From an uncultured Candidatus Melainabacteria bacterium (GTDB taxonomy: Bacteria; Cyanobacteriota; Vampirovibrionia; Gastranaerophilales; Gastranaerophilaceae), in the NCBI GenBank assembly GCA_950096985.1, contig CATNBA010000001.1, positions 1 through 64,000 on the forward strand: a stretch of DNA of 64,000 bases, given 5' to 3'. Position 1 is the stretch's first letter, and the number at the start of each line of letters is the position of its first letter. The position numbers and the translations under genes were made by a program. Under the pieces are notes generated by a model. It was given only the letters and a program-made list of their open reading frames with translations. It had not been told where the DNA came from and made no database searches. Shown here one piece after another: positions 1-64,000 of the stretch.

Positions 1-318
1 AAATGTTATCAAAATAGTCTGAAAAGTCGGTTTTAATAAAATGAGCAATTTTATTTAAATCAGTATTTGTACTCAAATCAAAAGGACAGGATTTTTCTCC
101 GTAAAACCTGCGTGGTTTGAGTTTTATCGCTGTGGTCAATCCGCGGGAAGACAATTAGAACCAAGAGAAACTATATGATAGTTTGCTCTTTTAAATCGAA
201 TGTAATCCGATAACGTAAACCAGTATAATGCATCACGGTAAAATATACGATGTTTATATGGTAAAAAGCAAGTCAGTACTTTGCAAATAAATTTTTTTGT
301 GCGTTGTAGATAGGACAT
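1..318 (-). pseudogene. DUF1796-like putative cysteine peptidase, frameshifted and cut by window edge
   Basis: Starting at the ATG at 318 (AGGAGA six bases upstream), the minus strand encodes 60 residues ending in YHIVSLGSNCLPAD and a stop at 136. The neighbouring frame then stays open to the window edge and reads LTTAIKLKPRRFYGEKSCPFD and onward. The pair SLGSNC...PFD is the signature of the DUF1796 putative papain-like cysteine peptidase family, where the two motifs sit about 25 residues apart in one chain. Adding one C to the CCC run near 146-148 restores LGSNCLPRGLTTAIKLKPRR without a stop. I read this as one gene broken by a one-base deletion, or as a sequencing error. The rest of the domain is beyond the window. 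The family assignment is from memory of the motif. Confidence 0.6.
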
Positions 319-365
319 GATATTCTCCTAGTTAAATTGATATAAATAATGGACTGTCATTCCTG

Positions 366-608
366 GTGACTAAACTCACTATACGTCAAAATTGGAATAT
401 GGGTCAAGCTATAAGAAAAAGAATTGCAAAAAATGTTAAATTCTATCGTGAAAAAAATTTTTTTACGCAAGAAAAATTATCTTTAATACTGGGATTTGAC
501 AATTCATATATTTCAAAATTAGAAAGAGAAAAGATTAACATAACAATAGATAAATTAGCCCAAATTGCAAATTTTTTTGATATTGACATATTAGAACTAC
601 TAAAATAG
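366..608 (+). CDS. Xre-family helix-turn-helix regulator, copy 1
   Basis: This 80-residue protein is nearly all one HTH_3 (Cro/C1-type) domain. The recognition region reads LILGFDNSYISKLEREK, followed by the typical stabilising helices ITIDKLAQIANFFDID. The GTG at 366 and the ATG at 399 are both possible starts; neither has a clear ribosome-binding site. It is a tandem paralogue of the next gene (620-880). The 5' sequence ATGGACTGTCATTCCTG at 349 matches the N-terminal coding start of copy 2, but there it runs into TGA after six codons, and the distance to the shared ATG is one base shorter than in copy 2. The original N-terminus has therefore probably been lost by frameshift. It probably acts as a dimeric DNA-binding repressor; its target is unknown. 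Confidence 0.85.
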   Translation: MTKLTIRQNWNMGQAIRKRIAKNVKFYREKNFFTQEKLSLILGFDNSYISKLEREKINITIDKLAQIANFFDIDILELLK

Positions 609-619
609 TTATTATAGAT

Positions 620-880
620 ATGGACTACCATTCCTGTATAAAAGAAAATATGTTTGTCAATATATGGAATATGGTTCAGAATGTAAGAGCTCGCTTAGCT
701 ACTAATATTAAATATTTTAGAGAAAAACACAACTACAAACGTGAAGAACTTTCATTGATGCTTGGGGTTGATAATTCTTACATTAGCAAACTCGAAAAAG
801 GTAAGGTTAATATTACGATTGATAAAATTGAACAATTGGCTAATATATTCAATATTGAGCCTTTTGAATTAATAAAATAA
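620..880 (+). CDS. Xre-family helix-turn-helix regulator, copy 2
   Basis: This 86-residue HTH_3 protein is a tandem paralogue of the gene just upstream. The core reads LMLGVDNSYISKLEKGKVN. The start may be ATG 620, giving an extra N-terminus MDYHSCIKEN, or ATG 671, which aligns with ATG 399 of copy 1. The gene ends 38 bases before the -35 box of the antisense RNA at about 954-1052, on the same strand. A read-through transcript would therefore carry that RNA and end at its terminator. This is the same arrangement as the AbrB-type gene at 11629-11784. I infer that it regulates, or is co-transcribed with, the antitoxin RNA. Confidence 0.87.
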   Translation: MDYHSCIKENMFVNIWNMVQNVRARLATNIKYFREKHNYKREELSLMLGVDNSYISKLEKGKVNITIDKIEQLANIFNIEPFELIK

Positions 881-918
881 CTGCGCCTTGCATTAAACAC
901 CACCGTTTACGTTTGCCC

Positions 919-947
919 TTGACAAATCTAACATAATCGTAAATAAT
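919..947 (+). promoter_or_regulatory. Promoter of antisense RNA 1
   Basis: A perfect -35 TTGACA (919-924), a 17-base spacer and AATAAT (942-947) predict a start near 954. The -10 context TCGTAAATAAT is identical to that of the antisense promoter at 11598-11626. Confidence 0.7.
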
Positions 948-953
948 ATGAAT

Positions 954-1052
954 AAGGGCGGAGCAAGTTCCAGCTTGCCCCATTAAAAGCCCCATTTTAG
1001 TTGAAACATTTAAGCGCTATTATTATCAATAAGATAAGCAGTAGCGCTTTTT
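954..1052 (+). ncRNA. Candidate antisense antitoxin RNA 1 (about 100 nt)
   Basis: The RNA begins about seven bases after a strong promoter. It opens with a stem-loop (GCAAG/CTTGC, 964-978) and ends in a terminator: AAGCGCTA (1012-1019) pairs with TAGCGCTT (1042-1049) and runs into TTTTT. It is fully antisense to the 3' two thirds and 3' UTR of the hydrophobic peptide gene on the minus strand (997-1071). The layout (5' stem-loop, linker, terminator inside the peptide ORF) matches antisense RNA 2 at 11512-11591. The proposed role is base pairing with the peptide mRNA as a type I antitoxin. Promoter, terminator and overlap are seen; function is inferred. Confidence 0.6.
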
Positions 1053-1071
1053 CAGTTATCCTGAATTCCAA
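997..1071 (-). CDS. Candidate type I toxin: 24-residue hydrophobic peptide
   Basis: A small ORF runs from a TTG at 1071 to TAA at 997. The peptide has a charged head (MEFRITEK), a hydrophobic core at residues 9-20 (ALLLILLIIIAL), then K-C-F-N. A strong ribosome-binding sequence AGAAAGGGGGTG lies six bases before the TTG; an in-frame GTG at 1080 would add three residues. The transcript should start near 1153 with GAGGGTAAG and carry an 80-base leader. Leader start, ribosome site and peptide design all match the second module at 11459. The 3' two thirds of the ORF is overlapped by a convergent antisense RNA. No homology search was possible, so toxicity is inferred from architecture only. Confidence 0.55.
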   Translation of the reverse strand: MEFRITEKALLLILLIIIALKCFN

Positions 1072-1159
1072 CTTTATCACCCCCTTTCTCTTACGGTTTA
1101 ACAAATTTTAAGTTCGTGCCGCTGAGAAATGAAAGATGATTGGGCTTACCCTCATAAAT

Positions 1160-1188
1160 ATAATACATCACGTTCGAGAATAAGTCAA
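1160..1188 (-). promoter_or_regulatory. Promoter of hydrophobic peptide 1
   Basis: On the minus strand TTGACT (1188-1183), a 17-base spacer and TATTAT (1165-1160) predict a start near 1153, giving an mRNA that begins GAGGGTAAG. Confidence 0.6.
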
Positions 1189-1212
1189 TATTTTTAAAAT
1201 TTACCAACCCAA

Positions 1213-1240
1213 TAAAAAAAGTCCCTTTCGGGACTTTTTT
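1213..1240 (-). terminator. Intrinsic terminator after the 1239-1616 gene
   Basis: The stem AAGTCCC/GGGACTT with a TTTC loop is flanked by A and T runs and overlaps the stop codon of the upstream minus-strand gene. It can work in both directions. Confidence 0.85.
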
Positions 1241-1616
1241 AAGATTTTTTTGAAACCAATTTACCAATTGTACTGTCCCAAACCTTAACAGCATATTCGC
1301 CAACAGTACAAGCAAGATTTTTGGTTTGTGGCCACAATTTTTTTAAGAAACCGTCTGCACTATTGATATCGACTTTTTCCAAATGACCTTTTTTAACTGC
1401 ATAACCCAAGCCTGCAAATGCACCAAGTGCAACAGCTAATGTTCCTAATAAACCTTTTGCTCCTGATTTTTTCTTTTCAGAGCCTTCCATTTCAAAAGAA
1501 TCAGACGGCATTTGCCCTACTTGAGCAGGCGATGCAAATTGCCCCGGCGAACTAATTAAATCTTGAGTATTCGCAACATCACCGCGAAAACTTAGATTTG
1601 ATACAGAATTTATCAT
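1239..1616 (-). CDS. Small lineage-specific protein with one glycine-rich hydrophobic segment
   Basis: The start at 1616 is chosen because GGAGG lies five bases upstream; a longer reading frame to 1655 lacks a ribosome site. The 125-residue protein begins MINSVSNLSFRGD, then has a Pro/Ser/Gln-rich stretch. Next come a lysine cluster and one hydrophobic helix around residues 58-75 (LLGTLAVALGAFAGLGYA), then a basic amphipathic tail. The N-terminal LSFRGD resembles ISFQGK at the start of the protein at 31601. I do not recognise a family. A membrane-associated role is plausible. It is monocistronic, with its own terminator. Confidence 0.7.
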   Translation of the reverse strand: MINSVSNLSFRGDVANTQDLISSPGQFASPAQVGQMPSDSFEMEGSEKKKSGAKGLLGTLAVALGAFAGLGYAVKKGHLEKVDINSADGFLKKLWPQTKNLACTVGEYAVKVWDSTIGKLVSKKS

Positions 1617-1793
1617 GGAAACCTCCTTTATGCCGCTAATGGCAATAATACACACTACTACATGTTAGAAAACGAATTTTATAATTATTTTGCCTTAAAT
1701 AAGTTAGTTTATCAATATTCGTTACAATTCGTTACAACAAAATTGGAATATTTTTTTATCCCGTGTCATCTTATTAAATGTAAGGAGAATGGC

Positions 1794-4319
1794 ATGGAAC
1801 AAGATATTTTAATTTATATTGATGACAAAGAGAGATTAGACGCGAGCGCAGCGGCAAATTCATTCGCGCATAAAGATGTTAAAAACAGAGCATATATAAA
1901 TACTTTGGGCGCAGAACTCGCCTTAAAATACCTCGTATCTGAAAATGTTGAGGTTTCCGAGGTAAAAAATATACATTCAATTAAGAAAATTCTTGAAGAA
2001 ACTGACATTGCCGATATTATGTTACCTAACATCCATATTGATGTAAGGGTTATATTTGATGAAAACGCTATATTTATTCCGAAATCGCATTTTGATTATA
2101 ACCTTGTACCTGATATATATCTTGTATTCAATCTTGCAAAAGACCATTCTCACGTAAAATTCGCAGGATTTTTTGAACCGAAACTTATTAATAAAAATAA
2201 TGAAAATTCTGACTATTACTTTATTGAAAAAGAAAAACTTAATTCTCCAAGCGATTTGGTGAACTATATTAATTCGTATAAAGGCAATACAGATAAAGAT
2301 TTGTCCGATGAAGATTTTGAAATCGCTGAAAAATTTATAGTTTCAATGTCTGATAATGACATATCAGAAAACGACAAAAAATATTTAATTAAACAGCTTT
2401 TAAAAAGTGCTGAATTAAGAGATAAATTTATAGAATACGAAAACTTTGAAACACTTTCTTATAAAGCTATGAATGACCCGCAAATAGAGAAAAAAGAAAT
2501 TCAGCCGATTGAAACATTTGATGAAATTTCCGAAACTATTGACTTGGGTTTACCCGAACTTGAAGAACTTACAACAGAAGAAGAAATAATTACAGAACCT
2601 GTTGATGAAAATGATGAAGAAATCTCGGATTTAGGCGATATCATAACAGAAGACCAAACTTCAACAGAAGAAGTTCAAGAAACTCAAGAAGAAGAAATAT
2701 TATCATTTGATGAAAATTTAATTGATGAAACTTTTTCACTTGAAAATCTGGAACTGCCTCAAGAAGAAACCGTTACAGAGCCGATGGTTGATGTAATTGG
2801 TATGGAAAACTTAGAAGTTTCTGAACCTGAAAAAAACATAGATGAACCTATAATTGAGGGGTTATCAATTGACAATGTTGAATTTTCTCCTATTGAAGAA
2901 ACTTTTGAAGAACCTGTTACTGATACAATATCACTTGAAAACATAGAAATTCCTGAAACAGAAACTTTAATTGAACAGACTAATATTGAAACAATTTCAT
3001 TAGATACAACAGAAACAATGCAGGTTGAAGAACCAGACATCCCGCAAGAACCTGTCGTAGATATGCTTTCTTTTGATGAAATAGAACCATTGCAGACTGA
3101 AGAATTATCTGTTGAAGAACCTCAGCTTTCTGATTTTGAAGAAATTTCAGGTATAGTCGAAGAACCTCAAACTGAAAGCTTTTCAGAAGAAACAATGTCA
3201 TTTGAAAATACTATTGAACAAAGTGAATCTGTTTCAGAAGAAAACGAAATTATTGAAGAATTTGCACAAATTCCGGATATCATAGAAACTTCCGAAGATG
3301 ACCAAGCTTTTAATAATATTATTGAAGAAGACCATACACAATACGAAGATACATCTTTTGGCAAAAATCTTTTGGATAATCTTGCCGCACAAAACGATGA
3401 TGATATAGAAATTGAAGACACTGAACAGTACACTTCTGCTGAAGATATATCATCCAGCGACTTGTTGTCTCAAATAGACGACGTTTTAAGTGCATCTTCA
3501 ATTGCAGATACTGCTCTTGAAAATGAAGATATGCCGACTGACAATATTGATGATATATTAAACGAAGAAACCGACTTAAATGTATTATATAATGAAGAAG
3601 TTTCTAATGAACATCAAGACGATGTAATGTATGAGCAGGAAGAAGAAGAAAGAGAGCTAACTTCTACAGTTCCGGGCTCTGCATTATACAACAAAAAATC
3701 AACCGACAAAAAATCACTTATCATTGCAAGTGCTCTTATAGGAATTCTTGCAATATCTTCGGTTTTCATATTCTTTAAACCTAAAAATAATAGTACCTCA
3801 GATATCGAACCTCTTCCTGCCAATAACGAAATCCCTGCACAACCGCAGCAGTCAATATCTGATGATATTCTTGCATCAAATACACCACAAACTCCTGTGA
3901 AAAAAGATATTGAAACCAGCAAAAAAGTTGTTAAAGAACTGAAAAATACTCCTCAAAAAACAATAAAATCAGAATCTTACCTTGATGTAAACAAACTGGT
4001 TTGGGATGTACCTGATGCACTTTCATACAGTACTAAAATGCAAAACTATTTAAGAACAGCAGGTAAAAGTATAAAATTGTCTTTATCAGCAGATTTATTG
4101 CTCGCAACAGAATATGCTTATACAAATCAGGTTAAAGTAGGCTTAACATTAAATAAAAACGGCTCAATTCAAGATGCACGAATACTTTCGGGCTCAGGAT
4201 CAACACAGATTGATAATATTGTGTTACAATCTGTTAAAGATACTTTAAACGTCGTAAAACCGCCTAGCGACGAGATTAAAACCCCAGACTTTAACTTAAA
4301 CCTTATCATATATTTTTAA
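1794..4319 (+). CDS. DUF1822 domain / acidic linker / membrane helix / TonB-C-like fusion protein
   Basis: The start at 1794 is preferred over 1662: GGAG lies six bases upstream, and the protein then begins where DUF1822 begins. The 841-residue chain has three parts. An N-terminal domain of about 150 residues has the DUF1822 pattern (NRAYINTLGAELALKYL; IADIMLPNIHIDVR; a hydrophobic strand then AGFFEP). A 450-residue, very acidic linker of imperfect EEP/SLENIE-type repeats follows. Last come one transmembrane helix (IIASALIGILAISSVFIFF) and a C-terminal TonB/TolA-C-like domain with VGLTLNKNGSIQDARILSGSGS. DUF1822 is typical of Cyanobacteria. The C-terminal domain probably lies outside the membrane and the acidic part inside. 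It is followed by a sigma-like factor 36 bases on. Function is unknown. Confidence 0.75.
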   Translation: MEQDILIYIDDKERLDASAAANSFAHKDVKNRAYINTLGAELALKYLVSENVEVSEVKNIHSIKKILEETDIADIMLPNIHIDVRVIFDENAIFIPKSHFDYNLVPDIYLVFNLAKDHSHVKFAGFFEPKLINKNNENSDYYFIEKEKLNSPSDLVNYINSYKGNTDKDLSDEDFEIAEKFIVSMSDNDISENDKKYLIKQLLKSAELRDKFIEYENFETLSYKAMNDPQIEKKEIQPIETFDEISETIDLGLPELEELTTEEEIITEPVDENDEEISDLGDIITEDQTSTEEVQETQEEEILSFDENLIDETFSLENLELPQEETVTEPMVDVIGMENLEVSEPEKNIDEPIIEGLSIDNVEFSPIEETFEEPVTDTISLENIEIPETETLIEQTNIETISLDTTETMQVEEPDIPQEPVVDMLSFDEIEPLQTEELSVEEPQLSDFEEISGIVEEPQTESFSEETMSFENTIEQSESVSEENEIIEEFAQIPDIIETSEDDQAFNNIIEEDHTQYEDTSFGKNLLDNLAAQNDDDIEIEDTEQYTSAEDISSSDLLSQIDDVLSASSIADTALENEDMPTDNIDDILNEETDLNVLYNEEVSNEHQDDVMYEQEEEERELTSTVPGSALYNKKSTDKKSLIIASALIGILAISSVFIFFKPKNNSTSDIEPLPANNEIPAQPQQSISDDILASNTPQTPVKKDIETSKKVVKELKNTPQKTIKSESYLDVNKLVWDVPDALSYSTKMQNYLRTAGKSIKLSLSADLLLATEYAYTNQVKVGLTLNKNGSIQDARILSGSGSTQIDNIVLQSVKDTLNVVKPPSDEIKTPDFNLNLIIYF

Positions 4320-4322
4320 TTA

Positions 4323-4331
4323 TGATATAAT
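4323..4331 (+). promoter_or_regulatory. Extended -10 promoter before the sigma-like gene
   Basis: TGATATAAT is an extended -10 element lying 24 bases before the GTG start at 4356. No good -35 is visible. The same nine bases recur at 9917 and 51077, so this looks like a common promoter form in this genome. Confidence 0.5.
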
Positions 4332-4355
4332 GTTGACAAACAGGAAAATATTAAA

Positions 4356-4922
4356 GTGGAATTAGCTCAAGATAAAATAGATTTAATAGAAAAAATTATC
4401 AAAAGCGATAGAAAATTCGCTGACAATGAAGATTTGTTTGATGACTTTTTCAACGAGACATGCAAACGTTCTTTGTTAATAGTTAAAACTGTAACATCTG
4501 ATGTTACGTTGGAAGCTTATTTGAAAAAAGTTGCTGCAACTTCAATCCTTAATGTTTTGAAAAACGAAGGCAGATTAAGAAGAACAAAAAACGGTTATAT
4601 GTCTGTTAAAGAAGTACCACTTGAAACAACTTCAAGTTTAACAGATTATTCACAAGTTACGGTAACATACGAGCCGGTTGATATTCAAGATACACCGGAA
4701 GATCTTGCTGTGAAAAAAGATATTCTGCAAAAAATAGTTGATACGGTTTATGAAATTGACCAAAATGCCCCTGATAAAAATTATTTAAAACTATATAATC
4801 TTCGTTATCAGGACGGGCATACTCAAAAAGAAATCGCAGAAGAATTGAATATGTCACAATCGGAAGTTTCAAAAAGATTATTTAAATTAATGAATAAAGT
4901 GAAACAAGCATTTAACGGGTAG
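4356..4922 (+). CDS. Sigma-70-family-like RNA polymerase sigma factor
   Basis: This protein of 188 residues starts at GTG 4356, with AGGA nine bases upstream. The C-terminus is a clear sigma region 4 helix-turn-helix (GHTQKEIAEELNMSQSEVSKRLFKLMNKV). The N-terminal half is helical and could be a diverged region 2 (LEAYLKKVAATSILNVLKNE), which has the look of ECF-like factors but lacks a textbook region 2.3/2.4. It probably directs RNA polymerase to a small regulon. It is sandwiched between the DUF1822 fusion and a zinc-ribbon/AAA/TPR protein that starts five bases after its stop. That pairing suggests that one of them controls its activity. Confidence 0.7.
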   Translation: MELAQDKIDLIEKIIKSDRKFADNEDLFDDFFNETCKRSLLIVKTVTSDVTLEAYLKKVAATSILNVLKNEGRLRRTKNGYMSVKEVPLETTSSLTDYSQVTVTYEPVDIQDTPEDLAVKKDILQKIVDTVYEIDQNAPDKNYLKLYNLRYQDGHTQKEIAEELNMSQSEVSKRLFKLMNKVKQAFNG

Positions 4923-4927
4923 TTAAA

Positions 4928-7870
4928 ATGATTTGTCCTATTTGTAAAAAAGAAGTTGCCGATAATACTCTCAAGTGTCCTTACTGCAATGCCCGTACAG
5001 GTTTAATTTGCAAAAATTGCAATACGGTTAATTCGATTTTTGACTACAAATGTAAAAACTGCGGTACAGAAATATTAAAGCTTTGCCCTAACTGCAAAAG
5101 TGTAAACTTTCCCAATGCAGAAAAATGCAGAAAATGCGGTTATACATTTACTGCCCCCCAAGCTCCCCAACAATTGGAATATTCTGCTAATCTTGTTTCA
5201 CAACAAAGCGCTAAAAATATTCTGGTGAGAGGCATTAAATCTAAGGATAAAAAAATATTCTCATTAAGCGGAGAAAAAGGCTGCGGTAAAAGTCTTGTTT
5301 TAAAATCAGTAATAAAAGATTTAAAAGATTATATTTGGATTTACGGCAAATGCACACCGATAACCCAAATCACATCGGGCGGAGTTATTCAGGATATTTT
5401 ACTAAACTTATTTAATTTACCTAACTTTTGTCTGAATAATCTTCAGTTTAAAAAAGATGCATCAAGATTTTTTAAAAATGAATTTCCTGAATTAGAAAAT
5501 AACGAAATTTTTGACCTTATAAACTTTTTATACCCTTCCGTTGAAGGTACTTTTGAAAACATTGTTGCAGGAAAAACTAATACATTTAAATTTTTAAATA
5601 AAGTTTTTGATAAAATTATAGAACAAGGAAAATTTGTTGTTGTAATAGATAATTTTGATTTTATTGACGGATTTTCTTATGAATTTATAAGCAAATATAT
5701 AAAAAAAGATAATGTTTGGAAAAACCTAAAATTTTTACTTTTATATAATGAAACAAAACCTGCAAAGGGTTATTTTTACTTCCCGTCCAACAAAGACGAG
5801 AATATATATCTTGATATAGGTATTGCTCCACTTGAACCACAACAGTTAAAGATAATTCTTGAACAGAAAACAAAAAAAATAAAAAACTTCCCTGATTTTA
5901 CTCCTGTAGAACTTCTTGATATCTATAAAATAAGCAAAGGAAGTCCATCATATATAAATCAGGCACTATGCCTTAAACATGATTGTACAATGTGTGAACA
6001 GGAATTTGAAATAAGCACCACATTTAAAGGTTTGTTGGAACACAGACTTGCACTGCTTTCACATTTAAACCCAAAGGCATATGAAATTTTGCTCGGGTCT
6101 GCAATAATCGGCGATAAAATCAATATAAACCTTGTAAAAGAAATTTTTGAAGTCAGTGATACAGAATTTAGAAAAATAATAGTTTACCTTAAACGTATGG
6201 ACTACATTAATTCGGTAAACGATATTTACTGCGAATTTAATTCGCTTTTATTATGGGAAACAATCCTGAAAACCGCTAAAAATGATGAGAATTATACAAA
6301 AATAAACAAACAAATTTTCACATATTTAACAGATTTTACCTTAAATTCACACCCAATACTCGGAATTGTTGCACAAAATCTTAAACAGCCCGAGCTTGCT
6401 CTTGAGATTTGGACAAGAAACACCAGACTTGCATCTTACATTGGCGATTTAAACCTTTATGCAATTTCACAAAAGCAGTCAATGGCATTGATAAATGAAT
6501 TTGATGAAAATGATACGCTGAAAATACGTTACAATATTTCAGAAAGGTTGGGTAAACTTCTTGCCAATTCAAATCCGGTTGAAGCTATGGAGTATCTGCC
6601 CGATGCTATTTCAAATGCTCAGGCAATAGGCGACAGCCCTAAAGAAATTGAACTTCTTGCTTATCTAGCATCCTGCTGCCGTAAAACAGGAAATTATTTT
6701 GGTGAAGTGGAATGTGTTGATGCTGTACTGGAAAAAGTTAAGCCTGAAAATGATATTGACATAGCACTTTTAAAAGCTTCAAAGCTCCAAGCATTGTTAA
6801 GTATCGGTAACTGCGGTCAAATCATTAATATGATTGATAATGAGATTATGCCTGTTCTTGACAGATATTTCAGCAAAAAGCACAGTGTTCAAGACAGTAA
6901 ACTAAACTTCATGTATGAAACGTGGTTAAGAGTTTATCTAATCCTTGCAAACGCTCTTGTATTGCAGGGCAGCGACAGGTCATTCGAAATTCTTACAATA
7001 CTTTTTGATATAATTGAGAGAAATCAGATAAAAGATAATTTATTTATCTGCAAATGTAAAGTTACTTTAGCCTTTGCAAATACAATGAAAGGTAATTTCC
7101 GTGCATCGGAACAAATGCTTGAAGAAGTACTCAAGCTGTACCGCGAAGACGTAATGGATAATGAAACAATTTTGCGCTGGAATTTTATTAATATAATTAA
7201 TAACTTCTTTAGAAAACGCTACCGTAACATGCAGGAAGATTTGTTCCAGATAGTAACTTTTGCAAACAATAACGGTGATAATTTTACAAAAAATATTTTG
7301 AAAACTTTATTGGGTAAAATTTTCCAAGATAATGGCAACTCAAAACAAGCTTTGGAAATTTATAACGATCAGGTTGCATATTTTGCAAAAGAAAAAATGG
7401 CACTGGGGGCATTGTTAGCGTGGTACTTAATCGCCGAAACTACTCTTGAAACAGAAGGCCCTCAAAACGCTATGGAAATCGCAGAACAGGCACTTGAAGT
7501 TGCACAAAATCCTAAAATTAATAACTACTTTTTCACAATTCTGTTAAAAACGGTTATTGCCAAATGCGCAATAACAAATTCGGATTTTGAAACTGCAAAA
7601 ATTCACATTGAAGGTGCAATTTTAATTGCAAGAAAATTCAACATGAAAGATATATTGTCAAGGCTTTACCTCTTGTACGGCAAATATTTCCAAGAACTTG
7701 GCTTAATGAAATCAGCCAAACAAATTGAATATTTACAAGCATCGGATAAACTTTATAAACAGTCAAAGGAGCTTTTAGAACATACAAAAAATAAATATGT
7801 ATATAAAGATTTGAAAAAAGCTCAAAGTGTGCTTGGCTCGTTTTGTAAACTGCATGGGATTGAAATATAA
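4928..7870 (+). CDS. Zinc-ribbon / AAA ATPase / TPR signalling protein (STAND-like)
   Basis: This is a 980-residue protein. Residues 1-75 carry tandem zinc ribbons (CPICKKE...CPYCNA, CKNCNT...CKNCGT, CPNCKS...CRKCGY). A P-loop ATPase follows, with Walker A GEKGCGKS near residue 116 and Walker B VVVIDNFDF near residue 240. A winged-helix-like region and then about 500 residues of helical TPR-type repeats complete it. This order (ribbon, AAA_16-like ATPase, TPR) is that of STAND-type signal-transduction ATPases. It lies five bases after the sigma-like gene and is probably co-transcribed. I infer that it senses a ligand or partner through its TPRs and acts on gene expression. No effector domain such as a cyclase or LuxR HTH is visible. 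Confidence 0.75.
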   Translation: MICPICKKEVADNTLKCPYCNARTGLICKNCNTVNSIFDYKCKNCGTEILKLCPNCKSVNFPNAEKCRKCGYTFTAPQAPQQLEYSANLVSQQSAKNILVRGIKSKDKKIFSLSGEKGCGKSLVLKSVIKDLKDYIWIYGKCTPITQITSGGVIQDILLNLFNLPNFCLNNLQFKKDASRFFKNEFPELENNEIFDLINFLYPSVEGTFENIVAGKTNTFKFLNKVFDKIIEQGKFVVVIDNFDFIDGFSYEFISKYIKKDNVWKNLKFLLLYNETKPAKGYFYFPSNKDENIYLDIGIAPLEPQQLKIILEQKTKKIKNFPDFTPVELLDIYKISKGSPSYINQALCLKHDCTMCEQEFEISTTFKGLLEHRLALLSHLNPKAYEILLGSAIIGDKININLVKEIFEVSDTEFRKIIVYLKRMDYINSVNDIYCEFNSLLLWETILKTAKNDENYTKINKQIFTYLTDFTLNSHPILGIVAQNLKQPELALEIWTRNTRLASYIGDLNLYAISQKQSMALINEFDENDTLKIRYNISERLGKLLANSNPVEAMEYLPDAISNAQAIGDSPKEIELLAYLASCCRKTGNYFGEVECVDAVLEKVKPENDIDIALLKASKLQALLSIGNCGQIINMIDNEIMPVLDRYFSKKHSVQDSKLNFMYETWLRVYLILANALVLQGSDRSFEILTILFDIIERNQIKDNLFICKCKVTLAFANTMKGNFRASEQMLEEVLKLYREDVMDNETILRWNFINIINNFFRKRYRNMQEDLFQIVTFANNNGDNFTKNILKTLLGKIFQDNGNSKQALEIYNDQVAYFAKEKMALGALLAWYLIAETTLETEGPQNAMEIAEQALEVAQNPKINNYFFTILLKTVIAKCAITNSDFETAKIHIEGAILIARKFNMKDILSRLYLLYGKYFQELGLMKSAKQIEYLQASDKLYKQSKELLEHTKNKYVYKDLKKAQSVLGSFCKLHGIEI

Positions 7871-7903
7871 TAAAAAGTATTATCGTTAAGATTAATGACA
7901 AAC

Positions 7904-7932
7904 AAAAAAGCTCCCCGATAAGAGAGCTTTTT
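7904..7932. terminator. Bidirectional intrinsic terminator
   Basis: The stem AAAAGCTC/GAGCTTTT has an 10-base loop. It lies between the convergent AAA/TPR gene and the GGGtGRT gene and serves either strand. Confidence 0.75.
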
Positions 7933-7955
7933 GTTATATTTATTCGCGCATAGCA

Positions 7956-8960
7956 CTATCTGTTTAACGCACCTGCAACTGCTACTGCAACTGCTACAGT
8001 CGCACCAACCATCGGGTTGTTACCCATACCGATTACACCCATCATTTCTACGTGAGCAGGAACTGATGATGAACCAGCAAATTGAGCATCACCGTGCATT
8101 CTGCCCATAGTATCTGTCATACCGTAAGAAGCAGGACCTGCTGCAACGTTATCAGGGTGAAGTGTTCTTCCTGTACCGCCGCCAGATGCTACTGAGAAGT
8201 ATTGTCTGTCGTTTTCATAGCACCATTTTTTGTAAGTACCTGCAACAGGGTGTTGGAATCTTGTCGGGTTAGTTGAGTTACCTGTAATAGATACGTCAAC
8301 GCCTTCTTTAATCATAATTGCAACACCTTCTGATACGTCATCAGCACCGTAGCATTTTACTTTTGCTCTTTCACCGTCAGAGAACGGAGTTTCTTTAACA
8401 ACTTTTAATTCGCCTGTTTTGAAATCATATTTAGTTTCAACAGCTGTGAAACCGTTAATTCTAGCGATAATATAAGCTGCGTCTTTTCCAAGACCGTTCA
8501 AGATTACTCTTAAAGGTTCTTTTCTTACTTTGTTAGCGTTTCTTGCAATACCGATAGCACCTTCAGCTGCAGCAAAAGATTCGTGACCTGCCAAGAAACA
8601 GAAACATTTAGTTTCTTCTCTCAAAAGCATAGCAGCCAAGTTACCGTGACCTATACCAACTTGTCTTCTGTCACCAACAGAGCCCGGGATAGCAAATGCT
8701 TGCAAGCCCAAACCGATAGCCTCAGCAGCTTCTGCTGCAGATGCAACTTCTTTTTTCAACGCAATAGCACAACCTAAAGTATATGCCCATACAGCGTTTT
8801 CAAATGCGATAGGCTGAATACCTTTAACAATCGCATCAACATCAATTCCTTTTGATACGCACAAATCGCGTGCTTCTTCCAAGTTTTTAAAACCGTATTC
8901 AGGTAAAACTTTTTTCAAAGAAGCTTCACGTCTGTCTTGTCCTTCAAATTTTACTGTCAT
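7956..8960 (-). CDS. GGGtGRT protein
   Basis: This 334-residue protein carries the family name motif GGGTGRT in SVASGGGTGRTLHPDN near residue 258. The ordered, highly conserved segments IPGSVGDRRQVGIGHGN, FLAGHESFAAAEGAIG and GMGNNPMVGATVAVAVA are also present. Family members are found mainly in anaerobes and are commonly next to a NifU-like iron-sulfur scaffold, as here (9088-9792). The biochemical role is not established. The ribosome site GAGGAAAATAAA precedes the ATG. The stop TAG abuts a partial copy of the dispersed TAGTGCTACGCA repeat. It is probably in one operon with the scaffold gene, separated by a 127-base palindrome-rich spacer. Confidence 0.93.
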   Translation of the reverse strand: MTVKFEGQDRREASLKKVLPEYGFKNLEEARDLCVSKGIDVDAIVKGIQPIAFENAVWAYTLGCAIALKKEVASAAEAAEAIGLGLQAFAIPGSVGDRRQVGIGHGNLAAMLLREETKCFCFLAGHESFAAAEGAIGIARNANKVRKEPLRVILNGLGKDAAYIIARINGFTAVETKYDFKTGELKVVKETPFSDGERAKVKCYGADDVSEGVAIMIKEGVDVSITGNSTNPTRFQHPVAGTYKKWCYENDRQYFSVASGGGTGRTLHPDNVAAGPASYGMTDTMGRMHGDAQFAGSSSVPAHVEMMGVIGMGNNPMVGATVAVAVAVAGALNR

Positions 8961-8995
8961 TTTATTTTCCTCTTAATTTTATTACTTATTTAGAT

Positions 8996-9087
8996 CCCGA
9001 ATTATTCGGGTTGTCGCGGGAGTAACGTCCCGCTCCACCTTGCGGGCTGGGGCACTGCGTGCCACGGCGCCCTACCGAAAATTCGGC
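8996..9087. repeat. Palindrome cluster between the NifU-like and GGGtGRT genes
   Basis: This 92-base GC-rich block in an AT-rich genome contains CCCGAATTATTCGGG (8996-9010) and GCGGGA...TCCCGC (about 9016-9033). It also holds GGGGCAC/GTGCC and closes with CCGAAAATTCGG (9075-9086), whose arms are the inverse of the left end. It directly follows the scaffold stop codon. It looks like a REP/MITE-type extragenic element or an mRNA-stabilising intercistronic structure. A small ORF across it is not credible. Confidence 0.5.
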
Positions 9088-9792
9088 TTATTCTTCACGC
9101 GGGTCAATATATTTAACCGCATCAGCAAATCTGCCGTAAGTACCTGTGAATTTTTCCATAGCTTCAGTTGCATCCATACCTTTTTTAACAGCTTCCATAA
9201 ATTTGCCAAGGTTAACGAACTGATATCCGATAACTTCGTCATTTTTATCTAAACCTAATTTAAGGATGTAACCTTCAGTTAATGAAAGGTATCTTACACC
9301 TTTTTGTTTAGTTGAGTGAATAGTACCTGTCATAGAGCATAAGCCTTTACCTAAGTCTTCAAGACCTGCGCCAACAGGCAGTCCGTTTTCTGAGAAAGCA
9401 GATTGAGTTCTGCCGTAAACGATTTGCAAGAATAATTCTCTCATTGCAACGTTAATAGCGTCACAAACAAGGTCTGTATTCAAAGCTTCAAGAATTGTTT
9501 TACCAGGAAGGATTTCACCTGCCATAGCAGCAGAGTGTGTCATACCTGAACATCCGATAGTTTCAACAAGAGCTTCTTGAATAATACCGTTTTTAACATT
9601 AAGAGTTAATTTGCAAGTCCCTTGCTGCGGTGCACAACATCCGCAACCGTGAGTAAGACCTGAAATTTCTTCGATTTTTTTAACCTTTGTCCATTCACCT
9701 TCTTGAGGGATAGGAGCAGGTTCACCTTTTACGCCGCGTTTAACACAGCACATTTGTTCTACTTCATGTGTAACTTGTATACGATCCAACAT
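9088..9792 (-). CDS. NifU-like iron-sulfur cluster assembly scaffold protein
   Basis: The start at 9792 is chosen for the GGAG seven bases upstream, giving 234 residues. The cysteine-rich N-terminal part has MCCVKRG and GLTHGCGCCAPQQGTC, then a NifU_N-like core with VETIGCSGMTHSAAMAGEI. The C-terminal half (VRYLSLTEGYILKLGLD and on) is characteristic of the extended scaffolds paired with GGGtGRT proteins in anaerobes. The likely role is carrying nascent Fe-S clusters in the cytoplasm. This genome needs many Fe-S enzymes, as the hydrogenases and MiaB in this window show. It is upstream of the GGGtGRT gene on the same strand. Confidence 0.85.
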   Translation of the reverse strand: MLDRIQVTHEVEQMCCVKRGVKGEPAPIPQEGEWTKVKKIEEISGLTHGCGCCAPQQGTCKLTLNVKNGIIQEALVETIGCSGMTHSAAMAGEILPGKTILEALNTDLVCDAINVAMRELFLQIVYGRTQSAFSENGLPVGAGLEDLGKGLCSMTGTIHSTKQKGVRYLSLTEGYILKLGLDKNDEVIGYQFVNLGKFMEAVKKGMDATEAMEKFTGTYGRFADAVKYIDPREE

Positions 9793-9916
9793 TTCTATAC
9801 TCCCTTCGGTTATATACAAGATTAATTTTACATGCTAAATAGAGCCGGTCAAGGTTTATATATCACTAAACCGCTAAAGAAAGATATGTTTTAAAATTAA
9901 AGTCTTTCTTATTTTA

Positions 9917-9925
9917 TGATATAAT
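9917..9925 (+). promoter_or_regulatory. Extended -10 promoter of the phosphohexomutase gene
   Basis: TGATATAAT lies 21 bases before the ATG at 9947, and AAAGGAA acts as the ribosome site. No clear -35 is seen. Confidence 0.55.
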
Positions 9926-9946
9926 CAGTCTGTAAAGGAAATAAAT

Positions 9947-11317
9947 ATGAGCAACATTAAATTTGGAACAGACGGTTGGAGAGCTGTTGTAGGAAAAGAT
10001 TTTAACGCAGAAAACGTAAAAACGGTTACAAAAGCAATCGGAAAATATGTGTTTGATAACTTTGGTATAAACAAAAAGATTATTGTAGGATATGATCCGC
10101 GCAATTTGGCTTTTGAATTTGCCGAACAAACTGCAATTCAGCTTAGCGGTTACGGTTTTGAAGTGCTCTTGTCCGATAAAGTTTTGCCGACACCTGTACT
10201 TGCTTACAGCGCAAAACTCTTAAATGCTTGTGCTGTTATGTTTACTGCGTCTCACAATCCTCCCGAATATTTAGGAATAAAATTTATTCCCGATTATGCA
10301 GGACCTGCAACTTCTGATATTACAGATGAGTTAATGTCTAATTTGGATACTGATTTTAATATTCAAGGTAATGGAGAAGTAAAAAAATATGATTTTGCTC
10401 CTGATTATTTTCAACATATTGAAAATTTGATTGATATTGATGCGATTAATTCCAGCATAATCTTTGACGGACTTTATTCTGCAAGTATAGGGTATTTTGA
10501 TAAACTATTAGAAAAACATGATATAAAATTTGACAGTCTTCATATGTTCCACGACGTAAGTTTTGGCGGAGGCATGCCTGAACCGAAACCGAAATTTTTA
10601 GGTGAGTTAATTGAAAAAGTTAAATCAAACAAAAATGCTGTCGGGTTTGCAAACGACGGTGATGCTGACAGGTTCGGAGTAATTAATGAACACGGCGAAT
10701 ATGTTTCACCTAACGAAATTATTGCAATTCTTTTAATGCACTTGAAAAAACACAAAAATTATTCAGGTTGTCTCGTAAAAACAGTAGGTGCAAGTCTATT
10801 ACTCAATAAAATTGCAGAAAAACTCGGAGTAGAAGTTGTGGAAACTGCCGTAGGCTTTAAACATGTCGGAGAGGCTATGCGCAAATTTAATCCGATTATC
10901 GGCGGTGAAGAATCAGGCGGATTAAGCATTCAGGGGCATATTCCGGAAAAAGACGGTATACTGGCAAATCTTCTTATTTTAGAGGCTATGGCTATTGAAA
11001 AGAAATCTCTTGTAGAATTGCAAAAAGATTTGTATGATTTTGCGGGATGTAAATTCTATAATGACAGAATTGACAAGCATCTGGACAACTTCGACGAAGT
11101 AAAACCCGTGTTAGAAGAATATAAAAACAAAAATTCTATCGGAGAATTTAAAGTCAGTAAGATTGACACAAAGGACGGGGTAAAACTTTATTTTGACGAT
11201 AATCAAAGCTGGATTTTGGTACGACCCAGCGGAACAGAACCGCTATTAAGAATTTACTTTGAAAGCGGAAGTTTAGAAAGTCTGGAAAAACTTAAAAAAT
11301 CTGTTTCTTCTTTGTAA
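9947..11317 (+). CDS. Phosphoglucomutase/phosphomannomutase (alpha-D-phosphohexomutase)
   Basis: This 456-residue enzyme contains all four signatures of the family. These are the phosphoserine loop FTASHNPP, the metal-binding loop FANDGDADRFG, the sugar loop GGEESGG and the phosphate loop VRPSGTEPLLRIY. It interconverts hexose 1- and 6-phosphates, either glucose or mannose. The motif set does not settle the substrate. Glucose-1-phosphate made here would feed the RmlA step encoded at 39906-40781. It starts at ATG 9947 with AAAGGAA upstream. It is probably monocistronic; a toxin-type module begins right after it. Confidence 0.93.
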   Translation: MSNIKFGTDGWRAVVGKDFNAENVKTVTKAIGKYVFDNFGINKKIIVGYDPRNLAFEFAEQTAIQLSGYGFEVLLSDKVLPTPVLAYSAKLLNACAVMFTASHNPPEYLGIKFIPDYAGPATSDITDELMSNLDTDFNIQGNGEVKKYDFAPDYFQHIENLIDIDAINSSIIFDGLYSASIGYFDKLLEKHDIKFDSLHMFHDVSFGGGMPEPKPKFLGELIEKVKSNKNAVGFANDGDADRFGVINEHGEYVSPNEIIAILLMHLKKHKNYSGCLVKTVGASLLLNKIAEKLGVEVVETAVGFKHVGEAMRKFNPIIGGEESGGLSIQGHIPEKDGILANLLILEAMAIEKKSLVELQKDLYDFAGCKFYNDRIDKHLDNFDEVKPVLEEYKNKNSIGEFKVSKIDTKDGVKLYFDDNQSWILVRPSGTEPLLRIYFESGSLESLEKLKKSVSSL

Positions 11318-11331
11318 AGACATTAACAATA

Positions 11332-11360
11332 TTGTCAAAAAACGGAAATTATGTTAATAT
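11332..11360 (+). promoter_or_regulatory. Promoter of hydrophobic peptide 2
   Basis: TTGTCA (11332-11337), a 17-base spacer and TAATAT (11355-11360) predict a start near 11367, with the mRNA beginning GCAGGGTAAG. This matches the start of the peptide 1 transcript. Confidence 0.65.
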
Positions 11361-11458
11361 TATTTTGCAGGGTAAGAGAACTCTCATTCTAAAAAGAAAC
11401 CGACCGCCAATTTTATTAGTGACCTCGGGATTGGTTTCCGACTAGAAAGGGGGCTTAT

Positions 11459-11539
11459 ATGGATAAATTCAATATTAGTTTATTACTAATCTTTATGATT
11501 TTATTTGTATTAAAAAATGGCTCTCACCATATAAGGTAA
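11459..11539 (+). CDS. Candidate type I toxin: 26-residue hydrophobic peptide
   Basis: An ATG at 11459 with AGAAAGGGGG five bases upstream opens a 26-codon frame. The peptide begins MDKFN, has a hydrophobic core at residues 6-18 (ISLLLIFMILFVL) and ends with a basic, His-containing tail (KNGSHHIR). A 92-base structured leader precedes it: GAAACC/GGTTTC and CCAAT/ATTGG can pair in alternative ways. The 3' end is overlapped by a convergent antisense RNA. Size, single membrane helix, strong ribosome site and antisense overlap match type I toxins of the TxpA/Fst kind by architecture. It is a paralogue of the peptide at 997-1071. Toxicity is inferred. Confidence 0.65.
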   Translation: MDKFNISLLLIFMILFVLKNGSHHIR

Positions 11540-11591
11540 GAACCATTTGACCTCTAAGGGAGTTCGGTACTTTCTCAAGGTACCACCCTGT
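11512..11591 (-). ncRNA. Candidate antisense antitoxin RNA 2 (about 80 nt)
   Basis: Starting near 11591 from a strong minus-strand promoter, this RNA has a 5' stem-loop (GGTACC/GTACC). It ends in a 12-base-pair terminator hairpin (11517-11546) followed by six U. The hairpin is strand-specific: two positions are G-U pairs on this strand but C-A mismatches on the toxin strand, so selection seems to have acted on the antisense RNA. It covers the last nine or so codons of the 26-residue peptide and its 3' UTR. The AbrB-type gene just upstream on the same strand would read into it, so both transcripts may supply antitoxin. Confidence 0.65.
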
Positions 11592-11597
11592 GTTTAC

Positions 11598-11626
11598 ATT
11601 ATTTACGATTTTTGTATTTTTGTCAA
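11598..11626 (-). promoter_or_regulatory. Promoter of antisense RNA 2
   Basis: The minus strand reads TTGACA (11626-11621), a 17-base spacer, then AATAAT (11603-11598). The -35 begins two bases after the stop codon of the AbrB-type gene. Confidence 0.7.
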
Positions 11627-11628
11627 GA

Positions 11629-11784
11629 CTATTTATCGTTTATTTTTTCAATCTTGATTACATTATTTTCAATTTTTATTGACACTTTATCTTTGACGGG
11701 ACTGATAGACAAACCCTCTAAAATTGCTTTAGGAATAATAATTCCCCAGCTATTTCCGATTGCTGTAAATTTTTTCTTTATCAT
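11629..11784 (-). CDS. AbrB/MazE-type swapped-hairpin DNA-binding protein
   Basis: This 51-residue gene is easily missed. The N-terminus MIKKKFTAIGNSWGIIIPKAIL is the classic SpoVT/AbrB/MazE motif (basic strand, IGNSWG, IPK). It is followed by ISPVKDKVSIKIENNVIKIEKI. Such proteins dimerise as DNA-binding antitoxins or transition-state regulators. The start at 11784 lies inside the first of five 12-bp boxes, the likely autoregulatory operator. Downstream on the same strand is antisense RNA 2. No MazF/PemK-like toxin is adjacent, so it is either a solitary regulator or pairs with the 31-residue peptide or the type I module. A plus-strand ORF over the same DNA is a shadow. Confidence 0.85.
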   Translation of the reverse strand: MIKKKFTAIGNSWGIIIPKAILEGLSISPVKDKVSIKIENNVIKIEKINDK

Positions 11785-11856
11785 TATAACACCTATTATA
11801 ATTTTTATTATAACATTAATTACTTGACAGGGGTTATAACATTTATTATAACAATG
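11783..11856. repeat. Five 12-bp boxes, likely operator of the AbrB-type protein
   Basis: Copies of ATTATAAC plus four bases begin at 11783, 11795 and 11807, and again at 11833 and 11845, so spacing is exactly 12 bp within each group. The right group covers the -10 of the 31-residue peptide gene and the left group covers the start of the AbrB-type gene. Such phased repeats between divergent genes are typical operators. Confidence 0.65.
11824..11852 (+). promoter_or_regulatory. Promoter of the 31-residue peptide gene
   Basis: A perfect TTGACA (11824-11829), a 17-base spacer and TATAAC (11847-11852) predict a start near 11859. The -10 lies in the last 12-bp box, so binding there should repress it. 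Confidence 0.7.
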
Positions 11857-11865
11857 GAGTTAATT

Positions 11866-11961
11866 ATGGAAGAAAATGTTGAAGTTGCGATTGGTTATTT
11901 ATGCAATGCGATTAATATATTATATGGTGAGCTTTGCGCATTAAAAAAGGAGCAGGCATAA
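11866..11961 (+). CDS. 31-residue peptide divergent from the AbrB-type gene
   Basis: This short frame has a strong promoter, a GGAG ribosome site seven bases before the ATG and a strong terminator hairpin overlapping its stop. It is therefore very probably expressed. The peptide starts MEENVEVAIGYLCNAIN, with mixed hydrophobic and acidic residues that suggest an amphipathic helix, and ends ALKKEQA. It has two cysteines. I do not recognise a family. Its control region holds the AbrB-type operator boxes, so it may be the effector or a modulator of that regulator. Confidence 0.55.
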   Translation: MEENVEVAIGYLCNAINILYGELCALKKEQA

Positions 11962-11974
11962 ATCCTGCTCCCTT
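11947..11974 (+). terminator. Intrinsic terminator of the 31-residue peptide gene
   Basis: AAGGAGCAGG pairs with CCTGCTCCCTT around a 7-base loop and overlaps the last codons and stop. Confidence 0.8.
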
Positions 11975-11999
11975 CTTTAAAATTTGTTCCAAGCGTAAT

Positions 12000-12125
12000 G
12001 TGGCTACGTGTCTTGGATTTGCTCCACGCTCGCAGAGTTTCGCCAATGTTGCTTCGCAGCAAAAGGCTCAATCTACTCGCTATCCGGACTTCTACGTCCG
12101 TCCGCAAATCCGCTGCGTAGCACTA
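12000..12125. repeat. 126-base foldback element ending at a stop codon
   Basis: The outer arms GCTACG (12003-12008) and CGTAGC (12116-12121) pair, and the inner arms GGATTTGC (12015-12022) and GCAAATCC (12104-12111) pair. Further small hairpins lie inside. Its ends equal the two halves of the short dispersed repeat at 29185-29205, as if that repeat had been expanded by about 105 bases. It is GC-rich compared with the region. The right end overlaps the TAG stop of the next minus-strand gene. A MITE/REP-like element is likely. Confidence 0.55.
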
Positions 12126-12959
12126 TTTGCTTTCTGAACTTTCAGATAAGTTTTTCAAGATTGTGTATGATGCATCCCAGCCGTTCAGACCGCCTGTTGC
12201 TTTGTATTTAGCGATTTGTTTTGCGCGTTCTGCTTTTAATTTTGCCTGTTCTTTGTTGAATTTTGCAAGTTTCTTTTTGTCTGCTTTTCTTTCATCAACT
12301 GTCGGCTGAACATATGCCGCAAAATTTTTGTATTCTTTGCAGTTGTAGCCTGCTTTGATTTTTGACGGATAGTTGTATGTCAAATAATCATAGATATACA
12401 TTGAGCGTTTAAAGTTGTTTGGCTGACTTTTTAGCGTATCCATAGTCGACCCTGGCATTTTGCCTAAAACTACAACCATTGCAAGCGGGTTATATCCTGC
12501 CTGTATCATAAGATCAACACCTGTAACATCAGCATTCATCTGGTCTTTTTCAGACATATTATTCATTGCAAGCTGATTAAGTATTAACGCGTTATTTTGT
12601 GCATTTTCTCCAGACACACTGCCTGCAAGTGCTGATGTGATGTTAGAAACAAGTTTTTTCTTCGATGCGTTTGCATTAATTATTGTACCGATTTCCTGTG
12701 CAATTACTGCTGCAACTTCATTATCGTTGCCTGTGTATCCTAATGCCTCTTTTTGAATATAAATTTCATTGTTTGTGTTTGAAGTACTGTTCTGAACAGC
12801 AGTTTCTGTTACAACAAATTTAGTATCTGTAGGCAAATTGTTTTTTGTCAGAATTTGCTTTCCTACTGTCGGAACTCTGTCTACTGCACTCCATGTTGCT
12901 GCCAGTGACGGCATTGCAATTGATGCTGCGAGCATTAATGATAAAATGATTTTTTTCAT
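12123..12959 (-). CDS. M48-like secreted protein without zinc ligands (pseudo-peptidase)
   Basis: This 278-residue protein has a signal peptide (MKKIILSLMLAASIAMPSLA). It aligns along its length with the next gene upstream (12971-13810), an M48 peptidase. Where the paralogue has HEIGHIVNNH, this one has QEIGTIINAN, so both zinc histidines are gone. The glutamate motif EYEADITGAD is replaced by QMNADVTGVD. The fold should remain (GYNPLAMVVVLGKM; MYIYDYLTYNYP) but metalloprotease catalysis should not. It probably acts outside the membrane as a regulator or scaffold of the active paralogue. The gene follows the paralogue after 11 bases, so the two are co-transcribed. Confidence 0.85.
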   Translation of the reverse strand: MKKIILSLMLAASIAMPSLAATWSAVDRVPTVGKQILTKNNLPTDTKFVVTETAVQNSTSNTNNEIYIQKEALGYTGNDNEVAAVIAQEIGTIINANASKKKLVSNITSALAGSVSGENAQNNALILNQLAMNNMSEKDQMNADVTGVDLMIQAGYNPLAMVVVLGKMPGSTMDTLKSQPNNFKRSMYIYDYLTYNYPSKIKAGYNCKEYKNFAAYVQPTVDERKADKKKLAKFNKEQAKLKAERAKQIAKYKATGGLNGWDASYTILKNLSESSESK

Positions 12960-12970
12960 TTTTCCCCTTT

Positions 12971-13810
12971 CTAATAAGAAATAGCTCTTATTACGTTAAA
13001 TGATTTATCCCAGCCGTTTGATTGTTTAGCTGTTTTGTATTTTTCAAGTTTTGCAATTCTTTTTGCTTTTAATTTTTCTTGTGATTTATTGAATTTAGCT
13101 AATTTTTTAGGGTCTGCATTTCTTTCTTTAACAATCGGACCTGCATAGTTCATAAAACTTTTGAAAGAAGCTGATGTGTAACCCAATTTAGCTTTTTGCG
13201 GGTAAGTATAAGTGATATAGTCATATACATACATTGTTCTTTTGTCACCTGAAGGGTGAGTTGAGATTACATCAACATAGTTTCCGCTGATTTTGTTCAA
13301 TACGGAAATCATTGCAAGAGGGTTATAACCTGCTTTTGTCATAAGGTCTGCACCTGTAATATCAGCTTCATATTCTTCTGTTCTTGACATTTTAAGCATT
13401 GACATATTGTTTGCAATATTTGCACCTGCTTTTAGCCTGCTGTCAATATTTGCGTTATAAATTGCAGTTGATGTTACAGTACCTACAACATTTTGTTTTG
13501 CAACGTGGTTATTTACGATATGTCCTATTTCGTGAGAAATAACTGCTGCAAGTTCTGCATCATTTTCTACAAATTTCAATAATCCTGTGTAAACGTATAT
13601 TTCTTTGTCAGCGTTTGCAAAAGCGTTAATTTCATCCGTTTGCATAACTTTGAATGTAATTTTTGTCGGTAAATTGTTTTTAGCCAAAAGGTTTTTACCG
13701 ATTGTGTTAACTCTTTTTACTTGTGCTGCACTGTTCCAATTTGTAGTTGCAGCATTTGCAGATAAATGTAAAGATAAAATTGCCATAAATAATAATAGTA
13801 GTTTTTTCAT
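12971..13810 (-). CDS. M48-family zinc metallopeptidase, exported
   Basis: This 279-residue protein has a signal peptide (MKKLLLLFMAILSLHLSANA). The zinc site is HEIGHIVNNH (HExxH) near residue 92, and the third ligand lies in EEYEADITGADLM. The domain order is that of the periplasmic M48 peptidases of the Oma1/BepA/LoiP kind, but it lacks the C-terminal TPR of BepA. It ends with a Lys-rich tail. Likely roles are quality control of envelope proteins or lipoprotein processing. The start has AGGAGA upstream. It is the first gene of a two-gene operon with its inactive paralogue. Confidence 0.9.
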   Translation of the reverse strand: MKKLLLLFMAILSLHLSANAATTNWNSAAQVKRVNTIGKNLLAKNNLPTKITFKVMQTDEINAFANADKEIYVYTGLLKFVENDAELAAVISHEIGHIVNNHVAKQNVVGTVTSTAIYNANIDSRLKAGANIANNMSMLKMSRTEEYEADITGADLMTKAGYNPLAMISVLNKISGNYVDVISTHPSGDKRTMYVYDYITYTYPQKAKLGYTSASFKSFMNYAGPIVKERNADPKKLAKFNKSQEKLKAKRIAKLEKYKTAKQSNGWDKSFNVIRAISY

Positions 13811-13821
13811 CGTTTCTCTCC

Positions 13822-14508
13822 TTAATCCGTAAATCTGTATTTTATTAATGCAATTATTGCGTGAATACCGTCACGCCACGTAATTTTTTTACCTTCAGAA
13901 AATTCGCGTCCGTAGTAAGAAATGGGCAATTCATAAAGCCTCGCGCCTCTTTTTAATACTTTTGCGGTAATCTCAGGTTCAAAATCAAATCTGTTTGACT
14001 TAATCTCAATTCCTTTTATAAATTCTGCCCTCAACGCTTTGTAACAGGTTTCCATATCTGTTAAAGTCGAACCGTAAAGGATATTTGTCAAAAGCGATAA
14101 AAATTTGTTTCCCAGCAAGTGGTGGAACATAAACGAACGCGAAGGCTTACCGCCAGACAATCTTGATCCGTAACAGACATCTGCTCTACCGTCAAGAATA
14201 AGTTTGATTAACGGTTCATAGTCTACAGGATCATATTCCATATCTGCATCTTGAATTACGATAATATCACCCGATGCCTCTTTAAACCCGGTGCGCAAAG
14301 CTGCACCTTTACCCTGATTGTATTCGTGATAAAAAACTTTATAATTGTAATTTTTATACAAATCTCTTGTACCGTCTGTAGAATAATCATCAATAATAAT
14401 TATTTCTTTTTCCAGACCGCAAAAGTCTGCATTTTCAACTTTCTCTAAAATTTGAGAAAGTGTATTTACCTCGTTAAAAACAGGTATTAATATTGTAATC
14501 TTTTTCAT
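13822..14508 (-). CDS. Glycosyltransferase family 2, dolichol-phosphate-mannose-synthase-like
   Basis: The start at 14508 (MKKITILIPVFNEVNT) is preferred, giving 228 residues. The GT-A fold motifs are clear: IIIDDYSTDGT, then the metal-binding QDADMEYDP (DXD) and a conserved YGSRLSGGKPSR. It has no C-terminal membrane helices, so it resembles the soluble DPM1/GtrB-core type that transfers a sugar from a nucleotide donor to a polyprenyl phosphate. It lies just upstream of the M48 pair on the same strand, and starts 92 bases from the divergent HD-GYP gene. The substrate cannot be told. Confidence 0.85.
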   Translation of the reverse strand: MKKITILIPVFNEVNTLSQILEKVENADFCGLEKEIIIIDDYSTDGTRDLYKNYNYKVFYHEYNQGKGAALRTGFKEASGDIIVIQDADMEYDPVDYEPLIKLILDGRADVCYGSRLSGGKPSRSFMFHHLLGNKFLSLLTNILYGSTLTDMETCYKALRAEFIKGIEIKSNRFDFEPEITAKVLKRGARLYELPISYYGREFSEGKKITWRDGIHAIIALIKYRFTD

Positions 14509-14600
14509 CCCAAAACCTTTTAAAAAACTATTTGTATTATTGCCAAAAATATTGTACAATAAAAACAGATAGTTGTAAATTTTATGGAACGAGAGAGAAA

Positions 14601-16271
14601 ATGATTAAGTGTGATAAAGAAATTATAAAAAATGGTCTGGCTTTTTTAGAAGATAAAAATTATGACAGCGCAGTAGAAATTTTCGAACAGGCAAAAGAAA
14701 CATCTGATGACAGTATTTCTGTTGTATTAAGTCTTCTCGGTATGGCTAAATATTTACAAGATAGAAATAATTATTCCGAAGCTCTTAAATGCCTGAATGA
14801 TGCAAGATATATGGCACAATTTTCTAAAAGCAATACGGCAAAAATTGTAAACGAATACGCTCAAGGTACAATTGATTTTGGGGAAGGTAATCGTGAGGTT
14901 GCACTTATTCACTTTGACAACGCCAAAAACATTGCAATGAATTACGGGGATGAACTTTCAATTATGGGTTATGTTTTAACTCGTGCAAAACAGATTAAAA
15001 ACGGTATGGATTTTACCTTACCTATAAAAAGCGACCCGTTGGTATCACTGGTTAAAATCGGACGTTCAATTACTGCAGTAACTGATATTGATGTTCTTTT
15101 AAAAGTTATTGCAGAAGAAACAAAAATAGCAATTCAAGCAGACAGATGTACTGTGTTTTTGCTTGATAAAGAAAAAAATGAACTCTGGAGTAAAGTCGCT
15201 TTAGGTATGGATAGTCAGGAAATAAGATTTCCTGCCGATAAAGGACTTGCAGGATATGTTGTTCAGACAGGCGAACCTTTAAATATTCCTGATGCATATA
15301 ATGACCCGCGTTTTAATCCTGATATTGATAAAAAAACAGGCTACACAACAAAAACTATTCTTTGTATGCCAATTAAGAACAATAATCAGGAAATTATCGG
15401 AGCATTTCAGGTATTAAACAAAAAGGGCGGAATATTTACAAAAGGTGACGAAGATTTGCTTGTGGCAATAGGCGGCAACGCATCTATTGCGCTTGAAAAT
15501 GCCCAGTTATTTAAAGAGCAGAAAGAACTTTTTGAAAGTTTTATTAATACTCTTGCAACCTCTATTGATGCGCGCGATAAGATTACGGCAGGTCATTCAA
15601 GCCGCGTGAAACTTTATTCAATGCTCTTGGCAGATGAATTAGGATGCGACGAAAAGTATAAAGAACTTATTGAAAAAGCGGCAATTTTACATGATATCGG
15701 AAAAATAGGTATCAGAGATTCTGTTCTCCAAAAAGAGGGCAAACTGACAGACGAAGAATATAGACATATTCAAGAGCACGTAAAAATTACACATGATATC
15801 CTAGAAAAAATTCACACGTCTGAAAGCTTTAAGATGATAACTGAATTTGCCTGCTCGCATCACGAAAAATTTGACGGGTCGGGATATTACAGAAAACTTA
15901 AAGGTGAAGAAATTCCCTATGGCGGCAGAATTCTTGCAGTTGCAGATGTATTTGATGCCATAACTTCAAAACGTCATTACCGTGATAAGATGCCTATACA
16001 AAATGTTATTGATATTTTGGTAAACGGCAAGGATAAACATTTTGACGGAAGACTTGTAGATGCGTTTTTGAATATTCCCGTTGATAAAATAGTAAGAGTA
16101 TTTTTAACAGAAAATCATCATTCTTTAAAAGATGAAGATTGCGACACGTTAAGTCACTTTAATTTAAAAAATATTTGTGATTTTATTACAGATGAGAATA
16201 GTCAAAATAAACACATCGCGCATTTGTTTAATTTTTATTATTCAGGGAATACAGATAATAAAGAGGGTTAA
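14601..16271 (+). CDS. TPR / GAF / HD-GYP phosphodiesterase-type signalling protein
   Basis: The ATG at 14601, with GAGAGA upstream, gives 556 residues. The first 150 are TPR-like helices. A GAF domain follows at about 160-300 (DRCTVFLLDKEKNELWSKVA; FPADKGLAGYVVQTGEP). The C-terminal HD-GYP domain has HSSRVKLYS, ILHDIGKIGIRD, HHEKFDGSGYY and GGRILAVADVFDAITSKRHY. These domains usually hydrolyse cyclic di-GMP. The GYP triad here reads GYY instead of GYP, but the metal residues look intact. It heads an operon: its stop overlaps the next start (TAATG). The GAF domain could bind a cyclic nucleotide or other small ligand. Confidence 0.88.
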   Translation: MIKCDKEIIKNGLAFLEDKNYDSAVEIFEQAKETSDDSISVVLSLLGMAKYLQDRNNYSEALKCLNDARYMAQFSKSNTAKIVNEYAQGTIDFGEGNREVALIHFDNAKNIAMNYGDELSIMGYVLTRAKQIKNGMDFTLPIKSDPLVSLVKIGRSITAVTDIDVLLKVIAEETKIAIQADRCTVFLLDKEKNELWSKVALGMDSQEIRFPADKGLAGYVVQTGEPLNIPDAYNDPRFNPDIDKKTGYTTKTILCMPIKNNNQEIIGAFQVLNKKGGIFTKGDEDLLVAIGGNASIALENAQLFKEQKELFESFINTLATSIDARDKITAGHSSRVKLYSMLLADELGCDEKYKELIEKAAILHDIGKIGIRDSVLQKEGKLTDEEYRHIQEHVKITHDILEKIHTSESFKMITEFACSHHEKFDGSGYYRKLKGEEIPYGGRILAVADVFDAITSKRHYRDKMPIQNVIDILVNGKDKHFDGRLVDAFLNIPVDKIVRVFLTENHHSLKDEDCDTLSHFNLKNICDFITDENSQNKHIAHLFNFYYSGNTDNKEG

Positions 16272-17797
16272 TGAGGAAACTTTTTTCACTACTTTCAATA
16301 ATTACATTTATGTCATCACCTGTTTTGGCAGAAGGGTTTGACACAATTGCTCCTGCAAATCCTCTCTCTCCGATGCCAATTCCCGCAAATACAATTGCAT
16401 TGCCTGTTAAAAAAGCTGTTTTAACCCATAACAGTGTTCATAATCAGTACGCAATAGCGTTTGACAGATTTGTTCAAAGCAATGTTAAATCTGCATACAA
16501 TGATTTTAAAGTCTTGATTGAAACAATGGATGAAAACGATTACGGCTATATGCAGCTTGCCCAAAGAATGGCTGACATCGGATTTTTTAATCTTTCCGAT
16601 ATGGCTGTATCAAAAATTGACGATAAAAGTTTTTCAGACCTTCTCGTTGAAGATATGAAACTTTATTATTTCCCTTCAAAAAAATTAAAAAGAGATGATG
16701 AAATATACTTAGGCGAAGTTTTTTCAAATATTATGTATAATGACCAGAGCAAAGAGGCAACTTCAGAACTTATAAAAAACACATCTTTGCTTGAAATTTC
16801 TGATTATGCAAATTACGTTGCATCATTAGGTTATCTGAAATCAAATGATTTAATTAATGCAGGAACATATATTGATAATGCAATCAGACTTAATTCGCAA
16901 AACCTTAATTATAAAAAACTTAAAGCAGAAATTCTTTCTCAGGGTAAAAAACCGCAAAACGCATTAAAAATGGTTGATTATATTAAGTCACAAAGACTTT
17001 ATTCAGCTGATTTTACCAGAAAAGTCAATTCTCTTGAACAATATGTTCTTTATAAATCTAAGAAAAATTATTCCGAGAAAATGTACCATCTTGGTTACTA
17101 TTATTATTATGAAAACGAGTTGTCAAAAGCGGCAAGAACACTTCAGAGCGCATTTACACAGAAGAAAAAGTTTAACAAAGATGTGTACGCGCTTATATCA
17201 AGAGTTTATTTTGATATGAATGATTTTGAAAAAGCTCAGGATAATGCTCAAAAAGCAAACAAAATTGACGGTAATAATCCTCAATCACTGCTTGTTCTAG
17301 GTGATTTGAGTTTTAGAAATGCTGATTATAAAACCGCTTTAAAATATTATAAAAATGCGGAAAATAATGATAAAAATTCATTTGTAAGTTCTGTAAAAAT
17401 TGCGCGCACCTATGAACAGATTGGAAAAGATAAAAAGGCTCTTGAAATTTACGAACGGCTTTTGAAAACATATAATGATTGTTATGAGGCTTATTATAAA
17501 ATTGCGCTGAATGATAAATCAAAAGAAGTTGCATACCTTAAAAAAGCTATAGCAATAAATGTAAACTTTAAAGATGCATGGATAGATTTAGGCAGATGCG
17601 CAATTGAACACCAAAACTTTAAAGATGCTAAAAAATATTTGACGATTGCAAATTATATTGACGAAAACGATTTTAGATATTATTATTATCAAGGACTGCT
17701 TGCAAAACAACAGGGGCAGGACGGAGTTTATTATTTCAAAAAATCCTTGATTTTAAATCCTGATTATCAGCCTGCTAAAGAGGAATTAAAAATATGA
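16271..17797 (+). CDS. Exported TPR-repeat protein
   Basis: This 508-residue protein has a signal peptide (MRKLFSLLSIITFMSSPVLA). Loosely spaced TPR units follow through to the C-terminus (for example YALISRVYFDMNDFEKAQDN and SLLVLGDLSFRNADYKTALK). Its start overlaps the stop of the HD-GYP gene by one base. Its end overlaps the response regulator by four (ATGA), so translation is probably coupled. TPR proteins are binding scaffolds. The coupling suggests it passes envelope state to the cytosolic regulators, which is an inference. Confidence 0.85.
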   Translation: MRKLFSLLSIITFMSSPVLAEGFDTIAPANPLSPMPIPANTIALPVKKAVLTHNSVHNQYAIAFDRFVQSNVKSAYNDFKVLIETMDENDYGYMQLAQRMADIGFFNLSDMAVSKIDDKSFSDLLVEDMKLYYFPSKKLKRDDEIYLGEVFSNIMYNDQSKEATSELIKNTSLLEISDYANYVASLGYLKSNDLINAGTYIDNAIRLNSQNLNYKKLKAEILSQGKKPQNALKMVDYIKSQRLYSADFTRKVNSLEQYVLYKSKKNYSEKMYHLGYYYYYENELSKAARTLQSAFTQKKKFNKDVYALISRVYFDMNDFEKAQDNAQKANKIDGNNPQSLLVLGDLSFRNADYKTALKYYKNAENNDKNSFVSSVKIARTYEQIGKDKKALEIYERLLKTYNDCYEAYYKIALNDKSKEVAYLKKAIAINVNFKDAWIDLGRCAIEHQNFKDAKKYLTIANYIDENDFRYYYYQGLLAKQQGQDGVYYFKKSLILNPDYQPAKEELKI

Positions 17798-18441
17798 AAC
17801 AAAACATTCTGATTGTTGAAGACCACGAATTAACAAGATTTGGACTTAAAACGACTTTTGAAGGCGTGGATTATGTTGAAAATATTTATGAGGCTGATTC
17901 TGCCGAAAATGCTATAAAAATTTTTAACGAAAATAAAATTGATATTATAATTATGGACTTGGGTCTGCCCAATATGAACGGTATTGAGGCAACACGTCAG
18001 ATTAAAAATTTAAATAAAGATGTTAAAGTAATCATTTTAACTTCTCATAATGATGAGAAAGAGGTTTTAAACAGCTTAAAAGCAGGAGCAAATGCTTATT
18101 GTTCAAAAGAAATTAATCCGCAAAGATTAATTCAGGTTGTACAATCTGTCGCAGATGGTGCTGCTTGGTTTGACCCGAGTATCGCACATATAGTATTGAA
18201 AGCAAGTACAAGCGCCCCTTCATTTGATACGGAAACAAACAGAAAAGATTACGATTTGACAGCCCGTGAGGCACAGATTCTGAAACTTATGACAGAAGGC
18301 TACAGTAATATGGAAATCGCTCAAATTCTTGTTATAAGTATTAACACTACAAAAGCACACGTTGCAAATATTTTACAAAAACTCGAAGTAGATGACAGAC
18401 TTCAAGCAGCATTGAAAGCACTAAAAAATAAGATAGTATAA
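17794..18441 (+). CDS. NarL/FixJ-type response regulator (receiver + LuxR HTH)
   Basis: This 215-residue protein has an N-terminal receiver with the acidic pair VEDHE, phospho-acceptor Asp in IIIMDLGLPNMNG, Thr/Ser in ILTSH and Lys in CSKE. The C-terminal LuxR-type helix-turn-helix is LTAREAQILKLMTEGYSN...TTKAHVANILQKL. It is translationally coupled to the TPR gene by ATGA and followed four bases later by a second regulator. No histidine kinase is encoded in the window, so the phospho-donor lies elsewhere. Confidence 0.92.
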   Translation: MKQNILIVEDHELTRFGLKTTFEGVDYVENIYEADSAENAIKIFNENKIDIIIMDLGLPNMNGIEATRQIKNLNKDVKVIILTSHNDEKEVLNSLKAGANAYCSKEINPQRLIQVVQSVADGAAWFDPSIAHIVLKASTSAPSFDTETNRKDYDLTAREAQILKLMTEGYSNMEIAQILVISINTTKAHVANILQKLEVDDRLQAALKALKNKIV

Positions 18442-18445
18442 AATT

Positions 18446-19027
18446 ATGGCAAATGTATTATTAGTCGACGATAATTCAAAATATCTTAAAGATGCTCTCC
18501 CATTCTACGGATACGAAGTAGAAACGGCAGGTGACGGTGTTCAGGCATTAAAAATTTTAGAAAAAAAAGTATTTGACATTGTTCTTCTTGATGTTATGAT
18601 GCCTAATATGGATGGCTGGCAAACATTGAAAGCAATCCGTTCAAATGAAGATACAAAGCATTTACCTGTAATAATGCTTACCGCAGTAAATGAAGACCAG
18701 AAAATGGTTACGGGATTGAAAAACGGCGCAGATGATTATATTGTAAAACCGTTTATTTTACCTAATTTACTTGCGAGAATAGAGGCGGTATTGAGACGTT
18801 CTTCATATCAGTCCGAACCGGTCCGCACAAAAAATATTTCTTTAACACCATTGACTGCTAAAGAAAAAGAAGTTTTGGAACTTGTATCACAGGGTTGTTC
18901 CAACAAAGAAATAGCTGATAAAATGTATGTAAGAGAAGTTACGGTAAAAACTCATTTAAACAGTATCTTTAAAAAGCTGAAAGTAACAAACAGAACCCAG
19001 GCAGTATTGCTTGCAAAACAGATTTAA
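18446..19027 (+). CDS. Response regulator with OmpR-like receiver and LuxR HTH
   Basis: This 193-residue protein starts MANVLLVDDNS. The phospho-acceptor lies in IVLLDVMMPNMDGW, with Thr in IMLTAV and Lys in DYIVKPF. The receiver looks like the OmpR/PhoB type but is joined to a LuxR-type helix-turn-helix (LTAKEKEVLELVSQGCSNKEIADKM). This combination is common in Cyanobacteria (Ycf29/NblR-like regulators). It is the second regulator of the operon and only four bases from the first. It probably binds DNA when phosphorylated. Confidence 0.9.
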   Translation: MANVLLVDDNSKYLKDALPFYGYEVETAGDGVQALKILEKKVFDIVLLDVMMPNMDGWQTLKAIRSNEDTKHLPVIMLTAVNEDQKMVTGLKNGADDYIVKPFILPNLLARIEAVLRRSSYQSEPVRTKNISLTPLTAKEKEVLELVSQGCSNKEIADKMYVREVTVKTHLNSIFKKLKVTNRTQAVLLAKQI

Positions 19028-19041
19028 TTAAGGAGAAATAA

Positions 19042-19572
19042 ATGATAGATTATACAAAAGAAGAATTAGTAGAATTATTGAGAAAACATCCTGAAAAATT
19101 CAATGAATGGAAACTTGAACAGGAAGAAGTTGATTTATCAGAAGTTGATTTTTCAGGTATCAATCTTTCTGAAATAGATTTTTCAGATGCTGATTTAAAT
19201 TCAAGTTCTTTTGCAGATTGCAGTTTATCTTTTGTTAATTTTTCAAATGCAGACTTGACATCTGTAGATTTTACAAGAGCAGGAGTTTTGGAATGTGATT
19301 TTACAGATGCATTATTAACAGGTGCAGATTGCAGTTATGCGCAAATGACTTATTGTAATTTTTCCGATACAGATATGGCCGGCTGTATATTGTCTGAAAC
19401 CGATTTATCCAACTCTGATATGACGGCAGCAGTAAATTTAAATTCTTCAAGATATGATGAAGATACTGTATGGCCTGATGATGATATGTTACCCGAAGAC
19501 TTTGACGGAACCGGACACAAAGATTTGTCATCTTTACAGGATGAAGAAGATGAAGTTTCATCAGACTGGTAA
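19042..19572 (+). CDS. Pentapeptide-repeat protein
   Basis: This 176-residue protein has an N-terminal helical segment and then about 20 A(D/N)LxX-type pentapeptides (DLSEVDFSGINLSEIDFSDA and on) at residues 30-135, which form a right-handed quadrilateral beta helix. A very acidic tail follows (DDDMLPEDFDG, DEEDEVSSDW). The ribosome site AAGGAG lies seven bases before the ATG. It is the last gene of the signalling operon. Such proteins can mimic DNA or act as binding platforms, and gyrase protection is known for some. Nothing here specifies the target. Confidence 0.88.
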   Translation: MIDYTKEELVELLRKHPEKFNEWKLEQEEVDLSEVDFSGINLSEIDFSDADLNSSSFADCSLSFVNFSNADLTSVDFTRAGVLECDFTDALLTGADCSYAQMTYCNFSDTDMAGCILSETDLSNSDMTAAVNLNSSRYDEDTVWPDDDMLPEDFDGTGHKDLSSLQDEEDEVSSDW

Positions 19573-19607
19573 ACTAAATATATAACATTTTAAATTAATT
19601 ACTCTTG

Positions 19608-19952
19608 TTATTTAATCTCGGCAGTAACAAATGCGATTGCCTTTGTTTTGTCATGGGATAAACTAAGATTGAAAACTATATCTTTATCAAGAGGTTTTAA
19701 AATTCTAATCTGAGGACAGCGGTTGTCATTATGAAAAACTTCAATATCTTTTAATGAAACAGCCTTAATATTTAAACCGGTCAAAGCTTTTATCACAGCT
19801 TCTTTTGCACAAAAACGTACAGCGAAATGGCTTTCGGGTTTGGAGTTTTTCATGCAATATTCTATTTCTATAGGTGTAAAAACCCTATTAATGAACTGTT
19901 GCGGTTTACCTTTAAATCTTTCTATATCTTCTATGTCAACTCCAATTGCCAT
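19608..19952 (-). CDS. acpS: Holo-[acyl-carrier-protein] synthase
   Basis: This 114-residue protein has the two AcpS signatures: GVDIEDIERF with the magnesium-binding Asp, and FCAKEAVIKAL with the catalytic Glu/Lys. It transfers 4'-phosphopantetheine from CoA to apo-ACP, activating fatty acid synthesis in the cytoplasm. The length is normal for the family. It is convergent with the pentapeptide gene, 35 bases away, and divergent from the tail-fibre-like gene. Confidence 0.95.
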   Translation of the reverse strand: MAIGVDIEDIERFKGKPQQFINRVFTPIEIEYCMKNSKPESHFAVRFCAKEAVIKALTGLNIKAVSLKDIEVFHNDNRCPQIRILKPLDKDIVFNLSLSHDKTKAIAFVTAEIK

Positions 19953-20053
19953 ATAAAAATTTTACCAAACATTGACGGATTTTGCAAACGTATGATAAAA
20001 TAAAGTATCAAACGCTTTTATTATATTCATTAAATTGGTCAGGAAGGAAATTT

Positions 20054-20725
20054 ATGACTAATTCAATGATACCATATTCGTTCATTCCAGGCACAAAAGC
20101 AAAAGCCGGCGAAGTTAACGCGAATTTTATTGCACTTGCAGACATCATTACCAGAAATAAAACAAGCGCGATGGAAGATATTGAGGCTATTCAAAAAATT
20201 CTGAAAGATAAAGCCGATAAAGACGAATTAATTAATGACCACACTGTTTCCACAGCTGAAACAGATTTGAACGACTACAAGACAACTGGAACATATATTT
20301 TCCCTGAACTATACATACCTTTAAATGTTCCAAAAGAAAGTGCAGGTGTATTATCAGTAACGGGCGAGGAAAATTCTGTTATTAAACAGGTCTGGTATAG
20401 CAATGATAATGAAATGTTTACACGTAATTATGAAAATTCCGAATGGACAGATTGGACATCCAATTGGGGGACTTCTCTATTTGAAGAAATCGGGCACTTC
20501 AGATTACCGAACGGCTTGCTAATTCAATGGGGGCACAGTGCAACAAAACCTATTACTTTTCCGATAGCATACACTACCTTTGTATGTCCTATGTTTCAAA
20601 AAGAAGGTTGGTCAACCGCTACAGAGAGAAGTGACACCGGTTTCAGTAACGTAAAACTTACAGGTTTTGAAGGAACATCAAACGGTGTATTTAAAGGCTT
20701 ATACTGGATGGCATTAGGATATTAA
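20054..20725 (+). CDS. Phage tail-fibre-like protein
   Basis: The ATG at 20054, with AGGAAGGAA upstream, gives 223 residues. The C-terminus carries the tail-fibre receptor-domain pattern LPNGLLIQWG, FPIAYTTFVCPM and a final MALGY. The middle has a WTDWTSNWGT motif typical of pyocin/phage fibres (NSEWTDW). The N-terminus is short, with no obvious baseplate-attachment domain, and no other virion genes are near. It forms a pair with the next gene. It is either a remnant of a prophage or a domesticated binding protein. Confidence 0.7.
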   Translation: MTNSMIPYSFIPGTKAKAGEVNANFIALADIITRNKTSAMEDIEAIQKILKDKADKDELINDHTVSTAETDLNDYKTTGTYIFPELYIPLNVPKESAGVLSVTGEENSVIKQVWYSNDNEMFTRNYENSEWTDWTSNWGTSLFEEIGHFRLPNGLLIQWGHSATKPITFPIAYTTFVCPMFQKEGWSTATERSDTGFSNVKLTGFEGTSNGVFKGLYWMALGY

Positions 20726-20737
20726 AGGAGAAATAAA

Positions 20738-21145
20738 ATGAAATATTATGGAACACGAAACAATAAGGACTATGGATTTTATGAAGAAAACTTTGAGGGC
20801 GCAATTGAGATTACCGACGAATATTGGAGAGAACTTCTTATTGCACAAAGTAAAGGAAAAATAATTATTCCATTTGAAAATAATGTATGTGCTGTGAATG
20901 AAACTGACTTTGAATTCAAAAACGGATGCTGGACCAGATTATCTGAAAACGAAAGTAAGTCACGCCAACTTACAATTCAAAATGCAGTTCGATCAGAAGA
21001 AATTATGCGCGAACTTGATGCTTTGGATAGAAAACGTGTAAGAGCAATTGCTGAACCTGCACTGAAAGATGAAAATATTACCTGGCTTGAATTTTATAAC
21101 AGTAAAATTTCAGAGTTGCGCCAAGAACTTGCATCAATTTCATAA
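20738..21145 (+). CDS. Tail-fibre assembly-like protein
   Basis: This protein of 135 residues starts at ATG 20738 with AAGGAG upstream. It begins MKYYGTRNNKDYGFYEENFE and contains ITDEYWRELLIAQSKGKIIIP, the pattern of phage tail-fibre assembly chaperones. It ends in a helical region (RVRAIAEPALKDENITWLEF). It follows the fibre-like gene after 12 bases and is closed by a strong terminator, so the two form a complete small operon. The proposed role is folding or attaching the fibre. Confidence 0.65.
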   Translation: MKYYGTRNNKDYGFYEENFEGAIEITDEYWRELLIAQSKGKIIIPFENNVCAVNETDFEFKNGCWTRLSENESKSRQLTIQNAVRSEEIMRELDALDRKRVRAIAEPALKDENITWLEFYNSKISELRQELASIS

Positions 21146-21150
21146 TTATT

Positions 21151-21178
21151 AAAACCGGTTTTAAAAAACCGGTTTTTT
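21151..21178 (+). terminator. Intrinsic terminator after the tail-fibre pair
   Basis: AAAACCGG pairs with CCGGTTTT and is followed by a T run. Confidence 0.9.
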
Positions 21179-21213
21179 ATTGTATAATTATTTTACAAAA
21201 TGGAGATATGAAA

Positions 21214-22434
21214 ATGGAAATAAGAGAAGAATTTATACAACAGGCAAAACACTTAACAAGAAATGCAGAAGTTTTACCCGGCGGTATTGAAGAACTTGCC
21301 GCTAAACTTCAACATGCACAAGATACAAATACTCCGTTAAGAGTTAAACTAGGTATGGACCCCACACGTCCGGACCTTCATTTAGGTCATACTGTTGTTA
21401 TGAGAAAACTAAGAGAATTTCAAAACCTCGGACATAAAATTGTTCTTATTGTCGGGGGAGCGACCGCTATGGTCGGCGACCCTTCCGGAAAATCAGAAAC
21501 TCGTCCGGCATTGACTAAAGAACAGGTTGAAGAAAATGCTAAATCTTATTTTGAACAAATGTCAAAAGTACTTGATGTAAGTAATGCAGAAGTTACCAAT
21601 AATGCAGATTGGCTGCATAAAATGTCCTTTACAGACTTGTTGAAACTTTCTGCGCAGGTAACAGTTGCACAAATGATGACTAGAGATGATTTTGCAAAAC
21701 GTTATGCCGAAGGTCGTCCTATTTCAATTCACGAATTTTTCTATCCGTTAATGCAGGCATACGATTCTGTTGAAATAAATTCTGATATTGAACTTGGCGG
21801 TACAGACCAGAGATTTAATACACTTTTAGGCCGTGATATCCAGGCTGCATATGGCAAAAAATATCCGCAACTTGTAATGCTTTTACCACTTTTGGAAGGA
21901 ACTGACGGTGTTGTAAAAATGTCAAAAACATATCCCGAACATTGTATTTCATTAACAGACAGCGAAGTTGATATGTTCGGTAAATTAATGAGTATCCCGG
22001 ATAATATGATTTCAAGATACTTCAGCCTTTTAACAGATGCGACTAAAGAAGAACTTGAAACCATCGACAGACAAATAGCAGACGGCTCAGTTAATCCTCG
22101 TGATATAAAAATCAAACTTGCATATACAATTACTGCAGAATATCACGGTGATGACGGTGCAAAACGCGGTCAGGATGCGTTTATCAACATATGTTCAAAC
22201 AAAGGAATTCCGGATGATATTGAAGAAATCGAAGGGATGAATTGTAAAGGAATTTTGGATGTACTTGTGGAACTTAAATTTGTTGCAAGTAAAGGCGAGG
22301 CAAAACGTTTAATCCAAGGCGGCGGTGTAAAAATTGACGGTGAAAAAATTACCGATATGGCTTATACACTTGATATTAAAGAAAGCGTAGTATTACAAGC
22401 AGGCAAGCGTAAATTTGCAAAATTGGTAAAATAG
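21214..22434 (+). CDS. tyrS: Tyrosyl-tRNA synthetase
   Basis: This class I aminoacyl-tRNA synthetase has 406 residues. The start at 21214 gives a GGAG spacing of eight bases, while the ATG at 21208 would be too close. It has the HIGH-type signature (RPDLHLGHTVVM), GGTDQRFN, the KMSKS-type loop VKMSKTYP and a C-terminal S4 RNA-binding domain (KGEAKRLIQGGGVKIDG). It charges tRNA-Tyr. It is followed one base later by cysE. Confidence 0.96.
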   Translation: MEIREEFIQQAKHLTRNAEVLPGGIEELAAKLQHAQDTNTPLRVKLGMDPTRPDLHLGHTVVMRKLREFQNLGHKIVLIVGGATAMVGDPSGKSETRPALTKEQVEENAKSYFEQMSKVLDVSNAEVTNNADWLHKMSFTDLLKLSAQVTVAQMMTRDDFAKRYAEGRPISIHEFFYPLMQAYDSVEINSDIELGGTDQRFNTLLGRDIQAAYGKKYPQLVMLLPLLEGTDGVVKMSKTYPEHCISLTDSEVDMFGKLMSIPDNMISRYFSLLTDATKEELETIDRQIADGSVNPRDIKIKLAYTITAEYHGDDGAKRGQDAFINICSNKGIPDDIEEIEGMNCKGILDVLVELKFVASKGEAKRLIQGGGVKIDGEKITDMAYTLDIKESVVLQAGKRKFAKLVK

Positions 22435-22435
22435 A

Positions 22436-23083
22436 ATGTTCAAAGTAATCGCACGAGGAATTACAAAAGTAAAAGAAGATATTCAGGTAATCTACGACAA
22501 AGACCCTGCCGCAGGCAATCTGCTTGAGGTTATACTTTGCTATCCAGGTTTACACGCATTAATTGCTTACCGTTTTGCACACAGATTGTATAAATGGCAT
22601 ATACCTCTCATTCCGCGAGTAATTTCTTACATTACAAGAATTATTACAGGCATTGAAATCCACCCTGCTGCGCGAATTGGCAGAAGATTTTTTATTGACC
22701 ATGGAGAAGGTGTTGTAATCGGAGCTACAACAATAATCGGCGATGATGTTCTTATATACCAGCAGGTAACACTGGGAGGTACTGGTAAAGAACATGGCAA
22801 ACGCCATCCGACATTAGGCAACGGAGTAATTGTAGGGGCGGGAGCAAAAGTGCTTGGCAATATTGATTTAGGCAATAATGTCCGTGTTGGTGCAGGTTCT
22901 GTTGTAATGGAAGATGTTCCCGAATATTCAACCGTTGTCGGAGTCCCTGGACGTATTGTCCAACGCAAAGTTAAAGATGAAAATGGAGTTTTAATGCATA
23001 ACAGAATTCCTGACCCGATAAAATGTGAACTCAACAGACTTAAATATGAAGTCTTAGAATTGAAAGAAAAGTTAAATAAATAG
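22436..23083 (+). CDS. cysE: Serine O-acetyltransferase
   Basis: This 215-residue protein is of the short CysE type. The N-terminal helices include CYPGLHALIAYRFAHRLY. The left-handed beta helix has FIDHGEGVVIGATTIIGD, QQVTLGGTGKEHGKRHP and the C-terminal GVPGRIV. It makes O-acetylserine from serine and acetyl-CoA for cysteine synthesis, a sensible need in a cell rich in Fe-S proteins. It begins one base after tyrS and probably shares its transcript. Confidence 0.94.
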   Translation: MFKVIARGITKVKEDIQVIYDKDPAAGNLLEVILCYPGLHALIAYRFAHRLYKWHIPLIPRVISYITRIITGIEIHPAARIGRRFFIDHGEGVVIGATTIIGDDVLIYQQVTLGGTGKEHGKRHPTLGNGVIVGAGAKVLGNIDLGNNVRVGAGSVVMEDVPEYSTVVGVPGRIVQRKVKDENGVLMHNRIPDPIKCELNRLKYEVLELKEKLNK

Positions 23084-23097
23084 TGAAAGGGGAAAAA

Positions 23098-23298
23098 ATG
23101 TACCACGTTTACACAGAAAAAAATCATTCGGAATTTACAAAAACAGAAATAGCTCAATGCAAAGATTATGACACAGCATTGCAAAAAGCTCAAAAAGCAA
23201 TCGAAGGGAAAGAAGGCTACAACTACATAATCGAAGAAACCGACGGCTCAATGAACAGTTATGGCGAATTGATTGCAAGAGTAGTTACTGAAGGTTAG
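23098..23298 (+). CDS. Small conserved-looking protein of 66 residues
   Basis: The ATG at 23098 follows AAAGGGG by five bases. The soluble, charged protein begins MYHVYTEKNHSEFTKTEI and includes YNYIIEETDGSMNSYGELI. I do not recognise a family. It starts 15 bases after cysE and ends before the dehydrogenase gene. It is probably in the same operon. Confidence 0.6.
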   Translation: MYHVYTEKNHSEFTKTEIAQCKDYDTALQKAQKAIEGKEGYNYIIEETDGSMNSYGELIARVVTEG

Positions 23299-23360
23299 AA
23301 ACGCACCGTTTCACCCGCCACATTGGGTATTGGAAAATTTTAAAGAGATTGGAGAATAAT

Positions 23361-24332
23361 TTGAAAGCTGTAGTATTTGATGAAGGTTTAAAACTTGTAG
23401 ATGATTATAAAAAACCCGTTCCGCAAAAAGGCGAAGCATTGGTTCGCGTAACTCTTGCAGGAATTTGTAACACCGATTACGAAATCACAAAAGGTTATAT
23501 GGGTTATAAAGGCATATTAGGACATGAGGCAGTCGGTGTAGTCGAAGAAATTAACGACCCTGACCAATCACTTTTGGGCAAACGCGTAGTTTCTGAAATA
23601 AGCTACGGATGTAAAGATCCTGAATGCTCATATTGTTCCGAAAAACTTTATCGCCACTGTCCTGACAGACACACTCTGGGTATTTGGAAAAAAGACGGTT
23701 GTTTTGCAGAATATTTTACAATGCCTTTAGAAGTTCTTTTTGAAGTTCCCGCAAACGTAACTGATGAGCAGGCTGTATTCGTAGAACCTTTGGCGGCAGC
23801 TTGCGAAATCACTGAACAATTACACATCAAACCTTTCCAAAAAGTTATAGTTTTGGGAGACGGTAAATTGGGACTTATTACAGCTTTGACTTTAAATGCT
23901 CAAAACATTGATGTAACATTAGTCGGCAAACACCAAAATAAACTTGATATTGCAAAAGCTCAGGGAGTTGAAACAAAACTTCTTTCTGATTTAAAAGTTG
24001 AAAAAGTTTATGATGTTGTCGTTGAGGCAACCGGGTCAATTTCAGGATTTGAAACAGCACTTGCATTAACAAAACCGCGCGGAGTTCTGGTTTTAAAAAG
24101 TACGGTTGCAGCATCAAAAGAATTTAACCTTGCACCTATTGTAATTGATGAAATTACTGTTTTAGGTTCAAGATGCGGACAGTTTGGCGCAGCCTTAAGA
24201 CTTTTGAAATCAGAAAAAATTGATTTTTCTCCGTTAATTTCAGCACGCTACAAAGCTAATGATGCAATTGAAGCGTTTGAAAAAAACAAAGAAAAAGAAG
24301 TGTTAAAAGTTCTTTTGGAATTTGATAAATAA
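23361..24332 (+). CDS. Zinc-dependent medium-chain alcohol dehydrogenase
   Basis: The TTG at 23361 is preferred because GGAG lies six bases before it, giving 323 residues. It has the catalytic zinc ligands in AGICNTDYE and GHEAVG, and the structural zinc cysteines in CKDPECSYCSEKLYRHC. The nucleotide-binding fold has VIVLGDGKLGLI. It would oxidise or reduce an alcohol or sugar alcohol with NAD(P). Family members include sorbitol, threonine and cyclitol dehydrogenases, and the sequence does not settle which. It stands between a small protein and the LptF/G permease. Confidence 0.9.
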   Translation: MKAVVFDEGLKLVDDYKKPVPQKGEALVRVTLAGICNTDYEITKGYMGYKGILGHEAVGVVEEINDPDQSLLGKRVVSEISYGCKDPECSYCSEKLYRHCPDRHTLGIWKKDGCFAEYFTMPLEVLFEVPANVTDEQAVFVEPLAAACEITEQLHIKPFQKVIVLGDGKLGLITALTLNAQNIDVTLVGKHQNKLDIAKAQGVETKLLSDLKVEKVYDVVVEATGSISGFETALALTKPRGVLVLKSTVAASKEFNLAPIVIDEITVLGSRCGQFGAALRLLKSEKIDFSPLISARYKANDAIEAFEKNKEKEVLKVLLEFDK

Positions 24333-24356
24333 GATTATTTCAGGTAACATTATAGT

Positions 24357-25466
24357 ATGGAACAGCTGAAAAATATTAAATTACTTGATAAATATATCCT
24401 GAAACAGGTTATAGAAATGTTTATAATGGGTGTTGCCGTATTTACGTCAATCATTTTTGCATCTGATACGTTTATCACCCTGATTAAACAAATTTCATTG
24501 TTTGGAATACCATTTAATGTCGCACTAATGATGATTATTCTAAACCTGCCTCAGGTAATTGTTATGACAATTCCTATGGGTGTATTGCTTTCAACCGTTA
24601 TGACTTTGAATAACCTTAGTTTGAAATCGGAAATTACAGTAATGAGAGCCTGTGGTATAGGATTAAACAGAATTGCAAAACCAATTTTTATATTTGCTCT
24701 TGTAATGTCTGTATGCAGTTTTCTTATTAACGAAACTGTTGTACCTGTAATGACAAAACAGTCAAAAGACCTTGCACTATGGTCACTTGGACAAAAAAAT
24801 ATTCCTGAAGGCAAACAAAACTTTGTATTTAAAGAGCTTAACGACAAAGGAAGTATAAAAAGACTTTTTTATGTAGGTTTTTGTGAAGATAAAGTTTTGC
24901 ATAACATAACTGTACTTGATACCGCAAAAGAAGGCACTATTCAGGTTTTGCAGGCTGATGAAGGAAAGACTTCTCCTGAGGGCTGGGAATTTCAAAAGGG
25001 AGCAGTTTATACCGTTGACGACAATGGAAAAGTCCTTAACACAACTCTTTTTGACAGTTCTGTCGTAAAATTCGGATTGGATTTATCTAAAGAATTAAAT
25101 AAAAATGTTGCAAAAGAGATGAATTTCTCAAAACTTATCAGTTACATTCGACATAATGCGCTTGAGAAAAAAGAAAACAATATTTTGCGCATAGAACTTT
25201 ATGACAAATTAGCATTACCATTAACAACAATTGCACTTGTCTTGATTGGTGTACCGCTTGCAATTACACCGCCCAGGGTAAGATACAACAGAGGATTTTT
25301 ATTCAGTATCTTAATCATTTTTGCATATTATTTGATTAGAGCTCTATCAATATCGTTTGGCGAAGCTGGCACTCTGCCCGCATTTTTGGGAGCTTGGATG
25401 CCGAATATTGTGCTTACGATTATAGGCACAATGCTGTATTATAAGAAAGTTTACACAATCGAATGA
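24357..25466 (+). CDS. LptF/LptG-family permease
   Basis: This membrane protein of 369 residues has three hydrophobic segments at the N-terminus and three at the C-terminus, flanking a soluble beta-rich domain (about 130-270). The start LLDKYILKQVIEMFIMG and LNNLSLKSEITVMRACGIG are typical of YjgP/YjgQ permeases. With LptB these extract lipopolysaccharide from the inner membrane. Only one such gene is here, so it may act as a homodimer or pair with a distant partner. It implies a Gram-negative envelope. TATAGT lies directly before the ATG. Confidence 0.9.
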   Translation: MEQLKNIKLLDKYILKQVIEMFIMGVAVFTSIIFASDTFITLIKQISLFGIPFNVALMMIILNLPQVIVMTIPMGVLLSTVMTLNNLSLKSEITVMRACGIGLNRIAKPIFIFALVMSVCSFLINETVVPVMTKQSKDLALWSLGQKNIPEGKQNFVFKELNDKGSIKRLFYVGFCEDKVLHNITVLDTAKEGTIQVLQADEGKTSPEGWEFQKGAVYTVDDNGKVLNTTLFDSSVVKFGLDLSKELNKNVAKEMNFSKLISYIRHNALEKKENNILRIELYDKLALPLTTIALVLIGVPLAITPPRVRYNRGFLFSILIIFAYYLIRALSISFGEAGTLPAFLGAWMPNIVLTIIGTMLYYKKVYTIE

Positions 25467-25519
25467 TAAAATTACTAAAAAGACAAAATTTTTTGTTCAC
25501 ATGTTTTAGGTAAATTGAA

Positions 25520-26086
25520 ATGACACAAAATTTATTTCAAAACAAAAGATTAAACGACTACGACTTGAATATCCTTAACGATAATTCATTTAAAGATCTT
25601 GACGACAAGACCTTAAAAATGGAATGCCTTATTGCAGAAAAAGAAGAAGCGCTTGAAAATTTGAATAATAAGATTAAAGGCGCTGAACTTATCGGCAAAC
25701 TTCTTGATGTAATGGAATTAAAAATTCAGGCAAAACAAATTGAGAACGAGCTTGCACAATTGAGAGCAGAGTATGCAAAAAGAAACATTACCGAAAGACT
25801 TAGTCCGAAAATTTCCCGTCCGAAACGAAAACTTTCGCCGTTAAAGCTTTTTGCGCGTTTTGTCACACGTCATATTTTTGCACGTGTTTCTAAAAAATTC
25901 AAATCAATTGCAGACTTAGGAGATTCTCTCGATACACTCGTAAGCATCAATGACAACGTAGATGAACTTATCGCAATGAAAGTTCCGTACGGTGAAACAA
26001 AAGCGAATTACGAAAAACTTACAAATTATTTATACCGTGCAAACAGAATCCACTCAGACATCAGCAAAAAAATGCAGAAACTGTAA
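25520..26086 (+). CDS. Unrecognised coiled-coil protein
   Basis: This protein has 188 residues. Residues 25-90 are strongly heptad-like and charged (KMECLIAEKEEALENLNNK; AKQIENELAQLRAEYAKR). A basic Pro-containing stretch (RPKRKLSPLKLFARF) and a second helical region follow. There is no signal peptide or membrane helix. I do not recognise a family. It lies between the permease and gatA on the same strand. Confidence 0.65.
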   Translation: MTQNLFQNKRLNDYDLNILNDNSFKDLDDKTLKMECLIAEKEEALENLNNKIKGAELIGKLLDVMELKIQAKQIENELAQLRAEYAKRNITERLSPKISRPKRKLSPLKLFARFVTRHIFARVSKKFKSIADLGDSLDTLVSINDNVDELIAMKVPYGETKANYEKLTNYLYRANRIHSDISKKMQKL

Positions 26087-26146
26087 CTTGCGAAAATCTT
26101 ATTTTTATCGTAGTATCTTTCTATAATGTATAGCTAAGGAGACGAT

Positions 26147-27610
26147 ATGAACGAGCTTTTAAGAAAATCAGCGACAGAGCAAAGCAAAGCTTTAAAAAAT
26201 AAAGAAATTTCAGCTGTAGAATTAACAAATGCAACATTTGAAAGAATAAATGAGATAGACGAAAAATTAGGTGCTTTCAACTCTTTAACAAAAGAGACTG
26301 CACTTGACACAGCTAAAAAAGTTGACGAAAAAATCGCTAAAGGTGAAGAACTTCCGCTTCTTGCAGGTGTTCCTCTCGCTTTGAAAGATAATATGAATTT
26401 AGTCGGATCAAAAACAACCGCATCTTCAAAGATTTTGGAAAACTTTGTGTCGCCTTTCAACGCAACAGTTACTGAAAAACTTTTGAATAACTTAGTTCCA
26501 ATCGTTGGAAAAGCAAACCTTGATGAATTTGCAATGGGTTCTTCAAACGAAAACTCAGCATTTAAAAAAGTTCACAATCCTTGGGATTTAAATAAAGTTC
26601 CAGGCGGTTCATCCGGTGGTTCGGCAGCATCAGTATCAGCTTGCGAGGCAACATTGGCACTCGGTTCTGATACAGGCGGCTCAATCCGTTTACCGGCATC
26701 TTTCTGCGGTATTGTTGGTATGAAACCGACATACGGTCGTGTTTCAAGATACGGTTTAATCGCATTTGCATCATCTTTAGACCAAATCGGTCCGTTTGCA
26801 AGAACTGTTGAAGATGCAGCAAATTTACTTGAAGTTATTTCAGGTCATGACCCAAAAGACAGTACATCATTAGATTTACCTGTTGAAAATTATTCAGCAA
26901 ACCTCAATAACGATATTAAAGGTATGAAAGTCGGTGTTATAAAAGAACTTATGACAGAAGGTTTGTCGGAAGATGTTGCAAAAGCTATGGAAAGAGCGAT
27001 TGAGGATTACAAAAAACTAGGCGCTGAAATCGTTGAAATTTCATTGCCTAATTTAAAACATTCAATCGGTATTTATTACATCCTTGCAACTGCTGAATGT
27101 TCATCAAACTTAGCTCGTTTTGACGGTGTTAAATACGGTTACAGAACAGCTGATGCAAAAACATTGATGGAAATGTATACAAAAACAAGAGCAGAAGGTT
27201 TCGGACCTGAAGTTAAACGCCGTATAATGCTTGGGACTTACGCATTATCATCAGGTTATTATGATGCTTATTACAAAAAAGCACAGCAAATGCGTGCACT
27301 TGTAACTCAAGATTTTGTTGAGGCATTCAAAAAAGTTGATATCTTAATTTCACCAACTTGCCCGAATACAGCGTTCGAACTAGGTGCTAAATCAAGTGAT
27401 CCGCTTGCAATGTATTTAACAGATATAGCAACAATCTCTGCAAACCTTGCAGGTATCCCGGGAATGAGCGTTCCTGCAGGATTTGATAAGGACGGAATGC
27501 CAATCGGCTTACAAATCCTTGCTCCACAATTAAAGGAAAGCAGATTATTTAATGCGGCTCACAAATTTGAAAGAGCAAATGATTATTACTTACAATTAGC
27601 AAACATATAA
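26147..27610 (+). CDS. gatA: Glutamyl-tRNA(Gln)/aspartyl-tRNA(Asn) amidotransferase subunit A
   Basis: This 487-residue protein has the amidase signature GGSSGGSAASVSA with the catalytic Ser-cisSer-Lys set. The Lys is in PLALKDNM, the cis-Ser in SSGGS and the nucleophile in DTGGSIRLPA. It releases ammonia from glutamine for GatB to amidate mischarged tRNA. The gatB and gatC genes are not adjacent. The ribosome site AAGGAG precedes the ATG. It ends in a strong terminator shared with the convergent gene. Confidence 0.96.
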   Translation: MNELLRKSATEQSKALKNKEISAVELTNATFERINEIDEKLGAFNSLTKETALDTAKKVDEKIAKGEELPLLAGVPLALKDNMNLVGSKTTASSKILENFVSPFNATVTEKLLNNLVPIVGKANLDEFAMGSSNENSAFKKVHNPWDLNKVPGGSSGGSAASVSACEATLALGSDTGGSIRLPASFCGIVGMKPTYGRVSRYGLIAFASSLDQIGPFARTVEDAANLLEVISGHDPKDSTSLDLPVENYSANLNNDIKGMKVGVIKELMTEGLSEDVAKAMERAIEDYKKLGAEIVEISLPNLKHSIGIYYILATAECSSNLARFDGVKYGYRTADAKTLMEMYTKTRAEGFGPEVKRRIMLGTYALSSGYYDAYYKKAQQMRALVTQDFVEAFKKVDILISPTCPNTAFELGAKSSDPLAMYLTDIATISANLAGIPGMSVPAGFDKDGMPIGLQILAPQLKESRLFNAAHKFERANDYYLQLANI

Positions 27611-27611
27611 A

Positions 27612-27640
27612 ACAGGCGGGAATTAATTCCCGCCTTTATT
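27612..27640. terminator. Bidirectional intrinsic terminator
   Basis: GGCGGGAATTAATTCCCGCC, a near-perfect palindrome, separates gatA from the convergent 27636-29102 gene. Confidence 0.85.
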
Positions 27641-29102
27641 TATACCATCCGCTGCCTTTTGAAATTATATCGGTAATATGTTTTAAATGTTCCTGCAAGA
27701 GCAAGAGATAATTCTCTAAACCCGATTCTGAAATTTCGTCTTGAGAATGATAATGGAAATCTATATCTTTTCTCTTACTTCTTGATACATCTTTCGCATC
27801 AAATTTTAAGAGTTTATTATCCTGTATGGAAAAACTTCTTTTAACTTTACCCATATAACCTAAAACTACAATTTTAATACTGGGCTTTCCGTCTATTCTA
27901 GGGAAACTAAAGTGGATATCTTCCTGATAAGACCCTACATTTTTATAAATAACAGCATGGTTTTGACCTGAAACAGTTTGAATACCTATTTTATCTTTAG
28001 CAAGATTTTTTCTATCAGCATCTTTCAACACTAAAATTGCCCTGCGAATTATTGCATATCTGTCTTGAAGCTCTTTTAAAATTTTTTGCATAGGTTTTTC
28101 AAGAATTCCAACTTCCTCTGTTGAATATTTTGCTTTTTTAACATTTCTTTGTTCAATACGTTCAAGAATATATTCACTGTATTTTTCAAGCTCAGCTTTA
28201 ACAGCTGTCAAATGATCTTTAATTTGCGGGGAATCCAATTCTTTTTGGCTGTAAACTTCAGGCTTATCACCGATAATGCATTTGCGATTGATTTTCTTAG
28301 CTTTAAGCGTACGCCCGTCAGGTTCAACAATAATATGCGTTATGACATTATTTTTATCGGTAACCCTTATCAACAAATTAGTTTTACTGCTGTGATCAGC
28401 AAGAACATTTACGGCATAATCGTTTCCGTTTATGTTTGTAAATTCCAGCTGTTTTGAACCTCTCACACCTGTTTTTATCGAATGATACCCGTTTTTAATA
28501 TTTGAGCGCGAAACCTGATTTGAAACAGACATAATATCTTTATCAATTTTCCCGAATAGGGTAATAATTTCGTTAACAGTTTCCATATTTTGAGTACTTA
28601 ATCTTGCACGATTGCAAAATGTTTCCAAAAATTTTACGAAATTGTCATTAACAAACATTTTTCTAAGTTTTAATAACGGAAAATCCAATATTTCACAAAT
28701 ATCACCTACATATTTTTCAACTGCTGATTTATCATCAAATCCGACACCACTTACGGAACCGTCAGAAGCTATAAACAAATCTTTTTCAATGTTTTGAGTT
28801 CTTAAATTTTGTTCTGCCATTCTCATAATACGCGGATTTTCAGAAGATAGAACAATTTTTCGCTCTCCCTCAACAAAGCTTACGCTTCTTTCGGCAATAT
28901 CACTCAAACCTGTTTGAGTGCTGATTTCATCAAGAGCTTTCCTAATTCTTGTTTTATTCCCCGAATTTAACAGTGTTTCAATCGGAGATTGAACACTTTT
29001 TATCGCACCTGATATATCAGACAAATGTCGTCTTGTGTTATAAGAAATATCAAATTTAATAGCCATGTTCTGTTTAAAACACGTAAAAGAAAATTTTGCC
29101 AT
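27636..29102 (-). CDS. Unrecognised 488-residue protein
   Basis: This is a long soluble protein with no signal peptide or membrane helix. It is rich in Lys, Ile and Ser, and mixed alpha/beta by composition. The N-terminus reads MAKFSFTCFKQNMAIKFDIS, and an internal ATG at 29066 is an alternative start. Neither start has a ribosome site, and the dnaK terminator lies immediately upstream. The middle contains KLEFTNINGNDYAVNVLADH-like strands; the end is YKLxxGSGWYK-like. I do not recognise a family and cannot assign a role. Confidence 0.65.
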   Translation of the reverse strand: MAKFSFTCFKQNMAIKFDISYNTRRHLSDISGAIKSVQSPIETLLNSGNKTRIRKALDEISTQTGLSDIAERSVSFVEGERKIVLSSENPRIMRMAEQNLRTQNIEKDLFIASDGSVSGVGFDDKSAVEKYVGDICEILDFPLLKLRKMFVNDNFVKFLETFCNRARLSTQNMETVNEIITLFGKIDKDIMSVSNQVSRSNIKNGYHSIKTGVRGSKQLEFTNINGNDYAVNVLADHSSKTNLLIRVTDKNNVITHIIVEPDGRTLKAKKINRKCIIGDKPEVYSQKELDSPQIKDHLTAVKAELEKYSEYILERIEQRNVKKAKYSTEEVGILEKPMQKILKELQDRYAIIRRAILVLKDADRKNLAKDKIGIQTVSGQNHAVIYKNVGSYQEDIHFSFPRIDGKPSIKIVVLGYMGKVKRSFSIQDNKLLKFDAKDVSRSKRKDIDFHYHSQDEISESGLENYLLLLQEHLKHITDIISKGSGWYK

Positions 29103-29106
29103 GAAA

Positions 29107-29132
29107 AATAGCGGGCTTAAAAGCCCGCTATT
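29107..29132 (-). terminator. Intrinsic terminator downstream of dnaK
   Basis: AATAGCGGGCTT pairs with AAGCCCGCTATT, and a T run follows on the minus strand. Confidence 0.85.
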
Positions 29133-29184
29133 AGTGTTAGATTATGTTTTTTTAAATTAATCCTTTAAATTTTACAAAATCTAG

Positions 29185-29205
29185 GTGGCTACGTGCGTAG
29201 CACTA
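29185..29205. repeat. Dispersed hairpin repeat abutting the dnaK stop
   Basis: The coding strand reads TAGTGCTACGCACGTAGCCAC, with TAG being the dnaK stop. GCTACG and CGTAGC form a six-pair stem. The sequence AAATTTTACAAAA lies ten bases from the stem, exactly as at 36848-36884. Related copies lie at 7945-7958 and at both ends of 12000-12125. Confidence 0.6.
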
Positions 29206-31032
29206 CTCTTTAGTGTATTCCGCATCAATTACATCATCATCTTTTTTATCTTCAGTTGAAGCGTTTTCTGTTGATGCTGTTGCTTGTTCTTCTTTTTGAA
29301 CAGCTTCGTAAGCTTTTTGTGAAATACTGAACATTGTTTGCTGTAATTCATCTGATAGTTTTTTCAATTCTTCAGTTGATTTGTTTTCATCTAATGCTTT
29401 TTGCAACGCAGCTTTTTGTTCATCTAATTTTGCTTTATCAGCACCGTCGATTTTACCTTCAAAATCTTTTACAATTCTGTCAGCTGAACCGATTAAACTT
29501 GTTGCATTGTTTTTAATTTCAGCCTCTTCTTTTTTCTTCTTATCTTCTTGAGCATTAACTTCAGCTTCTTTAACCATTTTGTCAATATCAGCATCACTCA
29601 AGTTTGAAGAATTTGTGATAGTAATTTTTTGTTCCTTATTTGTAGCTTTATCTTTAGCTGAAACATTTACAATACCGTTCGCGTCAATATCAAATGTAAC
29701 TTCGATTTGAGGCAAACCTCTCATTGCAGGTGGAATACCATCTAGTCTGAACATACCTAATGATTTGTTATCAGATGCCATAGGTCTTTCGCCTTGAAGA
29801 ACATGAATATCAACGGCTGTCTGGTTGTTTTCTGCTGTTGAGAATACCTGTGATTTAGAAACAGGAATTGTAGTGTTTCTTGGAACAAGAGGTGTCATAA
29901 CGCCGCCTAAAGTTTCGATACCCAATGTCAAAGGAGTTACGTCTAACAATACGATATCTTTAACTTCACCTGCTAAAACACCTGCTTGAACGGCTGCACC
30001 TACTGCAACAACTTCATCAGGGTTAACTGATTGGTTTGGTTCTTTGCCTGTGTATTCTTTAACAAGCTGTTGAACAGCTGGAATACGAGTTGAACCGCCG
30101 ACCAATACAACTTCATCGATATCAGATTTAGAAACGCCTGCATCTTTCAATGCGTTTTCAACAGGAACTTTACATCTGTTTAACAAATCGCGTGAAAGAT
30201 CTTCGAACTTAGCTCTTGTCAAATTTAAATCTAAGTGTTTTGGACCGTTAGCATCAGCTGTAATAAACGGTAAGTTAATGTTTGTTTCCATAACTGATGA
30301 CAATTCGCATTTAGCTTTTTCAGCAGCTTCTTTAACACGCTGCATAGCTTGTTTATCATTTCTAAGGTCAATACCTTCTTGTTTTTGGAATTCTTCACAA
30401 ATCCAATCCATAACTTTCTGGTCAAAGTCATCACCACCTAAGTGAGTGTCGCCTGATGTTGAAAGAACTTCGTGAACACCGTCACCGATTTCGAGGATAG
30501 ATACGTCAAATGTACCGCCGCCTAAGTCGAATACAAGAACTTTTTCAGATTTTTCTTTTTCAAGACCATAAGCCAAAGCAGCAGCAGTAGGTTCGTTTAC
30601 GATACGTAAAACATCCAAACCTGCGATTTTACCTGCGTCTTTAGTTGCCTGTCTTTGAGCATCGTTAAAGTAAGCTGGAACTGTGATTACAGCAGAAGTT
30701 ACTTTTTCACCCAAATATGCACTTGCATCATCAGCCAATTTTCTTAAAATCATTGCTGAAATTTCTTGAGGTGTATAATCTTTGCCGTCAATATTTTTTT
30801 TGTAATCTTCGCCCATATGTCTTTTAATAGACGCGATTGTTTTATCAGGGTTAAGGATTGCTTGACGTTTTGCAAGCTGTCCGACTAACTTTTCGCCTGT
30901 TTTAGAAAAACCAACTATAGAAGGGGTAGTACGAGAGCCTTCTGCGTTAGCGATAACGGTTGGCTTACCGCCTTCCATGACTGCTACAACGGAGTTTGTT
31001 GTACCAAGGTCAATACCAATTGTTTTTGCCAT
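29203..31032 (-). CDS. dnaK: Molecular chaperone DnaK (Hsp70)
   Basis: This 609-residue Hsp70 has the three family signatures ([45 protein letters not shown]). The nucleotide-binding domain occupies about residues 1-380, the substrate-binding domain about 390-500, then a helical lid and an acidic tail ([16 protein letters not shown]). It folds and protects proteins with DnaJ and GrpE, which are not nearby. The ATG at 31032 has GGAG upstream. It is monocistronic with its own terminator. Confidence 0.97.
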
Positions 31033-31125
31033 AATCTATATCTCCTTTACTATATATTACCTTTCGTATATCTATGTTATACCATTGTTTTTTGGTAATC
31101 CCTAAAAAATAAACAAAAAATTAAT

Positions 31126-31154
31126 AATTCGGCGTGCAAATATGCACGCCGAAT
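31126..31154 (-). terminator. Intrinsic terminator of the 31158-31475 gene
   Basis: AATTCGGCGTGCA pairs with TGCACGCCGAATT, and T-rich sequence follows on the minus strand. Confidence 0.8.
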
Positions 31155-31157
31155 TAT

Positions 31158-31475
31158 TTATTCGATAATGTCACCGTCTGGTTCAATTCCGGGTAGACAT
31201 ACACCGAATTGACAATTCGAATTATAATCATTTACAGGGGCAGCAGGAGAAACTGCTTGTTCAGTATTTATTAACGCATCATGGTAAGGTGTAAAATAAT
31301 TTGGTTTAAATGCATCAGTTCTTTGTAAGTCCTGAAGCCTATTGGGTAAATATTTCTGCTGTAAAGGTGTAGAGTCCCAATTAGATGCCGTACAAGCCCC
31401 GCCATCAATAGGGCAAGATGCAAATGCAGGCAAAGTAAATAGCATTAAAGCTGTAAGTATAAAAAATCTTTTCAT
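31158..31475 (-). CDS. Small exported cysteine-containing protein
   Basis: This protein has 105 residues. It has a signal peptide (MKRFFILTALMLFTLPAFA) and then a mature part of about 86 residues with four cysteines (SCPIDGGAC near its start; CQFGVC near its end), probably two disulfides. It is low in hydrophobicity and ends in acidic residues. I do not recognise a family. It is monocistronic, with GGAATTTTAAT before the ATG and a strong terminator. Confidence 0.65.
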   Translation of the reverse strand: MKRFFILTALMLFTLPAFASCPIDGGACTASNWDSTPLQQKYLPNRLQDLQRTDAFKPNYFTPYHDALINTEQAVSPAAPVNDYNSNCQFGVCLPGIEPDGDIIE

Positions 31476-31600
31476 ATTAAAATTCCTTTCAAATTATTCC
31501 ACATGATAAGATTAAACGACAATTTGTAAACTTTCATTACCCAAAAGTAGCAAAAAATTTTTTTACGGTTTTTCATGGAAATAAATATAGGAGTTTTCAT

Positions 31601-32152
31601 ATGAATAATATTAGTTTTCAAGGCAAAACAAATTTACTTTTTGATAGCAAAATTTATGACACACTAACAACAAGACAAGTACGTAAATCCAGCACAAACC
31701 TGAATATTTCACCCGGAAAAGATTATAAAATTCACAGAGCAAGATTTTCTACTCTCAACCCAAATGAAGTAAATGATATTTCTGTATTACTTTTAAACGA
31801 AAAAGGCGGAATGTTTTTCCATTGCGCAGAAAACAAAATTGCTAATATCATAGACCTTATTGAAAAACTAAAAGAAACTGCAAAAGGTAAACTTACTGCC
31901 TGGATAATCGGCGGGCACAGCGGCGAACAAACTACAAGAAAAGTTAATTCTCTAGCAGAAGTTTTGTGTGACAGACCCGATATTGATACATCAATTATTG
32001 CAGGGCAAAAATCCGTTGCTCCAAACATAACTTTATACCCTACTGCAGAAAAACTTGACGTAACAGTGGGATTGAAAAATCCCAAAAATGCAGATATAGA
32101 CTTAGAAAATTACTTTGATATAGTGGAATTAAATAATACATCTATAGCTTAA
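31601..32152 (+). CDS. Unrecognised protein with N-terminal ISFQGK
   Basis: This soluble protein of 183 residues begins MNNISFQGKTNLLFDSK. The body is alpha/beta, with a conserved-looking loop GGHSGEQTTRKVNSLAEVL and a strand-turn SIIAGQKSVAPNITLYPTA. There is no signal peptide. I do not recognise a family. The N-terminal ISFQGK resembles LSFRGD in the protein at 1239-1616. Its last 11 bases overlap the convergent YkgJ-like gene. Confidence 0.65.
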   Translation: MNNISFQGKTNLLFDSKIYDTLTTRQVRKSSTNLNISPGKDYKIHRARFSTLNPNEVNDISVLLLNEKGGMFFHCAENKIANIIDLIEKLKETAKGKLTAWIIGGHSGEQTTRKVNSLAEVLCDRPDIDTSIIAGQKSVAPNITLYPTAEKLDVTVGLKNPKNADIDLENYFDIVELNNTSIA

Positions 32153-32564
32153 ATTTAAAATTTTTTGAAGTCTTTTCTAAAACCTCGCAAAAAGGGACTA
32201 TAGGCTGCATTTTATATCCACAATCCTCAGACAATGCACCACCCATCGAAAATAATTCTTCTTGAGGGTAACGTCGGCATATACCTGGACGATTTTTATG
32301 AATTTTACATTTATGAGTTTCAGGGTCAAGATTTTGACATTCAAAAATTAATCCAATATCATCTTTACCTATAACTTTTAAATATGTGTAAAATCTATGA
32401 AGATATTGAAGTTTTTTAAACTCTACTTCATCCTGAACAACATGCTTATAATGTTTAACGTAAATTTGAGTACAGCATTTGCCGCAAGCTTTACATTTTC
32501 CTGTTCTGTAATACTTTTTATGCAGAATTTTAGATAAAAAGAATTTCCTAAATTTTTCAAACAT
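32142..32564 (-). CDS. YkgJ-family cysteine-cluster protein
   Basis: This 140-residue protein has the CxxCxxCC cluster in CKACGKCCTQIYVK, then CQNLDPETHKCKIHKNRPGICRRYP. This is the pattern of the UPF0153/YkgJ family of putative zinc- or iron-binding proteins. A further cysteine pair lies near the C-terminus. Its role is unknown; members may act in Fe-S or metal handling or in radical chemistry. Its end overlaps the convergent gene by 11 bases. Confidence 0.87.
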   Translation of the reverse strand: MFEKFRKFFLSKILHKKYYRTGKCKACGKCCTQIYVKHYKHVVQDEVEFKKLQYLHRFYTYLKVIGKDDIGLIFECQNLDPETHKCKIHKNRPGICRRYPQEELFSMGGALSEDCGYKMQPIVPFCEVLEKTSKNFKFKL

Positions 32565-32629
32565 AACAATATAATAACATAAAGTTTTGTAAACAATTAA
32601 ATTATAAAAAGCAAAATTATATCTTGAGA

Positions 32630-32726
32630 GTAATTATAAAAAATGTAAAACGAAAACCAATCATAATTACTATAACATAACCAAAATAACCAACCTTGAC
32701 CTTGCCATAAGCGAGGTCTTTTTTTA
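32630..32726 (+). ncRNA. Possible small RNA upstream of the rubrerythrin gene
   Basis: The 260-base gap before the rubrerythrin gene holds a good plus-strand terminator: GACCTTGC pairs with GCGAGGTC, then seven T, at 32698-32725. No gene ends there. Upstream is a perfect inverted repeat AGTAATTAT (32629-32637)/ATAATTACT (32663-32671). A short transcript, or an attenuated leader, is likely. I found no convincing promoter, so the 5' end is a guess. Confidence 0.3.
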
Positions 32727-32768
32727 CAGTTTAAGCTTAAATTATACAAAAATGATAATAATTCCTAC

Positions 32769-32797
32769 TTTACAAAATACTTTTCTTGTTATACAAT
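32769..32797 (+). promoter_or_regulatory. Promoter of the rubrerythrin gene
   Basis: TTTACA (32769-32774), a 17-base spacer and TACAAT (32792-32797). AAAGGTGG is the ribosome site before the ATG at 32825. Confidence 0.6.
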
Positions 32798-32824
32798 AAT
32801 CACGAAAAAGAAAGGTGGTAGAAA

Positions 32825-33364
32825 ATGGCAAAATTTGTATGTACAGTATGCGGCTGGTCTACAGAAGCAGATAAAGCTCCTGAAAGATGTCCTTTATGCG
32901 GAGCAACTACATTTAACGAAATTACAGAAGGTGTTAAAACTTACGCTTGTGAACACAAAATTGGCGACGGAAAAGTTGAAGATGCAGAAGTTATGGAAGG
33001 CTTGAGAGCTAATTTCATGGGCGAATGCACAGAAGTAGGTATGTATCTTGCTATGGCAAGAGTTGCTGAAAGAGAAGGATATCCTGAAGTTGCAGAAGCT
33101 TATAAAAGATATGCATTTGAAGAAGCTGAACACGCTGCAAAATTTGCAGAATTGTTAGGTGAAGTTGTAACAGATTCAACAAAGAAAAACCTTGAACTTC
33201 GTGCAGAGGCTGAACATGGTGCTTGCGCAGGAAAATTAGCAATTGCAAAACGTGCAAAAGAATTGGGTTATGATGCAATTCATGATACAGTTCACGAAAT
33301 GGCAAAAGACGAAGCTCGTCACGGTAAAGGTTTTGACGGACTTTTAAAAAGATATTTTGCATAA
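32825..33364 (+). CDS. Rubrerythrin with N-terminal rubredoxin (reverse rubrerythrin)
   Basis: This protein has 179 residues. The N-terminal rubredoxin-like site is FVCTVCGWS...CPLCGA. It is followed by a ferritin-like four-helix diiron domain with [30 protein letters not shown] and [13 protein letters not shown]. The rubredoxin-first order marks a reverse rubrerythrin, which reduces hydrogen peroxide in anaerobes. This fits a cell with oxygen-sensitive hydrogenases. It is monocistronic with its own promoter and terminator. Confidence 0.93.
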
Positions 33365-33367
33365 CAG

Positions 33368-33399
33368 CAAAAAGACCTCTCATAAGAGAGGTCTTTTTT
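33368..33399 (+). terminator. Intrinsic terminator of the rubrerythrin gene
   Basis: AAAAGACCTCT pairs with AGAGGTCTTTT and a T run follows. Confidence 0.9.
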
Positions 33400-33414
33400 A
33401 TTATTGTTTTTCTA

Positions 33415-33702
33415 CTAAATTCTGTTATGCCAAACCCCACCGCGGCGATCAACAAATGCATCATAACAAGACCAAAATCTAAATACACCTGTTAAACCTA
33501 AAATTGCGTGTGTTGCATTTTTTTCAACCGGATTATCAAGAATCAACTGTCCCAAACCTGGCCAAATAAGTAATGATACAGCTGCCGCACCGACAGATTT
33601 TCCTGATACTTTACCCGGATGCCCTTCTGTCCCGCCTGCAAATGCCGGTGTACATAATCCCATAACTGCAACTAATAATGCCATAACTGTAATCTTTTTC
33701 AT
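33415..33702 (-). CDS. Small envelope protein with signal peptide and hydrophobic segments
   Basis: This protein has 95 residues. It has a signal peptide (MKKITVMALLVAVMGLCTPAFA), then a Gly-rich linker and two hydrophobic stretches (VGAAAVSLLIWPGLGQLIL; HAILGLTGVFRFW). The C-terminus is basic and aromatic. I do not recognise a family. The WPGLGQ turn between short hydrophobic helices suggests membrane insertion. It lies downstream of the acyl-CoA ligase gene on neither strand's obvious operon: the ligase ends at 33722 on the same strand's upstream... in fact this gene starts at 33702, 19 bases before the end of the window's ligase coordinates, and the ligase reads toward it, so co-transcription is possible. 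Confidence 0.6.
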   Translation of the reverse strand: MKKITVMALLVAVMGLCTPAFAGGTEGHPGKVSGKSVGAAAVSLLIWPGLGQLILDNPVEKNATHAILGLTGVFRFWSCYDAFVDRRGGVWHNRI

Positions 33703-33721
33703 AATTCCAACACCTTTCCTT

Positions 33722-35395
33722 TTATACTTGTGCTAATGTCTTAACTTCTTTACGTTTAACTTTATTTGTAGCTGTTCTTGGCAGCGGCTCTTTTGTTATT
33801 ATAATATTTACAGGGCGTTTGTATGCTGTAAGGTGGGTAGATAGCTGTTTAACTTCTGCTCTTACAACTTTTTCGAGTTCATCATCATTATATTTGTCAA
33901 TAATTTCATTTCTTGGCACAATAACTGCCGCAATTTCTTCTGTACCGTCTTTTGAGCCAAAAGTTCTTGAAAGCCCGAGAACACAAACTTCTGCAAAAAG
34001 CGGACTTTTTTCAAGTACAGCCTCGACTTCTTCAGGAAATACCTTTTTGCCGCCGGACAAAACAATCATATTTTTAATTCTGCCTGTAATATAAATATGT
34101 CCGCCATTTTTAATTTCTGCAATATCACCTGTATGCAGCCAGCCGTCTTCACCTATAATTTCTGCAGTCATTTCAGGCTGATTATGATAGCCCTTCATTA
34201 CAGCAGGACCTTTAAGCATCAACTCACCGGTTTCTTCATCAATCCTTGCCTCAAAACTTTTTAATGGTCTGCCTACAGATGCAATGTCACCGCGACGGTC
34301 AACATTTATTGAGGCAACAGGACTTACTTCGGATAAGCCATAACCTTGATAAACTTTTATACCAATTCTTTCAAAAAATTCACCAACCGAAATATCCAGT
34401 GGAGCACCGCCGGAAATACATCCTATAAAACGACCGCCAAATTTATCATGCGTTTTTCTAAACATCATTTTTTTAATTCTATATGACGGAATATATTTTG
34501 CTACAGCAAATTTCAACTTAAATTTAATCTGCTCAATTTTTGATGAAGATGCTAATTCACCCTCAATCGTTGTTTTTAAAAGTTTAAGAAAAGCCGGAAC
34601 AACAATCATAAATTGAATTCTTTTTTCTCTCATTATGCTTAAAATATCCTTCGGTTTAAGACTTGGAGTATAGTATACCGAGCAGCCGAAATTCAAAAAT
34701 GTTGAAAAACCTACTGTCATCTCAAATAAATGATTCATAGGTAAAATCGAAAGGATATTGATGTTTTTGAACGGTAAAATCACATCAAGAGCTGATTTTA
34801 AATCATCAAGTTGAGACATCATATTTGCAAAAGTTGTTTCAACACCTTTAGGCATACCTGTAGTCCCTGATGTATAAATAATAAAAGCTGTTGATTTAGG
34901 ACTTCTCACGCGCCATTTAAAATCATAATTATCAGGCAATTGATAAATACTTGTATAATCTTGATTGTAAGAAGGTTCGTCCATAACAAGAATTGTTTTA
35001 AGAGATGAAATTTGTTCTTTTAAAAATTCTGCCATTGGAATATTCTTTTTAGAAACTAAAATTACAGAAGGTTCACAATCTGACAAAATAGATTTTAATT
35101 CATATTTTGTAAGTTTTACATCTAAAGGAACACTTATCATGCCTGCAAGAATAGAAGCAAATACACAAGCTCCATATTCCGGTTTGGATTCTGATAAAAT
35201 TGCAACTCTGTCACCTTTTTCAACACCAATTTCATTAATAAGATAATGAGCAAGCTTTTTTGATAAAAGACTAACACCTTTATATGTAAACTCTCTCCAA
35301 CCGTACTGGTTTTTCATCCCTAAAGCAACTTTATCCGAATAATTATCGGTTCTTTCTTGCAGTAATCCTAAAACATTTTGTTTTTTAAAATCCAT
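33722..35395 (-). CDS. AMP-dependent long-chain acyl-CoA synthetase
   Basis: The ATG at 35395 has GGGG seven bases upstream, giving 557 residues. The adenylation motifs are AFIIYTSGTTGMPKGVE (P-loop), YQGYGLSEVSPV and GWLHTGDIAEI. The C-terminal lysine region is PRTATNKVKRKEV. It activates fatty acids to acyl-adenylate and then acyl-CoA or another acyl thioester, at the inner face of the membrane. Similar ligases in Cyanobacteria load acyl-ACP. The sequence does not tell which acceptor is used. It is divergent from miaB. Confidence 0.92.
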   Translation of the reverse strand: MDFKKQNVLGLLQERTDNYSDKVALGMKNQYGWREFTYKGVSLLSKKLAHYLINEIGVEKGDRVAILSESKPEYGACVFASILAGMISVPLDVKLTKYELKSILSDCEPSVILVSKKNIPMAEFLKEQISSLKTILVMDEPSYNQDYTSIYQLPDNYDFKWRVRSPKSTAFIIYTSGTTGMPKGVETTFANMMSQLDDLKSALDVILPFKNINILSILPMNHLFEMTVGFSTFLNFGCSVYYTPSLKPKDILSIMREKRIQFMIVVPAFLKLLKTTIEGELASSSKIEQIKFKLKFAVAKYIPSYRIKKMMFRKTHDKFGGRFIGCISGGAPLDISVGEFFERIGIKVYQGYGLSEVSPVASINVDRRGDIASVGRPLKSFEARIDEETGELMLKGPAVMKGYHNQPEMTAEIIGEDGWLHTGDIAEIKNGGHIYITGRIKNMIVLSGGKKVFPEEVEAVLEKSPLFAEVCVLGLSRTFGSKDGTEEIAAVIVPRNEIIDKYNDDELEKVVRAEVKQLSTHLTAYKRPVNIIITKEPLPRTATNKVKRKEVKTLAQV

Positions 35396-35502
35396 ATACA
35401 AACCCCTTAATCTACAATAATAAAAGAATAATATTTATTAACTCTAAAGTCAAGAGTATTAAGTATTTTTGTATTATAATTATACATATTGAAAGGGAAG
35501 AT

Positions 35503-36831
35503 ATGACAAAAAAAGTTTATATAGAAACAATGGGATGCCAGATGAATAAATCAGATACCGAAAGAATGCTCGGAATGTTATCCCATTTTAATTACGAAGA
35601 AACAAAAATTCAAGAAGATGCAGATTTATTAATGGTTAATACCTGTTCTATCAGACAACTTTCTGAAGATAAGGCATTCAGCCAATTAGGTGTATGGGGC
35701 AAATGGAAAAAGGATAACAAGCCAGATTTGAAGATAGGGATTTGCGGATGTGTTGCACAGCAAAAGGCAAGAAAAGTCTTTTCCCGCGCACCTTACGTTG
35801 ATTTTGTTCTTGGAACACATAAAATTTATTCACTCCCTGACGTTATAAGAAGAATTAATGCGGGCGAAAGAGTTTGCGAATGTGAAGAAACAAACCTTGC
35901 AACGGCAAACGAAAAAGGTTACCCGATAAACCGCGTAAAATCAACAAACGCATGGATTAATATCACAGAGGGCTGTAACAATTTCTGCACATACTGTATC
36001 GTTCCTTATACACGCGGCAGAGAACGTTCAAGACTTCCGGAAGTTATTATAAAAGAGGTAAAAGATGCACTTGCAGACGGATTTAAAGAGATTACACTTT
36101 TAGGTCAGAATGTAGACAGCTACGGTAAGGATTTCAAAGATAAAAATTACAGACTTGCACAACTTCTCCGTGACATAAACGCGATTGAAGGAAATTTCAG
36201 AATTCGTTTTGTAACATCTTATCCAACTGATATCACTGATGAATTAATCGAAACTGCAAGAGATTTGGACAAAGTTTGCGAATACTTCCATATCCCTATG
36301 CAGTCTGGAAGTTCAAGAGTTTTGAAAGCCATGAACAGACGCTATGACAGAGAAACTTATGCAAAAATAGTTGAAAAAGTGCGCAAAATGATACCTGATG
36401 TGACAATTACAAGCGACTTTATTGCAGGTTTTCCTGGCGAAACAGAAGAAGAATTTGTCGAAACTTTAACAGCAATTGACGAGTTTGAACTTGATTATTC
36501 AAATGTTGCAGCATATTCTCCAAGAGAAAAAACAGTTGCCGCAAAATGGACAGACAAATTTATCCCCGAAGATATCAAAGACGAAAGATTTCAACGTCTG
36601 AATTTAAAAGTTCAGGAAAACTGTCTTAAATCAAATCTTAAATATGTTGGTCGCGAAATGGAAGTTCTTGTTGAAAATTTCTATGAACACAAAGGTAAAA
36701 TGATTAATACAGGCAAAACCAGAAACTTTAAAACCGTTCATATTCCTTGTGACAAAGATTTAACAGGACAATTTATAAATGTAAAAATATCAGGTGCAAA
36801 GACCTGGTATCTCAAAGGTAAAATATTATAA
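35503..36831 (+). CDS. miaB: tRNA-2-methylthio-N6-dimethylallyladenosine synthase
   Basis: This radical SAM methylthiotransferase has 442 residues. The N-terminal UPF0004 domain has three cluster cysteines (TMGCQMNK, VNTCSIR, GICGCVAQ). The radical SAM motif is CNNFCTYCIVPYTRGRERSR, and a C-terminal TRAM domain follows. It adds the 2-methylthio group to i6A37 of tRNAs. GAAAGGGAAG precedes the ATG. It is divergent from the acyl-CoA ligase. Downstream lies a dispersed hairpin repeat and a terminator. Confidence 0.96.
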   Translation: MTKKVYIETMGCQMNKSDTERMLGMLSHFNYEETKIQEDADLLMVNTCSIRQLSEDKAFSQLGVWGKWKKDNKPDLKIGICGCVAQQKARKVFSRAPYVDFVLGTHKIYSLPDVIRRINAGERVCECEETNLATANEKGYPINRVKSTNAWINITEGCNNFCTYCIVPYTRGRERSRLPEVIIKEVKDALADGFKEITLLGQNVDSYGKDFKDKNYRLAQLLRDINAIEGNFRIRFVTSYPTDITDELIETARDLDKVCEYFHIPMQSGSSRVLKAMNRRYDRETYAKIVEKVRKMIPDVTITSDFIAGFPGETEEEFVETLTAIDEFELDYSNVAAYSPREKTVAAKWTDKFIPEDIKDERFQRLNLKVQENCLKSNLKYVGREMEVLVENFYEHKGKMINTGKTRNFKTVHIPCDKDLTGQFINVKISGAKTWYLKGKIL

Positions 36832-36847
36832 ACGCATAAGATAGATA

Positions 36848-36884
36848 AAATTTTACAAAACACATATGTCTACGTGCGTAGCAC
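36848..36884. repeat. Dispersed hairpin repeat after miaB
   Basis: AAATTTTACAAAA (36848-36860), ten variable bases, then TACGTGCGTAGCAC. The arrangement is the same as at 29167-29203. The inner stem is CTACG/CGTAG. Confidence 0.6.
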
Positions 36885-36892
36885 AAAAAAAA

Positions 36893-36924
36893 GGGTCAAA
36901 TCATACGATTTGACCTATATTTTT
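36893..36924. terminator. Bidirectional intrinsic terminator
   Basis: GGTCAAAT pairs with ATTTGACC, with A and T runs outside. It serves miaB and the convergent 36948-37460 gene. Confidence 0.85.
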
Positions 36925-36947
36925 TTTGGTGAAAAAAATATTAATTT

Positions 36948-37460
36948 TTATGCGTCAGTTCTAAGAACGTTACGCGTAAATCCGGCTAAGAAACCTGCGC
37001 CTGCACCTGCAACAATAAAAGGTACTACAGGTCTTTTTACTTTTAACATCAAGTGATAAGCAGTTCCCCATCTTTTAAACATTTGAGATGATGCCTCATT
37101 AACAGTTCTAATAATCCCTCTGAATTCTTTTCCTGCAACAGAAGTTTCACCGCCTAATCCTTTAACTTTTTGTGCAAGTTTTTTGGGAACAAATGCCTCT
37201 TTATCACCGGATTCAATCATTCTTACAAAACAATCCTGAGCGGATGTTTTTATACCCGCATCTTTAAATTCTTTGACTTTAGCTTTATTAGTAACTTTAT
37301 GACAATAATTTATCATAACTTTACGGTTAAAATCATTTTCTTGTTTTGTAACAGGGTAAAGATATTTTAGAGCATACCCGGCACCTGCACCTGCTGATGT
37401 TGATGCAATGATTGTACCAATGTGTGAATTTTCATTTTGTCCTACTGCACGTATTGTCAT
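36948..37460 (-). CDS. Small protein with two Gly/Ala-rich membrane segments
   Basis: This protein has 170 residues. A first Gly/Ala-rich hydrophobic segment is near residues 14-34 (IGTIIASTSAGAGAGYAL) and a second near 148-164 (VPFIVAGAGAGFLAGF). Between them is a basic, helical domain. The pattern of two glycine-zipper helices around a soluble domain resembles the 1239-1616 protein in style. I do not recognise a family. It is probably membrane-associated. Confidence 0.65.
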   Translation of the reverse strand: MTIRAVGQNENSHIGTIIASTSAGAGAGYALKYLYPVTKQENDFNRKVMINYCHKVTNKAKVKEFKDAGIKTSAQDCFVRMIESGDKEAFVPKKLAQKVKGLGGETSVAGKEFRGIIRTVNEASSQMFKRWGTAYHLMLKVKRPVVPFIVAGAGAGFLAGFTRNVLRTDA

Positions 37461-37627
37461 AGCTAATAAACCTTTACTTAACTAATAAACGACTTTCCGT
37501 TGAGTTTTTAACTCAACTTTGGAAATTATATGGCAGATTTACACTTAAATATCTTGAACGCTCATCCCGAGAAAACGACATCGGCTCAAGACTGAGTAAT
37601 TAAATCCATTGGGAGTTTACCACAAAT

Positions 37628-38659
37628 TTACTTTTTTGTCAATAGTTTAATTAAATTTAGTAACAACATTACAATAACAATAGCTACAATGGCAATAGAG
37701 TATTGTTTAATAGTCGCACCACCAGTAATCAGAACAGCCAAACCGCCTGCAATAATAGCAGCTGATGTAAGAATTACAACCGTTTTCTTCTGTGAAAATC
37801 CTGCATGCAATAATTTATGATGAATATGTTCAGCATCAGCGACAAAAGGAGATTTTCCTTTTGCAATTCTTCTCAAAGATGAAAAAGTTATATCCAAAAT
37901 AGGAACAGCAAGAACTAAAAATGGCAGCAAAATTGCTAAAGTTGCCGCTTTCATTACACCCGTAATCGAAATTGCTGCAAGCAAAAATCCAGAAAATAAT
38001 GCTCCGCTGTCACCCATGAAAATTCTGGCAGGATTAAAGTTGTATGTCAAAAACGCCATCATAGAACCTGCAAGAATAAAACCTATTAAGGCACTGATAG
38101 GACTGGGCGGATTCATTGCAACCGCAATAATCGCAAGAGTTACGGCATTGACCGTAACAACAGACCCTGCAAGTCCGTCAACACCGTCAATAAAGTTTAA
38201 TGCGTTAGAAATACCGACAATCCATAGCAAAGTTATCGGATAGGAAAAAATTCCTATATCACCAATGAATGGAATTGTATTTATTTGTACACCTAAAAGA
38301 TAAACTAAAGTTGCAATTGCAATCTGTAAAAACAGTTTAAATTTAGCATTAAGATTATAAATATCATCAACAAGCCCTAACAAGAACATCAACGAACCGC
38401 CGAGCAAAATACCTGATAACAAACTGCCGTAAGGATAATAACTCATAAACACAAGGCAGAGGAAAGTAAGCATTGTACTTGCCCAAATTGCAACTCCGCC
38501 TATACGTGAAATAGGTTTGGTATGAATTTTTCTGTCATTAGGAACATCAACAAGCCCCTCTTTTTTAGAAAAACTTATAACCAGAGGTACAAGGCAAACC
38601 CCTATAAGGTAGGCGATTACTGTTCCTATTACATGTGCGTGATTGAGTTTTATAAGCAT
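37628..38659 (-). CDS. Polyprenyl-phosphate sugar-1-phosphate transferase (WecA/MraY-like)
   Basis: This protein has 343 residues and about ten membrane helices. The conserved loops are FIDGVDGLAGS (Asp pair), FMGDSGALFSGF and DAEHIHHKLLHAGF, which match the WecA/TagO branch rather than MraY. It joins a UDP-sugar phosphate, usually GlcNAc-1-P, to undecaprenyl phosphate at the inner membrane and so starts a surface glycan. It ends the minus-strand run that also makes dTDP-rhamnose, beginning one base after glyA. Confidence 0.92.
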   Translation of the reverse strand: MLIKLNHAHVIGTVIAYLIGVCLVPLVISFSKKEGLVDVPNDRKIHTKPISRIGGVAIWASTMLTFLCLVFMSYYPYGSLLSGILLGGSLMFLLGLVDDIYNLNAKFKLFLQIAIATLVYLLGVQINTIPFIGDIGIFSYPITLLWIVGISNALNFIDGVDGLAGSVVTVNAVTLAIIAVAMNPPSPISALIGFILAGSMMAFLTYNFNPARIFMGDSGALFSGFLLAAISITGVMKAATLAILLPFLVLAVPILDITFSSLRRIAKGKSPFVADAEHIHHKLLHAGFSQKKTVVILTSAAIIAGGLAVLITGGATIKQYSIAIVAIVIVMLLLNLIKLLTKK

Positions 38660-38660
38660 T

Positions 38661-39905
38661 TTACTGTCCTTTATAAATCGGGTATTTCTTACATAATTTA
38701 AGAGATCTTTCTCTCAAATTTTTTAATCCCAATTCATTATCCGACGAAAATATTGCAGATGCAATAATTTTTGCAACCTCTGTCATATCTTCTTCTCTAA
38801 ATCCTCTGGTAGTAACCGCAGGAACGCCAAGTCTTATACCGCTTGTAACAAAAGGACTTTGAGGATCGTTCGGAACTGTGTTTTTATTTGCGGTAATTCC
38901 AACTTGTTCCAAAACATTTGCCATATCTTTGCCTGTTTTACCTGTTTTTCTTAAATCAAGCGTCATAAGATGGTTTTCTGTCATACCGCCGACAATATCC
39001 ATGCCTTCATCCATCAAACCTTGAGCAAGAGCTTTTGCATTTTTAAGGATTTGTTCGCCATATGCTTTAAATTCAGGCTGAGAAGCTTCATATAAAGCAA
39101 CTGCCTTACCTGCGATAATATGCTCCAAAGGTCCGCCTTGCATTCCCGGGAAAATTGCCTTATCAATGCCTTGAGCATGTTCTTCATCGCACATAACAAT
39201 ACCGCCTCGAGGACCTCTTAGAGATTTGTGGGTTGTTGTTGTCACGAATTGAGCGTAACCCGCAGGCGAAGGATGCAAACCCGTTGCAACAAGTCCCGCA
39301 ATATGTGCAATATCAGCCAATAAATATGCGCCGACTTCATCTGCGATTTCTCTAAACTTTTTAAAATCAATAATTTTTGAATAATTACTTGCCCCGCAAA
39401 TAATTAATTTAGGCTGATGTTCATGCGCCATTTTACGAACATCTTCATAATCAATATTGCCGTTTTCGTCAACGCCGTAACTTTTTACGTCAAAATAAAG
39501 CCCTGAAAAGTTAACCGGTGAACCGTGAGAAAGGTGTCCGCCGTTTGACAAATCCATACCCAGAACTTTGTCACCGGGTTTTAGAAGATACATAAACACA
39601 GCCATATTTGCCTGAGCACCGCTGTGAGGCTGAACATTTGCATGATCCATTTTGAAAAGTTCGCATGCACGTTTCTGGCAGATTTCTTCAATCACATCTA
39701 CATGTTCACATCCGTTATAAAATCTTTTATGCGGCTTTCCTTCTGCATACTTGTTAGTCAAAACACTTCCACAAGCTTCCATTACCGCTTCTGACGTAAT
39801 ATTTTCAGATGCAATAAGCTCAATTGTGTTTTGCTGACGTTCAAATTCTTTTTCTATCTGTTCCGCAACCTGCGGATCAACTTTTTTTATATGTTCTAAA
39901 TTCAT
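38661..39905 (-). CDS. glyA: Serine hydroxymethyltransferase
   Basis: This 414-residue protein is a PLP enzyme with the Schiff-base lysine in [14 protein letters not shown]. Further conserved blocks are [14 protein letters not shown] and [15 protein letters not shown]. It converts serine and tetrahydrofolate to glycine and methylene-THF. It lies inside the rhamnose/glycan gene run, directly after rmlA (no gap) and before the WecA-like gene. The order is unusual, and may only reflect compact packing. Confidence 0.96.
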
Positions 39906-40781
39906 TTATACCCCTTTAACTACCTCTCTCACATAATTATAATAATCGTTATTTGCATATTTGGCAATATATTTCTTTAAATGTTCTTTTGTAACAAATC
40001 CCATACGATACGCAACTTCTTCAAGACAGGCAATTTTTATCCCCTGATTTTCTTCAATAGTGTGAACATATTGGCTTGCCTGCAAAAGTGAATGATGTGT
40101 TCCCGTGTCAAGCCATGCAAACCCGCGCCCGAAAAGTTCAACATTCAAATTACCATTTTTTAAATAAATATTATTCAAATCAGTAATTTCCAATTCGCCG
40201 CGTTTAGAAGGTTTCAAGCTCTTTGCATACTCAACGACTTTATTATCATAAAAATATAGCCCTGTAACAGCATAATTTGATTTAGGGTTCTGCGGTTTTT
40301 CCTCGATTGACACTGCGCTTCCCTTTTGGTCAAATTCCACAACCCCAAACCTTTGCGGGTCTTTTACATAATACCCGAAAACAGTTGCTCCGCCGTTTTT
40401 GGTATTTTCGACAACATTTTTCAATTTGCCTGAAAATCCGTCGCCATAAAAAATATTATCTCCTAAAACTAAAGCTACATCATCATTCCCAATAAATTCT
40501 TTACCGAGAATAAAGGCTTGTGCCAAACCGTCAGGTGAGGGCTGTTCTTTGTAAGAAAACTTTACGCCAAACTGACTTCCATCCCCGAGAAGTCTTTGAA
40601 AATTAGGTAAATCAGCAGGTGTAGAGATTATTAAAATTTCTCGAATTCCCGCAAGCATCAAAACAGAAATCGGATGATAAATCATCGGTTTGTCATAAAT
40701 TGGCAAAAGCTGTTTTGAAACAGCAATAGTTGATGGATGTAACCTCGTTCCCGCACCGCCTGCTAATACAATACCTTTCAT
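39906..40781 (-). CDS. rmlA: Glucose-1-phosphate thymidylyltransferase
   Basis: This protein has 291 residues. It starts with the nucleotidyltransferase signature [20 protein letters not shown], followed by [14 protein letters not shown] and [10 protein letters not shown]. It makes dTDP-glucose, the first step of dTDP-L-rhamnose synthesis. The substrate Glc-1-P could come from the phosphohexomutase at 9947. It is the fourth gene of the C-B-D-A order, two bases after rmlD. Confidence 0.96.
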
Positions 40782-40783
40782 AA

Positions 40784-41602
40784 TTATACCTCTCTAAGTT
40801 CCAAATAATCTTTCAAAGCAGACTGCCATTTTCTGCATAAACCGCCGTTATCCATTACGCTGAATTTCGGACGTTTTGCAGGTCGCGGAAATTCATCTGT
40901 CGTACAAGGCTGTAAATTGACATCTAATCCAGCCTGAGCAAAAATCTCTTTTGCAAAACCGTACCATGTAGTAAATCCTGACCCGCAAACCTGATATGTT
41001 CCATAAGGTTTTGAGAACAATTTTACAATACCATTTGCAAGTTCAACTGTCCAAGTCGGGCATCCGACCTGATCATCAACAACATTAACTTCATTTCTGT
41101 CAGCAAGACCAAGCATTGTTTCTACAAAGTTTTTCCCGTGATGTCCGTAAAGCCAGCTTGTTCTTACAATATAATATTTTTCGCAAAGACTTCTGACAGC
41201 TTCTTCGCCTTCATATTTTGTAGCACCGTAATTATTTATCGGGTTTGGCAAATCCTCTGCTGTATAAGGTTCAACACCTTCGCCGTCAAAAACATAATCG
41301 GTTGAAATATAAACAAGCGTAATCCCAAGTCTTGCACAGGTGTCTGCGATGTTTTCCGTGCCCGTTACATTAATCAATTCGGCTGTCTTTAAATCTTCTT
41401 CAGCCTTATCAACATTTGTATAAGCAGCGCAATGAATTACCATATCAGGCTTTTCATCGGTCAAAACCTCTTTTACCTGCTCAACATTTGTAATATCAAG
41501 TTTATCAACATCAGTTTCAATAACCTCATGACCGCAATCTTCCAATATAGGGCACAAATCCTGCCCGAGCATACCATTCGCACCTGTTACAAGTATTTTC
41601 AT
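40784..41602 (-). CDS. rmlD: dTDP-4-dehydrorhamnose reductase
   Basis: This short-chain reductase has 272 residues. The Rossmann motif is [22 protein letters not shown] supplies the active-site Thr and Asp, and YGATKYEGE is the YxxxK. It makes dTDP-L-rhamnose with NAD(P)H in the last step. It overlaps rmlB by four bases (ATGA), so translation is coupled. Confidence 0.95.
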
Positions 41603-42582
41603 TTAACCATTTCCTTTTTAGCTTCAATACATTTCATCCAGTCTTGATTATTCAAATACCAATCTATCGTAAGTTTAATGCCTTCTTCAAATGTCACAGA
41701 CGGTTTCCACCCCAGTTCATTTTGCATTTTGTCGTTACAAATCGCATAACGCTTGTCATGCCCGAGTCTGTCTTGTACATATTTTATATAACTTTCGTCT
41801 TTTCCCATAGCATCAAGGATAAGATGCGTAATTTCCATATTTGTTTTTTCGTTATGTCCGCCGATATTGTAAACTTCACCCACTCTGCCTTTATGCAAGA
41901 CCGTATCAATTGCGGCACAATGGTCATAAACGTATAACCAGTCACGAACATTCATTCCGTCGCCGTAAACTGGAACTTTTTCCCCTTTCAGTAATTGAGA
42001 AATAAAGAACGGGATTAATTTTTCAGGATACTGATAAGGTCCGTAGTTATTTGAGCATCTTGTTGTTAAAACAGGCATTTTGTATGTTTCAAAATAAGCT
42101 CTGACAAGCATATCTGCCGAAGCTTTTGATGCCGAATACGGGCTGTTTGGCGCAAGCGGTGTGGTTTCAGTAAAATATCCCGTCTTGCCTAATGTTCCGT
42201 AAACTTCGTCCGTTGACACCTGCAAATATCTTTCAACAGCAAATTCTTTTGATGCCTGCAATAAATTTAATGTTCCCTGAACATTTGTTTCTACAAAGAT
42301 TTCGGGATGCTTTATAGAGTTATCGACATGAGATTCTGCGGCAAAATTAACAACCGCATCAACCTGTTCAACAATATCGCGAACAAGTTTTCTGTCGCAT
42401 ATATTACCGTGAACAAACGTATAATTAGGATTATCTTTAACATCATCAAGATTTTCAATATTACCGCAATATGTTAAAGCATCAAGGTTAATAATCTTAT
42501 AATCGGGATGCTCTTTCAGCATTCTTCTCACAAAACAACTCCCGATAAACCCGGCACCGCCTGTAATCAAAACTCTCATCAA
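41599..42582 (-). CDS. rmlB: dTDP-glucose 4,6-dehydratase
   Basis: This protein has 327 residues. It has GGAGFIGSCFVR for NAD binding, the STDEVYG active-site block and the YxxxK of YSASKASAD. It converts dTDP-glucose to the 4-keto-6-deoxy sugar. It overlaps rmlC by four bases upstream and rmlD by four downstream. The ends are intact and the length normal. Confidence 0.96.
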   Translation of the reverse strand: MMRVLITGGAGFIGSCFVRRMLKEHPDYKIINLDALTYCGNIENLDDVKDNPNYTFVHGNICDRKLVRDIVEQVDAVVNFAAESHVDNSIKHPEIFVETNVQGTLNLLQASKEFAVERYLQVSTDEVYGTLGKTGYFTETTPLAPNSPYSASKASADMLVRAYFETYKMPVLTTRCSNNYGPYQYPEKLIPFFISQLLKGEKVPVYGDGMNVRDWLYVYDHCAAIDTVLHKGRVGEVYNIGGHNEKTNMEITHLILDAMGKDESYIKYVQDRLGHDKRYAICNDKMQNELGWKPSVTFEEGIKLTIDWYLNNQDWMKCIEAKKEMVK

Positions 42583-43121
42583 AACACCTCTTTCAATTTT
42601 GGCTGATTTTTATCTTTTTCAGACAAAATCGGTTCAAAATCAATTTCCCAATCTATATTAATATCTTTGTCGCACCATAACAAACCTCTGTCTGCTCCTG
42701 CGTTATACTCACCGCTTGCCTTGTAAAGTAGTTCCGCCTCATCAGACAGCACAACAAACCCGTGCGCAAAGCCTTCGGGAATAAATAGCATGTGCTTATT
42801 CTCTTGTGAAAGTTCAACTTTCACATACTGCCCGAAAGTTTCTGATTGCGGTCTGATATCAACCGCAACATCATAAATTCTTCCGCGCCCGCATCTTACA
42901 AGTTTTGCCTGTCCATATGGACTTTCCTGATAATGCAAACCTCGCAATACATGTGCGCTGGATTTTGAATGGTTATCCTGATTAAATTCAACCTCAATGC
43001 CGTTTGCAAAAAACTCTGATTTTTTGTAACTTTCCATAAAAAATCCGCGATGGTCACCATAAACTTTAGGTTTAATCAAAATTACATCTTTAATCTTTTG
43101 AGGAATAAATTCAAATGCCAT
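42579..43121 (-). CDS. rmlC: dTDP-4-dehydrorhamnose 3,5-epimerase
   Basis: This cupin-fold epimerase has 180 residues. The catalytic histidine lies in HVLRGLHYQ, and YDVAVDIR plus FIPEGFAHGFVVLS match the family. It epimerises the 4-keto sugar at C3 and C5. It is the first gene of the minus-strand rml-glyA-wecA-like run. Confidence 0.96.
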   Translation of the reverse strand: MAFEFIPQKIKDVILIKPKVYGDHRGFFMESYKKSEFFANGIEVEFNQDNHSKSSAHVLRGLHYQESPYGQAKLVRCGRGRIYDVAVDIRPQSETFGQYVKVELSQENKHMLFIPEGFAHGFVVLSDEAELLYKASGEYNAGADRGLLWCDKDINIDWEIDFEPILSEKDKNQPKLKEVF

Positions 43122-43215
43122 AAAAAAATTATACTACAAATTTCACCACTAGCCAAATGTCTAATAGATTTATTTATAAATAAGGTTTAAATAATCATTT
43201 AGAGAGGAAATTTAC

Positions 43216-43698
43216 ATGAAAAAATTATTAACAATATTATTACTTATGATACCTTTAACAGGAGTTGCTATGGAAAACAAAATTAAATTTGATGATGAAA
43301 CCTATAATCTTTCGGTAAATACAGAAAACGGTTACAATTACTACCCAAAAGGTGAAAACGCAGACAACTGGCATTCAAAAATAACAATTAAAAAACTTCC
43401 CTCAGGCACAAATCCGGTTGAAGCATCAGCAGAATTTGCACACCTGATTCAATCAGAACACCCTGGCGCATCAGTGCTTGTTTATCCTGACGCTGGAATG
43501 GTCGGATATCTTATGCCTAATAAAGATTTTTACGAATACAACACAGCATATTTTCAAAAAGATAGCGAATTCACATACGGCAGAAGATTTTATAATGCTG
43601 ACGGTGATGCTCGCAAAAAAGCAATCGAATTTGCCGAAAAATACAACAAAAAATATATGGAACTTGTAAACAAAGAAGCGCCAAAATATAAATTGTAA
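43216..43698 (+). CDS. Small exported protein of unknown function
   Basis: This protein has 160 residues and a signal peptide (MKKLLTILLLMIPLTGVAM). The mature part begins ENKIKFDDETYNLSVNTENG and is mixed alpha/beta with many aromatic and charged residues (YYPKGENADNWHSK; FTYGRRFYNA). GAGAGGAA precedes the ATG. I do not recognise a family. A periplasmic location is likely. Confidence 0.65.
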   Translation: MKKLLTILLLMIPLTGVAMENKIKFDDETYNLSVNTENGYNYYPKGENADNWHSKITIKKLPSGTNPVEASAEFAHLIQSEHPGASVLVYPDAGMVGYLMPNKDFYEYNTAYFQKDSEFTYGRRFYNADGDARKKAIEFAEKYNKKYMELVNKEAPKYKL

Positions 43699-43732
43699 AG
43701 ATTAATTAAAATTTTTAAAATACATGTGTTTG

Positions 43733-43741
43733 TGATACAAT
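43733..43741 (+). promoter_or_regulatory. Extended -10 promoter of gyrA
   Basis: TGATACAAT lies 27 bases before the TTG start at 43769, with GGAGG eight bases before the start. Confidence 0.5.
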
Positions 43742-43768
43742 GTAGTAAAGACATTGGAGGATGAAAGA

Positions 43769-46321
43769 TTGAGTAATCAACAAAGCATGTTTAGTGACGG
43801 TAAAATTGTTCCCGTTAATATTAGAGAAGAAATGAAACGTTCATATATCGACTATGCGATGAGTGTTATCGTAGGTCGCGCGTTACCTGATGTTCGTGAC
43901 GGTTTAAAACCCGTACACAGACGTATTTTATACGCAATGAACGAACTCGGTATGACACCTGATAAACCGTTCAAGAAATGTGCACGTATCGTTGGTGAAG
44001 TTCTCGGTAAATACCACCCGCACGGTGACACTGCGGTTTATGAAGCACTTGTTCGTATGGCTCAAGACTTTTCAACACGTTATTTAACTGTTGACGGTCA
44101 CGGTAACTTCGGGTCCGTTGACGGTGACGGAGCTGCTGCAATGCGTTATACAGAGGCAAGAATGCACAAAATTACACAGTCTATGCTTGCTGATATTGAT
44201 TGCGAAACTGTTGAGTTTGAACCAAACTTCGACGGTTCATTGCAAGAACCTTCGGTATTGCCCGTAAGACTTCCGATGCTTTTGTTAAACGGCGTTTCAG
44301 GGATTGCCGTTGGTATGGCAACAAATATTCCGCCTCACAACCTTTGCGAAATCGTTGACGGTACAATCGCTCTTATCGACAATCCTCAAATTACGGTTTC
44401 AGAATTGATGGAATATGTTAAAGGTCCTGACTTCCCGACAGCCGCAACTATTATCGGACTAAGCGATATCAAACAGGCTTATGAAACAGGCAGAGGCTCA
44501 ATAAAAATGCAAGCCGTTGCAAACTTTGAAGAAATTGCAGGCGGTGGCGGACGTCAGGCACGTACTGCTATTGTTGTTACAGAAATCCCTTATCAGGTTA
44601 ATAAAGCTGCTCTTATTGAAAAAATCGCAGAACTTGTAAAAGACCAGAGAATTACAGGTATTTCTGATATCCGCGACGAATCCGACAGAGATGGTATGAG
44701 AATTGTTATCGAGCTTAAACGCGATGCAAAACCTGATGTTGTTAAAAATAACTTGTTCAAATTTACACAACTTTCTACAACCTTCGGCGTGAATAATGTA
44801 GTTCTTTGCGGTAAACAGCCAAGATTACTTAATTTATACGAAGTTTTATCTGAGTTTGTTGAACACAGAGTTGAAATCGTTACTAGACGTACAATCTTCT
44901 TCCTTAAAAAAGCTAAAATCAGAGCACATATTTTAGCCGGTTTAATTATTGCTCTTGGTTCAATTGATGAAGTTATCGAACTTATCAAAAAATCAAAAAC
45001 CACTGATGATGCACGCGTTGGTTTGATGAGCCGTTTCGGTCTTGATATCGACCAATCAAATGCAATTTTAGAAATGCAATTAAGACGTTTGACAGGTTTG
45101 GAACAAGATAAAGTTAAAGCTGAATATGATGAATTATTAAAGAAAATTGCTGAATATGAAGACATTCTTGCCAGCCGTCAGAAAATTCTTGACATCATTA
45201 AAGGTGAACTTTTAGAAGATAAAGAAAAATACGGAGACGACAGAAAAACTCAAATTCTGCCTGAACAGGGTGAAGTTACAATCGAAGATTTGACACCAAA
45301 TACTCCTATGGCAGTATTCATTACGCATCAGGGATATTTAAAACGTATTTCTTTAGACACGTTTGAACGCCAAAACCGTGCAACACGCGGTAAATCAGGT
45401 ATGAAAACAAAAGAAGATGATGATATTCAGCACTTCTTTACTGCAATGATGCATGATAAAGTATTGTTCTTCTCATCTAAAGGAACAGTTTACAGCCTAA
45501 ATGTTTACGACTTCCCTGAAGGCGGACGTCAGGCAAAAGGTTTGCCGATTGTAAACGTACTTCCGATTGAACAGGATGAAAGAATTACGGCAGTTGTTCC
45601 GGTAAGTACATTCTCACACGATTTAAATCTGATTATGCTTACTAAAAAAGGCTACATAAAACGTATTGAACTAGATAACTTCTCAAATATCAGAAGAAAC
45701 GGTATTATCGCAATCGGTTTGGAAGACGGTGACGAATTAAATTGGGTAAAACTTGCAACCGCACGCGATGAAATCATTATCGGTACATCTTGCGGTATGG
45801 CAATCCGCTTCCCGATTGAGGATTTAAGACCGTTAGGACGTTCTGCACGCGGTGTTACTTCAATGAAGCTGAGAACAGGCGACGAACTTGTAGGATGCGA
45901 TATTGTACCGAGAGATTACGATGCCGATCTGCTTGTTGTAACTTCAGACGGTTTTGGCAAACGTACAAAATTATCAGAATTCAGAAGCCAAAATAGAGGC
46001 GGTATAGGTTTGATTGCAACTAAGTTCAAATCATCAGCATCAAGACTTGTTGCCTTAACAATCGTTCAGGATTCTGACGATATTATGATGGTGACTGCAA
46101 ACGGTGTTGTAACAAGACTTAACGCAGGTTCAATCTCACGTCAGGGCAGACCTGCAACAGGGGTTAGAGCACAAAACTTAACAGATAACGACACTGTTGT
46201 TTCAGTAAATAAAATCGTAAATCCGGATGAGGATGAAACTGTTAAAAAAGATGTTGCTGCAATGGAAACAGAAGATACAACAGTTGAACAGACAAGTTTG
46301 TTAGATAATAAAGAAAATTAA
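43769..46321 (+). CDS. gyrA: DNA gyrase subunit A
   Basis: The TTG at 43769 (MSNQQSMF) is preferred because GGAGG sits eight bases upstream, giving 850 residues. The catalytic tyrosine lies in [11 protein letters not shown], after [18 protein letters not shown] and [11 protein letters not shown]. The C-terminal beta-pinwheel follows. The GyrA box region reads [10 protein letters not shown], as in cyanobacterial gyrases, instead of QRRGGRG. It introduces negative supercoils with GyrB, which is not nearby. It ends in a strong terminator. Confidence 0.96.
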
Positions 46322-46349
46322 AAAACGGCTCAATTGAGCCGTTTTTTTA
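46321..46349 (+). terminator. Intrinsic terminator of gyrA
   Basis: AAAACGGCTCAATTGAGCCGTTTT is a palindrome, with seven T at the end. Confidence 0.9.
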
Positions 46350-46389
46350 TGTAACCTGTTTTAAAACCGTTTTTTCAGAAAATTCACAA

Positions 46390-46797
46390 TCACTCGCCAA
46401 CCCTAAATTCCGCGGATGTCAAAACTTTGTGCGGATTATCTTTTGAGTATATTTTCATTATATAAAATCCCTTTTCATTCAAAACAAGATAATCAGTAAA
46501 ATAATTTACTTCCTCGTCTTTCAGTCTGACATCCTTTGTCCAGACAAGGTTATAGCCAAGCCGTCCGTATGAGTTATCTTTTTTTATTACCTGAATATAA
46601 ATATACCTTGATTGAATTTTCTTTGGCACTAAAACAAGATAATAAATCCTTGCCCCGACAGGAAAAATTACCGAATAATCATACACGTTCTGTTCGCTTA
46701 TCGGATGCCTGTTAAAAAGTATAGCGGGTTTGTCAGGCTTGGTACAACCGGCTGTAACCATAATTATTAACATCAGTATGCATATCAGTTTATTCAT
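46390..46797 (-). CDS. Predicted lipoprotein
   Basis: The start at 46797 gives 135 residues. It has a lipoprotein signal (MNKLICILMLIIMVTAGC) whose lipobox ends TAGC, then a mature domain rich in beta strands (YSVIFPVGARIYYLVLVP; RYIYIQVIKKDN). Its start overlaps the end of the TPR gene by eight bases, so translation is coupled. I do not recognise a family. It is likely to be anchored in the envelope and to work with the exported TPR protein. Confidence 0.75.
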   Translation of the reverse strand: MNKLICILMLIIMVTAGCTKPDKPAILFNRHPISEQNVYDYSVIFPVGARIYYLVLVPKKIQSRYIYIQVIKKDNSYGRLGYNLVWTKDVRLKDEEVNYFTDYLVLNEKGFYIMKIYSKDNPHKVLTSAEFRVGE

Positions 46798-48811
46798 TTT
46801 CCAACTGTTTAACTTTTTCCTGAACTGCTTTTCCTGTAGCCTCATCACTATTGTGAACAAGGAAAATTTTATAATTGTTCAACGCTTCTTTAGTATTTCC
46901 ATCCTGTTCATATGCAAGTCCAAGAGCATAATAAGCATATCCGTAATTCGGATTTAATGAAATTACTCGGTGAAAACATTCTTTTGCCTTATTGTTATTT
47001 TTGTCACTTGCATATACAAGTCCGAGATTAAACCATCCGTCTGAATAATTCGGATTTACAACAATAGACTTTTTGTAGAAATTTATTGCATTTTTGCTAT
47101 CATTCTTAATTTTATAAATATTGCCGAGTTTCAACAATGTAACTTCATCAGCAGGATTAAGTTTGAGTGCATCTTGATAGTTCTTTACCGAAAGATCATA
47201 ATTTTTATTTTTGTAATTTTCATCACCTGTTAAAATAAGGTCTTTATTTGCTCTAGCATCATCTTCTGCACTATCCATAGTTAAGAAGACTTCTGTAATA
47301 CCTGTTGAAGTATCAGAAATTTTTACTTCAGCCTTACTTGTATCAGAAATAAATTCAGCAAATTCCTGACTGTACTCTGCTCTGTCAGGTGACATAGCTA
47401 TAGCTTTTTCAAACATTTCTGTTGCTTTATCATTTACATCACATGCTCTATATGCCTGTGCAAGTCCAAAATATGCATAACTCTCGGATGTATTACGTTC
47501 AATTGCTTTTTCAAACATTTCTGTTGCAAGTGAATAGTTATGTGACTTCAAGTATTCATCACCCTGAGCAATATATGCTGATGTTAAGTTTGCCTGCAAT
47601 GCATCATTATCTTTAACTTTTAATAATTCATTATACATCGCAATCGCATCATTATAACGATTTAATGAATGCAAAATTACTGCTTTGTTATATTTAACAT
47701 CATAGTTGTCAGGATTTGAAGCAAGAACTTCATCATAATATTTAATCGCATTGGCATAATCTTTATTTAAATGATAACATTCTGCCAAATCTTTAACAAT
47801 TTCTAAGTTTCTTGTATCTTTTTGAAGTTTTAAAGCGTTTTCATAATTTACAATTGCATCATCGGTTTTAAGCAATCGTTTATATACAATAGCAATATTC
47901 TGATAGGCTCTTGCATCTTGCGGATAGTTTTCAATATAAATTTTGTAATTTTCAATAGCTGCCTCTTCTTTATCCATTTCAGCAAGCAAATTACCATAAT
48001 CAAAACGCAATGAATGTAATGAGGGCTGCTGTCTGAATACCACATCATATTGAGATAAAGCAAGCTTATTTTTACCCAGTTCCTGATATGAAAGTGCAAG
48101 ATTTATATGTGCAGACGAATTATCAGGATCTGCATCAACTGCTTTTTCTAAGAACTCTGCCGCTTTTTCATAATTTTTAACTTCAAAAAGAGCTAACCCG
48201 TATTTTGAAAAATCTTTAAATGCAGAGGGATTTTTAGCATAAATATTTGCATATTCATTCACTGCTGATTGGTAGTTTCCATCGCTCAAATATGATGCGG
48301 CTAAATTTTCACGAGCCTCACGATGCTGCGAATAGGTAGACAAAAATTTGTTGTAATTACCTATTGCAGATTTATAGTCTCCCAATTGATACTGAGCATT
48401 ACCGATATTTAAATAGTTATATAAATACTCCGGACACATTTCCATAACTTTATTATATGCAGAAAGTGCTTCTTTATATTTACCTTGATTTTCATAAATA
48501 CTTCCCACACTAATATAAATATATCCGTCTGTTGGTTTAAGTTCTGCAACTTTTTGATAAGCATTTAATGCCTTATCATATTCACCCATTTCAGAATATA
48601 CACCTGCAAGCTTTGTATAAATCATCACATCATCAGGAGAGATCGCAAGTGCTTCAGTCAATTTTTCAATAGCAGTTTTATAATCCTCTTTATACTCAGC
48701 CGAACAAGCCTGCTGATATAAAGAATTAGCCTGCGGTGTCATTGCCTGAACATTAGCACCTGATAAGATTACTGATAATAAAGTGGAAACTAAAATCTTC
48801 TTATTAATCAA
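46790..48811 (-). CDS. Exported TPR-repeat protein (673 residues)
   Basis: A signal peptide of about 23 residues (MINKKILVSTLLSVILSGANV) precedes about 17 TPR motifs with consensus such as AYQKVAELKPTDGYIYISVG, arranged in two arrays. A linker at about residue 500-520 (VKISDTSTGITEVFLTMDS) separates the last three to four repeats. It probably acts in the periplasm as a scaffold. It is coupled to the downstream lipoprotein gene. Confidence 0.88.
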   Translation of the reverse strand: MINKKILVSTLLSVILSGANVQAMTPQANSLYQQACSAEYKEDYKTAIEKLTEALAISPDDVMIYTKLAGVYSEMGEYDKALNAYQKVAELKPTDGYIYISVGSIYENQGKYKEALSAYNKVMEMCPEYLYNYLNIGNAQYQLGDYKSAIGNYNKFLSTYSQHREARENLAASYLSDGNYQSAVNEYANIYAKNPSAFKDFSKYGLALFEVKNYEKAAEFLEKAVDADPDNSSAHINLALSYQELGKNKLALSQYDVVFRQQPSLHSLRFDYGNLLAEMDKEEAAIENYKIYIENYPQDARAYQNIAIVYKRLLKTDDAIVNYENALKLQKDTRNLEIVKDLAECYHLNKDYANAIKYYDEVLASNPDNYDVKYNKAVILHSLNRYNDAIAMYNELLKVKDNDALQANLTSAYIAQGDEYLKSHNYSLATEMFEKAIERNTSESYAYFGLAQAYRACDVNDKATEMFEKAIAMSPDRAEYSQEFAEFISDTSKAEVKISDTSTGITEVFLTMDSAEDDARANKDLILTGDENYKNKNYDLSVKNYQDALKLNPADEVTLLKLGNIYKIKNDSKNAINFYKKSIVVNPNYSDGWFNLGLVYASDKNNNKAKECFHRVISLNPNYGYAYYALGLAYEQDGNTKEALNNYKIFLVHNSDEATGKAVQEKVKQLENE

Positions 48812-49032
48812 AACAACTCTCCTAACCTTTATGATAATGACATTATATCAGAAAAACTAATTTTGCGCAAAGCCAACCGGGCAATTGAAAAATATAAACT
48901 TAGTATTTAATATTTAGATATCGTTTCTGCACAAAACATCTTTACAAAAATTTACATCTCATTTGTAAGACTATGAGCAAATTTTGATATGATTAAGTTT
49001 TGATACCACTAGAAAAATTTAGCCAAATTTGT

Positions 49033-49038
49033 TATAAT
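49033..49038 (+). promoter_or_regulatory. -10 box for the 51-residue gene
   Basis: A perfect TATAAT lies 45 bases before the ATG at 49083. No convincing -35 is seen. The remaining gap (48812-49030) has no gene that I can see. Confidence 0.4.
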
Positions 49039-49082
49039 GCAAAAACGATATATGTGTCACTAATGGAAAAAGGAGAATGTCT

Positions 49083-49238
49083 ATGTTAACTACTGAATTA
49101 ACAAAAGAAAAAATGACAAAATCCAAATTCAATGATGAATTTGAAAATTATTTAAAAAATCAATGTTTGAAAACAACATTTAATGGAATAGAACTTGAAA
49201 CGTTCTCCTGGTATAAAAAAGTTTTAGGACTTATATAA
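49083..49238 (+). CDS. Small 51-residue protein
   Basis: The ATG at 49083 is preceded by AAAGGAG seven bases upstream and by TATAAT, and the frame is closed by a strong terminator. It is therefore probably expressed although short. The protein is charged and helical, beginning MLTTELTKEKMTKSK and ending FSWYKKVLGLI. I do not recognise a family. Confidence 0.6.
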   Translation: MLTTELTKEKMTKSKFNDEFENYLKNQCLKTTFNGIELETFSWYKKVLGLI

Positions 49239-49246
49239 AATAATTA

Positions 49247-49284
49247 TAAAAATAACCGCCTGTCATCGAAAGGCGGTTATTTTA
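49247..49284. terminator. Intrinsic terminator, 51-residue gene and TPR gene
   Basis: AATAACCGCCT pairs with AGGCGGTTATT, with T-rich flanks. It sits between convergent genes. Confidence 0.85.
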
Positions 49285-49286
49285 TT

Positions 49287-51041
49287 TTATGATAATGCTC
49301 TTATCATTTCCTGAGCCTCTTCACACTCAGGGAATGTATCTACAATTTTATCAAGAGTTTCAAGTGCTTCATCCTGCTTACCAAGTTTCTCGTAACATTT
49401 TGCAGAACAAAGCAAAAGATTTACATTCAGCGGATATGCCTCAAGAAGATGTTTAAAAATACCATTCGCCTGTTCATATTCGCCAAGCTCATAATAACAC
49501 ATTCCAAGCATATGTTCTGTATCAAAAGCTTTTTCAAGCTCATAAGACTTAATGTAATACATTTTTGCATCTTCATATTCTTTCTTAAGATACTTAATTT
49601 TGCCGGCAATAAAATACATAAATCCGTCATTTGAGACTTTGCTCAAAACTTCTTCAATCATTTTATAAGCTTTATCCAAATCACCCAAAAGCATTTTATT
49701 TAAAGCACAAAAACCGACAGCCTCATAATTATCAAAAGAAATAGCAAGTGCTTTTTCGTAATATTCATCAGCCTTTTTAAAATCCGTAGTCGCATGAAGA
49801 AAGTTTGCATATTCAAAAAGTACTTCAAAATCATTTGCATCTGCTTTCAATGCTTTTTGAAACTCATCTTCTGCATAATCAAATAGTCGTTTGCTTAAAT
49901 AAAGCACGCCTAAATCCTTATGAGCAGGTGCAAATTCAGGATTAAGCTCAACAACTTTTTTCAATATTTTTTCAGCTTTGTCGCCGTCATTTGTTTTTAC
50001 ACAAATATGAGCAAATTCATAATAAATTTCATATGAAACATTGCCTTGAACTATAATTTTTTCATAAAGTTCTTTTGCGTTAAGAAACTTACCAACTTTA
50101 ATATAAATATTTGCCAATTTTCTTGACATAGAAACTGACTTGGGGTTTAAAAGCACAAGGTGCGCAAGAATTGCAATAGCACTTGCATATTCACCAACCG
50201 CATCATAACAGCAGGCAAGGTTGTATTGAAAATTAGGTTTTTCGGGATGATGCGCAGCAAGTGTTTTATAATGATTAATTGCATCCTGCATTCTGTTTGA
50301 TTTAACTTCAGAAAGCGCTAAAGCGACAAGATAGTTATCCTGCGGGTCTATAACGTAAGCTTTTTTGAAAAAATCACAAGCCTTTTCATGTTTGTTTTGC
50401 ATTTGCAAAATTGAAGCAATATTGAAATATGTTATAGCATTATTCGGATTAAATTCGCTTGCTTTAAGAAAGTTTTCATAACCTTTATCTAAATTACCCG
50501 TAGAAACATAACAAGTTCCAAGGTTATTATAAAGTTGTGAATGTTCAGGGTTAAGTTCAAGAGCTTTTTCTAAAAATTCCAAAGCTTTTGCAAAATCTTT
50601 TAACGCCATACAGGCAGTTCCTGCAATATAATATAATGTATAGTCATCAGTAACATAATCTAAAGCTCTCTGTACAGTTTCAACCGCTTTTTGCGGCTCA
50701 TTATTTTTCACGTATACAACAGCAAGATTTTTATACGCATCACAATACTCGCTGCGCATTCTCAAAACTTCCTCATAAGCTGCAATTGCATGAATGTAAT
50801 CATCCTGATTATCATAGCAATTTGCAAGATAAAACCAGCTTGCAGCATCGTCGTTATACTTAACGACTGTTTCAAAAACCGCTTGTCCGTCTTTAAATTC
50901 ACCGAGGTTTATATGACAAAGACCTAATAACTTCAAAGCCTCAACGTCTTTTTCGTTACCGTGAATAACTTTCAATAACTCTTCTTTTGCCTGTTTAAAA
51001 TCTTTATTATTTATAAGCTCATTAATCTTTTCCATATTCAA
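49287..51041 (-). CDS. Cytoplasmic TPR-repeat protein (584 residues)
   Basis: About 16 tandem TPR units run through the whole chain (for example AIAAYEEVLRMRSEYCDAYK and ALEFLEKALELNPEHSQLYN). There is no signal peptide, unlike the TPR protein at 46790. It is a soluble protein-interaction scaffold. It is divergent from the 51155 gene. No enzymatic domain is visible. Confidence 0.88.
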   Translation of the reverse strand: MNMEKINELINNKDFKQAKEELLKVIHGNEKDVEALKLLGLCHINLGEFKDGQAVFETVVKYNDDAASWFYLANCYDNQDDYIHAIAAYEEVLRMRSEYCDAYKNLAVVYVKNNEPQKAVETVQRALDYVTDDYTLYYIAGTACMALKDFAKALEFLEKALELNPEHSQLYNNLGTCYVSTGNLDKGYENFLKASEFNPNNAITYFNIASILQMQNKHEKACDFFKKAYVIDPQDNYLVALALSEVKSNRMQDAINHYKTLAAHHPEKPNFQYNLACCYDAVGEYASAIAILAHLVLLNPKSVSMSRKLANIYIKVGKFLNAKELYEKIIVQGNVSYEIYYEFAHICVKTNDGDKAEKILKKVVELNPEFAPAHKDLGVLYLSKRLFDYAEDEFQKALKADANDFEVLFEYANFLHATTDFKKADEYYEKALAISFDNYEAVGFCALNKMLLGDLDKAYKMIEEVLSKVSNDGFMYFIAGKIKYLKKEYEDAKMYYIKSYELEKAFDTEHMLGMCYYELGEYEQANGIFKHLLEAYPLNVNLLLCSAKCYEKLGKQDEALETLDKIVDTFPECEEAQEMIRALS

Positions 51042-51076
51042 ATTATATCACATACTTTACAGATTTCAAACACACG

Positions 51077-51085
51077 TGATATAAT
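51077..51085 (+). promoter_or_regulatory. Extended -10 promoter of the 51155 gene
   Basis: TGATATAAT, the same nine bases as at 4323 and 9917, lies 69 bases before the ATG. AGAAAGGA is the ribosome site. Confidence 0.5.
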
Positions 51086-51154
51086 ATTATATGCCTTTTG
51101 AAATTCTGTAAATTGTGTCCTTAGAATTGGGAAACCAATCAGAAAGGACAACAA

Positions 51155-51841
51155 ATGGGAAAAACTTCTAAGCCGTCTTTTTCAGGCGGGACAATTAAAG
51201 TAAACGGGCAGACAAAAGCCCAGACCTATAGAAAAAAGAATAATGTAATTTCCAATTACAATATGTCTGAAGCAGAAAAACGAGCATATGATTATGCTCA
51301 AAACTCTTTTGCGGATGCTTTGCCGTCTGTTAATGTTTTTGATGAAAATACTCAAAAAAATCTGCAATCACAATTAGCAGCGTATGCTCTTGATGGACAA
51401 AAAATGGTTAACAGCATTTATACACCAATGCTTAATAACCTTAAATCAGACATTGCATCACGTTTTGGCAACTTTGACAATTCTGTATTTATGGACAATT
51501 TAAACTCCATAGAAGCAAATCGTGCAGATGCAATCAACAATCTTGCTCAAGATATAACAGCAAAACGTTCAGAGCTTATAAACAATGAATTATCACAAAG
51601 GTATTCATATTTAAACTTCCTTCAGGATATTCAAAACCAAACAAACTCAAATATAATGAATTTTATTAACAATTCACAAGCAAACAGTAATGCCGGCAAC
51701 AACTACAATGCCCAGGCAGCAAAAAGTAACTCGCTTGGATTAGGCAGTTATGCAAATCTTGCATCAGGCTTGCTTGGTTCAATGGGCTCTTACGGTCCGG
51801 CAGCATCAGCAGCTTTACAGATTGCAAAAAATTACTTATAG
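51155..51841 (+). CDS. Unrecognised Asn/Ser/Ala-rich protein
   Basis: This protein has 228 residues and starts MGKTSKPSFSGGTIKVNG. The middle is helical (SEAEKRAYDYAQNSF; ANRADAINNLAQDITAKRSEL), rich in Asn and Gln. The C-terminus is a Gly/Ser/Ala-rich, mildly hydrophobic tail (LGLGSYANLASGLLGSMG). The composition resembles phage structural or ejection proteins, but no motif proves this. No phage genes are near. Its function is unknown. Confidence 0.6.
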   Translation: MGKTSKPSFSGGTIKVNGQTKAQTYRKKNNVISNYNMSEAEKRAYDYAQNSFADALPSVNVFDENTQKNLQSQLAAYALDGQKMVNSIYTPMLNNLKSDIASRFGNFDNSVFMDNLNSIEANRADAINNLAQDITAKRSELINNELSQRYSYLNFLQDIQNQTNSNIMNFINNSQANSNAGNNYNAQAAKSNSLGLGSYANLASGLLGSMGSYGPAASAALQIAKNYL

Positions 51842-51850
51842 AATAAATGA

Positions 51851-51878
51851 AAAAACGGACTTCTAAAAGTCCGTTTTT
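51851..51878 (+). terminator. Intrinsic terminator before mnmE
   Basis: AAAAACGGACTT pairs with AAGTCCGTTTTT. Because it precedes the mnmE promoter, the mnmE start at 51847 offered by the longest frame is not credible. Confidence 0.85.
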
Positions 51879-51888
51879 GATATATAAT
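51878..51888 (+). promoter_or_regulatory. -10 box of mnmE placed 6 bases before the start codon
   Basis: TGATATATAAT ends six bases before the ATG at 51895, so transcription should begin at or next to the start codon: a leaderless mRNA. No ribosome site exists. Confidence 0.6.
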
Positions 51889-51894
51889 ACTCCT

Positions 51895-53229
51895 ATGAAC
51901 ATTATTCAGGAATTTGACACAATAACAGCAATTGCTACTCCAATAGGCACCGGCGGTGTTGGAGTTATACGTATTTCAGGCGATAAGAGTTTTGAAATTA
52001 TTGATAAAATTTATTCAAAACATAATCTTGCAGCAGGAAAAATTTCTCACGGCTGGATTATGGACAATGGCAGAAAAATTGACGAAGTAATAATATTGCC
52101 ATTTAAAAACCCTAACAGCTTTACAGGTGAAGACGTTATAGAAATTCACTGCCACGGCGGTGTTAATGTTGTGCGCAATATACTTGAAATTGTACTAAAA
52201 AACGGGGCGAGAATGGCTGAACGAGGAGAGTTTACAAAACGCGCATTTCTAAATAAAAAACTTGACCTTTCCCAGGCAGAAGCCGTTGCGGATTTAATCC
52301 ATGCTAAAACAAAAGATTTTGCAAAACATTCGGCAAAAAATCTATCGGGCGTTTTAGGACAGAAAATTAAAGAAATAAGAGATGATATTTTTAATGTACT
52401 TTCTAAAATCATTGCAGGGATTGATTTTCCCGAAGACGTTGCTGAACCTGAATATGAATATTTAATTTCAGAATTTGAAAAAGTAATTTCAAAAATCGAC
52501 AGTATTTTATCTTCAGCAAACTCCTCTAATGTTATGCGTCAGGGTATTAAAATAGCAATTGTGGGTAAGCCGAATGTAGGTAAATCATCATTGTTTAATA
52601 CTTTGCTAAACGTCGAACGTGCAATCGTAACAGATATTGCGGGTACAACAAGAGATGTTTTGACTGAAACTCTTGATTGGGATGTTGCAATTACGTTAAT
52701 TGACACGGCAGGAATTCGTGACGGTGAAGAAGTCGGAAAAGTTGAAGAAATAGGTATTGAATTTTCAAAACAATCTGCGGATGAAGCTGATTTAGTTTTA
52801 TTTTTATATGATGCATCTAAAGGTATGAACGACGATGACAACGCAATTTTAGAATTTATCAAAGATAAAAAACACATAATTATTGCTAACAAAGCTGATT
52901 TAACCAAAATTCGCGACAGCGATAAATTATATTTATCAACCGTTACAAAAGAAGGACTTGAAGAACTTAAAAACAAAATAAAACAAACATCATATAATTT
53001 TTCACTTGAAGACACTGAATTTGTAACCAATAATCGTCAGCAGGACTGTCTTGCAAAGTGCCGTGAAAGTCTTTCTAATGCATTGGACGGAGCAAAAATT
53101 TATCAACTTCAAGACTTAATATCCATTGATTTAAAATCAGCACTTCTTTATCTTGATGAGATTACCGGTGAAGTAATTACGGATGATATTTTAAACAACA
53201 TTTTCGATCATTTTTGTATCGGCAAATAA
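51895..53229 (+). CDS. mnmE: tRNA modification GTPase MnmE
   Basis: The start at 51895 gives 444 residues. The N-terminal folate-binding domain has IATPIGTGGVGVIRISG. The G domain has GKPNVGKSSLFNTLL, DIAGTTRDV, DTAGIRDG and NKAD. The C-terminal FCIGK contains the family cysteine. With MnmG it forms the 5-carboxymethylaminomethyl modification of U34 in tRNA. The length is normal. It is apparently translated from a leaderless transcript. Confidence 0.96.
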   Translation: MNIIQEFDTITAIATPIGTGGVGVIRISGDKSFEIIDKIYSKHNLAAGKISHGWIMDNGRKIDEVIILPFKNPNSFTGEDVIEIHCHGGVNVVRNILEIVLKNGARMAERGEFTKRAFLNKKLDLSQAEAVADLIHAKTKDFAKHSAKNLSGVLGQKIKEIRDDIFNVLSKIIAGIDFPEDVAEPEYEYLISEFEKVISKIDSILSSANSSNVMRQGIKIAIVGKPNVGKSSLFNTLLNVERAIVTDIAGTTRDVLTETLDWDVAITLIDTAGIRDGEEVGKVEEIGIEFSKQSADEADLVLFLYDASKGMNDDDNAILEFIKDKKHIIIANKADLTKIRDSDKLYLSTVTKEGLEELKNKIKQTSYNFSLEDTEFVTNNRQQDCLAKCRESLSNALDGAKIYQLQDLISIDLKSALLYLDEITGEVITDDILNNIFDHFCIGK

Positions 53230-54779
53230 TCAACCTAATGTAAAATGATTTATTTCTCCACATGGAAGTTTTTGTGCCTCTTTATTATATAAAAATTTTC
53301 CATAAACAGGTATTAATTCTTCACAGTTAAAATCCGGTCCCATATAAGGGAAAATAAGTGATGTCGTCAGATGTGAATTATTAATTTTATCGAAAACAAT
53401 AGTTAAATTTTTAGATTTTATTCTGTAATCCTGCAAAAGTTTACCACATATAATTTTATCATCTCTTTTTTTTGCATTAATAACACGTTCAAGTTCTTGC
53501 TTACCTATATGCAAAGAAATTATCGGAGCAAAAACAATATTTTTATCTTTAGACAAAGTATGTGATAATTCCGAATAAGGAAAGGCTTCTTCAAGCATTG
53601 ATAAACCGCTTAATACACAATCATCAACAACTACAGCAACCGCATCTTCAGGTAAATTTTCAACCGGATCAGGCATCAATTCATATTCCTGAGGTAAAAA
53701 CACATATTTAGGATTGTCTAAATGATTTACTTTTGAATATATATAATTTGCAGGCATAAAACTTTTTGTAACTGATGGTATTACAAAATATACATCATCC
53801 ATAGTTTTTCCATGTTGCTCAAGATATTCTAACAGTTGCTTGTGAATATCCTGCAAATATTGACTGTATTGTTTTGGAGTAACAACAGTCATTGTTTTAT
53901 TTAAAAAGCTCAAGATTTCTTTTTGCACCTTAGGCTTTCCTTGTGAAATTTCATCAATTATAGATTTGAATTCCTCTTTTGAAGGCAATATCGGATTTAG
54001 ATTATCAGCAATCTTTTCAGGTGTATCAATACTATCCTGCCTAATAACCTCGATATGCCCCCCCCCGAAAGCATCCTCATATTTTTATAATTTTCACCAT
54101 TCAGAATATATTGAACATTATAATCAATAGATTTACCGTTATTTTTTTGGTAGCTTTTAGCTTTTTTTAATACATCTATTGTAAAATTCTCAAAACTTTT
54201 TTCTTGATTTAAAAAATTATAACCGTTTTCAAAATTATCAAAATATACTAATTTGTAATCAAATTCTTTTATGTAGTCAAGAAAAATTTTCCTGGCTTTA
54301 GTATCCATATTTTTTACAGTATTAATCAAATTAGAATCAACTATTATAGCATTTTCTTGCCCTTTTAATTTCAAATTTTTTGAAGATATATAAGACATAA
54401 CATTCGAAATGGGTAAACTTTTATCTAAAAATGCAGACGGAAGTCCGGAAATTAAGCCTATATCATAATCGTTCAGAATTCTTTCAATAGATTCTAAACT
54501 TTTATAACTCGAAAACTGGCTTAAAACCCCCATAGTTTTATAAACATCATGCAGTGAAATTCCCGTTTTTTTAGAAACCCTGACTGCTGTTACAGCCACA
54601 TCTTGAGGTTTAACAATACCCATAGATTTTTGAAGTTTTGAATAATAAATATCACATTCTTTATCAAAATCAAATTCTGACCTGACAAAAGTATCCGGTC
54701 GAGTGACCGGTAAGCTTTGCTCAGTTCTTTTTATAGAGGTAAATAAAGGATTGTATGTTTGAATTGCATTTATTTTCAT
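53230..54779 (-). pseudogene. Two-domain protein split by a nine-G tract (probable phase-variable gene)
   Basis: Two minus-strand frames meet at a G9 tract (C9 on the plus strand, 54058-54066). The first (54779-53997) reads MKINAIQTYNPLFTSIKRTE and is then helical up to RMLSGGG, after which it wanders 19 residues out of frame to a stop. The other frame continues directly from the tract as HIEVIRQDSIDTPEKIADN into a phosphoribosyltransferase-like domain with AVVVDDCVLSGLSM, ending at 53230. One more G (G10) joins both into 516 residues. The TTG at 53988 is the only start of the second part and has no ribosome site. I read this as one gene, now out of frame. A G9 run in such an AT-rich sequence suggests slipped-strand phase variation, though an assembly error is possible. 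Confidence 0.65.
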
Positions 54780-54813
54780 ACATTATATACAAAACCTGTA
54801 AAAATATTTTTTG

Positions 54814-55119
54814 CTAGTATTGAAAATATCTGTCAAAATCTACATCGTCAAAACTGCAAAGCAATTTATATACTTCATCATCTTCATCCATTCGTTGAAA
54901 GTTGTAATTATCAAACTTCCAATATTTTGGATTAATGCCTTTTACTCGCACAATCCCTGCATCTTTTAAAATAACGAGTTTTTTCTTTACAATATCAACC
55001 GAAAGCTCAACCATTTTAGCAAGCTCAACAGCCGTAACCCAGTTTTCAACAGCACCTTTTTCAGGTGTCATAAACATGAGTTCCAGTCCTACTTTTTTCA
55101 GTTCCTTGTCTTCACACAT
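54814..55119 (-). CDS. Winged-helix DNA-binding protein (small regulator)
   Basis: This protein has 101 residues. The helix-turn-helix is VTAVELAKMVELSVDIVKKKLVILKDAGIVRVKG, in pattern like ArsR/MarR or Lrp-type winged helices. The acidic C-terminus is DEVYKLLCSFDDVDFDRYF. TAATAT lies six bases before the ATG and there is no ribosome site, so the mRNA may be leaderless. It is upstream of the phase-variable gene on the same strand, 35 bases away, and may control it. Confidence 0.7.
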   Translation of the reverse strand: MCEDKELKKVGLELMFMTPEKGAVENWVTAVELAKMVELSVDIVKKKLVILKDAGIVRVKGINPKYWKFDNYNFQRMDEDDEVYKLLCSFDDVDFDRYFQY

Positions 55120-55153
55120 ACGTATATATTAAAACCAAATCAAAAAAATTTTA

Positions 55154-56329
55154 TCATATTTTTGTATTAAATATTTGTACAGCTCTTGGTAAAATTCCTA
55201 AACAGTATGAAATTGCAACTCCATAATTTGTAATCGGAACATTCGCTTTACTGCTGAGCAAAATTCTGGACAATACCTCACGTCTGTTTGTCATACAAGC
55301 CCCGCAATGAATTATAAGTTTGTAATCTTTGATATCAGGAAAGTCATGTCCTGCATAATTATGAATAACAAGATTTTTACCTGTTTTTTTGCGTAAAAGA
55401 TTAGGGATTTTAACACGTCCTATATCATCTTCTATCGCATGATGTGTACAACTTTCAAGGATTAAAACCAAATCGCCGTCTTGCAGGTTTTCAATCGCCT
55501 GTGCACCCTTAACAAATTCATCCAAATCACCTTTTAACCTTGCAAACAAAATCGAAAAAGACGTTAAAGGAATATTATCGGGCACAATTTCGCTGACTTT
55601 TCTAAACGCCTGACTATCTGTAATAACAAGCGCAGGCAGAGTTTTCAAATTATCCAAAGCCTGTTTTAATTCCGTTTCTTTAACCACATAAGTCAAACAA
55701 TTACTGTCCAAAAGGTCGCGCAAAGTCTGAACCTGCGGTAAAATAATTCTTCCCTTAGGCGCTTCTTTGTCTATAGGTATAACAAGAATTACAGTGCTTT
55801 TCGGCTCGATTAAATCCCCTGCAATTTTTGGAGAATTTACAAAATCATCAGGCAAAAGCTTTACAAGTGCCTCTTTGAACTTAAAAACAAGCTGTTCATC
55901 ATCTTTGACGGATGTATAAAGTGCATCTCTATCAAGTACAGGTTTTTCAATATCACATTTGTTAACCACAATCAGGTAGGGAATTTTCAACTCTTCAAAT
56001 TTTTCAATAAGCTCGTTTTCATATTCGCCCAATCCAGTGTTGTCACAAACAATTACTGCAATATCAATGCGGTTTAAAACTTTTAAAGTCTTTTCAATAC
56101 GCTCCTTGCCAAGCACAGATGTATCGTCAAGCCCTGCTGTGTCCAAAAAAGTTACAGGCCCTACAGGCAAAAGTTCCATTGATTTTTCAACGACATCGGT
56201 CGTAGTTCCCGCAACATCAGAAACAATAGAAATTTCCTGATTGGTAATTCTGTTTAATAACGACGATTTTCCAACATTAGTTCTGCCGAAAACTCCGATA
56301 TGCAAACGCATTGACTTAAGTGTTTTCAT
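55154..56329 (-). CDS. hydF: [FeFe]-hydrogenase H-cluster maturation GTPase HydF
   Basis: This protein has 391 residues. The N-terminal GTPase has GRTNVGKSSLLNRI, DVAGTTTDV, DTAGLDD and NKCD. A dimerisation domain follows, then the cluster-binding domain with CTH at 294-296 and HCGAC at 341-345, the CxH...HCxxC pattern of HydF. It carries the 2Fe subcluster to the hydrogenase. HydE and HydG are not in the window. AAGGAG precedes the ATG. The hydrogenases it serves are at 58881 and 62140. Confidence 0.96.
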   Translation of the reverse strand: MKTLKSMRLHIGVFGRTNVGKSSLLNRITNQEISIVSDVAGTTTDVVEKSMELLPVGPVTFLDTAGLDDTSVLGKERIEKTLKVLNRIDIAVIVCDNTGLGEYENELIEKFEELKIPYLIVVNKCDIEKPVLDRDALYTSVKDDEQLVFKFKEALVKLLPDDFVNSPKIAGDLIEPKSTVILVIPIDKEAPKGRIILPQVQTLRDLLDSNCLTYVVKETELKQALDNLKTLPALVITDSQAFRKVSEIVPDNIPLTSFSILFARLKGDLDEFVKGAQAIENLQDGDLVLILESCTHHAIEDDIGRVKIPNLLRKKTGKNLVIHNYAGHDFPDIKDYKLIIHCGACMTNRREVLSRILLSSKANVPITNYGVAISYCLGILPRAVQIFNTKI

Positions 56330-56340
56330 AAATACTCCTT

Positions 56341-56368
56341 AAAAAAGCACCCTTTCGGGTGCTTTTAA
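56341..56368 (-). terminator. Intrinsic terminator of rpsO
   Basis: AAAAGCACCC and GGGTGCTTTT pair around TTTC, between rpsO and hydF. Confidence 0.85.
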
Positions 56369-56370
56369 AA

Positions 56371-56634
56371 TTAACCGCGGATACCGAGTTTTTTAATCAA
56401 TTCTCTGTATTCGTCAAGATTTTGAGATTTCAAATAAGAAAGTAATCTCTTTCTTTTACCTACCATCATTAAAAGACCTCTTTTTGTAGCGAAATCTTTT
56501 TTATTAGATTTAAGGTGTTCAGTAAGTTCAGAGATTTTTTTGCTCATCATAGCAACTTGAACAGCAGTTGAACCTGTGTCCTTTTCATTTTTGCCATAAG
56601 CACTGATAATTTCTTGTTTGTTTTTTAAGTTCAT
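56371..56634 (-). CDS. rpsO: 30S ribosomal protein S15
   Basis: The start at 56634 ([10 protein letters not shown], with AAGGAA upstream) gives the usual 87 residues. Conserved blocks are [21 protein letters not shown], shown here in part, and [17 protein letters not shown]. It binds 16S rRNA in the small subunit platform. It is not followed by pnp as in many bacteria; instead a terminator and hydF follow. Confidence 0.96.
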
Positions 56635-56734
56635 CGTAATTTCCTTTACTTGTTGAGTGATTATTGGCGTAAGCACTCTACAAAATGCATGATAATATAT
56701 AAAGGAAAAATTGCAATACCTATGTTACATTGAG

Positions 56735-57217
56735 TTAAGTAAGCCTGTGAGAAATGTCACGGCATTTTAAAAGCTTATTCCACGTACTCATATCAGCACT
56801 GTAAAAATTCTTTTCAGCCTGTGCTAATTGACTTTGCTCATAACCGCTTTCAGAATCACCATACTTATTTTGCAAAATATTATATATTTTTTCTAAAAGT
56901 TTTACATTATTTTTTAATTCTTGATACTCCGCCCAAGCAGCCTCAAATTCGGCCTGTTTCTTCTCATAACGTTCGTTCAATAAATCAATAAACTCTCGTT
57001 TTGTTGCACCCTGCTCTAAATATTCCAAAAATTGCTCACGAACATTATCGGGTAAATTTACTGCATCTGCATATAACTGTTCTTTTAAAGATTGATTAGT
57101 TTTATTATTTGAAGATAATTTCCCATCAAAAACACAATTCATAAACGGATTAGTTACAAATGATGTTAGTCTTATACTATCAGTATTTTCAGTTGTTCCA
57201 TTTACTCTTAACGACAT
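56735..57217 (-). CDS. Unrecognised coiled-coil protein
   Basis: This protein has 160 residues. The N-terminus is low-complexity (MSLRVNGTTENTDSIRLTSF). From about residue 45 it is helical and charged, with a coiled coil at about 75-120 (FIDLLNERYEKKQAEFEAAW; ELKNNVKLLEKIYNILQNKY). AAGAGAGGA is the ribosome site. There is no membrane segment. I do not recognise a family. Confidence 0.65.
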   Translation of the reverse strand: MSLRVNGTTENTDSIRLTSFVTNPFMNCVFDGKLSSNNKTNQSLKEQLYADAVNLPDNVREQFLEYLEQGATKREFIDLLNERYEKKQAEFEAAWAEYQELKNNVKLLEKIYNILQNKYGDSESGYEQSQLAQAEKNFYSADMSTWNKLLKCRDISHRLT

Positions 57218-57281
57218 AATTATCCTCTCTTATATATAAAGTATTTACTTTGTAAATAATTGCCTTTTTTGTAAAGTTTTG

Positions 57282-57290
57282 TGATAAAAT
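57282..57290 (+). promoter_or_regulatory. Extended -10 of purB, 6 bases before the start codon
   Basis: TGATAAAAT ends six bases before the ATG at 57297. As with mnmE and dxr, the transcript should be leaderless. Confidence 0.55.
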
Positions 57291-57296
57291 AAAAAT

Positions 57297-58586
57297 ATGA
57301 TTGAAAGATACTCATGCGAAGAAATGAAAAAGATATGGGATTTGCAGTCCAAGTTCCAATACTACCTTGATGTTGAAATTGCAGTAGCACAAGCCTATGC
57401 ACAAAACGGTGACTTCCCAAAAAGTGAAGTTAACGAACTTGCTAAAAAGGCAAAATTTGACCTTAAACGTATTGATGAGATTGAGGCAGAAGTGCGCCAT
57501 GACGTAATCGCATTTTTGACATGTGTTAACGAAAATCTGGGAGATTTAGCAAAATACATGCATGTTGGAATGACAAGTTCTGACGTAATCGACACAGCCT
57601 TTGCACTCCAAATTCAAGACAGCGGCAAAATTATACTTAAAGATTTGGATGATACTATTCAATCGTTAAAAGATTTGGCAAAAAAACACAAAAATACAGT
57701 CTGCATTGGACGTTCACATGGCATTCATGCAGAAGTTATGACGTTTGGCATAAAAATTTGTAATTGGATTGATATTCTTGAACGCCAAAAAGATAATTTT
57801 ATCAATGCACTTGAGCAAATTCGTGTAGGACAGATTTCTGGACCAGTAGGAACTTACAGTAATATTTCACCTGAAATTGAAAAAATTACATGTAAAAATC
57901 TCGGGCTAAAACCAGCAAAAATTTCTACGCAAATTATTGCACGTGATTATCACGCATACTTTATGCAGTCTTTAGCTTTAATTGCATCTGTGATTGAACA
58001 ATTTGCGACAGAAATCAGACACTTGCAAAGAACAGAGGTTTTGGAAGTTGAAGAAGGTTTCGGCAAAAATCAGAAAGGTTCTTCTGCAATGCCTCACAAA
58101 AAAAATCCCGTTTTATCGGAAAATTTGTGCGGTTTAGCTCGCGTTGTAAGAGCAAATTCTATTGTTGCACTTGAAAATATTGCTTTGTGGCACGAAAGAG
58201 ATATTTCTCACAGTTCGGCAGAACGTATAATTTTTCCTGACAGCTTAACTCTTGTTGACTTTATGCTGAAAAGATTTAATTCTGTAGTACAAAATCTTGT
58301 AGTTCATGAAAAAAATATGCTTAAAAATACCGATAAATTCGGCGGTATAGTTTTTTCTCAAAAAGTTTTGCTAAAACTTGTCGAAAAAGGTTTGACACGT
58401 GAAGATGCTTACCGCTTAGTACAACGTAATGCATTGGACGCTTTTGAAAATGACGGAAACTTCAAAGACAACCTTTTGAATGACAAAGAAATTTTATTAA
58501 CACCTGTTGAAATTGATGAGATTTTTAACAAGGATGAATTTTTAAAGAATATTAACGAAATATATACAAAAATCCTTGCACAATAG
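57297..58586 (+). CDS. purB: Adenylosuccinate lyase
   Basis: This protein has 429 residues. It has the fumarase/aspartase superfamily signature GSSAMPHKKNPVLSEN, with the catalytic serine on this flexible loop, and the conserved GRSHGIHAEVMTFG and TSSDVIDTAFALQ. It acts twice in purine synthesis, on SAICAR and on adenylosuccinate. It has no ribosome site and a -10 box six bases before the ATG. The hydrogenase block follows 37 bases downstream, on the same strand. Confidence 0.96.
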   Translation: MIERYSCEEMKKIWDLQSKFQYYLDVEIAVAQAYAQNGDFPKSEVNELAKKAKFDLKRIDEIEAEVRHDVIAFLTCVNENLGDLAKYMHVGMTSSDVIDTAFALQIQDSGKIILKDLDDTIQSLKDLAKKHKNTVCIGRSHGIHAEVMTFGIKICNWIDILERQKDNFINALEQIRVGQISGPVGTYSNISPEIEKITCKNLGLKPAKISTQIIARDYHAYFMQSLALIASVIEQFATEIRHLQRTEVLEVEEGFGKNQKGSSAMPHKKNPVLSENLCGLARVVRANSIVALENIALWHERDISHSSAERIIFPDSLTLVDFMLKRFNSVVQNLVVHEKNMLKNTDKFGGIVFSQKVLLKLVEKGLTREDAYRLVQRNALDAFENDGNFKDNLLNDKEILLTPVEIDEIFNKDEFLKNINEIYTKILAQ

Positions 58587-58623
58587 TAAAAAATACAGTA
58601 AAATAATAATGAGGAAGTTATAA

Positions 58624-58863
58624 ATGGCTAAAATTAATATAACGGTATGTATGGGAAGTTCGTGTTTTGCACGAGGAAACCAACAAAATCTTGCATTTAT
58701 TGAAGCGTTTATAAAAGAACATAATCTGGATGCAGAAGTTGACTTAGCAGGTACAAGATGCGAAAACAAATGCGCCCATGGTCCAAACGTCATAATTAAC
58801 GGCGTTGAGTATAATAGTGTTAATGAAGAAAAACTTGAACAAATTCTTAGCGAATTGTTATAA
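58624..58863 (+). CDS. Thioredoxin-like 2Fe-2S ferredoxin 1
   Basis: This protein has 79 residues. The four cluster cysteines are in VCMGSSCFARG and GTRCENKCAHGP, the pattern of the NuoE/HndA C-terminal thioredoxin-like [2Fe-2S] domain. It stands alone, without the NuoE helical part. GAGGAAG precedes the ATG. It lies 17 bases before the sensory hydrogenase and is a paralogue of the gene at 61797. It probably passes electrons to or from the hydrogenase. Confidence 0.85.
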   Translation: MAKINITVCMGSSCFARGNQQNLAFIEAFIKEHNLDAEVDLAGTRCENKCAHGPNVIINGVEYNSVNEEKLEQILSELL

Positions 58864-58880
58864 GAACTATGGAGTAAAAA

Positions 58881-60593
58881 ATGAATAATCAGTATGCAGT
58901 TTATACGCTGACAAACGAATGTCACGATTGCTATAAATGTATCAGGGAATGTCCGGTAAAAGCGATTAAAATCGAAAACGGACACGCATCAGTAATTCCT
59001 GATAAATGTATTGCCTGCGGAAACTGTGTAAAAACCTGTCCGTCAAATGCAAAACGAGTACGATGTGATATAGATAAAGCCAAAGCATTAATCAGGGCGC
59101 AAAAACAGGTTTATGTATCACTGGCTCCATCTTGGAGAGCTTCTTTTGAAAACTCTGCAGAAAAAATGATTGCACTTTTAAAACAATTAGGTTTTAAAGA
59201 GGTTTCGGAAACAGCATTAGGTGCTCAAGAAGTTTCAATTAAAACAGCACAAATGCTTAATAGTGCTGAAAAAGGGTTGTTCATATCCAGTGCCTGCCCG
59301 GTAATAGTTGATTATATAAAACTTTATATGCCTGAATTTACAAAATACATAACTCCTATAGGTTCACCTTTAATGACGCATTCGAAAATGCTCAAAGAAA
59401 CATACGGTGATGATATTGCTATTGTGTTTATAGGTCCTTGTATAGGCAAAAAAAATGAAGTTACATACTCGGGTCTTTTTGATGTGGCTTTAACATTTGA
59501 AGAATTGAGAATGTGGTTTAACGAAGAAATTATTGATATTACTAAAGTTGTCAAAGATGACAAGTTTCAATTTGTACCGGAATCCGCTTATGAAGGCACT
59601 CTTTATCCGATAGACGGCGGTATGAATCAAACTATTAGAAAATCAGGGATTAATGACAATGTCCAACTACTTGAAGTTTGCGGTTTGAGTGCACTACAAC
59701 GCGCATTAAAAAATCTTAATCCTGAAAAACTAGACAAAACAATATTTATTGAAACCTTAGCTTGTGAAGGCGGATGTGTAGGAGGACCATGTATATCTTC
59801 GGAAAAAGCAGGTATTACAATGGTATCAGATATTTTGACAAAAGAAAAGAAACGTGAAAATATACCTCAAGAACCATCTGTCGTTGTTGATTATAATATT
59901 GAACCGCGAAAGGTTGTAAATTCTCATTATCCGCTTCAAGAAATCTTGAAAACATTGAAAAAAATCGGTAAACATACTATTGATGATGAGCTTAACTGCG
60001 GCGGCTGCGGCTACGCAACGTGCCGCGACCTTGCAAAAGCACTGCTTGAAGGCGATGCTGAAACTTCAATGTGTGTTTCCTATATGAGAAAAATCGCAAT
60101 GAGAAAAGCGGCAGCAATGATTAGATGCATGCCTTCTGCAATTGTAATGGTAGACAATAATTTAAACATTATGGAAGCAAATGACAGTTTTATGAAAATG
60201 TTTACCGGCGATATGTATGATGTTTTCAAAAATCGTCCAGACGGTTTAACAGGTGCAGCGCTTGACAGAATTGTTGATTTTGCAGATATTTTTAAAACAA
60301 CATTGAAAACAGGAAAAGACTTGCATAAAGAACGCTATCACGTTAAAGGCAGATTATACGACATTTCTGCATTTACAATTGAAGAAAATGAAATTGTTGG
60401 TGCAGTTATAACTGATGTAACTTCTACAGAAACAAACAGAGAAAAAATTTCACAAAAAGCACATGAAGTTATTTCGAAAAATATTTCTATTGTTCAAGAA
60501 ATAGCCTGCCTGCTTGGTGAACACATGGTTGAAACGGAAACACTTTTAAGTTCAATCGCCGAAGATTATGAAAAAGAAAATGAGGAAACTTAA
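58881..60593 (+). CDS. Sensory-type [FeFe]-hydrogenase with PAS domain (HydS-like)
   Basis: This protein has 570 residues. Two 4Fe-4S sites open it (Cys 14/17/20/24 and 43/46/49/53). The H-cluster domain has SACP at 137-140, GPCIGKKNE around Cys187 and CEGGCVGGPC around 295-304. A Fes-type CGGCGYATC cluster motif and a C-terminal PAS domain follow. In catalytic enzymes the first H-cluster motif reads TSCCP. Here the first Cys, the proton-relay residue, is Ala, as is known in the putative sensor HydS. It is followed by a PP2C-like phosphatase, also as in sensory hydrogenase loci. I infer hydrogen or redox sensing with output through that phosphatase. Confidence 0.85.
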   Translation: MNNQYAVYTLTNECHDCYKCIRECPVKAIKIENGHASVIPDKCIACGNCVKTCPSNAKRVRCDIDKAKALIRAQKQVYVSLAPSWRASFENSAEKMIALLKQLGFKEVSETALGAQEVSIKTAQMLNSAEKGLFISSACPVIVDYIKLYMPEFTKYITPIGSPLMTHSKMLKETYGDDIAIVFIGPCIGKKNEVTYSGLFDVALTFEELRMWFNEEIIDITKVVKDDKFQFVPESAYEGTLYPIDGGMNQTIRKSGINDNVQLLEVCGLSALQRALKNLNPEKLDKTIFIETLACEGGCVGGPCISSEKAGITMVSDILTKEKKRENIPQEPSVVVDYNIEPRKVVNSHYPLQEILKTLKKIGKHTIDDELNCGGCGYATCRDLAKALLEGDAETSMCVSYMRKIAMRKAAAMIRCMPSAIVMVDNNLNIMEANDSFMKMFTGDMYDVFKNRPDGLTGAALDRIVDFADIFKTTLKTGKDLHKERYHVKGRLYDISAFTIEENEIVGAVITDVTSTETNREKISQKAHEVISKNISIVQEIACLLGEHMVETETLLSSIAEDYEKENEET

Positions 60594-60596
60594 AAA

Positions 60597-61760
60597 TTGT
60601 TTATTGATATTGATTGCAGCCAAATGAAAAAATACAATCAAAATGCCTTCGGGGATTACTTTATTTCAAAAAGATATCCTGATGAGGCAAAACTGATTGC
60701 CGTGCTCTCTGATGGTCTGGGCAGCGGAATAAAAGCGAATATATTGTCATGTATGACTGCAACAATGTTATTAAAATTTATTGAAGGTGATCAAATCCCT
60801 ATAAGCAAAGCTGCTGAAATTATTATGAACTCTTTGCCGGTTTGCAAAGTACGTCACATAAGTTATTCCACTTTTTCGGCAATTGAAGTTGATGATGAAG
60901 GAAATGCAAAAATTGTTGAAGAAGGAAACCCTGAATTCATCTGGATTAGGAATGGTGAAGTTATGAGACCCGAATATAAATCCATACCTTCTAAAACATT
61001 TAAAAACAGATGTTTAAAAGTATACAAATTAAAACTGGAGCTTGGGGACAGATTAATCACTTGCTCAGACGGCGTAACTCAAGCCGGACTTGGTGGCGGA
61101 AGATTAAAACTTGGACTCAGACGGGAAGGTTTAATTATATTAATTCAAGACAAACTTAAAGAACAGCCTGATATTTCCAGCACAGAACTTTCAAAATATC
61201 TGATAAATCAAGCAAGAAATATTGAAACAGACAGACTGCCAAAAGATGATATTTCATGCAGTGTTATATATTTTCGAGAACCAAGAAAAGCTCTTGTTTT
61301 TACAGGTCCGCCTTATCATCAGCAAAAAGATAAAGAATATGCAGAACTTTTTGCAAATTTCAAAGGCAAAAAAGCAATCGCCGGCGGAACAACTGCTAAC
61401 CTCATTTCAAGAGAATTAAACCGTTCAATCACAATGGATACAACAATAAGTATAGGCAAACTCCCATCCTGCTCGTATATGGATGGTGTAGACCTCGTAA
61501 CGGAAGGTATTTTAACATTAACAAAAACTTTAGAATACTTAGAAAACGGTACAATGGATATTGACAATGCGGCAGGTAAACTGGTAAAATTCTTATTAGA
61601 CAGTGACTGCATTTATTTCATGGTAGGCGCAAAACTTAATCAGGCTCATTATGACCCTGCTTTACCTATTGAAATAGAAATCAGAAAAAATATCATTAAA
61701 AAAATGGCATGTATACTGCGTGAAAAATATTTTAAAAAAGTAAATATACACTATATGTAA
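60597..61760 (+). CDS. SpoIIE/PP2C-family serine phosphatase
   Basis: This protein has 387 residues and starts at TTG 60597, with GAGGA eleven bases upstream. Metal-binding motifs are LIAVLSDGLGSGIKAN, LITCSDGVT and DDISCSVIYF. The C-terminal 130 residues form an extra domain (GGTTANLISRELNRS; GVDLVTEGILTLTKTLEYL) of unknown role. It is three bases after the sensory hydrogenase, so co-translation is likely. It is probably the output of that sensor, acting on a phosphorylated anti-sigma-like protein. No kinase or antagonist is in the window. Confidence 0.88.
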   Translation: MFIDIDCSQMKKYNQNAFGDYFISKRYPDEAKLIAVLSDGLGSGIKANILSCMTATMLLKFIEGDQIPISKAAEIIMNSLPVCKVRHISYSTFSAIEVDDEGNAKIVEEGNPEFIWIRNGEVMRPEYKSIPSKTFKNRCLKVYKLKLELGDRLITCSDGVTQAGLGGGRLKLGLRREGLIILIQDKLKEQPDISSTELSKYLINQARNIETDRLPKDDISCSVIYFREPRKALVFTGPPYHQQKDKEYAELFANFKGKKAIAGGTTANLISRELNRSITMDTTISIGKLPSCSYMDGVDLVTEGILTLTKTLEYLENGTMDIDNAAGKLVKFLLDSDCIYFMVGAKLNQAHYDPALPIEIEIRKNIIKKMACILREKYFKKVNIHYM

Positions 61761-61796
61761 AAAATTATAACTATAGCATATAAGAAAGGATGAAGA

Positions 61797-62057
61797 ATGG
61801 CAGAAAAAATTAGTGTTAAAGTTTGTTTAGGAACAACTTGTTTTGTAATGGGCTCATCAAATTTACAGGAATTAATTGAAACAGTTCCTGCAAAATATGG
61901 TGATAAAGTTGAAGTTTCAGGCGTTCCATGTTTAGGTTTATGCTCAATTGATTGGGAATTTTCAAAAGCACCGTATGTAAAAGTTGACGATGAAGTAATC
62001 AAAGAAGCAACTGTTGAAAAAGTTTTATCAGCAATTGATGCACATTTAAATAAATAA
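61797..62057 (+). CDS. Thioredoxin-like 2Fe-2S ferredoxin 2
   Basis: This protein has 86 residues. Cluster cysteines are in VCLGTTCFVMGS and GVPCLGLCSIDW, like the ferredoxin at 58624. AAGGATGAAG precedes the ATG. It ends in a strong terminator and lies 82 bases before the group B-like hydrogenase. It may shuttle electrons for one or both hydrogenases. Confidence 0.85.
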   Translation: MAEKISVKVCLGTTCFVMGSSNLQELIETVPAKYGDKVEVSGVPCLGLCSIDWEFSKAPYVKVDDEVIKEATVEKVLSAIDAHLNK

Positions 62058-62059
62058 AC

Positions 62060-62087
62060 AAAAAGGGTCAATTTGACCCTTTTTTTG
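62060..62087 (+). terminator. Intrinsic terminator after ferredoxin 2
   Basis: AAAAAGGGTCA pairs with TTGACCCTTTTT, then a T run. It splits the sensor operon from the hydrogenase gene. Confidence 0.88.
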
Positions 62088-62139
62088 TTTATGAGATAAT
62101 ATTATCAAGGTGATATTAAAAACAAAAGGAAGTTGAAAA

Positions 62140-63609
62140 ATGGCAATAAATACCCCTAAACAGACATCACATTTAAAAAGAGAAATTCTTGTCAGACTTA
62201 TAAGATCTTTTTTAAGTGACAATTTTGAAGAAAACACAAGGTTAATTCCTTATGATATGCGTCCAAAAGGTCATGAAGTACCTTATAGATGCTGTATACA
62301 TAAAGAACGTGCAATTTTGCGCGACAGAGCAATTGCAGGTTTGGGTTGTTCGATTGAAGAAACAGACGACAGCACATTATTATCTACAGTTGCTGAAAAA
62401 GCACTTGAAAGAGAAGTTCCGGAAGAAAATCCTTTGACAGTTTTAACAACAGCTTGTAAAGGTTGTGTACCTTCAAGAATTTATGTAACAGATTTGTGTC
62501 AGGGTTGTGTTGCAAGACCTTGCGAAAATACTTGTAAATTCGGTGCAATAAAAGTTGTTAACGGCAAATCTGTTATTGATCCTGCAAAATGTAAAAACTG
62601 CGGAATGTGCGCTCAGGTTTGTCCTTATCAAGCAATCCAAAAAATTATCGTTCCTTGCGAAAATGCTTGCCCGGTAGGCGCAATCGCAAAAAATGAAGAA
62701 GGATTTGCACAGATTGATTTTGAAAAATGCATTTCTTGCGGAAAATGCGTTGCAGCCTGTCCTTTTGGCGCTGTCCACGAAAAAAGCCAATTAATTGACG
62801 TATTAAAAAATATCAAAGCAGGTAAAAAAGTAATTGCTATGGTAGCTCCAGCTATTATGGGACAATTACCATGCACTCCACAGCAGCTTAAAGCCGCAAT
62901 TTTAAGTCTCGGTTTTGCTGATGTATATGAAGTGGCTCAAGGTGCAGATATTACTACAAAAACCGAAGCCGCAGAATTTATTGAAAGACTTGAACATGGT
63001 GCTGAATTTATGACAACATCTTGTTGTGCCGGATACAACGAGCTTGTGGACAAACATATACCTGAAATGAAACCATTCAGATCTGATACAAAAACTCCTA
63101 TGTATTATACTGCTGAAATCGTAAAACGTGAACACCCTGATGCAGTTACAGTATTTTTCTCACCTTGCGTAGCAAAACGTCGTGAGGCTTTGAAAAATCC
63201 TAATGTTGATTATGTTCTCAACTACGAAGAAGTAGGTGCTTGGTTTATAGCACACGGAATTCAGGTTGGAGAATGCGAAAGCAGTGAATTTAAAACCGAA
63301 GCTTCAGCAGAAGCAAGAAACTACGCAGTAATAGGCGGTGTAGCAAAAGCCGTTCAAACACAATTGCCTGAAGAAATTCCTGCACATCCTGTTATAATCG
63401 ACGGCTTAAACAAACAAAGCATACGTGATTTGAAAAAATATGCTAAAAACGGAATGTGTGAACTAGGAAACCTGATTGAAGTAATGGCATGTCAGGGCGG
63501 TTGTTTAGGCGGTAACGCAACAATTAACGCTTATAAACCTGCATTGAAACAATTATCGGCATATGTTAATGACAGTAAGCCGTTAAACTCAAACGAAGTT
63601 AAAGCATAA
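62140..63609 (+). CDS. Monomeric [FeFe]-hydrogenase (group B-like)
   Basis: This protein has 489 residues. The N-terminal region has an unusual cysteine-rich part ([31 protein letters not shown]), then two 4Fe-4S ferredoxin sites ([12 protein letters not shown] and [12 protein letters not shown]). The H-cluster domain has [19 protein letters not shown] and [12 protein letters not shown]. The proton-relay Cys is present, so the enzyme should be catalytic. The CxxC-rich N-terminus and TSCCAGY are of the group B type seen in gut anaerobes. It makes or takes up hydrogen with ferredoxin. It has its own AAAGGAAG and terminator. It needs HydF (55154) for maturation. Confidence 0.93.
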
Positions 63610-63633
63610 AAAAGAGCCTTCGGGCTCTTTTTT
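63610..63633 (+). terminator. Intrinsic terminator of the hydrogenase gene
   Basis: AAAGAGCC, TTCG loop, GGCTCTTT, then T. It abuts the dxr promoter. Confidence 0.88.
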
Positions 63634-63643
63634 GTTATATAAT
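63633..63643 (+). promoter_or_regulatory. -10 box of dxr, 6 bases before the start codon
   Basis: TGTTATATAAT ends six bases before the ATG at 63650, so the transcript should be leaderless. It follows directly on the terminator T run. Confidence 0.6.
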
Positions 63644-63649
63644 AATTTT

Positions 63650-64000
63650 ATGAAAAGAAAAATTAGTATAATAGGTTCAACGGGTTCTATCGGAACTCAG
63701 GCTTTAGAAGTTATAGAAAAATTAAGGGACAAGTTTGAAATTATCGCGCTTGCAGGCGGTCATAACAAAGAACTGCTTGCAAAACAGGCTGAAAAATTCA
63801 AACCAAGATATAATTGCCTTGGCGAAGAGGGGTTGGAAAAAATTTGTTCCGACAAAGAAAACGATATTATTCTTGTTGCGTGTTCGGGCAAAATCGGTTT
63901 AAAACCGACACTAACTGCGATAAGAAACGGTATTGATATAGCACTTGCCAATAAAGAAACACTTGTTATGGCAGGTGATATAGTAATGGCTGAGGCTGAA
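63650..64000 (+). CDS. dxr: 1-deoxy-D-xylulose 5-phosphate reductoisomerase, 5' part
   Basis: The first 117 codons are in the window; the rest lies beyond. The NADPH-binding motif is [14 protein letters not shown], and [14 protein letters not shown] is the family signature block. It catalyses the first committed step of the MEP isoprenoid pathway, which supplies polyprenyl carriers for the glycan genes above. No ribosome site precedes the ATG. Confidence 0.93.

What the first reader, a model, noticed from the sequence alone, without database searches (positions are those of the whole stretch)
919..1188. Second copy of the toxin/antisense module, next to two Xre regulators
The 358-base gap after the Xre genes is not empty. 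A plus-strand RNA (954-1052) has a consensus promoter and terminator. Opposite it, a minus-strand promoter TTGACT-17-TATTAT drives an mRNA with AGAAAGGGGGTG and a 24-codon peptide with a 12-residue hydrophobic core. The terminator hairpin of the antisense RNA lies inside the codons of that core.
Basis: partly seen in the sequence, partly recalled or inferred. Interest (0 to 1): 0.8.

Follow-up and report, generated by a model that had tools for sequence, protein, structure and literature searches.

The report
Type I toxin–antitoxin family in Gastranaerophilales
A tiny membrane-seeking peptide gene and an antisense RNA written across its codons form one copy of a previously undescribed, many-copy toxin–antitoxin family that is found, as far as searched, only in gut bacteria of the order Gastranaerophilales, at about 15 places in this 1.65-Mb genome.

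Summary
Window 897-1196 carries two opposed transcription units: a + strand antisense RNA (promoter 919-947, about 954-1052) and a - strand mRNA (promoter 1188-1160, 5' end about 1152) encoding MEFRITEKALLLILLIIIALKCFN (1071-997). The antisense terminator hairpin (1013-1048) is written in the codons of the 12-residue hydrophobic core. Comparative evidence makes this a real gene pair: 22 close relatives in 16 of 239 family genomes (none with the reversed pattern); a coding signal in one frame only; compensatory changes in the leader, terminator and 3' hairpins; both promoters conserved; and a relative with the flanking genes but no module. A covariance model finds it in 90 of 289 class genomes, all in one order, and not in the rest of the phylum sample. 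The own genome holds about 15 modules of three types, with no match in Pfam, NCBIfam, Rfam (gathering score), plasmids or phages. The mRNA 5' end pairs with its own 3' UTR and the Shine-Dalgarno is sequestered, as in hok and AapA mRNAs; the antitoxin overlaps only 3' UTR and ORF, as in BsrG/SR4. Most likely a new type I toxin-antitoxin family. Toxicity and both RNAs remain untested. The 11.4-kb module is a distant paralogue.

The parts
919..947 (+). Promoter of the antisense RNA, TTGACA-17-AATAAT (spacer ends AATCGTA)
   Evidence: 42 of 44 type C relatives score >=9/12 at the same place, 6% in shuffles
954..1052 (+). Antisense RNA (putative antitoxin), about 99 nt; complementary to the mRNA 3' UTR and to the last two thirds of the ORF, not to the SD or start codon
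   Evidence: promoter plus terminator; conserved structure; ends inferred, not mapped
956..992 (+). 5' hairpin domain of the antisense RNA (GGGC GG.GCAAG UUCCAG CUUGC.CCC..GCCC); apical stem differs between paralogues (recognition domain, inferred)
   Evidence: 28 distinct hairpins in relatives, all foldable, mean z -3.7; stems GGGGCAAG, GAGAGGA, GUGCGGA, GAGCAG, GAGGUUGU
1013..1052 (+). Intrinsic terminator of the antisense RNA, written inside codons 9-20 of the toxin
   Evidence: compensatory changes in 5 of 10 pairs
1160..1188 (-). Promoter of the toxin mRNA, TTGACT-17-TATTAT
   Evidence: 30 of 44 relatives >=9/12 versus 8% of shuffles
950..1152 (-). Toxin mRNA, 5' end about 1152 (AGGGUAAGCCC); 3' end inferred just beyond the hairpin of the 3' UTR, possibly some 15-20 nt further than 950
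   Evidence: ends not mapped
1076..1140 (-). Leader stem-loop sequestering the Shine-Dalgarno (anti-SD AUCAUCUUUC with GAAAGGGGGUGAU, plus upper stem)
   Evidence: window z -3.2; 43 relatives: mean z -2.45, SD at least half paired in 43/43; covariation in the upper stem
1080..1088 (-). Shine-Dalgarno GAAAGGGGG
   Evidence: conserved in A3
997..1071 (-). ORF of the putative toxin, MEFRITEKALLLILLIIIALKCFN, TTG start
   Evidence: +2.44 per changed codon pair in frame, -1.22 and +0.29 in the other frames; 0 stops in 23 relatives against 132 and 28
1142..1152 (-). mRNA 5' end AGGGUAAGCCC, 5' arm of the long-distance interaction; repeats the words of the two stem arms of the antisense RNA
955..992 (-). 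3' arms of the long-distance interaction: GGGCUU (987-992) pairs AAGCCC, CCCU (955-958) pairs AGGG
366..608 (+). Xre-type HTH gene 1 (80 aa); neighbour, not part of the module
   Evidence: PF12844/PF01381
620..880 (+). Xre-type HTH gene 2 (86 aa); neighbour, present without the module in G031
   Evidence: PF01381 E 2.9e-15; empty site in L167
11369..11592 (+). Distant paralogue (type A): mRNA with MDKFNISLLLIFMILFVLKNGSHHIR (11459-11539); antisense promoter 11626-11598 on the minus strand; antisense terminator in the C-terminal codons
   Evidence: R3 207.7 bits; R3 was built from an alignment that includes this copy

Best explanation
It is a chromosomal type I toxin-antitoxin module. A weaker promoter makes a roughly 200-nt mRNA whose product is a 24-residue peptide able to span the membrane once. 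As soon as the leader is made, an anti-SD stem-loop hides the ribosome site; once the 3' end is made, the 5' end (AGGGUAAGCCC) pairs with GGGCUU and CCCU of the 3' UTR and closes the molecule. A stronger opposite promoter makes a roughly 100-nt antisense RNA that ends inside the ORF and pairs with the 3' UTR and the ORF's last two thirds. Because the mRNA 5' end repeats the antisense RNA's own stem arms, closed mRNA and antisense RNA compete for the same target. I infer that the closed mRNA is a stable, silent store, that trimming of the 3' end exposes it to ribosomes and to the antisense RNA, and that duplex formation, probably with RNase III, destroys it; loss of the short-lived antisense RNA would then release the peptide. 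Shown by comparison: both promoters, the coding frame, the hairpins and the 5'-3' pairing potential. Inferred: toxicity, RNA half-lives, 3' trimming, RNase III.
For: Anatomy at exact coordinates. Coding signal in one frame only. Covariation: 57 cells with both sides changed against 24.8 in shuffles, 0 of 500; 28 different 3' hairpins all fold, mean z -3.7. SD sequestered in 43 of 43 leaders. 5' end to 3' region pairing probability 0.60 against 0.15 with shuffled leaders, higher in 48 of 50 modules. Cognate 5'-3' duplexes beat non-cognate ones in types A (14/14) and B (14/18), permutation P 5e-5 and 4e-4. Antisense promoter stronger and more conserved than the toxin's (42/44 against 30/44 at >=9/12). 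About 15 modules in the genome; 90 of 289 class genomes; arrays of modules about 300 bp apart, e.g. four in G058. Module cleanly absent in G031. Damaged copies with the antisense promoter kept but the toxin side broken: L010, L012 and L070.
Against: No transcript or toxicity data. SD sequestration is predicted even for the 3'-truncated mRNA, so how translation is switched on is not explained by folding alone. In type C the long-distance pairs are invariant, so they carry no covariation there, and the cognate test is uninformative (P 0.91). The mRNA terminator is imperfect. Some modules lack a recognisable mRNA promoter. The asymmetry of damaged copies is not fully clean: types A and B were found through the antisense promoter, and the broken copy L129 lost that promoter too.
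Confidence: 0.83

Rival explanations
1. A small membrane peptide with an ordinary regulatory role (not toxic at natural levels), kept in check by a cis-antisense RNA.
For: Comparative data show coding and regulation, not toxicity. Conserved charged residues before the helix (ITEK) would also fit a partner-binding peptide.
Against: About 15 modules in one genome with peptides of several unrelated sequences but the same architecture, presence/absence at a site, arrays, double masking of translation and loss of the toxin side in damaged copies fit a harmful product better.
Confidence: 0.12
2. A pair of noncoding RNAs, or a bidirectional terminator or repeat element; the peptide frame is accidental.
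For: Strong RNA structure on both strands; many copies.
Against: Frame-specific conservation with 0 stops in 23 relatives, conserved SD and start codon; three subfamilies all keep a 21-29 codon hydrophobic ORF with an SD at the same place.
Confidence: 0.03
3. A mobile or selfish element whose antisense RNA mainly controls copy number or movement rather than a toxin.
For: Variable position, multiple copies, empty site in G031, arrays.
Against: The 300-bp unit has no room for a transposase or recombinase gene and no target duplication was seen; no hit in the plasmid and phage collections or, for the type C pattern, in viral contigs.
Confidence: 0.02

Closest known systems
AapA/IsoA (Helicobacter and relatives)
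   Same: Several chromosomal copies, about 22-30 aa toxins (size from my own knowledge), anti-SD hairpins during transcription followed by a 5'-3' long-distance interaction that makes the full-length mRNA inert, module-specific antisense RNAs (PMC6733600)
   Different: Different lineage and peptides; here the antisense RNA overlaps the 3' UTR and the ORF's last two thirds, not the SD; its terminator lies in the ORF; in the model the SD stays in a local leader hairpin even after 3' truncation
Hok/Sok
   Same: Closed 5'-3' mRNA with metastable hairpin and 3' activation (PMC6733600); antisense RNA
   Different: Hok is about 50 aa with a mok leader frame (own knowledge); no Pfam or NCBIfam match here; different antisense geometry
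BsrG/SR4 and TxpA/RatA (Bacillus)
   Same: Antisense RNA overlaps the 3' part of the toxin mRNA; action by RNase III decay and, for SR4, structural change at the ribosome site (PMC4147584)
   Different: Longer toxin (TxpA 59 aa); convergent overlap of about 75-120 nt at the 3' ends; RatA does not overlap the coding region; no sequence match
Ibs/Sib (E. coli)
   Same: Very short hydrophobic peptides, repeated chromosomal copies, antisense RNA of similar size
   Different: Sib covers the SD and the entire ORF (PMC4147584); Rfam SIB_RNA only 14.1 bits against a gathering score of 56, E 3.5, i.e. not a match
MsoT1/MsoA1 (Microcystis)
   Same: Only type I system claimed so far in the phylum Cyanobacteria (PMC12390103)
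   Different: Putative toxins of 39-81 aa found de novo in one photosynthetic species; MsoT1 predicted to have two transmembrane helices; relation to the present family not tested by sequence

Membership tests
Type I toxin-antitoxin systems (class) | Small protein gene with an antisense RNA encoded opposite it, each with its own promoter | tested here: met
   (sequence level)
Type I toxin-antitoxin systems (class) | Peptide is short and hydrophobic, one membrane-spanning stretch | tested here: met
   24 aa, core ALLLILLIIIAL mean Kyte-Doolittle 3.7; conserved in relatives
Type I toxin-antitoxin systems (class) | Peptide inhibits growth; antisense RNA relieves it | not testable with these tools
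   needs expression in a laboratory host
Type I toxin-antitoxin systems (class) | Both RNAs exist in the cell | not testable with these tools
   no transcript data held
Known toxin families covered by Pfam and NCBIfam | Toxin matches a known family profile | tested here: not met
   8 peptides of all subfamilies: no Pfam match at E<=10; NCBIfam one chance TatA match, E 0.22. HMMER filters are weak on 24-residue queries
Antitoxin RNA families in Rfam | Antisense RNA reaches the curated score | tested here: not met
   0 matches in the window and in 18 relatives; only sub-threshold SIB_RNA
AapA/IsoA | Full-length mRNA closed by a 5'-3' long-distance interaction | tested here: met
   (prediction and cognate test only)
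AapA/IsoA | Antisense RNA overlaps the translation initiation region (defining geometry from own knowledge) | tested here: not met
   antisense RNA ends about 1052; start codon 1071-1069, SD 1080-1088
BsrG/SR4, TxpA/RatA type geometry | Antisense RNA overlaps the 3' part of the toxin mRNA | tested here: met
   antisense 954-1052 against mRNA about 950-1152

The most novel reading that the evidence does not exclude
A separate, order-specific superfamily of type I systems with its own logic. The mRNA 5' end is a copy of the antitoxin's stem arms, so a closed mRNA shuts out both ribosome and antitoxin. The antitoxin's terminator is written in the membrane-helix codons, so toxin and antitoxin cannot evolve apart. 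The antitoxin's 5' hairpin is exchanged while the toxin is kept, which gives many mutually independent copies in one small genome.
Probability: 0.45. Interest if true: 0.78.

Novelty: new variant of a known kind. Interest (0 to 1): 0.66.

Why it matters
A 2025 paper (PMC12390103) states that type I systems had been found only in Proteobacteria, Firmicutes and Tenericutes, and adds one candidate in Microcystis. This family is widespread in Gastranaerophilales (90 of 289 class genomes with one model alone) and reaches about 15 modules in 1.65 Mb, yet it was not found in the protein and RNA family libraries searched. It supports the view that type I systems look narrow in range because they are hard to find. 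It offers many natural sequence variants to test how closed toxin mRNAs and antisense RNAs co-evolve, and how one stretch of DNA can encode a membrane helix on one strand and a terminator on the other.

Tried and rejected
Rfam at gathering score and at E<=5: nothing credible. Pfam and NCBIfam for the peptides: nothing. Plasmid and phage records: no match. Viral contigs: none for the type C pattern; the 4 matches to the promoter pattern (45) had no R1 match. The promoter pattern alone is not specific: it also stands before prepilin-like and other genes (L005, L007, L008, L009, L019), so those were excluded. The idea that 3' truncation by itself frees the SD was tested by folding and not supported. 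Covariation of the long-distance pairs in type C: invariant, no information. RNAalifold on the MAFFT alignment missed the leader hairpin because of gaps; a structure taken from one relative (L073) was then counted. Idea that the two window modules are recent duplicates: rejected (12 bits). AlphaFold of a 24-residue peptide was judged uninformative and not run.

Full report
WHAT WAS CHECKED. The 358-base gap (881-1238) lies between an Xre-type gene (620-880) and a 138-aa gene on the other strand (1239-1655). Both promoters are present: TTGACA-17-AATAAT (919-947, +) and TTGACT-17-TATTAT (1188-1160, -). The minus strand carries AGAAAGGGGGTG and a TTG-started ORF, 1071-997, MEFRITEKALLLILLIIIALKCFN. 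The hairpin AGCGCTA/TAGCGCT (1013-1048) followed by a T-run to 1052 lies exactly over residues 9-20, the hydrophobic core ALLLILLIIIAL.

THE FAMILY. The plus-strand promoter pattern found ten places in the own genome, six of them this kind of module and the others promoters of prepilin-like or unrelated genes. With the AGGG start added it found 47 places in 19 of 33 same-genus genomes and none with the reversed pattern. The translated opposite strands gave 21-29 codon hydrophobic ORFs with a Shine-Dalgarno at the same place in nearly all. Three types stand out: A (MDKFNISLLLIFMILFVLKNGSY.., the 11.4-kb module), B (MVDKIIMLLLAFSIAVIALNLKP and MNRELIKKALAILELLIKLIIVLI kinds) and C (xFSITEKALxLILLIIxALK, the window module). 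Some modules combine a type C peptide with a type B antisense domain (L004, L049, L052). A second pattern, from the type C antisense hairpin, gave 22 places in 16 of 239 family genomes, four genera, none in the control.

DISTRIBUTION. Model R1, built from 19 type C mRNAs, found matches in 90 of 289 class genomes, in three families of one order, and in 67 of 292 phylum genomes, all in that order. R2 (type B) found 59 of 194 phylum genomes, all in the window's family. An exact type C pattern over 85,000 prokaryote genomes gave 14 hits, all titled Gastranaerophilales, Melainabacteria or unnamed bacterium MAGs. Merging R1, R2 and R3 hits, the own genome has about 15 loci, including two or three broken ones. 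R1 was built partly from the window copy, so its score there is by construction; R3 was likewise built from an alignment that includes the 11.4-kb copy. Modules also occur in arrays about 300 bp apart, for example four in G058.

CODING. On a codon alignment of 23 type C ORFs, the mean excess substitution score per changed codon pair is +2.44 in the proposed frame and -1.22 and +0.29 in the other two forward frames; stops are 0 against 132 and 28. The N-terminal codons 2-10, nearly all outside the antisense RNA, behave the same way (+2.00 against +0.76 and -0.49). One reverse frame scores +1.42 with no stops, less than the proposed frame. The start column is ATG, GTG or TTG in all 19 aligned sequences.

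RNA STRUCTURE. RNAalifold on the MAFFT alignment gives the terminator hairpin with compensatory changes. For the full structure, 57 cells have both sides changed against 24.8 in shuffles, 0 of 500 shuffles as high, and slid partners drop pairing from 92% to 36-55%. The 3' UTR/antisense 5' hairpin was collected in 28 sequences, with stems as different as GGGGCAAG, GAGAGGA, GUGCGGA, GAGCAG and GAGGUUGU; all fold, mean z -3.7, with a loop of the form CNGNAA in most. The leaders fold better than shuffles (mean z -2.45, 31 of 43 below -2) and pair at least half of the Shine-Dalgarno in 43 of 43.

CLOSED mRNA. The first 14 nt of the mRNA are predicted to pair with the 3' region with mean probability 0.60, against 0.15 when the leader is shuffled, and higher in 48 of 50 modules. 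Without the invariant first four bases, cognate 5'-3' duplexes are stronger than non-cognate ones in type A (-12.0 against -7.7 kcal/mol, 14 of 14) and type B (-8.7 against -7.1, 14 of 18), permutation P 5e-5 and 4e-4; type C is invariant and uninformative. The permutation ignores relatedness of the sequences. In the window the pairs are AGGG:CCCU and AAGCCC:GGGCUU, and the same two words AGGG and AAGCCC form the arms of the antisense RNA's hairpin, so mRNA 5' end and antisense RNA share one target (sequence shown directly; competition inferred).

PROMOTERS AND DAMAGED COPIES. In 44 modules of the R1 set the antisense promoter averages 10.7 of 12 matches and reaches 9 in 42; the mRNA promoter averages 9.4 and reaches 9 in 30; shuffles reach 9 in 6-8%. 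Copies with the toxin side damaged but the antisense promoter kept occur (L010, L012, L070). I saw no clearly intact toxin without an antisense promoter, but types A and B were found through that promoter, so only the R1 set is unbiased on this point.

PRESENCE AND ABSENCE. In G031 (L167) the second Xre gene (87% identical over 619-897) and the 138-aa gene (80% over 1190-2498) are neighbours with 18 bp between the aligned blocks; the whole module is missing. So the unit of gain or loss is roughly 898-1189. Xre-type HTH_3 domains lie within 500 bp of 13 of 52 modules in five genomes against 1.2 expected; the estimate assumes even gene placement and uses a truncated domain list.

MECHANISM. Steps shown by comparison: two promoters, conserved peptide, hidden Shine-Dalgarno, 5'-3' pairing potential, antisense RNA over the 3' UTR and the ORF's last two thirds. 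Steps inferred: toxicity by membrane insertion, a stable closed mRNA, activation by 3' trimming, RNase III decay, short-lived antisense RNA. Folding does not show how the Shine-Dalgarno becomes free: it stays paired in the truncated mRNA too. AapA3 mRNA has two transient SD-hiding hairpins before the long-distance closure (PMC6733600), a comparable but not identical arrangement.

KNOWN SYSTEMS. No paper in the library joins type I systems with Melainabacteria or antisense RNA with Gastranaerophilales; two papers hold both Gastranaerophilales and toxin-antitoxin, and by title neither concerns such a system. The library lacks most subscription journals. The only cyanobacterial candidate found is MsoT1/MsoA1 (PMC12390103). 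The present family works like hok or aapA in mRNA closure and like bsrG/SR4 in overlap geometry, and matches no known family in the sequence tests run here.

Noticed in passing
L005, L008, L009 (own genome) and L019 (G018): The same promoter motif stands before prepilin-like genes (GFTLAEVLITLGIIG...) in L005, L008 and L009, and before an unidentified short frame in L019; L005, L008 and L019 have C9-C10 or G10 tracts near the start codon, and in L005 and L008 the assembled tract length puts the downstream pilin frame out of register, which suggests phase variation.
   Followed up: partly
window 366-880 and other modules: Xre/HTH_3 genes are found next to these modules far more often than chance (13 of 52 within 500 bp, 1.2 expected), often reading towards the antisense promoter. 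Reason unknown.
   Followed up: partly
G000:C18:16610-16793 (L129): A broken near-copy of the window module: leader almost identical, toxin core replaced, antisense promoter gone.
   Followed up: no
L010 (G000:C35:10807-10932): Antisense unit with promoter kept, toxin leader replaced by the end of an efflux-pump-like gene; may be an orphan antitoxin or a reused terminator.
   Followed up: no
window 1215-1240: Strong bidirectional terminator AAAAAAGTCCCTTTCGGGACTTTTTT separates the module from the 138-aa gene.
   Followed up: no
window 11629-11784: A 51-aa frame on the minus strand just upstream of the type A antisense promoter reads like an AbrB-type antitoxin (MIKKKFTAIGNSWGIIIPKAILEGLSIS...); family not tested.
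   Followed up: no
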